A stretch of 24,579 nt of DNA, taken from the IMG/VR virus record IMGVR_UViG_3300042446_001616, positions 1-24,579 of that record. One strand, 5' to 3'. Under the pieces are notes generated by a model. It did not search any database. It was given only the letters and a program-made list of their open reading frames with translations, and was not told where the DNA came from. This DNA comes from a virus. The position numbers were made by a program, and so were the translations under genes. This document shows positions 1 to 24,579 of the stretch, one piece after another (within the stretch, counting starts at the first letter, position 1; the number at the start of each line of letters is the position of its first letter).

Positions 1-16
1 TTGGGGTGAAGCTGAT

Positions 17-385
17 ATGAGTAAATCACTTGGATATGATGATACCCTAGGAGATGATGAGTCATATAAAGAAGCGTATAAACATTTTACGAAAGAATTG
101 GGATTATCAGACGAGGAAGCTAAAGAAAGATTATCCGCTATGGGTTACATCCCTGGGGAAAAGGAATTAGTTAGATTAGTTGAGAATCCTAAAAAGTTTA
201 TGGAAGATTATATTCAAACAGCTTTGGACAGAAAAAACACAAATAATGATATTGTCAAAAAAAATGAGGAAAAAAAAGAATTTAATCCATTGATTAAAAA
301 ACAACTTAATTCTTTAAAAACAACAATAGATGATAATAATCTTGATTTAAATCAAATTTTAGATTACCTTAAAAATGAACAGTAA
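17..385 (+). CDS. Hypothetical protein, possibly the C-terminal end of a larger gene
   Basis: A 122-residue reading frame from ATG at 17. The frame stays open upstream to the window edge (codons for W-G-E-A-D precede the Met), so this may be the tail of a longer protein cut by the window rather than a complete gene. The visible part is charged and probably helical: an acidic start, a helix-rich stretch with 'LGLSDEEAKERLSAMGYIPG' at about residues 28-47, then a Lys/Asn-rich linker and a C-terminal helix. There is no signal peptide or membrane segment. The family is not recognised. Its end overlaps the start of the next gene by 11 bp, so the two are probably translated from one message. Confidence 0.6.
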   Translation: MSKSLGYDDTLGDDESYKEAYKHFTKELGLSDEEAKERLSAMGYIPGEKELVRLVENPKKFMEDYIQTALDRKNTNNDIVKKNEEKKEFNPLIKKQLNSLKTTIDDNNLDLNQILDYLKNEQ

Positions 386-845
386 ATTACAACAAAACGT
401 ATATACCATACCACCAAAAGTGTTAAATGTCATTAGACACACTGTTACTGGTTTAAATGGTGAAAACGCAAAAGGTAAAAAACGTGCTGAAAAATTGCTT
501 TCAGATGGTAAGGTAACATACGGTCAATTAAAAAGAATTATTCATGATTTAAGTACTATGGATAAGGTAAATGAAAAAGCAAGATACGATCTTTATGGTG
601 GTGCTCAAATGGAAGAATGGGCTAGTACATTTTTAAATGGTGAAAGACAACTAGTTAGAGATAAAAGAGATGCTAGTGCAAACATTAATAATAACACTGG
701 TCTACAACGTAAAAATGCTCATTTAAAAACACATACAAAAAAACCTCAAGGAATTAATTTAGGTATTAAAAGTAATTCAGAGAAATCAGTTGCTAGTGCA
801 TTATTTGAGGAAATAAACAGAATGAAAAAAATCATAAATTATTAA
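375..845 (+). CDS. Hypothetical basic protein
   Basis: A 156-residue, Lys/Arg-rich soluble protein of unrecognised family. Residues about 30-70 look helical and basic, and the middle is Asn/Lys-rich and probably disordered. The protein ends in a short amphipathic helix, 'LFEEINRMKKIINY'. That ending resembles the C-termini of gp21 and gp22 in this window, so a virion or prohead role is possible but unproven. It overlaps the preceding gene by 11 bp, and its stop is followed after one base by the next ATG (TAATATG), which suggests translational coupling in one operon. No Shine-Dalgarno sequence precedes it. Confidence 0.75.
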   Translation: MNSKLQQNVYTIPPKVLNVIRHTVTGLNGENAKGKKRAEKLLSDGKVTYGQLKRIIHDLSTMDKVNEKARYDLYGGAQMEEWASTFLNGERQLVRDKRDASANINNNTGLQRKNAHLKTHTKKPQGINLGIKSNSEKSVASALFEEINRMKKIINY

Positions 846-846
846 T

Positions 847-1500
847 ATGGCGACACAATTAGAAATTATTGCCGAACAACAAAGAAAAGAACATTTAGCT
901 AGAAACCCTTATGATCAAAATGGTGCTTACAATAGGGAACATCCAAATGCTGTTTCAGATGGTGACGAAAAAGGTAAAAATGAAATCGGTAGTTCAAAAG
1001 ACATTATAGAAAGAAAACAATTAGTGGGTAAAAACTCATATAACGAAAGTAACGCGTATAACTCTGGAAATATTAATGCTTTATCTGATGGTGATGAAAA
1101 AGGTAAAGGTCAAATTGGTAGCAATGGTAGTGTCGGTACTTTAACAGATATCAATGAAAGAGAAAAACTATTAGCTAAAAATGGTTATAATGAAAATCGA
1201 TTTTATAGCACAGTAAACAGAAATGCGTTATCTGATGGTGATGAAAAAGGTAAAGGTGAGTTTGATGGTAAAGTTGGTTCGTCAACCGATATCAACGAAA
1301 GAAAAACGTTAACCGGTAAAAATCGATACGGTAATCAAAACCAATATAATAGTACAAATCCCGATGCTATTTCTGATGGTGATGAATTTGGTAAGGGTGA
1401 AAATAATGGTCGTGTAGGTTCATTAACAGATATCAAGGAAAGAACTAGTGGTATCGCTAGAAATGCTTACGGAGAAACTAAAAGATACCCAGATTTTTAA
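847..1500 (+). CDS. Tandem-repeat protein (SDGDE repeats), possible virion component
   Basis: A 217-residue protein made almost entirely of about four imperfect repeats of 43-49 residues plus a fifth partial unit. Each repeat contains N-x-Y...Y, then A-(L/V/I)-S-D-G-D-E-x-G-K-G, then G-(S/T)-x-(T/K)-D-I-x-E-R. SDGDE starts at residues 37, 80, 129 and 176. The repeats are hydrophilic, with no signal peptide or membrane segment. Function is unknown; from memory, similar repeat proteins occur in marine T4-like phages, and a structural or ion-binding role is only a guess. It is coupled to both neighbours by TAATATG junctions. Confidence 0.8.
   Translation: MATQLEIIAEQQRKEHLARNPYDQNGAYNREHPNAVSDGDEKGKNEIGSSKDIIERKQLVGKNSYNESNAYNSGNINALSDGDEKGKGQIGSNGSVGTLTDINEREKLLAKNGYNENRFYSTVNRNALSDGDEKGKGEFDGKVGSSTDINERKTLTGKNRYGNQNQYNSTNPDAISDGDEFGKGENNGRVGSLTDIKERTSGIARNAYGETKRYPDF
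955..1446 (+). repeat. Four in-frame tandem repeats of about 130-147 bp
   Basis: The SDGDE units start at 955, 1084, 1231 and 1372. The copies at 1081-1110 and 1228-1257 are identical over 30 bases, while other parts have drifted. This indicates repeated internal duplication of a coding unit, with recent duplication or conversion between the second and third copies. Confidence 0.8.
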
Positions 1501-1501
1501 T

Positions 1502-2557
1502 ATGACACTTGAAGAATATTTTTCAGAGATAATAGAAGAACAAGTTAAACAGGGTTATGAAAATAGTTCAATTCTTAAAACGACTAAAACTAGACCGATT
1601 GTAAAAGCTATTATCACAAGAAATCCAATCACATTTTATTATAGTGGACCTAGAAAACCTAAAAAAAATAGTGTTAAAGCTGGATATCGCGTAAAAGCTG
1701 AAGCCGTTGCTTTAGGGTTAAATAAAAAAGGTAATCTAGTTTTACGTGCATATATCAATCCTCCATCAGTTTCTAAAAAAGGATTTAAAAATCCGGACGG
1801 CACACCAAATCATAGATGGAGAACGTTTATGTTAGCTAGAATGTCATCTGTTCAAATTCAAACTAACGAGTTTTTTGATGAACCTAGACCACTCTATAAT
1901 GGCGGTGGTGATGACGCTTTAATGAGTATTACTTATGTTACAACTGATTTTAGTCAAAAATTGAATAGACCTAAAACTAAAATTAACATAGAGCCGTTAC
2001 AAAAGGTTGATAAAGAAAAGAAACCAACAAAAACCGTTACAGTTACAAAACAAACAAGAAATTTCGACAAAGAAATAGGAACACTTCAGGATGATCTGGC
2101 AAATATCCAAAACGATATGGTGTTAAATAATAATGAATATAAAAAAGTGAAAGGTACCGGTACTCCAGATGAAGAAAAATACCTTAATATTTTAAAAGAT
2201 TTAACCGATAAGAAAAAAGAAGTTACAAAAAGTATCGATTCTTTAGTAGATGACATATCAAAAGCAATTGTTGATAAAGAAACCGCAAAAGCTAAAGAGT
2301 TTATGAGAAAGAATGCAAATAAAAAACCTGAGCCAGAAATCATATTACCAACGGCTATTGGTAAACCACCTAAAAAACCAGTACAAAGTAAAAAGGTAGA
2401 ACCCGAGCCAGAGCAGCCAGAAACACAAGAAAAACCAAAACTACCAGAAATACCTAAAACCAATAAACCAGAAGAAGCCCCAGAAGATAATGAGGATTTA
2501 AATGAAGGTGTTTTAGGTAGAATAAAAAAACTATTTAATAAAATGGAGTATCTTTAA
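1502..2557 (+). CDS. Hypothetical protein with WYL-like N-terminal domain and charged coiled-coil tail
   Basis: A 351-residue protein. An in-frame ATG at 1448 lies inside the preceding gene, so the ATG at 1502, one base after that gene's stop (TAATATG), is preferred. Residues about 25-150 are beta-rich and recall the WYL (SH3-like) fold: a strand ending in 'ITFYYSG', a 'KAEAVALGLNKKGNLVLRAY' segment and a closing 'WRTFMLARMSSVQI' strand like the WYL R-x-F-x-L-x-R pattern. Residues about 180-260 form a probable coiled coil, followed by a Pro/Glu/Lys-rich linker and a short C-terminal helix 'GRIKKLFNKM'. In bacteria WYL domains bind nucleic acids or ligands; that role is inferred here. It could also be a virion protein. 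Confidence 0.75.
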   Translation: MTLEEYFSEIIEEQVKQGYENSSILKTTKTRPIVKAIITRNPITFYYSGPRKPKKNSVKAGYRVKAEAVALGLNKKGNLVLRAYINPPSVSKKGFKNPDGTPNHRWRTFMLARMSSVQIQTNEFFDEPRPLYNGGGDDALMSITYVTTDFSQKLNRPKTKINIEPLQKVDKEKKPTKTVTVTKQTRNFDKEIGTLQDDLANIQNDMVLNNNEYKKVKGTGTPDEEKYLNILKDLTDKKKEVTKSIDSLVDDISKAIVDKETAKAKEFMRKNANKKPEPEIILPTAIGKPPKKPVQSKKVEPEPEQPETQEKPKLPEIPKTNKPEEAPEDNEDLNEGVLGRIKKLFNKMEYL

Positions 2558-2583
2558 CTTTATTTTAATTAAATAATAAAATA

Positions 2584-2591
2584 TATTTATA
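2584..2591 (+). promoter_or_regulatory. TATTTATA motif upstream of the 187-aa gene
   Basis: An exact TATTTATA octamer in the 39-bp gap, five bases before the ATG. It belongs to the set of sense-oriented TATTTAT(A/T) motifs found before eight genes here. It is too close to the start codon for a normal -10 box unless the transcript is nearly leaderless. Confidence 0.35.
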
Positions 2592-2596
2592 ACATT

Positions 2597-3160
2597 ATGG
2601 GAAACGGAGCAATTACATCAAACGACTTAATGCAAAAATTAGTTAATGCAAAAAAAGTAATGAATAAGGTTGATGGTGGTAACTTTGAAAGAGGTCACAT
2701 CAATGAAAATATATTAAGATCATCACCAGAAGACGTACAGTCAATGGATACACCAGCGCCGACTAGAAGAGCGAATCCATCAAATGATCCCGATTTAATT
2801 AATAAGTCGAAATTACCTGATAATATAAAAAAAGCTATGATTGAGAACCCAATACCACAAATTTCACTTTCAGAAACTTTGGATATGGATTTCGTAAACA
2901 AAGCGAAAAACCTAATGAGAGAAGAAGGTGTTATTTCATCTAAACCTACAGGTCAAAGACAACCCCAAGCATCAACTTCAAATGTTGATATAAATTCAAT
3001 TGCTACATTAATTGAAAATACAGTTAGAAAGGTTATGGACGAAAAGTTAAACCAATTATTAGCTGCACATCAAACTAGTACTATTAACGAAAACTTAGTA
3101 TTAAAGGTTGGTGATTCAATTTTTAAAGGTAAAATCACAGGGGTAAATAAAGCAAAATAA
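2597..3160 (+). CDS. Hypothetical protein, probable structural or assembly role
   Basis: A 187-residue soluble protein of unrecognised family. The N-terminal 35 residues and the 'LPDNIKKAMIENPIP' region (about residues 74-88) look helical. Residues about 120-135 are a Gln/Pro/Ser-rich linker. A coiled-coil-like helix follows ('IATLIENTVRKVMDEKLNQL', about residues 135-155), and the protein ends in a small beta-like 'VLKVGDSIFKGKITGV' element. It stands in its own transcriptional context, with a 39-bp gap before it and a 50-bp T-rich gap after it. Confidence 0.75.
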   Translation: MGNGAITSNDLMQKLVNAKKVMNKVDGGNFERGHINENILRSSPEDVQSMDTPAPTRRANPSNDPDLINKSKLPDNIKKAMIENPIPQISLSETLDMDFVNKAKNLMREEGVISSKPTGQRQPQASTSNVDINSIATLIENTVRKVMDEKLNQLLAAHQTSTINENLVLKVGDSIFKGKITGVNKAK

Positions 3161-3210
3161 CTTTCCTTTTTTATTTTAATTTCTTATCATAGACATACAA
3201 GTAATATAAA

Positions 3211-4428
3211 ATGTCTAAAATAAGAGTATTAGCAATTCCTTCAGACGCCCATGGCGTAGGTAAGTACAGGGTACTAGACCCGTACAGATTCATTGGTTCC
3301 AATTACGGCGAAGAATTCCATGTCGATATTGTCATGGACGTAGCAGATGATGATAAAATATTTGAGAACTATGATATAGTTGTTTTACATAGTTTTATCC
3401 ACAAAAGCACTTACGAAAGAAATTTAGAAAGAATCGCTTGGTTAAAAGCTAAAGGTATTAAGGTCATTGTCGATATTGATGACTATTGGTTAGTAGACCA
3501 AAGACATCCAGCATATCATCAAATTGTTTCAACTAAATTACCAGAAAAAAAAGTTCAATTATTAAAAGCGGCGGATTATGTTACAACAACAACTCCTTTA
3601 TTTGCTCAGGTGATTAAAGAAAGGTTAGGATTAAAAAACATCCACATTTTTCCAAACGCCGTTGATGATACAGAACCTCAATTCCAACCAAAATCAACTA
3701 AATCTGAATTAATCCGTTTTGGATGGCTTGGTGGGTCCTCACATTTGCATGATTTAGAATTGATGCGTGGTAATATATCAAGTATTCATAATTCACATAA
3801 GGGTAAGGTTCAATTTGTTCTGTGTGGTTTTGATACTAGAGGAAGTGTAACTGAAATTGATAAGAATACTGGTCAAAAAAGGGTTAGGGACATTAAACCA
3901 GAAGAAACTGTTTGGAAAGTATATGAAGATATTTTCACAGATAAATATAAAACTTTAGATCCAGAATACATAAAGTATCTTTTACAATATAAGGAAGGTG
4001 ATTACGATGATGTAAATCAACCATATAGAAGAAGATGGACAAAAAATATTAGCACTTACGCATCTAATTACAACAATTTTGATGTATCTTTGACTCCATT
4101 GGTAGATTCATTTTTTAATGGGTGTAAATCACAACTCAAAGTTATTGAGGCGGGATTCCATAAAAAAGCGGTAATTGCTAGTGAAACTAATCCATATTCG
4201 CTTGATTTAAAATCAGCGGTAAGTAATGGGGAATTTACTGACGGTAATGCGTTATTAGTTTCACAGAACAAAAACCACAAACAATGGGCGCAACATATGA
4301 AACGATTAATTGACAATCCAAATATGATTGAAGATTTAGGTAATCGTTTATATGAAACCGTTAAAGACAAATATTCGTTAAAAAAAGTTTGCCAAGATAG
4401 AGTTCAATTTCTTAAATCAATTAAATAA
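3211..4428 (+). CDS. GT-B fold glycosyltransferase (GT4-like)
   Basis: A 405-residue protein with the layout of group 1 (GT4-like) glycosyltransferases. The N-terminal Rossmann-like half starts 'RVLAIPSDAHGVGKYRVLDP' and contains the conserved-looking 'VIVDIDDYW' around residues 86-94. The second half has 'LIRFGWLGGSSHLHDL' at about residues 167-182, a sugar-nucleotide-binding strand-loop, and 'SQLKVIEAGFHKKAVIAS' at about residues 307-324, which matches the E-x7-E-type acceptor/donor region. The substrate is unknown: it could glycosylate modified phage DNA, virion proteins or a host surface glycan. It is the first of three glycosyltransferases within 5.6 kb. No transmembrane helix is seen, so it is probably cytosolic. 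Confidence 0.85.
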   Translation: MSKIRVLAIPSDAHGVGKYRVLDPYRFIGSNYGEEFHVDIVMDVADDDKIFENYDIVVLHSFIHKSTYERNLERIAWLKAKGIKVIVDIDDYWLVDQRHPAYHQIVSTKLPEKKVQLLKAADYVTTTTPLFAQVIKERLGLKNIHIFPNAVDDTEPQFQPKSTKSELIRFGWLGGSSHLHDLELMRGNISSIHNSHKGKVQFVLCGFDTRGSVTEIDKNTGQKRVRDIKPEETVWKVYEDIFTDKYKTLDPEYIKYLLQYKEGDYDDVNQPYRRRWTKNISTYASNYNNFDVSLTPLVDSFFNGCKSQLKVIEAGFHKKAVIASETNPYSLDLKSAVSNGEFTDGNALLVSQNKNHKQWAQHMKRLIDNPNMIEDLGNRLYETVKDKYSLKKVCQDRVQFLKSIK

Positions 4429-4439
4429 AACAAACAATT

Positions 4440-4673
4440 ATGTACTACTTAGTAACTATCGGTTATGAAACCGAACAAATGGACAGAGAAGGTAACCCAC
4501 GTGTTAAAAAAGTCAAATACGTGTTACAAGCCGAATCAGTGGAAGAAGCAACTATTGTTGCTGCGAATTATCGCGCTGGCGATATTAGAGGTAGCGAAAG
4601 TTTAAGCGTCGCTAAAATGCCAATCGAATGTGTAATCGATGAAAAAAATACACCAGAATATTATAAAAAGTAA
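4440..4673 (+). CDS. Small DUF4494-like protein
   Basis: A 77-residue alpha/beta protein. It starts with a strand, 'MYYLVTIGYETEQMDREG', then has a basic segment, 'KVKYVLQAESVEEATIVAAN', and a last strand near 'IECVID'. The pattern (an aromatic N-terminal strand, a basic strand, then an 'A-x-S-x-x-E-A' helix) resembles DUF4494, a small family I associate with Bacteroidota genomes and their phages. The match is from memory and covers a shorter protein, so it is tentative. It sits between a glycosyltransferase and dUTPase with very short gaps, consistent with one operon. Function unknown. Confidence 0.7.
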   Translation: MYYLVTIGYETEQMDREGNPRVKKVKYVLQAESVEEATIVAANYRAGDIRGSESLSVAKMPIECVIDEKNTPEYYKK

Positions 4674-4678
4674 AAATT

Positions 4679-5287
4679 ATGGATAGGGACGATTTAGAAA
4701 AATTTATCGAGAAACTTCAAGAATACGAAGAAACGCTTCAAAGCGATGAAAACGTTGGTGAGGACTATTTTAAAGACATTGATGAAACATTGGCTGGAAT
4801 AAGTAATTTAATCCTCAATGAGCAACAAACAGAATTTAATAAACTCACACTTAAATTTGTAAATAATTCTAAAAACCCTGACCCTACATTTGCTAACGAA
4901 GGTGATAGTGGATTTGATTTAAGAGCAAACCTCGAAGAACCAATTACACTATTACCTTTTAAGCGTTTTTTAGTACCTACGGGGCTTCATTTTCAGATGG
5001 AAAAGGGTTTTGAAGTACAAGTTAGACCACGCAGCGGTTTGGCGGTTAAAAACGGGATTACAGTGTTAAATACCCCTGGAACTGTGGATAGTCATTACAG
5101 GGGTGAAGTTAAAGTGCCACTTATTAATTTGGGAGAAGAACCATTTGTTATAAATAATGGTGACAGGATAGCACAAGGTGTTTTGTGTCCTGTTTTTGGG
5201 GAAGGTAAGGTTTATTTAGAATCAACTGAATCTTTAAATGAAACCACTAGAGGTGCTGGTGGTTTTGGTTCAAGTGGAATTCTATGA
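4679..5287 (+). CDS. dut: dUTP diphosphatase (dUTPase), trimeric type, with N-terminal extension
   Basis: Hydrolyses dUTP to dUMP and pyrophosphate, keeping uracil out of phage DNA and supplying the thymidylate precursor. All five trimeric dUTPase motifs are visible: I, 'EGDSGFDLRA' (residues 74-83); II, 'RPRSGLA' (116-122); III, 'NTPGTVDSHYRGE' (131-143), with the catalytic Asp at 137; IV, 'GDRIAQ' (161-166); V, 'RGAGGFGSSG' (191-200). The core is of normal length (about 150 residues), but an acidic helical extension of about 50 residues precedes it, which is unusual. The start at 4679 is the only ATG before the core that follows the upstream gene closely. Expected to be active. Confidence 0.95.
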   Translation: MDRDDLEKFIEKLQEYEETLQSDENVGEDYFKDIDETLAGISNLILNEQQTEFNKLTLKFVNNSKNPDPTFANEGDSGFDLRANLEEPITLLPFKRFLVPTGLHFQMEKGFEVQVRPRSGLAVKNGITVLNTPGTVDSHYRGEVKVPLINLGEEPFVINNGDRIAQGVLCPVFGEGKVYLESTESLNETTRGAGGFGSSGIL

Positions 5288-5295
5288 TATTTATA
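5288..5295 (+). promoter_or_regulatory. TATTTATA motif upstream of phoH
   Basis: An exact TATTTATA immediately after the dUTPase stop codon and 34 bases before the proposed phoH start. Unlike most copies of this motif here, this spacing would suit a -10 element with a short leader. Confidence 0.4.
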
Positions 5296-5329
5296 AACAA
5301 ATAATAATTGAAATTTAAAACTAAAAATT

Positions 5330-6064
5330 TTGGCATTAAAACCGAAAAGTAGAAGAGAATCAACAAATACTGTTGTTTTAGTTGAAGAGAAAAAAACACC
5401 ACATAAACAAAGAATCCGAGAGATTATTAAAAAACCAAAAGAAAAGTTTTTAACAAGGAATCAAGAAATATATTGGGACATTTTAGGTGATAATCAAATC
5501 ACATTATGTTTTGGTCCTGCTGGAGTCGGTAAATCATATATTGCAATGAAAAGAGCAGTTGATTTATTATATGATGATTCCAACAAATACGAAAAAATTA
5601 TTATTGTTAGACCGGCCGTTGAAGCCGAAGAGAAATTAGGTTCTTTACCTGGTGGTTTAGAAGAAAAACTAGATCCATACATTTACCCATCATATTATTT
5701 GTTAAACAAAATAATTGGTAAGGATGCTAGAGAAAAACTAAAAGATGAAGGTTATATTGAAGTTGCAGCGTTAGCTTATATGCGCGGATGGAACGTTGAC
5801 AACACCATTTTAGTTTTTGAAGAAGCACAAAATGCTACACCTTCACAAATCAAATTATTGTTAACACGTATCGGTTACAACTCAAAGTTTTTTCTTTCTG
5901 GTGACTTAGAACAATCTGACAAATTTAAAGATAAAACAAAGTCAGGTCTTTATGACGCAAAGAAAAGATTAGGTGATGTTAAAGGTATTGGAGTTTTTGA
6001 ATTTGGTATGGAGGATATTGTTAGAAACCCCATCATTTCTGAAATTTTAAATAGATACGAATAG
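5330..6064 (+). CDS. phoH: PhoH-like P-loop ATPase
   Basis: A 244-residue member of the PhoH family, common in marine and T4-like phages, where its role (RNA metabolism or phosphate-stress linked) is unsettled. The Walker A motif is 'GPAGVGKS' at residues 62-69. 'RPAVEAEEKLGSLPG' (94-108) is the PhoH signature region, and the Walker B motif is 'ILVFEEAQNA' at 160-169, followed by 'FFLSGDLEQSD' (187-197), the sensor-like strand typical of PhoH. Start: no in-frame ATG occurs before Walker A, and an in-frame stop lies at 5309, so the TTG at 5330 is the best start. The first 40 residues are basic and extended. Confidence 0.9.
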   Translation: MALKPKSRRESTNTVVLVEEKKTPHKQRIREIIKKPKEKFLTRNQEIYWDILGDNQITLCFGPAGVGKSYIAMKRAVDLLYDDSNKYEKIIIVRPAVEAEEKLGSLPGGLEEKLDPYIYPSYYLLNKIIGKDAREKLKDEGYIEVAALAYMRGWNVDNTILVFEEAQNATPSQIKLLLTRIGYNSKFFLSGDLEQSDKFKDKTKSGLYDAKKRLGDVKGIGVFEFGMEDIVRNPIISEILNRYE

Positions 6065-6089
6065 CATTTACTTTAAATAATGTAGGGAC

Positions 6090-6097
6090 TATATTTG
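6090..6097 (+). promoter_or_regulatory. Possible Bacteroidota -7 box (TATATTTG)
   Basis: TATATTTG fits the Bacteroidota -7 consensus TAnnTTTG and lies in the 37-bp gap four bases before the next ATG. A TTTA at 6067-6070, 19 bp upstream, is only a partial -33 match. The short distance to the ATG weakens the call. Confidence 0.3.
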
Positions 6098-6101
6098 GTA
6101 T

Positions 6102-6710
6102 ATGAATGTTTATATATCAATTGATGGTGTCTTACGTAATTTTGTAAGCCGGTTCCATTATCACTACGAGCAAGCGTATGTTGACGTAGAAAATCCCGAT
6201 GAATCTTTCGAGTATAAAGTTATTGAGCCAATAGCTAATGACAGTTTAATGAATTGTTTTACTTTTCAATCAAAAGAAGAGTATGATTTTTTCAGGTATA
6301 TAGAATATCCTATGGAGTTGTATGGTCATTCACCAGTTAGTTATAATGGTGCAATAAATGACTTAAATAAGTACATACACGAAAATCCCACACATAACGT
6401 AACCTTGGTCGGTTTAGATGAATTTGGTAAATCTAGACCAGCAACATTCTTTTTCTTATCTAGAAATGGTTGCATGGTTAATAATGTCAAATTTATAACA
6501 TCTGATAACATTTCAAAAGAATGGGAAAATGTCGACATATGGATTAGTGATAACAAACAAATAATGGAATCCTGTCCAGAGGGTAAGGAGTTCCAATTGT
6601 TCGAAACAAAGTATAACCAACACTTTACTTATGACAAAAAAATAAATAAATTGATTGAAGGTCAAGCACCTATAACTTTTGATGAAAATAAATTAATAGA
6701 AAATAATTAG
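6102..6710 (+). CDS. HAD-like (5'-nucleotidase-like) protein lacking catalytic aspartates
   Basis: A 202-residue protein that starts 'MNVYISIDGVLRNFVSRF', the HAD motif I context of phage nucleotidase-like proteins (hhhDxDGVL). The first, nucleophilic Asp is replaced by Ser6, while Asp8 is kept. Further on, 'NVTLVGLDEFGKSRPATFFF' has the spacing of motifs II-III, and 'DIWISDNKQIM' has the place of motif IV, again with Ser149 in place of the first Asp. In the family these residues carry the phospho-aspartate and Mg2+ chemistry, so the protein probably keeps the fold but not the phosphatase activity. It may have become a binding or regulatory protein. It is followed closely by a small unknown. 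Confidence 0.7.
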   Translation: MNVYISIDGVLRNFVSRFHYHYEQAYVDVENPDESFEYKVIEPIANDSLMNCFTFQSKEEYDFFRYIEYPMELYGHSPVSYNGAINDLNKYIHENPTHNVTLVGLDEFGKSRPATFFFLSRNGCMVNNVKFITSDNISKEWENVDIWISDNKQIMESCPEGKEFQLFETKYNQHFTYDKKINKLIEGQAPITFDENKLIENN

Positions 6711-6711
6711 A

Positions 6712-6993
6712 ATGGGAGAAATTTTTGGGAAGAATTACTATCTAGATTTAGATGCTGCGGTTGCGGTTTGTAAAACTGGTGATAATATTCAAGATGAGGA
6801 TGGAAAAGATATTGTAGAGATAAATGTCTTTAAATACGAAATGGTAAAAATGGCGATTGATAGAATCCTTGGCGAGATTGACGAAGTCGATGAAGAAATG
6901 GGTGTCTTTGGTCAAAAAAATACATCAATATCATTTAGGTTAGCATTTAACACATTAATAAAATACGGAATAATAATCGAAGACAATGAGTGA
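6712..6993 (+). CDS. Conserved-looking small protein of unknown function
   Basis: A 93-residue acidic protein. An N-terminal 'FGKNYYLDLDAAVAVCKTGD' is followed by 'INVFKYEMVKMAIDRILGEI' (about residues 37-56) and a C-terminal 'SFRLAFNTLIKYGIIIE'. From memory, small phage proteins with this pattern (an 'I-N-x-F-K-Y-E' helix and a final 'AFNTLIKY' helix) recur in T4-like phages, but I know no function. Its stop overlaps the next start by 8 bp, and it starts one base after the preceding stop, so it is translated as part of this cluster. Confidence 0.75.
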   Translation: MGEIFGKNYYLDLDAAVAVCKTGDNIQDEDGKDIVEINVFKYEMVKMAIDRILGEIDEVDEEMGVFGQKNTSISFRLAFNTLIKYGIIIEDNE

Positions 6994-8053
6994 AAAATTA
7001 AAAAACATCGAAAAATTAGAAGATGCTTTAAGTAGATTAGATAACAACCAAAGTGTTGTTTATTTTTTATGTTACGACACAAAAGGCAACGCAAGAGCCG
7101 CAGTAAAACATATATACGATTTAGCGCTAATTACAAAACAAAACGGATTCAATAGTAAAATACTAGTTGAAGATAAAAACTATCCAAGTGTCAGTAGTTG
7201 GTTAGGTGATAGATATAACGATCTTGAAGTCGTTTCAATTAAAGATGATAAAATTGAAATTAAAATTGACGACATGATAGTTGTGCCAGAATATTATTCT
7301 AATGTTTTACAGCAATTATCTAATATTCGTTGTATTAAGGTAATGTTAGTACAGCAAAAAGAATATATTTTTGAAACATTATCTATTGGTAGTAAGTGGG
7401 CTGAATTTGGTTTTGATAAAGCAATCGCAACCACCGCAGCGTCTAAGGAATATATTCAAAAATATTTTCCAGAAACTTTGGTTTACCTATTACCACCAAT
7501 CATTGATGATATTTTTAGTGAAAGTAAAAAACCATTAAAACCATATATCGCCATTTCAAGTAGAGATAGATTACAACACAGAAAACTAATTTCAGAATTC
7601 TACTTGAAATACCCACAATTAAGATGGGTAACATTTAGAGACATGGTTCAAATGTCCTATGATGAATTTGCTGAATCGTTAAAAGAATGTTTTGTATCTG
7701 TTTGGATTGATGATGAAAGTACGTTTGGAACTTTCCCTTTAGAATCTATGAAATGTGGTGTACCGGTAATTGGTAAAATACCAACAACGGAACCTGATTG
7801 GTTAGGTGAGAATGGTATGTGGACATATGACATCAATAAAGTAGTCGATTTATTGGGTACATATTGTTTAGCTTGGTTAGAGGGTGTTGAAATCGGAGAC
7901 GATGTTAAAGAAAAAATGAAAGAAACCTTAACCCCATATAATAAAGAAATAACTGCACAAAATACTGTTTCAATCTTTAATTCATTAAGAAATAAAAGAA
8001 AAGAATCAATTACTACTGCACTAGATAAATTAAAAGTAGAAGAAGAAATATGA
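6986..8053 (+). CDS. GT-B fold glycosyltransferase, second copy type
   Basis: A 355-residue probable glycosyltransferase. The N-terminal domain opens with 'VVYFLCYDTKGNARAAVKHI' (about residues 24-43), a Rossmann strand and helix. The C-terminal domain has 'PYIAISSRDRLQHRKLISEF' (about 188-207) and 'FGTFPLESMKCGVPVIGKIP' (about residues 248-267), the nucleotide-sugar-binding E-x7-E-like motif of GT4-type enzymes. It shares little with the 405-residue enzyme upstream, so the two are not recent duplicates. It overlaps the next glycosyltransferase by ATGA, implying coupled translation and possibly sequential action on one glycan. Substrate unknown. Confidence 0.8.
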   Translation: MSEKLKNIEKLEDALSRLDNNQSVVYFLCYDTKGNARAAVKHIYDLALITKQNGFNSKILVEDKNYPSVSSWLGDRYNDLEVVSIKDDKIEIKIDDMIVVPEYYSNVLQQLSNIRCIKVMLVQQKEYIFETLSIGSKWAEFGFDKAIATTAASKEYIQKYFPETLVYLLPPIIDDIFSESKKPLKPYIAISSRDRLQHRKLISEFYLKYPQLRWVTFRDMVQMSYDEFAESLKECFVSVWIDDESTFGTFPLESMKCGVPVIGKIPTTEPDWLGENGMWTYDINKVVDLLGTYCLAWLEGVEIGDDVKEKMKETLTPYNKEITAQNTVSIFNSLRNKRKESITTALDKLKVEEEI

Positions 8054-8835
8054 AAAATATAACAATTTTAGTTCCAGTACATAAGTTAGACAATGATTAT
8101 GATAAGATGCTAGAAAACGCATTAGATTCTGTCAAAGAATTTCATAACGATGTTAAAGTTAAAATTATTTGTCCTGAAAAATTAAATAAAAAAATTAAAG
8201 AATTCAATTTTGGTCAAAAATTAGAGGTTGAGGTTATTTATAACACATCAAAAGAAACCGATTTTTGTAGTCAAATAAACTTGGGCATCGATGCTTGTGA
8301 TACTGAATGGTTTTCAATTTTAGAAGTTGACGACGAGTATCAAAAACCTTGGTTAAAAAGTATGAATGAATACGTAACCGAATATCCAGATGTTGATGTT
8401 TTTTTAACCATCGTTAAAGACATTGATCCGGAAGGTGAATTTGCTAGTTTCACAAACGAATCTGTCTGGGCTTACGGATTTTCAGATAAGCAAGGCGTTT
8501 TAGATAATGAGGTTTTATTAGAATATCAAAACTATCAAACGAGCGGTGGTTTATATAGAACTAGTGTTATTAAAAATAACGGATCATTTAAAAGTAATAT
8601 TAAACTGACTTTTTCATATGAATTATTGTTACGTTTAACAAATAACGGTGTAAATGTTATGAGTGTTCCTAAAATTGGTTACAGACACGTTAATTTAAGA
8701 GAAGATTCTTTATTTTGGAATTATAAAAATGATGAAAAAGAAAAATTGACGGAAAAAGAAGTTAAATTCTGGTTAGAAACGGCTAAAAAAGAATTTTTTT
8801 ATAAAAATAAGCGCGAAATAAACTATGTAGATTAA
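8050..8835 (+). CDS. GT-A fold glycosyltransferase (GT2-like)
   Basis: A 261-residue family 2-like glycosyltransferase. It starts 'MKNITILVPVHKLDNDYDKM', the usual first strand and helix. The region 'INLGIDACDTEWFSILEVDD' (about residues 77-96) contains the 'D-T-E-W' strand and the DxD-like metal/nucleotide-sugar site at the final Val-Asp-Asp. 'TSGGLYRTSVIKNNGSF' (about 162-178) matches the acceptor-side loop, and 'YRHVNLREDSLFW' near the C-terminus is a plausible late catalytic segment. There is no membrane helix. It overlaps the preceding glycosyltransferase by 4 bp (ATGA). The sugar and acceptor cannot be read from sequence. Confidence 0.85.
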   Translation: MKNITILVPVHKLDNDYDKMLENALDSVKEFHNDVKVKIICPEKLNKKIKEFNFGQKLEVEVIYNTSKETDFCSQINLGIDACDTEWFSILEVDDEYQKPWLKSMNEYVTEYPDVDVFLTIVKDIDPEGEFASFTNESVWAYGFSDKQGVLDNEVLLEYQNYQTSGGLYRTSVIKNNGSFKSNIKLTFSYELLLRLTNNGVNVMSVPKIGYRHVNLREDSLFWNYKNDEKEKLTEKEVKFWLETAKKEFFYKNKREINYVD

Positions 8836-8839
8836 AAAA

Positions 8840-9538
8840 ATGCCTAGAAAACGTACCCAAAAAATTTATTTTGGGGAGGATCAAGAAAAGGCAGTAGTTA
8901 ATTACTTAGAAAGTACTGACGAAGCAGAAAGAAACAAGATATTCAATGAATATTTAAGAGAACCTCTCATCACGATGGTGGAAAGCATCATCAGAAGATA
9001 TAAATTGTATAGAAAAGATTATGAATTCAGTGATTTACATACTGATACAATGTCTTTTTTAATTACAAAAATGAACAAATTTGATCACACCAAAAACCAT
9101 AAAGCGTATTCTTATTTTGGAACTATATGTAAGAACTACCTTATGGGGGCTATTCAAAAGGATACTAAAGACCAAAACAGAAGTGTATCCTATGAGGATA
9201 TTTCTTCCGATATTGAGGAAAGATCTGACTTGGCTTATTATATTGACGAAGACCAAATTGACTACCGAGATATCATTATTAAATTCACAATAGAATTAGA
9301 CAAATTTGTTGAAACTGAAAATCTAACAGACAACGAAAGAAAACTAGGTTACGCTTTGTTAGAAATCTTCAACAATTTTGACAAAATATTCCAAGTTGGG
9401 GAAGGTAATAAATTCAACAAAAACTTAATTTTATTGTCATTACGTGAAATGACATCACTATCTACTAAAGAAATTAGAATATCCCTAAAAAGATACCGAA
9501 CACTTTATGAAGGAATTTTAGGTGGGTTTTTGGATTAA
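8840..9538 (+). CDS. 55: gp55-like late-transcription sigma factor
   Basis: A 232-residue protein resembling T4 gp55, the reduced sigma factor that directs host RNA polymerase to late promoters. Residues about 40-112 look like sigma region 2: an N-terminal helix near 'PLITMVESIIRRYKL', then 'DLHTDTMSFLITKMNKFDHT' and 'NHKAYSYFGTICKNYLMGAI' (87-106), matching the gp55 segment '...[22 protein letters not shown]'. The C-terminal half has no clear region 4. It lies directly upstream of the structural operon, fitting a late role. It may read the TATTTAT(A/T) motifs described here. It could instead be another phage sigma relative. Confidence 0.8.
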   Translation: MPRKRTQKIYFGEDQEKAVVNYLESTDEAERNKIFNEYLREPLITMVESIIRRYKLYRKDYEFSDLHTDTMSFLITKMNKFDHTKNHKAYSYFGTICKNYLMGAIQKDTKDQNRSVSYEDISSDIEERSDLAYYIDEDQIDYRDIIIKFTIELDKFVETENLTDNERKLGYALLEIFNNFDKIFQVGEGNKFNKNLILLSLREMTSLSTKEIRISLKRYRTLYEGILGGFLD

Positions 9539-9542
9539 AATC

Positions 9543-9550
9543 TATTTATT
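9543..9550 (+). promoter_or_regulatory. TATTTATT motif before the structural operon
   Basis: Lies in the 15-bp gap between the sigma factor gene and the 125-aa gene, three bases before its ATG. A member of the sense-oriented TATTTAT(A/T) set; too close to the ATG for a conventional -10 box. Confidence 0.35.
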
Positions 9551-9553
9551 AGT

Positions 9554-9931
9554 ATGAGAACGATAAGAAAAAACATAGCATTAGAAACTGACTCAGCTTT
9601 AGCACTAATGCAGGAAATCTATAACGATATTGTAGAACAAAAAAATACAGCCACACTGATAATGAAAAAGATGCTATCATTTATGAAAGAATCTGAGGAT
9701 ATGTCAGTTATTGGACCAGTTATTAAAGAACAGCAAAAGATATTAAACGAGTGTACTGAAAAGAAAATATCACTTGTAAAAATACAAACTAACCTTATTC
9801 AAAAAGGTGCTAGTGACAGTAACAAATTTTCACCTGGTAAATTAACGTTAAGTGATGAAGATAGGGAAATCCTAGACAAATTAGTCAATGAAGACGATAA
9901 GGATAAAAGCGGCGAAAAATACTCATTATAA
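9554..9931 (+). CDS. Small helical protein of unknown function, first gene of probable baseplate operon
   Basis: A 125-residue protein that looks almost wholly helical: 'DSALALMQEIYNDIVEQKNT' near the N-terminus, a middle helix 'VIGPVIKEQQKILNECTEKK', and a disordered C-terminus preceded by 'LSDEDREILDKLV'. It is Lys/Glu-rich with no membrane segment. Family not recognised; a tail or baseplate assembly role is inferred from position only. Its stop and the next ATG share one base (TAATG), so the two are coupled. Confidence 0.75.
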   Translation: MRTIRKNIALETDSALALMQEIYNDIVEQKNTATLIMKKMLSFMKESEDMSVIGPVIKEQQKILNECTEKKISLVKIQTNLIQKGASDSNKFSPGKLTLSDEDREILDKLVNEDDKDKSGEKYSL

Positions 9932-11811
9932 TGGCTGATTTAAAAAAATTAAGGAGTGATGCTAAAGGTAAGTTTGCTGCGTTAACCACAATTGTGGAGA
10001 AAAAAGACGGGTTAAAAAATCTAACCAAAAAACTTGACGACGATGCCAAAGAGTTAAGTAAAAACGTTGGTAAAAAAGCACAGGATTTTGCCGACAAAGC
10101 AAAACAAAAAATACCTAATTTTAATAATGTATTTGAAAACCTAATAGGTGACCTTAATAAAATTTTAAAAACAGAACCTGTAAAAGGTGAGAGTAAGATT
10201 CGAAAATACACTAGAGAATCGGTTAACGAAACGACTAAACAAATAAAACAAGTTGTAATTGATAATGTTAAAGCTGTTTTATTCGCAAATGATAATGATT
10301 TTGGTTGTGGTTCAGGTTCTAAAATGCCAATGGACGCATTAAGTATAAAACCAAGTGAATTTGATTTTTTAGGTACTTTAAAAATGGACCCAGCATCAAC
10401 AATGGGTAATTTAGTTTACGAAGATACCACATCTAGGAATAAAACAAAAATGAATAAAGACCTATATCAAAGTTTTGATAGCGGTACTAATTACACATTT
10501 ACTAGTAATTCAGGTAATGATTTATTTACAATGGATTGGGATAGTGGAAGTCAACAATATAATTTAAGTGGATTACAAGGAGCCGGTATTACAACAATAG
10601 ACCAATTTATAACACAATATTATGAAACAATCGAATTCCCCCAACCAAGTGATATTCTAAAAAATAGTGTATCAATGTTATTAGCTGGTGATGGCTCACA
10701 ACCAAAAGAATTCGATATTAATATGAATAATTTAAATCGAATATTACAAAAAATAACTTGTGCCTGCGGTAAACCTAAAAAAGATGATGAATTACAACAA
10801 AATCCAAAAGACCAGTTTAATGAAGATGATGTTGATGAGCAAATGTTTTTTGACACAGACGATTTGGATGGTATTGATTTAGATGATGAGGCACTGAGAT
10901 TCAAAAGAGTTTTGAGGTTTACTGATTGTAATAACTTTGAAGTTCCAGTTAATCCAAATCATATTGAGGATTTTTCATTACTATCCAAGAAAAACACATT
11001 AGATGCTTATAATTCAATATTAAATAAAATGGCAAAAGATGCGTATAATGCGTCAGGCGGTTCAATTCCAATTGATAATTTACGCATATCAATGAATCTT
11101 ATGTCAATTTTTAATCTACCAAAAGCATTGTTAGGTTCAATATTTTCGGCTAAAATATTTTTACCGTTAGTGATATTATGGAAAACACTTAAAGCCGGAG
11201 TTTCGTCAGCATTTGTTAGTGCTAAACAATTAGTTAAAAATTTCTACAAATTATTTTATAACATTTTACAAGATTTGTTTTTTAAATTTATAACAATATT
11301 TTGGACTAAAGTTAAACCAGAACTAATTGCTTTAATTATTTCATTGGTCCCAAAAATTTTTAAAACATCAAAAGAAAAATATCTTAAAGTGATTAAAAGT
11401 TTACTCGCTTTCTTAAAATACGCGATACCATTTATTGGTATATCAAGTTGTGCTGAATTATATGAACAACTTTTAAAATTAATTGATTTACTTAGAGTTG
11501 GTATTAGTCAAAAGGTGCCTAGCTTAATGTTACAATTAGCAAAACTACGACCAGGATTTAGTGTCGATAGAGCATTAATTGAGGTTGCTCAAGGTTTAGA
11601 GAGTAGGGGTATAACCACTGGCGATTTCTTTGAACCTGGAGATAACAATTTACTAGCCACATTAGAAGAAACACTTAAAGGTTGGCATAGTGAAATGAAT
11701 ACTAACTCATTTGTTCAAATTAGTTTAGACGCCACATCAATACCAGTCGCACCAGCAGGTGGTGCGGCACTAATAACACCATTGGTTAGAGGAACCGGTT
11801 TAATGTCGTAA
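9931..11811 (+). CDS. Large probable virion (tail/baseplate) protein with central hydrophobic segments
   Basis: A 626-residue protein. Residues 1-100 are Lys-rich and coiled-coil-like. Residues about 115-380 are mixed and include two cysteine clusters ('CGSGS', 'CACGKPKK') and an acidic stretch near residues 300-325. Residues about 392-510 hold several long hydrophobic helices (for example 'IFSAKIFLPLVILWKTL' and 'PELIALIISLVPKIF'). The C-terminus is Gly/Ala-rich. Hydrophobic central helices in a long tail-operon protein recall tape-measure or hub proteins such as T4 gp29 (590 residues), so a tail-length or ejection role is possible, but no diagnostic motif is seen. The gene is followed by a 65-aa gene and an OB-fold protein. 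Confidence 0.75.
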   Translation: MADLKKLRSDAKGKFAALTTIVEKKDGLKNLTKKLDDDAKELSKNVGKKAQDFADKAKQKIPNFNNVFENLIGDLNKILKTEPVKGESKIRKYTRESVNETTKQIKQVVIDNVKAVLFANDNDFGCGSGSKMPMDALSIKPSEFDFLGTLKMDPASTMGNLVYEDTTSRNKTKMNKDLYQSFDSGTNYTFTSNSGNDLFTMDWDSGSQQYNLSGLQGAGITTIDQFITQYYETIEFPQPSDILKNSVSMLLAGDGSQPKEFDINMNNLNRILQKITCACGKPKKDDELQQNPKDQFNEDDVDEQMFFDTDDLDGIDLDDEALRFKRVLRFTDCNNFEVPVNPNHIEDFSLLSKKNTLDAYNSILNKMAKDAYNASGGSIPIDNLRISMNLMSIFNLPKALLGSIFSAKIFLPLVILWKTLKAGVSSAFVSAKQLVKNFYKLFYNILQDLFFKFITIFWTKVKPELIALIISLVPKIFKTSKEKYLKVIKSLLAFLKYAIPFIGISSCAELYEQLLKLIDLLRVGISQKVPSLMLQLAKLRPGFSVDRALIEVAQGLESRGITTGDFFEPGDNNLLATLEETLKGWHSEMNTNSFVQISLDATSIPVAPAGGAALITPLVRGTGLMS

Positions 11812-11815
11812 TTAA

Positions 11816-12013
11816 ATGGAAAAAGATAAAGTAATTGAAATAGCTAATGATGTGAAAAATCATTCAAATTCATCACTTATTGATGCTAGAAATTTTTTAA
11901 TTGATGAATTTGAAAAAACAAAAAAATTAATAATTGACTTAACTCGACATATGGAAGGTGTGGAAGATTTATATAACGAAGTTAATAACGAAATAGGTAA
12001 AAGAATAAAATGA
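11816..12013 (+). CDS. Small coiled-coil protein
   Basis: A 65-residue protein that appears to be one or two helices with heptad-like hydrophobic spacing ('NFLIDEFEKTKKLIIDL', 'VEDLYNEVNNEI'). It starts four bases after the large structural gene and overlaps the OB-fold gene by ATGA, so it is firmly inside the operon. A chaperone or minor baseplate part is plausible, but the sequence alone does not decide this. Confidence 0.7.
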   Translation: MEKDKVIEIANDVKNHSNSSLIDARNFLIDEFEKTKKLIIDLTRHMEGVEDLYNEVNNEIGKRIK

Positions 12014-13551
12014 AAATAATTGATGTTGGTACGGTTATAGATATTTTAGATCCACAAGGAATTGGTAGAATACGCTATTTTTCTTTTGATGATAATATTG
12101 CTACAAAACAAAGAGCATATACTGGTCCTGCTTGGGATAAAAACGACCCAACTGTTGCATTACCTTTTTTACCGACACATATTAATATCATTCCAGAAGT
12201 TAAAGGTGCTGTTAAAATTATAAAACACATTGCAGAATCTGATGGTTTAACAAACCAAGAATATATCCCAGGACCATTTACAACTTCACACGATTTTCCA
12301 TCACAATCATTTAGTAGTCAATTAACGTATACATCTTATGGTGTTGGTAGTATCCCTAAACCAGATATCAAAAGTTTTAGCGGGTCTAAATTATCTTTTG
12401 AGGACAATTACGTTGAAGCCAAATCCGTTGGTACAATGGCTAAATTAGGCGATATAGCTATAAACGGTAATTATGGTTCAGATTTATTATTAACTGAAGG
12501 CGGAGCTCAATTACGTGCGGGAAAATTTATATCTAAAGAAACAAAAAGTAAAACAATAAAAGAAAAATTAAGCATATATCCCTACCGCGGTAGAAAAGAA
12601 GCTAAATTATCTTTAAAGAAATATCCATATACTGCTGAATTATTCACTGAAACAACATTTGTGGATAAAATAAGTCGAATGGATTTAAAGCACATTGTAG
12701 AATACGATTTAAACGATTTTGAATCTCCTACAGGTGTAACAATGACAATTTACGAGGTTATTACTGGTGAAGGTGACAAATATAAAACAGATATCTTTAA
12801 TCAGGAAACAACTAATTTTGGTGCAAATATTAAATTAATTTATCAAGATGAGATTGAAGTCGATTCAATAGAAGAGGCGTATGCTGAAGTAAGAACATTT
12901 ATTGCTAATTTAGATAATGAAAAAATGAATGTGATATCATCAACCCTGCCAAATAAAACCGCACATCCATTTTATTTTAGACCAGTTGTTTCACCAAACT
13001 CATTAGTTAGAAGAGAAACCCCAACAAATTTAGGTAAATCAAATAAGGTTAAATTTCTTGAAAATATAGTTGTTAAACCTAGAAAAAATTACGGATTGTT
13101 TTTTGATGAAACATCTGCCGATCCTGTAATTTCAAAACTTAAAAAGACAAATCAATACGTTAGAAATAAAAACATTGTTTATGATGCTAAGGGTAAAATT
13201 TTAAGAGAAGATTATATAGAACAATCCATTGGTTCTGTTATGGCGGATAAATTTTTTATTCTTTCAACTGAAACAAATGGTGGTAGTGGTAAAAGTGTAG
13301 ATTTCCCTAATTTAAACAAATATGAACTTGACCAATTTGATTATATTGAAAGAATTGAACCAAATACTTGGTCATCAGTTAGGGGCGAAAAATTAATTGA
13401 AATACTTGAATTAATGGTTGAAATGTTATTAGAACATAGGCACGGGATAGGTACCACCCCTGCATGGCCACAAGCCCTAAAAGATAAAATTAGGGACCTT
13501 AAAACTAAAATGCCAAATGACATGGTTAATAAATCAATTAGAATCAACTAA
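12010..13551 (+). CDS. OB-fold baseplate hub/spike-like structural protein
   Basis: A 513-residue protein. The N-terminus reads 'VGTVIDILDPQGIGRIRYFS' (residues 6-25), followed by 'GPAWDKNDPTVALPFLPTHI' and 'KGAVKIIKHIAES'. This succession of strands (GTV...GRIR...W...PFLP...G) is that of the OB-fold at the start of T4 gp5-type spike and other baseplate hub proteins. The long middle is beta-rich with Gly/Asn-rich loops. The C-terminal 'EKLIEILELMVEMLLEHRHG' is a helix, as in related phage baseplate proteins where it precedes a final oligomerising tail. No lysozyme domain is visible, unlike T4 gp5. Role: part of the central baseplate puncturing assembly (inferred). Confidence 0.7.
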   Translation: MKIIDVGTVIDILDPQGIGRIRYFSFDDNIATKQRAYTGPAWDKNDPTVALPFLPTHINIIPEVKGAVKIIKHIAESDGLTNQEYIPGPFTTSHDFPSQSFSSQLTYTSYGVGSIPKPDIKSFSGSKLSFEDNYVEAKSVGTMAKLGDIAINGNYGSDLLLTEGGAQLRAGKFISKETKSKTIKEKLSIYPYRGRKEAKLSLKKYPYTAELFTETTFVDKISRMDLKHIVEYDLNDFESPTGVTMTIYEVITGEGDKYKTDIFNQETTNFGANIKLIYQDEIEVDSIEEAYAEVRTFIANLDNEKMNVISSTLPNKTAHPFYFRPVVSPNSLVRRETPTNLGKSNKVKFLENIVVKPRKNYGLFFDETSADPVISKLKKTNQYVRNKNIVYDAKGKILREDYIEQSIGSVMADKFFILSTETNGGSGKSVDFPNLNKYELDQFDYIERIEPNTWSSVRGEKLIEILELMVEMLLEHRHGIGTTPAWPQALKDKIRDLKTKMPNDMVNKSIRIN

Positions 13552-13556
13552 TTCGA

Positions 13557-13564
13557 TATTTATT
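13557..13564 (+). promoter_or_regulatory. TATTTATT motif upstream of the 456-aa virion gene
   Basis: Lies in the 23-bp gap between two structural genes, ten bases before the ATG, with the same sense orientation as the other copies. It overlaps a short inverted repeat, TTTAT-TAA-ATAAA. Confidence 0.4.
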
Positions 13565-13574
13565 AAATAAAAAG

Positions 13575-14945
13575 ATGTCATATTTTCGTTCATACTTTGA
13601 AAAAAACAACACTATAATAAAAAATTCTCAGATTAACACGGCTAAAAACCCTAATACTGAGATATTTTATGGTTCCGGATTCTCAAAATTTATTTTTAAA
13701 GTCGATTTAACAGATTTAAAAGCAAAAGTTGATGGCGGGGACTACGTTGTTAATGGTAACACAAAACATTACCTTAAAATGACAAACACCATTTTTGGTG
13801 ATGAAGCGTTTTTGGGGCAAAAAAGAGGTTCTGGTAGAGAAAGAGCCACCTCTTTTGATTTAATCATTTTTAAAATAACCGAATATTGGGATGAGGGTGT
13901 TGGTTTCGATTACGAACAAGTATATGATTTCACGTCTGGGAACGAAACATTCGACGAGAGACCGTCTAACTGGTTTAATAGAACTACTTTAGATTCTTGG
14001 TCTTCTGAAGGTGTTTATAGCACATCTCCAACGGTTATTGGAACCATTAGCATGGATAATGGTGATGAGAATTTAGATGTCGATATAACTGACTATGTTA
14101 ATAGCATAGTGGTTAGCGGAAACACCAATCATGGTCTTGGTATAGCATTTAGTGTTTTATATCAAGATTTATCCCCAGCAATCGACCAATCTGTTTCATT
14201 TTTTACAAAATACACACAAACCTTTTTTGAACCATTCGTTGAAACCGTATTTGACGATAGAATTGATGATAATAGAGATAACTTTATCGCTGAGGTAAAT
14301 CAAAATCTTTATTTATACGTAACTAAAGGTTCAAATTACTACGATTTAGATAGTTTACCTACGGTTGATATCTTAGATTATAATAATGCTGTTATTTCGG
14401 GTTTAGGTAACCTTACAACGACGAAAATACGCAAAGGGATATACAAGGTCACCTTTGGTCTTTCGGGGCTTCTATGCGACGGGAAACGCTTTTATTTTGA
14501 TAAATGGAAAGGTTTGTCTATAGACGGCGTATCAATCGATAATCTTACTCAAAAATTTGTACCTAAGCCATATACTTCGTTATACACTATTGGCGCTAAT
14601 CCGGTTGAATTACAGAGATATGTTATCCAATTTTTCGGGTTACAATTAAACGAAAAAATAAAATCTGGTGAAAATAGAAAGGTGGTTGTGACGTTTAGAT
14701 CCTTAGATTATCCAAAATCAGTACTATTTGACGAGGTTTATTATAGAATATTTGTTAAAGAGGGTAAAACCCAGGTTAATGTATTTGAATGGACTCAGCT
14801 AGATAAAACCAATGAAAATTCATTCTTTTTAGACACTTCAATAATGATTCCTAGAGAATACTGGGTTGAAATAAAGGGTAAAACGCATAATGAGGAAATC
14901 TTCTATAAGGATTTAATAAAATTTGAAATTGTTTCAGAAAGATAA
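13575..14945 (+). CDS. Beta-rich virion protein (tail/baseplate or fibre-linked), DNRLRE-like N-terminal domain
   Basis: A 456-residue protein rich in Tyr, Asp, Asn, Gly and Thr, with no membrane segment. Residues about 35-200 run as strands: 'FSKFIFKVDLTDLKAKV', 'ATSFDLIIFKITEYWDEG', 'NWFNRTTLDSWSSEGVY' and 'LDVDITDYVNSIVVSG', then 'NHGLGIAFSV'. This order is like DNRLRE-type jelly-roll domains, where a 'W...' repeat and 'D-V-T-x-x-V' precede a 'G-x-G-I' strand. The C-terminal half looks like further beta domains. It is the last gene before the leader-gene cassette. Probable baseplate wedge, tail-surface or fibre-attachment protein; exact role unknown. Confidence 0.7.
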   Translation: MSYFRSYFEKNNTIIKNSQINTAKNPNTEIFYGSGFSKFIFKVDLTDLKAKVDGGDYVVNGNTKHYLKMTNTIFGDEAFLGQKRGSGRERATSFDLIIFKITEYWDEGVGFDYEQVYDFTSGNETFDERPSNWFNRTTLDSWSSEGVYSTSPTVIGTISMDNGDENLDVDITDYVNSIVVSGNTNHGLGIAFSVLYQDLSPAIDQSVSFFTKYTQTFFEPFVETVFDDRIDDNRDNFIAEVNQNLYLYVTKGSNYYDLDSLPTVDILDYNNAVISGLGNLTTTKIRKGIYKVTFGLSGLLCDGKRFYFDKWKGLSIDGVSIDNLTQKFVPKPYTSLYTIGANPVELQRYVIQFFGLQLNEKIKSGENRKVVVTFRSLDYPKSVLFDEVYYRIFVKEGKTQVNVFEWTQLDKTNENSFFLDTSIMIPREYWVEIKGKTHNEEIFYKDLIKFEIVSER

Positions 14946-14956
14946 AAATATTTAAA

Positions 14957-15019
14957 ATGAACCTTAAAGAACTTATTAGAAAATGTATTATTGAAACACA
15001 AGAAGAACGCATCACTGAA
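14957..15019 (+). repeat. Leader module, copy 1
   Basis: The first 21 codons match copy 2 (15391-15453) at 48 of 63 bases by hand count. Downstream of this point the two genes are unrelated, so this is a duplicated or shared leader module. Confidence 0.7.
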
Positions 15020-15370
15020 AGTGGTGAATCAGCGTTACCCCTTTTTGTTCTTAGTGGTGGGGTTAATCAAGATGTAAAAGAAGTTCACATAGCGTCTGAA
15101 GATACTATAAAAGAATTATTTAGTTTTGTGGGTGATGGTGTTAACGAAGTATACTACGAAGATGGTGAACTTATCATTGATTTTTGGGAAGACGCAAGGG
15201 GTAATATTAGCTGGAAAGATTATGCTCGGTTAGAAAAATACATGGAACAAATAAGTAATTACTATATGGATGAAGGAATATCTGAAATTATAACCGGATG
15301 GAATATTAACACAGTTCGTAGACAAATTAATATATCTTTTTCTGAGGATGATTACGATGTATCCTTCTAA
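14957..15370 (+). CDS. Putative head-targeted protein with capsid-targeting-like leader (unknown mature domain)
   Basis: A 137-residue protein. Its first 21 residues, 'MNLKELIRKCIIETQEERIT' plus Glu21, form an amphipathic helix ending in I-T-E|S. This is almost the same as the leader of the next gene (14 of 21 residues identical) and ends like a gp21 protease site. The remaining 116 residues are acidic, with 'VYYEDGELIIDFW' and a C-terminal 'RRQINISFSEDDYDVSF', and are not recognised. T4 internal proteins carry a short N-terminal targeting peptide cut at an I/L-x-E site; by analogy this product may be packaged into the head and trimmed. A weak TATTTA motif (14949-14954) precedes it. Confidence 0.75.
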   Translation: MNLKELIRKCIIETQEERITESGESALPLFVLSGGVNQDVKEVHIASEDTIKELFSFVGDGVNEVYYEDGELIIDFWEDARGNISWKDYARLEKYMEQISNYYMDEGISEIITGWNINTVRRQINISFSEDDYDVSF

Positions 15371-15379
15371 TTAACTAAA

Positions 15380-15387
15380 TATTTATA
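15380..15387 (+). promoter_or_regulatory. TATTTATA motif upstream of the second leader gene
   Basis: An exact octamer in the 20-bp gap, three bases before the ATG, overlapping the palindrome TAAATATTTA. Sense orientation as in the other copies. Confidence 0.35.
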
Positions 15388-15390
15388 AAA

Positions 15391-15453
15391 ATGAACATCA
15401 ACGAACTTATTAAAAAATGTATCAAAGAAGCTCAAGAAGAGCATATTTCAGAA
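15391..15453 (+). repeat. Leader module, copy 2
   Basis: Counterpart of the module at 14957-15019. The conserved residues are M-N-x-x-E-L-I-x-K-C-I-x-E-x-Q-E-E-x-I-x-E. Confidence 0.7.
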
Positions 15454-15849
15454 ACTGGTACATATATGGTATTGAGTAATTTAACTCAAATAAAGAACGA
15501 TATTGAAATAATCTTATCATTTAAACACCACCCCGATTTCCCAAAATTAGTTACGGGAGAACACGCATGGGCCGGTGATCACATCACAACATCGAAAGAT
15601 GATATTGAAGAAGTTGCAAATTTCATAGAAAGTTATATGGAACAAAAAAACCTAACCGAATCAGAAAAAGATTTATCTGAAAATGGTGAAATAGACGAAA
15701 GTAAAAACTGCCCCACCGACCCAGCAAAATGGTCGGCGTCTAAGGCGGCGGCTAAAAGAAAATTTGACGTTTATCCTTCAGCATACGCTAATGGTTGGGC
15801 TGCCAAAAACTATAAAGCAAAAGGTGGTGGTTGGAAAAAATGTAAATAG
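15391..15849 (+). CDS. Putative head-targeted protein with basic 'YPSAYANGWAAK' C-terminal domain
   Basis: A 152-residue protein. Residues 1-21 are the same kind of leader as in the preceding gene, ending I-S-E|T. Residues 22-85 are an unrecognised, mildly acidic domain. Residues 88-103 contain three further potential cleavage sites (L-T-E, L-S-E, I-D-E|S). Residues 104-152 are strongly basic, with 'KWSASKAAAKRKFDVYPSAY' and 'NGWAAKNYKAKGGGWKK'; this small Lys/Ala domain recurs, from memory, in marine phage and giant-virus proteins and looks nucleic-acid binding. If gp21 cuts at the predicted sites, a roughly 49-residue basic peptide would be freed inside the head. The next gene follows directly. 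Confidence 0.75.
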   Translation: MNINELIKKCIKEAQEEHISETGTYMVLSNLTQIKNDIEIILSFKHHPDFPKLVTGEHAWAGDHITTSKDDIEEVANFIESYMEQKNLTESEKDLSENGEIDESKNCPTDPAKWSASKAAAKRKFDVYPSAYANGWAAKNYKAKGGGWKKCK

Positions 15850-16611
15850 ATGAACTTACAAGAGAACATACATAGGATTAGACAAATGATGATTTCTGAG
15901 GAGATGGTACAATCTGATGCTTGGAAATCTATAGAGAAAACATTGGACGTTCTTAAAAAGAAGAAAAAAGTTTTATTATTAAGTTGTTCTAATAGACATA
16001 ATTGGGATAAAAACGATATTGATATACCAAAATCTAAAATGATTGCGATGTATCTTAATGATGAATTGGGTGATAAATCAACATTGATAGACGTTTCAGA
16101 ATTAAACATAGTTCCTTGTGAGGGTAATGTATCAAGAAAAGACGGTAATAGTTGTGGTTTATTAAAATCAAAACTTAAGGATAAAGATAAAAATCCAACC
16201 GGTCACCATAGATGTTGGGCTAGTATAAACAACCCCAAAGATGAACTTTGGAAAATAAGTAAAGAACTATTTGAGTCAGATGCGGTTGTATTTCTAAGTT
16301 CCGTTAGATGGGGACAAACAAATATGTTTTATCAAAATCTAATTGAACGTTTAACTTGGATAGAAAACAGACACACGGCGTTAGGTGAATCCAATTTAGT
16401 TAAAGATATTGAAACTGGATTTATATGTACTGGACAGAATTTTAACGGTGTAAATGTGAATGATTTACAAAAGAAAATCCATGAATTTTATGGTTTTAAA
16501 ATAAATGACGATTTATATTGGAATTGGCAATATACTAAAGATATAAATGACGAATCATTAAAATCATATAAAAATTCACATAAAAAATTTATAAAAGATA
16601 CCAAATTATAA
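15850..16611 (+). CDS. Flavodoxin-fold NAD(P)H/FMN oxidoreductase-like protein with leader
   Basis: A 253-residue protein. Residues 1-17, 'MNLQENIHRIRQMMISE', look like a targeting leader ending I-S-E|E. The body begins with the strand 'KKKKKVLLLSCSNRHNW' (about residues 36-52), in the position of the flavodoxin phosphate-binding loop, continues with 'LIDVSELNIVPCEGN', and has 'LFESDAVVFLSSVRWGQTNM' (about 140-159) followed by 'FYQNLIERLTWIENR'. The last two match the 'a-D-a-i-i-f-x-S-P-x-Y-W-x-x-x-x-x-x-K-x-F-I-D-R' region of NADPH-dependent FMN reductases and WrbA-like proteins. It probably binds FMN; substrate unknown. Its start directly abuts the previous stop. The activity and the leader function are inferred. 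Confidence 0.75.
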   Translation: MNLQENIHRIRQMMISEEMVQSDAWKSIEKTLDVLKKKKKVLLLSCSNRHNWDKNDIDIPKSKMIAMYLNDELGDKSTLIDVSELNIVPCEGNVSRKDGNSCGLLKSKLKDKDKNPTGHHRCWASINNPKDELWKISKELFESDAVVFLSSVRWGQTNMFYQNLIERLTWIENRHTALGESNLVKDIETGFICTGQNFNGVNVNDLQKKIHEFYGFKINDDLYWNWQYTKDINDESLKSYKNSHKKFIKDTKL

Positions 16612-16612
16612 T

Positions 16613-16891
16613 ATGAAAATCGTTATAACCGAAAATCAAAAAAATAAAATTATGAATAGTAGTAATTGGAAGGAAGTAAGTGGTAAACTAGCTAAGACAT
16701 TTTATTTTAAAAATTATAAAGAGGTGATGTCATTTGCGAATGAGGTTATGAAAATTGCTGACAAACAGAATCATCACCCAGATATGACGGTTCATTATGA
16801 TAATGTAAAGTTATCCATCACAGACCACGAAAAGGGTAAGATAACCGATAAGTGCCATAAATTTGTTAATGAGGTAGATAAAATTAAATAA
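16613..16891 (+). CDS. Pterin-4a-carbinolamine dehydratase (PCD/DCoH) with leader
   Basis: A 92-residue protein whose residues about 17-92 match the PCD family, which dehydrates 4a-hydroxytetrahydropterin to quinonoid dihydropterin during recycling after aromatic amino acid hydroxylation. Visible features: 'KLAKTFYFKNYKEVMSFANE' (25-44), the signature 'NHHPDMTVHYDNV' (53-65) with both active-site histidines (54, 55), and the third His in 'ITDH' (His72). The usual T-H-x-x-G-G-(L/I)-T appears as D-H-x-x-G-K-I-T, a slight divergence. The first 15 residues, 'MKIVITENQKNKIMN', are extra and contain I-T-E|N, similar to the internal 'IIQISEEQFKRLF' of the next protein. TAATATG junctions join it to both neighbours. 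Confidence 0.85.
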   Translation: MKIVITENQKNKIMNSSNWKEVSGKLAKTFYFKNYKEVMSFANEVMKIADKQNHHPDMTVHYDNVKLSITDHEKGKITDKCHKFVNEVDKIK

Positions 16892-16892
16892 T

Positions 16893-17762
16893 ATGAAATT
16901 TATAGTATCTAAAGAAGATAAAGAATATATTGAAGAATCTTTAAAATCAGGAGAGGTCTTGCAAGAAGACCTTAGAAGATGGTTTAAAGAAAAGTGGGTA
17001 GACGTTAGTAAAAAGGTAGACGGTAAACACCCGCCTTGTGGTCGAAAAGACGCTGATGGGAAATCCTATCCAAAATGTAGACCTTCTAAAAAAGTGTCTA
17101 AAGAAACCCCAAAAGTTGCTTCATCTTATGATAAAAAAGAAAAAAAAGCAATGACATCACAAAAAAGAAGAGCCGAAAAAGAGGACCCAAAAGTCGGTAA
17201 AGGAAATAAACCAACTATGGTCAAGTTTGATGAACAAAGTAGTGTCGATGAAAGAAGTAGAAGTTTTGCTTTTACAAGAAAAAAAAGATTGTTTAGTCAA
17301 CCAGAAAGAATGTCCAATCCTCTTAGATATAAAGAAATGGATAGATTATCTGAAAGTGTGAAAAAAAGAACAATTATTCAAATATCGGAAGAACAATTTA
17401 AAAGATTATTTGAATATAATGAAGAAACTCCAGTTTTAATATATGAAGATGAAGATGGTTCGGTACAAATGACCAACTATGTTATTGATAATATGTTAAA
17501 TGAAGCCGAATATCAAGGACGTAAAGTTCAGCTAGGTAAGATAATGCAGGGCGATATTAAAAAATTTAAAGTGTACGTTAAGAACGATAAAGGTAAAGTC
17601 GTTAAGGTAAACTTTGGTTTTGGCGGTAAATCCGCTAAAGGAAAAAGAATGGTTATTAAGAAGAATAACCCAGCAAGACGTAAATCATTCAGAGCAAGAC
17701 ACAATTGTGCAAATCCAGGACCGCGTTGGAAACCAAGATATTGGGCTTGTAGAACTTGGTAA
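16893..17762 (+). CDS. Basic multidomain protein with leader-like segments, probable head-packaged DNA-associated protein
   Basis: A 289-residue, very basic protein. Residues 1-25 form a leader-like helix with I-E-E (13-15) and L-Q-E|D (23-25). Residues about 27-110 hold a small domain with 'WVDVSKKVDGKHPPCGRKDA', 'YPKCRPSKK' and 'MTSQKRRAEKEDP', a paired-Cys pattern I recall from marine phage and giant-virus proteins. Residues 160-175, 'TIIQISEEQFKRLFEY', resemble the leader of the upstream PCD gene. L-N-E|A at 202-205 is followed by an 85-residue basic domain ending 'PGPRWKPRYWACRTW', with 'RRKSFRARHNC' inside, which I also recall from uncultured T4-like phages. It probably binds DNA. It ends exactly where the convergent minus-strand gene ends. 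Confidence 0.8.
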   Translation: MKFIVSKEDKEYIEESLKSGEVLQEDLRRWFKEKWVDVSKKVDGKHPPCGRKDADGKSYPKCRPSKKVSKETPKVASSYDKKEKKAMTSQKRRAEKEDPKVGKGNKPTMVKFDEQSSVDERSRSFAFTRKKRLFSQPERMSNPLRYKEMDRLSESVKKRTIIQISEEQFKRLFEYNEETPVLIYEDEDGSVQMTNYVIDNMLNEAEYQGRKVQLGKIMQGDIKKFKVYVKNDKGKVVKVNFGFGGKSAKGKRMVIKKNNPARRKSFRARHNCANPGPRWKPRYWACRTW

Positions 17763-18077
17763 TTAAATTAATTTTTGTTTTGACCAATACCACAACCTAT
17801 TATCTGAATATCTATTTAAACATTTAGCATCTTTCTTTTCCACTAATTTACCTATTTGCACTAAATCAGAATGGCTTCGGATATCAATACCAACATTAAA
17901 GCCACCATCACATTTCTCATATGTGGTATTATTCATAGGGGGTTCATACTTACCCTCATCATCTAATTTTAACATTTTAATCATTTCGTCCTTTTTCATT
18001 TTACACTCAATACTTCTTGTGTAAATCATTTTTTCAAGGACATCCAATCTTAATTTGCTGTAATCAACTTCTGACAT
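17763..18077 (-). CDS. Small SAP-like protein downstream of the capsid gene
   Basis: A 104-residue protein. Residues about 5-45 carry 'YSKLRLDVLEKMIYTRSIEC' and 'KMKKDEMIKMLKLDDEGKY', a helix, loop and helix with the spacing of SAP/HeH-type nucleic-acid-binding motifs. The rest, including 'TYEKCDGGFNVGIDIRSHSD' and a Trp/Lys-rich end, is not recognised. It is separated from gp23 by a strong terminator, so it probably has its own promoter (a TATATTTG box lies five bases before its ATG). Its stop abuts that of the convergent plus-strand gene without a gap. DNA binding is an inference from the motif only. Confidence 0.75.
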   Translation of the reverse strand: MSEVDYSKLRLDVLEKMIYTRSIECKMKKDEMIKMLKLDDEGKYEPPMNNTTYEKCDGGFNVGIDIRSHSDLVQIGKLVEKKDAKCLNRYSDNRLWYWSKQKLI

Positions 18078-18081
18078 AAGT

Positions 18082-18089
18082 CAAATATA
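18082..18089 (-). promoter_or_regulatory. Possible Bacteroidota -7 box (TATATTTG, minus strand)
   Basis: On the minus strand this reads TATATTTG, an exact TAnnTTTG match, between the gp23 terminator and the 104-aa gene. No clear TTG lies 17-23 bp upstream; only the terminator T-tract is there. It would allow transcription of the small gene past the terminator. Confidence 0.35.
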
Positions 18090-18097
18090 CGTAATTT

Positions 18098-18134
18098 CTA
18101 TAAAATAAAAAACCCCCGTATTTCTACGAGGGCT
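18098..18134 (-). terminator. Rho-independent terminator after gp23
   Basis: On the minus strand an 8-bp stem CCCTCGTA/TACGGGGG (one T-G wobble, extendable by two pairs) closes a GAAA tetraloop and is followed by TTTTTTATTTTATAG. It begins about 22 bases after the gp23 stop. It is the strongest terminator in the window. Read on the plus strand the stem has a C-A mismatch but still ends in a short T run, so weak bidirectional action is possible. Confidence 0.85.
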
Positions 18135-18156
18135 TTTATATACTACATTAAGAATA

Positions 18157-19884
18157 CTATCTTAAAGTTCCCATGTCAAATGTTTGGATACCTTTTACAG
18201 AGATTACACCATAGTAACGGTTGTTAACCATTTTCTTTGCGTATCTTGTCATGATACCTTTGATAGGTGTCATGTTGAAAGGATTATACATTGTTGGAGT
18301 TAATTGTAAAGGCACATATGGTGCGTAGATATAACCAGCATCCAATAATGACTTACCTTTGTGACCAATCAAGATTTTGTCAGCAGGGAAGTAAGGGTCA
18401 CGATACACTTGGTAACGGCCAGCTAAAGTACCTACTTTTTCAATACCCATGTTGTATTGGTCTTGCTCTGGATGAGCGTTTGATACGTGGAAATATTCTA
18501 AATCATCGAATACAGCAGAAACTTCTGAAGAAACTACAATCCAGTTTGCACCACCACGTAAAGTTGTTTTATGGATTTGAGCCGATAATTGGTTAATCTT
18601 TGTGATTAACGTTTGGTTCCAATCCTTTTGAGTGTAACCTTGTAAAGTTGCTCCTGATGAACCACCGTACTTCCACTCATTGTAATCCCACTTAAGAGAC
18701 CAAGCAGCACCTTTACGTAAATCACGTAAGATTTCACGGTCAACCTCAGCAGCGATTTGCTCAGATAATAAAGCAGTTAATTCAGCTTCAGCATCGATGT
18801 TGTGGAACGCACTAACGTCTTGAGCTAATTCTGGAGACCAAGTTGCTCTTAATTTTCTTTCAGTTACAGAAACTGTTACAGAAGAAAGATCGAAAGAAAC
18901 CTCACCGATTTCTTCTTCGAATTCTAATGAATCATAAACTCTGAAGTTTAATACGAAAGCAGATGCTAACGCGTCAGAAGCTAAAGTTACAGCGCTGAAA
19001 CCAGCAGTTGCTGAATAAGTTTGTACGTCTACTTTTACATAGATTACACCTTCTTCGTCGCAAATGTCTTGGTATCCACCACTAGGATATCCTGATGTTG
19101 TACTTTTTTGACCGTAAGCAACGATACCTTTACCGTATTGTTGAGTTACAACGTTGAAATTTTTAGATTCACCAGAGAAAGATACTGTAGCTGATGCTAA
19201 GAAATCTTCAGTGTCCATTACAGAACCGTTTGGTCCGATTAATTTACCTTGAGCTGTTTTAGTGAAACCACTAAATTTGATGATTACATCACTCTTAGAA
19301 GTACCAGTCATTGCTGAGTTAGCTACTTCAGTTACTTGTCCAGCAGAGAAAGTTACATAAGATGCACCTGCTAAAGTTACTCCAGAGAATTGACCTTTTG
19401 AATAGTCAAATAAACCGCTAGTAGCTTCATCATTCGCTTCGTAGAAACGATCGTAAAGGTTTGTACCTGTGTAACCTGTGCTTGCGCTAGCTCCACCTGC
19501 ACCACCTGGGATACCGTATGGAGAATAATGTCCGTTTGCTGCGTTTCTTTCTTGTATCTTAGGGATAAAGAAGAATAATTTACCAATTGGTAAGTTCATA
19601 GCTTGAACTGAAACGATGTCATTCGCTAATAATTTAGAGAACACACGACGAATAATAGGGAATACCACTGTCTCGAAAGAACCTGAAGCATCAGAAACTG
19701 CTGCTTCGTTGATTAAATAAGACGCTTGGTTTTCATACAATTGCGCGATGTTATCTTTTTGGTGACCGTCAAGGTTTTCTAAGAAACCTAAGTCATCCCA
19801 TTTTCTAATAGTATCTTCTTTGATAACACGTAAATGTTTTAATCCAATGTTACCAACCATACCTGATTCTAATAATGCTCCCAT
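18157..19884 (-). CDS. 23: Major capsid protein, T4 gp23-like
   Basis: Forms the hexamers of the capsid shell. At 575 residues it is somewhat longer than T4 gp23 (521). The family hallmark appears at residues about 71-106: 'ETVVFPIIRRVFSKLLANDI' then 'VSVQAMNLPIGKLFFF'. Just before it, 'YLINE|AAVSD' gives a gp21-type cleavage site after Glu60, equivalent to the T4 cut after residue 65, so the first 60 residues are a propeptide. The C-terminus has 'MTRYAKKMVNNRYYGVISVK', also gp23-like. Ser/Thr/Gly-rich stretches at about residues 118-310 may hold an inserted domain that accounts for the extra length. It follows gp22 after 32 bp and is ended by a strong terminator. Confidence 0.95.
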   Translation of the reverse strand: MGALLESGMVGNIGLKHLRVIKEDTIRKWDDLGFLENLDGHQKDNIAQLYENQASYLINEAAVSDASGSFETVVFPIIRRVFSKLLANDIVSVQAMNLPIGKLFFFIPKIQERNAANGHYSPYGIPGGAGGASASTGYTGTNLYDRFYEANDEATSGLFDYSKGQFSGVTLAGASYVTFSAGQVTEVANSAMTGTSKSDVIIKFSGFTKTAQGKLIGPNGSVMDTEDFLASATVSFSGESKNFNVVTQQYGKGIVAYGQKSTTSGYPSGGYQDICDEEGVIYVKVDVQTYSATAGFSAVTLASDALASAFVLNFRVYDSLEFEEEIGEVSFDLSSVTVSVTERKLRATWSPELAQDVSAFHNIDAEAELTALLSEQIAAEVDREILRDLRKGAAWSLKWDYNEWKYGGSSGATLQGYTQKDWNQTLITKINQLSAQIHKTTLRGGANWIVVSSEVSAVFDDLEYFHVSNAHPEQDQYNMGIEKVGTLAGRYQVYRDPYFPADKILIGHKGKSLLDAGYIYAPYVPLQLTPTMYNPFNMTPIKGIMTRYAKKMVNNRYYGVISVKGIQTFDMGTLR

Positions 19885-19916
19885 TTTAAAATTTTTGTTT
19901 TTTAATTTTTTATTTA

Positions 19917-21083
19917 TTATTTTAATTTTTTCATCAAATCTTTCATTCTTGCAAATTGAGGTGCTTCGTAAACTTTTGATTCAGAAAGTACTTCAGTTGA
20001 AGATGTTGAAGGTGTTGATGCAATTTTTTCAACAACTGACTCAGTTACAGATTTTTTAGATCCAAGTTCAGTTTTGATTGAATTGTAAAGATTTTTTGAT
20101 TCATTTATAGTAGAAATTGTGTCAAATCTTTTCAAAATATCCAACTTCTCAGTTTTTGTTGTTGAGTGCTCAGTAAACAATCTTGTAGCGTAAGCTAAAT
20201 TTGCATTGAATACAGCAACCTCGTTAAGTTTATCTTTAAATAGTAATAACGCCTTTTTATATTCAGCATTTTGCTTTTTTAACGTTGTAACTTCTTCGTT
20301 TACTGCTTCTCTTTTGTTACCAGCGAAATGTAATTTTTTACTTTTAATTCCACTATGATAACCGTGTCCGATGTTACGAGCAGATTCAGTCGCTTCAACT
20401 TCTTTTGATGTTGACATAACTTCTTCGTCATCGTTTTCACCGTCTAATTCGATTTCATAAACAGTTTCTTCTTCTTCACCTAATTCTTCGTCACCCGCCA
20501 TTGGCGCGTCTTCTTCTTCGTTATAACCTTCAGAAAATTCTTCTTCAGATTCATCTTCTTCGTTTAATTTGATGATATATTCATCTTCACCATCTTCTAA
20601 ACTAATGTTGTCACCATCTTTTTTAACAATAATACCATCTTCGTCAGACATTGCTTTAAACACTTTTAATACTTCTTCATCAGAAGCACCAGTCATGTCT
20701 AACATGTCATTGTCATCAGTTGGCATCTCGTCATCGATTGCTGGTAATTCATCACCAAATCCTTCTTCATCATCAGGATCAGATAAATCTTCACCATCAA
20801 TGTCTTTAGATGGTTCATCGTTTATTGCTGGTAATTCGTCATCTCCCTCACCTTCAGCATCTGCTTCTGGGTCGGTAACATCTTCTTCATCTTCAGGAGC
20901 GTCTTCATCATCTGCTTGTTCAGCAGTTAACTTGATCTCCTCATCTTCCATAGATTCTTTAAGCAAATCGTTTAGTTCTTGTTTCATTGTTGACGCAAGG
21001 ATACCTTTTGCATTTTGCTTTACTGCTTCCTCAAGTGTTTGCACTTGAAGTAACGCTTGTTCTAAAATTGATTTTTCAGTCAT
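19917..21083 (-). CDS. 22: Prohead core scaffold, gp22-like, with very acidic region
   Basis: A 388-residue protein between protease and capsid genes, as in T4. Residues about 46-230 are extremely Asp/Glu-rich, with repeats of the form 'DDELPAI(N/D)DE'. The C-terminal third carries a gp22-like helix, 'LNEVAVFNANLAYATRLFTE' (roughly residues 286-305), preceded by a coiled coil. In T4, gp22 forms the inner scaffold and is then degraded by gp21; here several I/L-x-E sites ('TINESK', 'VLSESK') fit this. T4 gp22 is shorter (about 270 residues), so the acidic block looks like an expansion. It ends 'FARMKDLMKKLK'. A TATTTATA motif lies 20 bases upstream of its ATG. Confidence 0.85.
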   Translation of the reverse strand: MTEKSILEQALLQVQTLEEAVKQNAKGILASTMKQELNDLLKESMEDEEIKLTAEQADDEDAPEDEEDVTDPEADAEGEGDDELPAINDEPSKDIDGEDLSDPDDEEGFGDELPAIDDEMPTDDNDMLDMTGASDEEVLKVFKAMSDEDGIIVKKDGDNISLEDGEDEYIIKLNEEDESEEEFSEGYNEEEDAPMAGDEELGEEEETVYEIELDGENDDEEVMSTSKEVEATESARNIGHGYHSGIKSKKLHFAGNKREAVNEEVTTLKKQNAEYKKALLLFKDKLNEVAVFNANLAYATRLFTEHSTTKTEKLDILKRFDTISTINESKNLYNSIKTELGSKKSVTESVVEKIASTPSTSSTEVLSESKVYEAPQFARMKDLMKKLK

Positions 21084-21098
21084 TTGTAATGATTAATT

Positions 21099-21114
21099 TA
21101 CTATATAAATAGTA
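21099..21114 (-). repeat. Inverted repeat around the motif upstream of gp22
   Basis: TACTAT-TTAT-ATAGTA on the minus strand is a 6-bp inverted repeat that contains the TATTTATA motif. It could be an operator or a small hairpin in the leader. Confidence 0.4.
21104..21111 (-). promoter_or_regulatory. TATTTATA motif upstream of gp22
   Basis: Reads TATTTATA on the minus (sense) strand, 20 bases before the gp22 ATG, in an 81-bp gap. This distance is compatible with a promoter -10 element and a short leader. Confidence 0.45.
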
Positions 21115-21164
21115 GTGTTTTTAAAAAAAGTTAGTTTTTAATCGTATAATCCTAATAAAAATTG

Positions 21165-21848
21165 TTATTTACTTAAAAAACTATTAAGGTTTCCCATTAG
21201 TTTTTTCATTCTATCATCAACAATTGGCTTTTCTTCAACAGATTCTTGATATTTGTCTTTATCAGATAAATCTTGGAAGATGTATGCGCCTGGTGTTGAT
21301 GGTGATGAAACTAAGTCGAAACATACTAATTCAAAGTCATCTTGAACAATGTTTTGACCTCTTTCATTCTTTAATGAACCAACCCCTCTAGATGATATAC
21401 CTAGAGTTGCTCCATTTAATAAAAGCATAGCTGCTTGGTCACCTTTAGTTGACACAATACCCATCTTTTTCCAACCCGGAGATGTGAATAGTTTAATTTT
21501 ACCCATAAGGATTTTACTATCCCACCAAGTTTCTAAAATACTGTGGGATACCCTGTCTAAGTCAATAAGTGATGATGATGGGTGATTTAGTTCGTTTAAT
21601 GCCGAACCGCTATTAATAGCTTGTTGATATTTTTCGTTTTCTCTTTTTAAGAGTGCCTGTGGGTATATTCTACCGTTCTTGTTTGGTGTATCGTATTTTT
21701 GTAAAACGGCATAGAGAATAAAGTCCTGATTGGTATCTTTATTCTCCATTTCTTTTAACACTGCTCTGTTTTCACTAGGAGAAATGTGTCCAGCGTCGTA
21801 TTCTATTAAAATTCCCTTACCTATTTCGTTTGGACCTAATATCTTCAT
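21165..21848 (-). CDS. 21: Prohead core protease, T4 gp21-like
   Basis: A 227-residue serine protease of the T4 gp21 (MEROPS S80) type, which matures the prohead by cutting scaffold and shell proteins after I/L-x-E. Visible features in order: 'KYDTPNKNGRIYP' (51-63), the catalytic His in 'ELNHPSSS' (His89), 'WWDSKILMGKIKLFTSPGWK' (108-127), the catalytic Ser in 'GISSRGVGS' (Ser152 or 153), and 'FDLVSSPSTPGA' (177-188). Length is close to that of T4 gp21 (212 residues). It ends 'DDRMKKLMGNLNSFLSK', probably a scaffold-contact tail. The predicted cut sites in gp23 and in the plus-strand leader genes fit its specificity. Confidence 0.93.
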   Translation of the reverse strand: MKILGPNEIGKGILIEYDAGHISPSENRAVLKEMENKDTNQDFILYAVLQKYDTPNKNGRIYPQALLKRENEKYQQAINSGSALNELNHPSSSLIDLDRVSHSILETWWDSKILMGKIKLFTSPGWKKMGIVSTKGDQAAMLLLNGATLGISSRGVGSLKNERGQNIVQDDFELVCFDLVSSPSTPGAYIFQDLSDKDKYQESVEEKPIVDDRMKKLMGNLNSFLSK

Positions 21849-21872
21849 TTATAGATTTTTTATTCTATAAAT
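21847..21872 (-). repeat. Inverted repeat covering the gp21 start region
   Basis: ATTTATAGA and TCTATAAAT are 9-bp arms separated by an 8-base loop. On the minus strand the distal arm holds the TATTTATA motif, and the arm next to the gene includes the first two bases of the gp21 ATG. It could fold in mRNA and affect translation, if the transcript includes it. Confidence 0.5.
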
Positions 21873-21873
21873 A
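21866..21873 (-). promoter_or_regulatory. TATTTATA motif upstream of gp21
   Basis: Reads TATTTATA on the minus strand, 17 bases before the gp21 ATG in a 39-bp gap. Same orientation and similar spacing as the gp22 copy. Confidence 0.45.
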
Positions 21874-21887
21874 TCACATAATTAAGT

Positions 21888-22316
21888 TCAAAACTTGGTT
21901 TTACTAAAATTAAATAAGGTTTTATCGATTAAACAATTGTCAACTAGTTTTTTTACTAGATTTTCGAGCATAAAAGTAACCTCTTTGTTCTTTATGTCAA
22001 ATTGTTTTTCAGCGTATAATGTGATTTCAAGGTTCATGAATGATTTCTTATCCAATTTAATTCCCTTGGTTCTAATGTCTAAATCTACAATACTTTCTGT
22101 CTTAAAAAAGTTATTTAAATTAAATTCTCTAATTGTATCTTTAATTTTCTTTCTACTTCTTAATATAGTTCTATCGAAATCGTCAGATTCATTTGTTGGT
22201 TTAACCCAAGCGTTTAATTTTATGTATACTGTTTTTAATGTTCTAAAGTCAACAGTTCCGTAGCCAATTTTAATTTTTTCATATTCGCCTAACTGAATAT
22301 ACTTACCAAATTTCAT
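21888..22316 (-). CDS. Unknown 142-aa protein between gp21 and the bS21 gene
   Basis: A 142-residue basic protein in the head module. It begins 'MKFGKYIQLGEYEKIKIGYG', then 'LKTVYIKLNAWVKPT', a helical Arg/Lys stretch 'TILRSRKKIKDTIREF', a strand-rich 'MNLEITLYAEKQFD' and a C-terminal helix. The alternation suggests an alpha/beta fold, but the family is not recognised. Its place next to gp21 suggests a head-assembly or head-completion role, which is inference only. It starts at the edge of the 104-bp divergent region, so that region may hold its promoter. Confidence 0.7.
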   Translation of the reverse strand: MKFGKYIQLGEYEKIKIGYGTVDFRTLKTVYIKLNAWVKPTNESDDFDRTILRSRKKIKDTIREFNLNNFFKTESIVDLDIRTKGIKLDKKSFMNLEITLYAEKQFDIKNKEVTFMLENLVKKLVDNCLIDKTLFNFSKTKF

Positions 22317-22353
22317 TTATCTTTTCATGTTATTGTCATTTTATGGTGTTAGT

Positions 22354-22371
22354 AACTAATTTAACTAATTT
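22354..22371. repeat. Tandem 9-bp direct repeat in the divergent regulatory region
   Basis: AACTAATTT occurs twice head-to-tail, directly upstream of the -33 element of the bS21 promoter. It could be a regulator binding site or an upstream element. Confidence 0.5.
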
Positions 22372-22391
22372 TTTTTGAAATTCCAAAAAAA
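22370..22391. repeat. 8-bp inverted repeat between the -33 and -7 elements
   Basis: TTTTTTTG and CAAAAAAA flank a 6-base centre (AAATTC). The left arm includes the -33 TTTG, so a protein bound here would cover the promoter. It could also be a coincidence of A/T tracts. Confidence 0.4.
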
Positions 22392-22402
22392 CGGTAATTT
22401 TG
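22374..22402 (+). promoter_or_regulatory. Bacteroidota-type promoter of the bS21 gene
   Basis: TTTG at 22374-22377 and TAATTTTG at 22395-22402, separated by 17 bp, match the Flavobacterium/Bacteroides primary sigma consensus (TTG...TAnnTTTG). Transcription would start about 7 bases later, leaving a leader of about 12 bases before the bS21 ATG. This suggests expression by unmodified host polymerase, early or throughout infection. Confidence 0.65.
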
Positions 22403-22407
22403 TGATA

Positions 22408-22419
22408 TATTTATTTATA
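22408..22419 (+). promoter_or_regulatory. Overlapping TATTTATT and TATTTATA motifs before bS21
   Basis: TATTTATT (22408-22415) and TATTTATA (22412-22419) overlap, ending one base before the bS21 ATG. On the opposite strand the second one reads TATAAATA, the classical T4 late promoter sequence, facing the 142-aa gene about 95 bp away. Confidence 0.35.
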
Positions 22420-22420
22420 T

Positions 22421-22612
22421 ATGATTATAATTGATTTAAGTAAGGAAAGAAATCTCGAATCTGCTCTTAGAACGTATAAAAGTAAGGTTCAAAAGACCAA
22501 GCAAATACAAAAATTAAGAGAAAGACAAGAATTTGTTAAACCTTCAGTAAGTAGAAGGAAGGAAGTATTGAAAGCGATATACCTTCAACAGAAAAAAAAT
22601 GGTCTAGATTAA
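22421..22612 (+). CDS. rpsU: Phage-encoded ribosomal protein bS21
   Basis: A 63-residue bS21 homologue, a small-subunit ribosomal protein near the 3' end of 16S rRNA. It shows 'ALRTYKSKVQKTKQIQKLRE' (15-34), then 'RQEFVKPSVSRRKEVLKAIY' (35-54), then 'LQQKK'. The KPSV-x-RR-x-E-x-x-KA-x-Y-x-Q pattern is that of Bacteroidota bS21 rather than the proteobacterial type. Tyr54 is present; as I recall, the same residue helps hide the anti-Shine-Dalgarno sequence in Flavobacterium johnsoniae ribosomes. The gene lies on the opposite strand to the surrounding head genes, with its own host-type promoter and a shared terminator. No Shine-Dalgarno sequence precedes it. bS21 is among the commonest ribosomal proteins found in phages. 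Confidence 0.88.
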   Translation: MIIIDLSKERNLESALRTYKSKVQKTKQIQKLRERQEFVKPSVSRRKEVLKAIYLQQKKNGLD

Positions 22613-22625
22613 TCCAGACCATTTT
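22596..22625. terminator. Bidirectional terminator shared by bS21 and the 248-aa gene
   Basis: A perfect 10-bp stem AAAATGGTCT/AGACCATTTT with a 10-base loop (AGATTAATCC). It is flanked by an A-tract on one side and T-rich sequence on the other, so U-runs follow the hairpin on both strands. Both genes stop inside the loop: the stop codons overlap as TTAA at 22609-22612. Stem GC content is modest, so strength is uncertain. Confidence 0.7.
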
Positions 22626-23355
22626 CTAATTGTTTTAAACGATAGTAGTTAAATTTCGTCGGGACCATTTCGTCCATTTCTTTTTTAACATCCGTTAATT
22701 TTGTTGCAAATGTTGCGTCGTTAGATTTTGCTTCACTTAAGAGGGTATCTACTTTAGTGGTTAAACTTTCTTTTAATTCGTTAACCTTTGTTTTTAAATC
22801 TTCATCAGAAAGTGATATAATTGTTTTTAAGGTTTCTTTTTGCTCTTCATTTAATGTGTTATTATAAAGAACGTTAAAATTGTTTGCCAAAACAGCATGT
22901 AATAAATTTTCATTTACTGTGTAAGTTTCGGTTGTTTTCTCAATATTTTCTTTTTTTGTTGTTAAATGTTCTACCAACTTCTTTTTAGCCATAACTTTCT
23001 TATCAATATTATTTAAGTTATCATCTTCTAATAACTGATCAATTGAATCGTAAAGTTTGTTTTCATCTATTTGCGTGTCATGAACCGACATGTTGATAAC
23101 TTGACAAAAGCTATTAATTTTCGTTGCCTTTTCCTTTAATAATTGACCAAGTTGTTCAACATAAAGTTTAGCGGTTTCTTTATCCTCAAAATACTTGTTC
23201 TCTATTTCTTCATAAAATAGATACATTTCTTTGAAATCTCTATTCTTCTTAATCACCTTAAACAAGTTTTTTGTATTTTGTTTAAAAGTTTTATCTGTGT
23301 ACGCCTCAGTTAATTTTTTCAATAACTTCGACTTTATTTTTCCAAAGTTGTTCAT
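22609..23355 (-). CDS. Unknown helical protein between portal and protease genes
   Basis: A 248-residue, Lys/Glu-rich protein, almost wholly helical or coiled-coil in appearance, with segments such as 'KIKSKLLKKLTEAYTDKTFK' at the start and 'LKTKVNELKESLTTKVDTLL' near residue 200. No membrane segment or known motif is seen. It starts two bases after the portal stop. In T4 the small prohead core proteins gp67 and gp68 lie between gp20 and gp21, so an internal core or scaffold role is a reasonable guess from position and composition. It contains several L/I-x-E sites, as expected by chance in a Glu-rich protein. It ends in Asn-Gly-Leu-Asp within a terminator loop. Confidence 0.75.
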   Translation of the reverse strand: MNNFGKIKSKLLKKLTEAYTDKTFKQNTKNLFKVIKKNRDFKEMYLFYEEIENKYFEDKETAKLYVEQLGQLLKEKATKINSFCQVINMSVHDTQIDENKLYDSIDQLLEDDNLNNIDKKVMAKKKLVEHLTTKKENIEKTTETYTVNENLLHAVLANNFNVLYNNTLNEEQKETLKTIISLSDEDLKTKVNELKESLTTKVDTLLSEAKSNDATFATKLTDVKKEMDEMVPTKFNYYRLKQLENGLD

Positions 23356-23357
23356 TT

Positions 23358-24579
23358 TTAATCGTTTAAAATATCTTTTAATTTATTCTCCATTTCATAA
23401 ATATTCCTTTGTGCCTTTTCCATATTAAATAAATCTTCTAATTTATCTCCACCGCCTAAAGATGAGATAAGTTTAGCTTTTTTACCTTCACTTAAAGGTT
23501 CCTCACCACCACCTGATGGCGGTCCTGATGGTGCAGGTGGTGCACCCATTGCTCCGCCCAATTCAGGCGCTTCACCACCACCTTCAGCGGCGGTAGCCGC
23601 CTCTGCTGCTTGCCTTTCATCTTCTGAGATACCGTACTTAGCATCAACCTCATCAAATATTCCAGAACGTTTAATTACGGTCTGTGTGTTTGTTAATTCA
23701 AAGCCCATCGCTCTTTCAAGACGTTGTTGTTGTAAATCAAGAAGAACTTCATTGTCACTAAATCCAAGAATATTTTTCTTAGCCCATGTATGTGAAACTG
23801 GTAAAATACCAACTTGAGATTGATCAGATGTCGCATCTTTGTAAAGTGTGACTTTTTCTTTCCATTGTTCAATACGTAATAAATCTGATTGTGCAGATGG
23901 ATTTGATAAACCTAATGTAAAGTTATTTAATTCATCTTCTAAACCTAACATGTATAGATGAATTAACGCAACCTTGTTTAATTCTTGAATTAATGATTTT
24001 TGAATTCTATTAATAGTTCTTGCAAAACGAATATCCATTAATGCAAGATTCTTACCATCACCAACAACTTCTTCAAAACCTAAAAACGCTTTAGGTATTC
24101 TAAGAGCCGCTAATAATTTCTTTTGAATATATTCAATATCCGCTATCTCACCTAAATTCTGTGCTCCAGGTAGTGTATCAATTGGGTTTGGTGCTGCTGG
24201 GTCACGTACTGGTATGAAATAATCTTGGTCAACAGCCATTTGATTATATCTCATATCCACTTGACCGTTTCTAGCATCTACTGATTGGTCTCTCTTGAAT
24301 TTATTAGCAACACGTTGTACATATGGTTCAATATCTTTGTCGTCCATATTACCAACGAACACCTTGAATACCCTTCTTTCAGGGGCTCTAGATGTTCTAT
24401 AAATTAACATAGCATCTTCCGCAAGTAATAATTGTTTCCAGATTCTTCTAATTTTATCCAACATAGATGTCCCATAAGGTAGTTTTCTATCATCACCTAA
24501 AATTCTAAAGTGAGCAATTTCCCATGCTTGGAATTCCATGTCACGATTTTTCCATCTAAACATTAATTCTTTAGTCGGT
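23358..24579 (-). CDS. 20: Portal vertex protein, T4 gp20-like (5' end cut by the window)
   Basis: Forms the dodecameric ring at the head vertex through which DNA is packaged. The frame is open to the window edge: the Met at 24563 is internal, preceded by codons for P-T-K-E-L. About 406 residues are visible, against 524 in T4. Typical gp20 segments are 'AMLIYRTSRAPERRVFKVFV' with 'GNMDD', then 'QDYFIPVRD', 'IDTLPGAQNLGEIADIEYIQ' and 'LLAALRIPKAFLGFE'. The C-terminus has a Gly/Pro/Ala-rich linker ('GGAMGAPPAPSGPPSGGGEE') and a short helical tail, which looks longer than in T4. It is the first gene of the visible head module. Confidence 0.95.
   Translation of the reverse strand, partial: PTKELMFRWKNRDMEFQAWEIAHFRILGDDRKLPYGTSMLDKIRRIWKQLLLAEDAMLIYRTSRAPERRVFKVFVGNMDDKDIEPYVQRVANKFKRDQSVDARNGQVDMRYNQMAVDQDYFIPVRDPAAPNPIDTLPGAQNLGEIADIEYIQKKLLAALRIPKAFLGFEEVVGDGKNLALMDIRFARTINRIQKSLIQELNKVALIHLYMLGLEDELNNFTLGLSNPSAQSDLLRIEQWKEKVTLYKDATSDQSQVGILPVSHTWAKKNILGFSDNEVLLDLQQQRLERAMGFELTNTQTVIKRSGIFDEVDAKYGISEDERQAAEAATAAEGGGEAPELGGAMGAPPAPSGPPSGGGEEPLSEGKKAKLISSLGGGDKLEDLFNMEKAQRNIYEMENKLKDILND

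Follow-up and report, generated by a model that had tools for sequence, protein, structure and literature searches.

Proteins that are carried in with the phage DNA decide the first minutes of an infection. In phage T4, the internal proteins IPI-III and Alt bear a short N-terminal propeptide ending in I/L-x-E, where gp21 cuts, and have unrelated mature parts. For a foreign protein, ten residues are enough to be taken into the T4 head (PMC9026906), and the internal proteins target first-line defences (PMC9391042). Phage P1 likewise uses an N-terminal head-targeting signal, of fewer than 30 residues, which brings the anti-restriction protein DarB and a reporter into the head; unlike in the phages described below, no separate scaffold has been identified, and the N-termini of the Dar proteins are without consensus (PMC9024508). 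In the giant phages SPN3US and phiKZ, ejected head proteins have N-terminal propeptides that a gp21-like protease removes by cleavage after x-x-E, but these are mostly longer than 100 residues, SPN3US is cut at A-x-E, and a gp22 counterpart is unconfirmed (PMC5694885).

The window, i.e., the whole stretch of DNA analysed here (24,579 nucleotides, IMG/VR record IMGVR_UViG_3300042446_001616), stems from a T4-like, bS21-encoding phage in which the head genes for gp20, gp21, gp22 and gp23 are present. The features around the head genes are as follows (↓, predicted cleavage site):

18157..19884, minus strand: gp23 major capsid protein (PF07068, E=5e-74), LINE↓A closing the propeptide at residue 60
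19917..21083, minus strand: gp22-like prohead scaffold, between gp21 and gp23, C-terminus LSE↓SKVYEAPQFARMKDLMKKLK
19920-19979, minus strand: gp22 tail beyond the predicted cleavage site, SKVYEAPQFARMKDLMKKLK
21165..21848, minus strand: gp21-like prohead protease (Peptidase S77; PF03420, E=1.1e-19; phrog_207, E=1.7e-40)
22421..22612, plus strand: bS21 ribosomal protein gene, a clade marker, no leader (PF01165, E=1.4e-11)
22609..23355, minus strand: core-like protein located where T4 has gp67/68, between portal and protease, N-terminus MNNFGKIKSKLLKKLTE↓A

A preliminary description of this DNA had named both a gp21 protease and the LINE↓A site after residue 60 of gp23, and both were found there. 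In relatives, the gp23 junction is IxE↓A or VxE throughout, and the C-terminus of gp22 is kept while the remainder of the protein diverges. The bS21 gene has the same context as in previously described bS21 phages (PMC9723584).

Five consecutive genes precede gp23 in the window:

14957..15370, plus strand: gene 1, 137 aa, predicted leader residues 1-21 MNLKELIRKCIIETQEERITE↓S (nt 14957-15019)
15391..15849, plus strand: gene 2, 152 aa, predicted leader residues 1-21 MNINELIKKCIKEAQEEHISE↓T (nt 15391-15453)
15850..16611, plus strand: gene 3, 253 aa, predicted leader residues 1-17 MNLQENIHRIRQMMISE↓E (nt 15850-15900)
16613..16891, plus strand: gene 4, 92 aa, pterin-4a-carbinolamine dehydratase (PF01329, E=2.6e-18)
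16893..17762, plus strand: gene 5, 289 aa, part of DUF5872 plus a basic C-terminal module (PF19197; phrog_7595)

All five had been proposed to start with capsid-targeting-like leaders containing I/L-x-E, and the tripeptides are located where they had been placed (ITE at residue 21, ISE at 21, ISE at 17 and ITE at 7 in genes 1 to 4, IEE at 15 and LQE at 25 in gene 5). As had also been cautioned, chance matches are not rare: 35% of the genes of a 287-kb relative (G001) and 47% of the window ORFs have I/L-x-E in their first 25 residues, and the count of five out of five is therefore weak by itself. The leaders of genes 1 and 2 do share 14 of 21 residues, BLASTP aligning residues 1-23 only (15/23, E=2e-8), and no relation was seen among the five bodies. 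Neither of these two genes has a significant domain match across its leader (Pfam, PHROGs). The body of gene 1 is without database match (no Pfam, no significant PHROG match) and its leader is common to gene 2 only; with an HMM built from leaders of gene-2 homologues, gene 1 ranks second in the window after gene 2 (5.9 bits, E 0.026), closely followed by an internal stretch at 5.8 bits. The body of gene 2 consists of a YMVLSN..HAWAGDHI segment and the N-terminal third of DUF5872. Gene 3 carries a leader that we call type B (IxRI[KR]xMM), of which MMxxE is kept in homologues, on a flavodoxin-like body whose fold matches that of FMN/quinone reductases; the homologue in G001 matches FMN_red with E=8.5e-4. 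Leaders that were integral parts of folded domains known beyond these phages would speak against the proposal, and this applies to gene 5, where PF19197 covers residues 7-96 (E=8.6e-13) and contains both sites; this gene is therefore not supported as leader-bearing. In gene 3, residues 1-20 are of low confidence in the AlphaFold model (mean pLDDT 51-56, as opposed to 84-96 for the following helix).

Leader sharing was assessed by similarity of the N-terminal 35 residues between proteins with unrelated bodies, with internal and C-terminal stretches as controls. G001 contains 20 such pairs (controls 0, 1, 0), LR756508 contains 13 (controls 0, 0, 0) and Flavobacterium phage vB_FspM_immuto (immuto), an isolate from host Flavobacterium sp. 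LMO8, six (controls 0, 0, 0), two of the six not being leaders. An example from immuto is KNV73_gp083 (record 111675), with leader MKKQILSEQFRRMQKLAGIITE and a predicted site before S. A 31-kb cassette of G001 holds 18 of its 20 leader genes. The same test revealed no such leaders in T4, P-SSM4, RM378, HTVC008M and Mel-JY01, and the leader system is therefore not general among T4-like phages. Among isolated phages, leader queries matched in immuto and LR756508 only, and an HMM seeded with two window leaders retrieved near-identical copies and, beyond them, weak matches only.

Leaders are also exchanged. Homologues of gene 2 have the same body behind four leader types, and [ILVMF]-x-E lies within 14 residues upstream of this body in 54 of 55 unique homologues. 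Leader types A, C and C1 have no resemblance to the gp22 C-terminus; as one and the same body can bear them in place of type B, we take them to do the same job, presumably via other contacts.

Type B, in turn, resembles the scaffold. We scanned for two type B motifs, the cleavage site being excluded from the pattern; counts refer to a sample (the matches listed) of related and hence not independent sequences. F.RMQKLAG was found at least 111 times N-terminally, at least 49 times C-terminally (nearly all gp22) and at least 13 times elsewhere, and I.RIK.MMG at least 75, 4 (all gp22 among the matches listed) and 7 times, respectively; a few copies are internal, and the expected shares are about 20% for N-terminal and 6% for C-terminal positions. 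Among the matches listed, [ILVMF]xE follows within nine residues of F.RMQKLAG in 110 of 111 leaders and a protease site follows I.RIK.MMG in 71 of 75, against a background of 13-19% for [ILVMF]xE per such window, and 171 of 181 leaders have I or L at P3. All 17 gp22s extracted from contigs with F.RMQKLAG leaders end in the matching motif family. Motifs did not cross lineages (0/15 and 0/18), a scan that, with contigs picked by their leader, is informative only on whether the motif of the other lineage is missing. An HMM of the immuto-lineage gp22 C-terminus found immuto gp22 (predicted site after ISE, before VSEQVSRWQKLAGIIK; E 6e-9), the two immuto leaders (4e-8, 8e-6) and then nothing. Searched against G001, the gp22 C-terminus of the sister clade retrieved, above noise, gp22 and four leaders only; that of the sister phages, ..YENPQIRRIKEMMGIVK, has a core identical to leader type B2. 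The HMM of the window clade's own gp22 C-terminus did not find the leaders of G001, gp22 ending in RMKDLM here and the leaders having RIKEMM or RIRQMM, and for this clade the link runs through the sister phages. By sequence, one leader type thus copies the gp22 C-terminal motif in two lineages, which suggests that type B leader and gp22 tail share a partner.

Leader sharing, exchange with a kept junction, and identity with the gp22 C-terminus in related phages together strongly support gp21-type capsid-targeting leaders on the otherwise unrelated proteins of genes 1-3. As in T4, a short N-terminal propeptide ends in I/L-x-E (genes 1-3), one kind of propeptide precedes mature parts that are unrelated to each other, and the phage has a gp21 (S77) family protease of its own (in the window). 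The leaders are not recognisably T4-like, however, and in contrast to T4 there are several exchangeable types and about 20 leader genes in a single genome. The T4 leader (MKTYQEFIAE) and the C-terminus of T4 gp22 are dissimilar, whereas here one type copies the end of gp22. In herpesviruses, the maturation protease removes a short C-terminal tail through which the scaffold binds the capsid protein, and in phage P22 proteins fused to the binding part of the scaffold become cargo; here, natural unrelated proteins appear to have gained the motif of the scaffold tail as a tag at their N-termini. The system appears to work like that of T4, scaffold mimicry and scale appearing new.

We consider it likely that the leaders are capsid-targeting tags which dock as the scaffold tail does and are removed by gp21, so that diverse cargo stays behind in the head. 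From these sequence patterns we infer binding partner, packaging, cleavage and ejection as follows. During prohead assembly, a leader-bearing protein would join the core; as the type B tag imitates the gp22 C-terminal tail, it probably occupies the binding partner of that tail, candidates being the scaffold and the inward-facing side of gp23. gp21 would then cut past [I/L]-x-E, taking the tail off gp22 (site - motif - COOH) and the tag off the cargo (NH2 - motif - site - cargo), and the free cargo would stay with the DNA and probably enter the host on infection.

Among the matches listed, the bodies of 160 tagged proteins form 91 clusters, and one body carries either lineage's own tag. Tagged bodies include an Acb1-like 2H phosphoesterase, a Tae4-like amidase, a peptidoglycan-binding protein, an HD hydrolase and kinase-like proteins; for most of the 91, Pfam and PHROGs gave no function. 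First-line counter-defence may be among the cargo, as one tagged protein is a homologue of Acb1 (anti-CBASS). A CCA-adding enzyme and the pterin dehydratase look odd as cargo.

Alternatively, the tagged proteins might be accessories of the prohead core or scaffold that are incorporated and cleaved and aid assembly, without being bound for the host. T4 IPIII does affect head assembly (PMC9026906), and the product of the core-like gene adjoining gp21 starts in a similar way, up to LTE↓S/A, with [ILVMF]xE[SAG] kept at this site in 25 of 26 homologues. An HMM of leader type C1 gave no clear match to this gene, and it is therefore the LTE↓S/A pattern that connects it to the leaders. The 91 unrelated body clusters among the matches listed, with enzymes included, and a content of tagged proteins that varies strongly between relatives look effector-like, and we regard an accessory role as unlikely, if worth considering. 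It is improbable that the shared N-termini have a docking or localisation role that does not involve the head, e.g., for an intracellular phage compartment, with I/L-x-E being fortuitous: types A and C are without known binding partner, but the type B motif is also the gp22 C-terminus, with a protease site alongside in both positions, and among the matches listed the site is kept far above background. Very improbable is an ordinary run of small genes whose short helical starts contain the common tripeptide by chance. In favour of chance, 35-47% of genes match within 25 residues, and it does hold for gene 5, and perhaps for gene 4, but control stretches lack such sharing between unrelated bodies and the junction is kept in nearly all gene-2 homologues; chance is refuted for genes 2 and 3, gene 1 depending on its leader identity with gene 2. 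Conservation of a 5' coding sequence for translation control, suggested by the similarity sitting at gene starts, is practically excluded, because synonymous codons vary freely (52 different DNA forms among 60 copies of RMQKLAGIITE in the matches listed), so that selection acts on the peptide, and for gp22 the same peptide is encoded 3'-terminally.

The T4-type status of relatives was judged from gp23 with gp22 upstream, and the protease was examined in the window. Wherever gp23 was found, the contigs bearing F.RMQKLAG or I.RIK.MMG leaders are T4-type; the leader-using phages are large, T4-like and probably associated with hosts of the Bacteroidota. With moderate confidence we propose that T4-like phages of Bacteroidota type, including jumbos of ~290 kb, have a modular head-cargo system in which the scaffold's C-terminal motif, binding capsid or core, has been copied many times as a cleavable tag onto dozens of unrelated putative effectors (counter-defence and cell-wall enzymes included). 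As the tag varies with the scaffold tail from lineage to lineage, it could be used to read the injected proteome from the sequence; if this is true, a tag recognisable by its match to the phage's own scaffold tail would allow injected proteins to be listed directly, uncultured phages included, and it points to a route for loading proteins into these capsids. The literature searched contained neither the leader motif strings nor virion proteomics for these leader-bearing phages.

Among relatives, the constant members of this locus are genes 2 and 5, whereas genes 1, 3 and 4 are additional. The start of gene 4, MKIVITE↓N (residues 1-7), is possibly a type A leader: the Pterin_4a domain begins at residue 8, immediately past ITE, and further proteins of G001 also begin with the type A sequence MKIIITES(Q). 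In gene 5, phrog_7595 matches residues 204-289, and an internal stretch, RTIIQISEEQFKRLF, resembles a type A leader.

The window is a complete IMG/VR contig of 24.6 kb from a T4-like phage, with the following head genes:

18157-24563, minus strand: head block (portal-like protein, gp21 prohead protease, gp22-like prohead scaffold, gp23 major capsid protein)
22421-22612, plus strand: bS21 gene, inside the head block and on the opposite strand to it

Bacteroidetes phages with bS21 in freshwater lakes show the same gene context (PMC9723584). A search for gp21 relatives gave 80 loci, one of them within the 287-kb contig G001.

We compared 35-residue stretches among all proteins of one genome with non-homologous bodies, using two internal stretches and the C-terminus as controls. 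G001 gave 20 N-terminal pairs, a few of them tail-fibre-like starts, against 0, 1 and 0 in the controls, the huge-phage sequence LR756508 (half of a 484-kb phage) gave 13 against 0, 0 and 0, and the isolate Flavobacterium phage vB_FspM_immuto gave 6 against 0, 0 and 0; two of these six are not leaders, one pair resembling signal peptides and the other coming from tail fibres. By the same test T4, RM378 and P-SSM4 yielded 2, 0 and 0 pairs, with no leaders among them. In G001, 31 kb hold 18 of the 20 leader genes, and the bodies include a tyrosine-phosphatase-like protein, an HD hydrolase, a CCA-adding enzyme, an FMN reductase, a pterin dehydratase and a Tae4-like amidase. The leaders, short N-terminal tags ending in [I/L]-x-E, were classed as follows:

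Class A: MKIIITESQLxxLI
Class B (scaffold-type tag): MNLQENIQRIKEMMGLISE
Class C: MKKVVRLTESELIDLIKNVISE
Class C1 (includes window genes 1 and 2): MKNLNQIIRKHLRVISE

LR756508 has a leader class of its own, MKLTERKLRRIVKEEIxRVLxE, on about ten proteins at 141-218 kb (loci L149-L152), which is unlike its gp22 C-terminus (RMQKLADIS).

The gp22 of immuto ends in SEQVSRWQKLAGIIK, and two of its leaders have the sequences SEQFRRMQKLAGIITE|S and SEQFKRMQFLAGIITE|S, the bar marking the predicted gp21 cut. A gp22 C-terminus profile searched against immuto matched gp22 (E = 6e-9) and these two leaders (4e-8, 8e-6), with no further matches. IMG/VR was then scanned with the motifs of the immuto lineage (F.RMQKLAG) and the window clade (I.RIK.MMG), the protease site being excluded from the pattern; all counts are among the matches listed. 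F.RMQKLAG occurred in 173 unique copies: 111 leaders, 110 of which have [ILVMF]xE at most 9 residues away, 49 extreme C-termini, nearly all gp22-like and mostly preceded at a short distance by [IV]xE, and 13 others. For I.RIK.MMG the 86 copies comprised 75 leaders (protease site in 71), 7 others and 4 C-termini, all of the latter sister-phage gp22 ending in ..YENPQIRRIKEMMGIVK. The background frequency of the site is 13-19%; for a position near the N-terminus the background is about 20%, and for one near the C-terminus about 6%. The 160 tagged proteins among these matches form 91 body clusters, and one body occurs with each lineage's own tag. When one protein per cluster was aligned, the E, absent from the search pattern, was at least 90% conserved, and the leader R and G were invariant but are both part of that pattern; codons vary freely in the tagged leaders.

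Tag and scaffold also agree within lineages. All 17 gp22s extracted from contigs with F.RMQKLAG leaders have a related ending, mostly R[MWF]Q[KR][LI]AGI, and the other lineage's motif was found in 0 of 15 and 0 of 18 genomes, which had been picked by their own leader. In G001 the sister-phage gp22 profile placed gp22 and four leaders above noise; the window-clade gp22 profile alone did not recover the leaders in a search of G001. The window gp22 tail, FARMKDLMKKLK, has drifted, and here lies the weakest link in the case for the window proper. A 268,739-base contig (G058; loci L543, L548) contains two gp22/gp23 pairs, one window-like and one immuto-like, with a leader motif of the window type only despite both; it may be an assembly chimera.

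Leaders are exchanged on a single body. In 55 unique IMG/VR homologues of window gene 2 (15391-15849) the body carries a leader of class A, B, C or C1, and [ILVMF]-x-E lies at most 14 residues ahead of it in 54 (28% for a random stretch of equal size). As these homologues are mutually related, this is evidence of constraint and not 55 events.

The preliminary description had proposed a cassette of five leader-bearing genes at 14957-17762. Its I/L-x-E motifs all lie where it placed them, the leaders of genes 1 and 2 are identical at 14 of 21 residues with bodies that do not align, and its caution about chance matches was apt (35-47% of genes have the tripeptide in their first 25 residues). The leader reading is supported for genes 1-3, the class C1 leaders of genes 1 and 2 lying outside any matched domain, but is not supported for gene 5 (16893-17762), where the sites fall within DUF5872. 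Gene 3 is a flavodoxin-like reductase with residues 1-20 modelled at low confidence, and gene 4 a pterin dehydratase whose domain begins immediately after ITE. At this locus relatives constantly have genes 2 and 5 as a pair, with genes 1, 3 and 4 as extras; homologues of genes 3 and 4 are located elsewhere, in a G001 cassette. The window bS21 has no leader, so the leader system gives the published bS21-packaging idea no support.

The DUF5872 profile (PF19197) is itself divided in the window phage: gene 2 ends with a match to positions 1-39, gene 5 begins with one to positions 40-114, and two unrelated genes separate them. The gene 5 protein has a short module, ERSRSFAFTRKKRLF, in common with the C-terminus of a G001 pterin dehydratase (129682-130092). 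Residues 204-289 of gene 5 form a basic C-terminal module (..RRKSFRARHNCANPGPRWKPRYWACRTW, phrog_7595), also present in immuto and in Pelagibacter, Roseobacter and Methylophilales phages.

The order in gp22 is body, [ILV]xE, motif, end; the putative cargo has start, motif, [IL]xE and then body. The most economical interpretation is that the motif of both binds one prohead partner, either the inner face of gp23 or the core, and that gp21 would release both: the scaffold would shed its tail and depart, the cargo would shed its tag and remain. Classes A, C and C1 are unlike the tail of gp22, and other contacts may serve for them; they are assigned the same role because leaders exchange on one body. 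The cargo might be ejected into the host, as the internal proteins of T4 are; those proteins act on early defences (PMC9391042). An Acb1-like tagged body (PF23474, E = 9e-7) is in line with ejected cargo acting on such defences. At L345:4266-4826 and L092:1916-2854, a scaffold-type tag is carried by an Acb1-like (anti-CBASS family) protein and a class A leader by a Tae4-like amidase.

The leaders appear to work like the T4 system: protease, propeptide, I/L-x-E site and unrelated bodies are all found. Herpesvirus scaffolds have a cleavable tail, which the arrangement of site and motif recalls. In T4, ten-residue leaders cut at I/L-x-E are enough for targeting (PMC9026906), P1 DarB has its capsid signal at the N-terminus (PMC9024508) and SPN3US propeptides are long (PMC5694885). 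As far as the literature searched shows, a tag that is the scaffold's own tail motif, its change together with the scaffold between lineages, and the exchangeable classes and large number of leader genes appear to be new; a limited check of that literature did not find the motif strings. The N-terminus of T4 gp22, MLKEQLIAE|A (L100, gene 22, 8118-8927), resembles the T4 internal-protein leader, MKTYQEFIAE|A, and the T4 tag may imitate the other end of its own scaffold.
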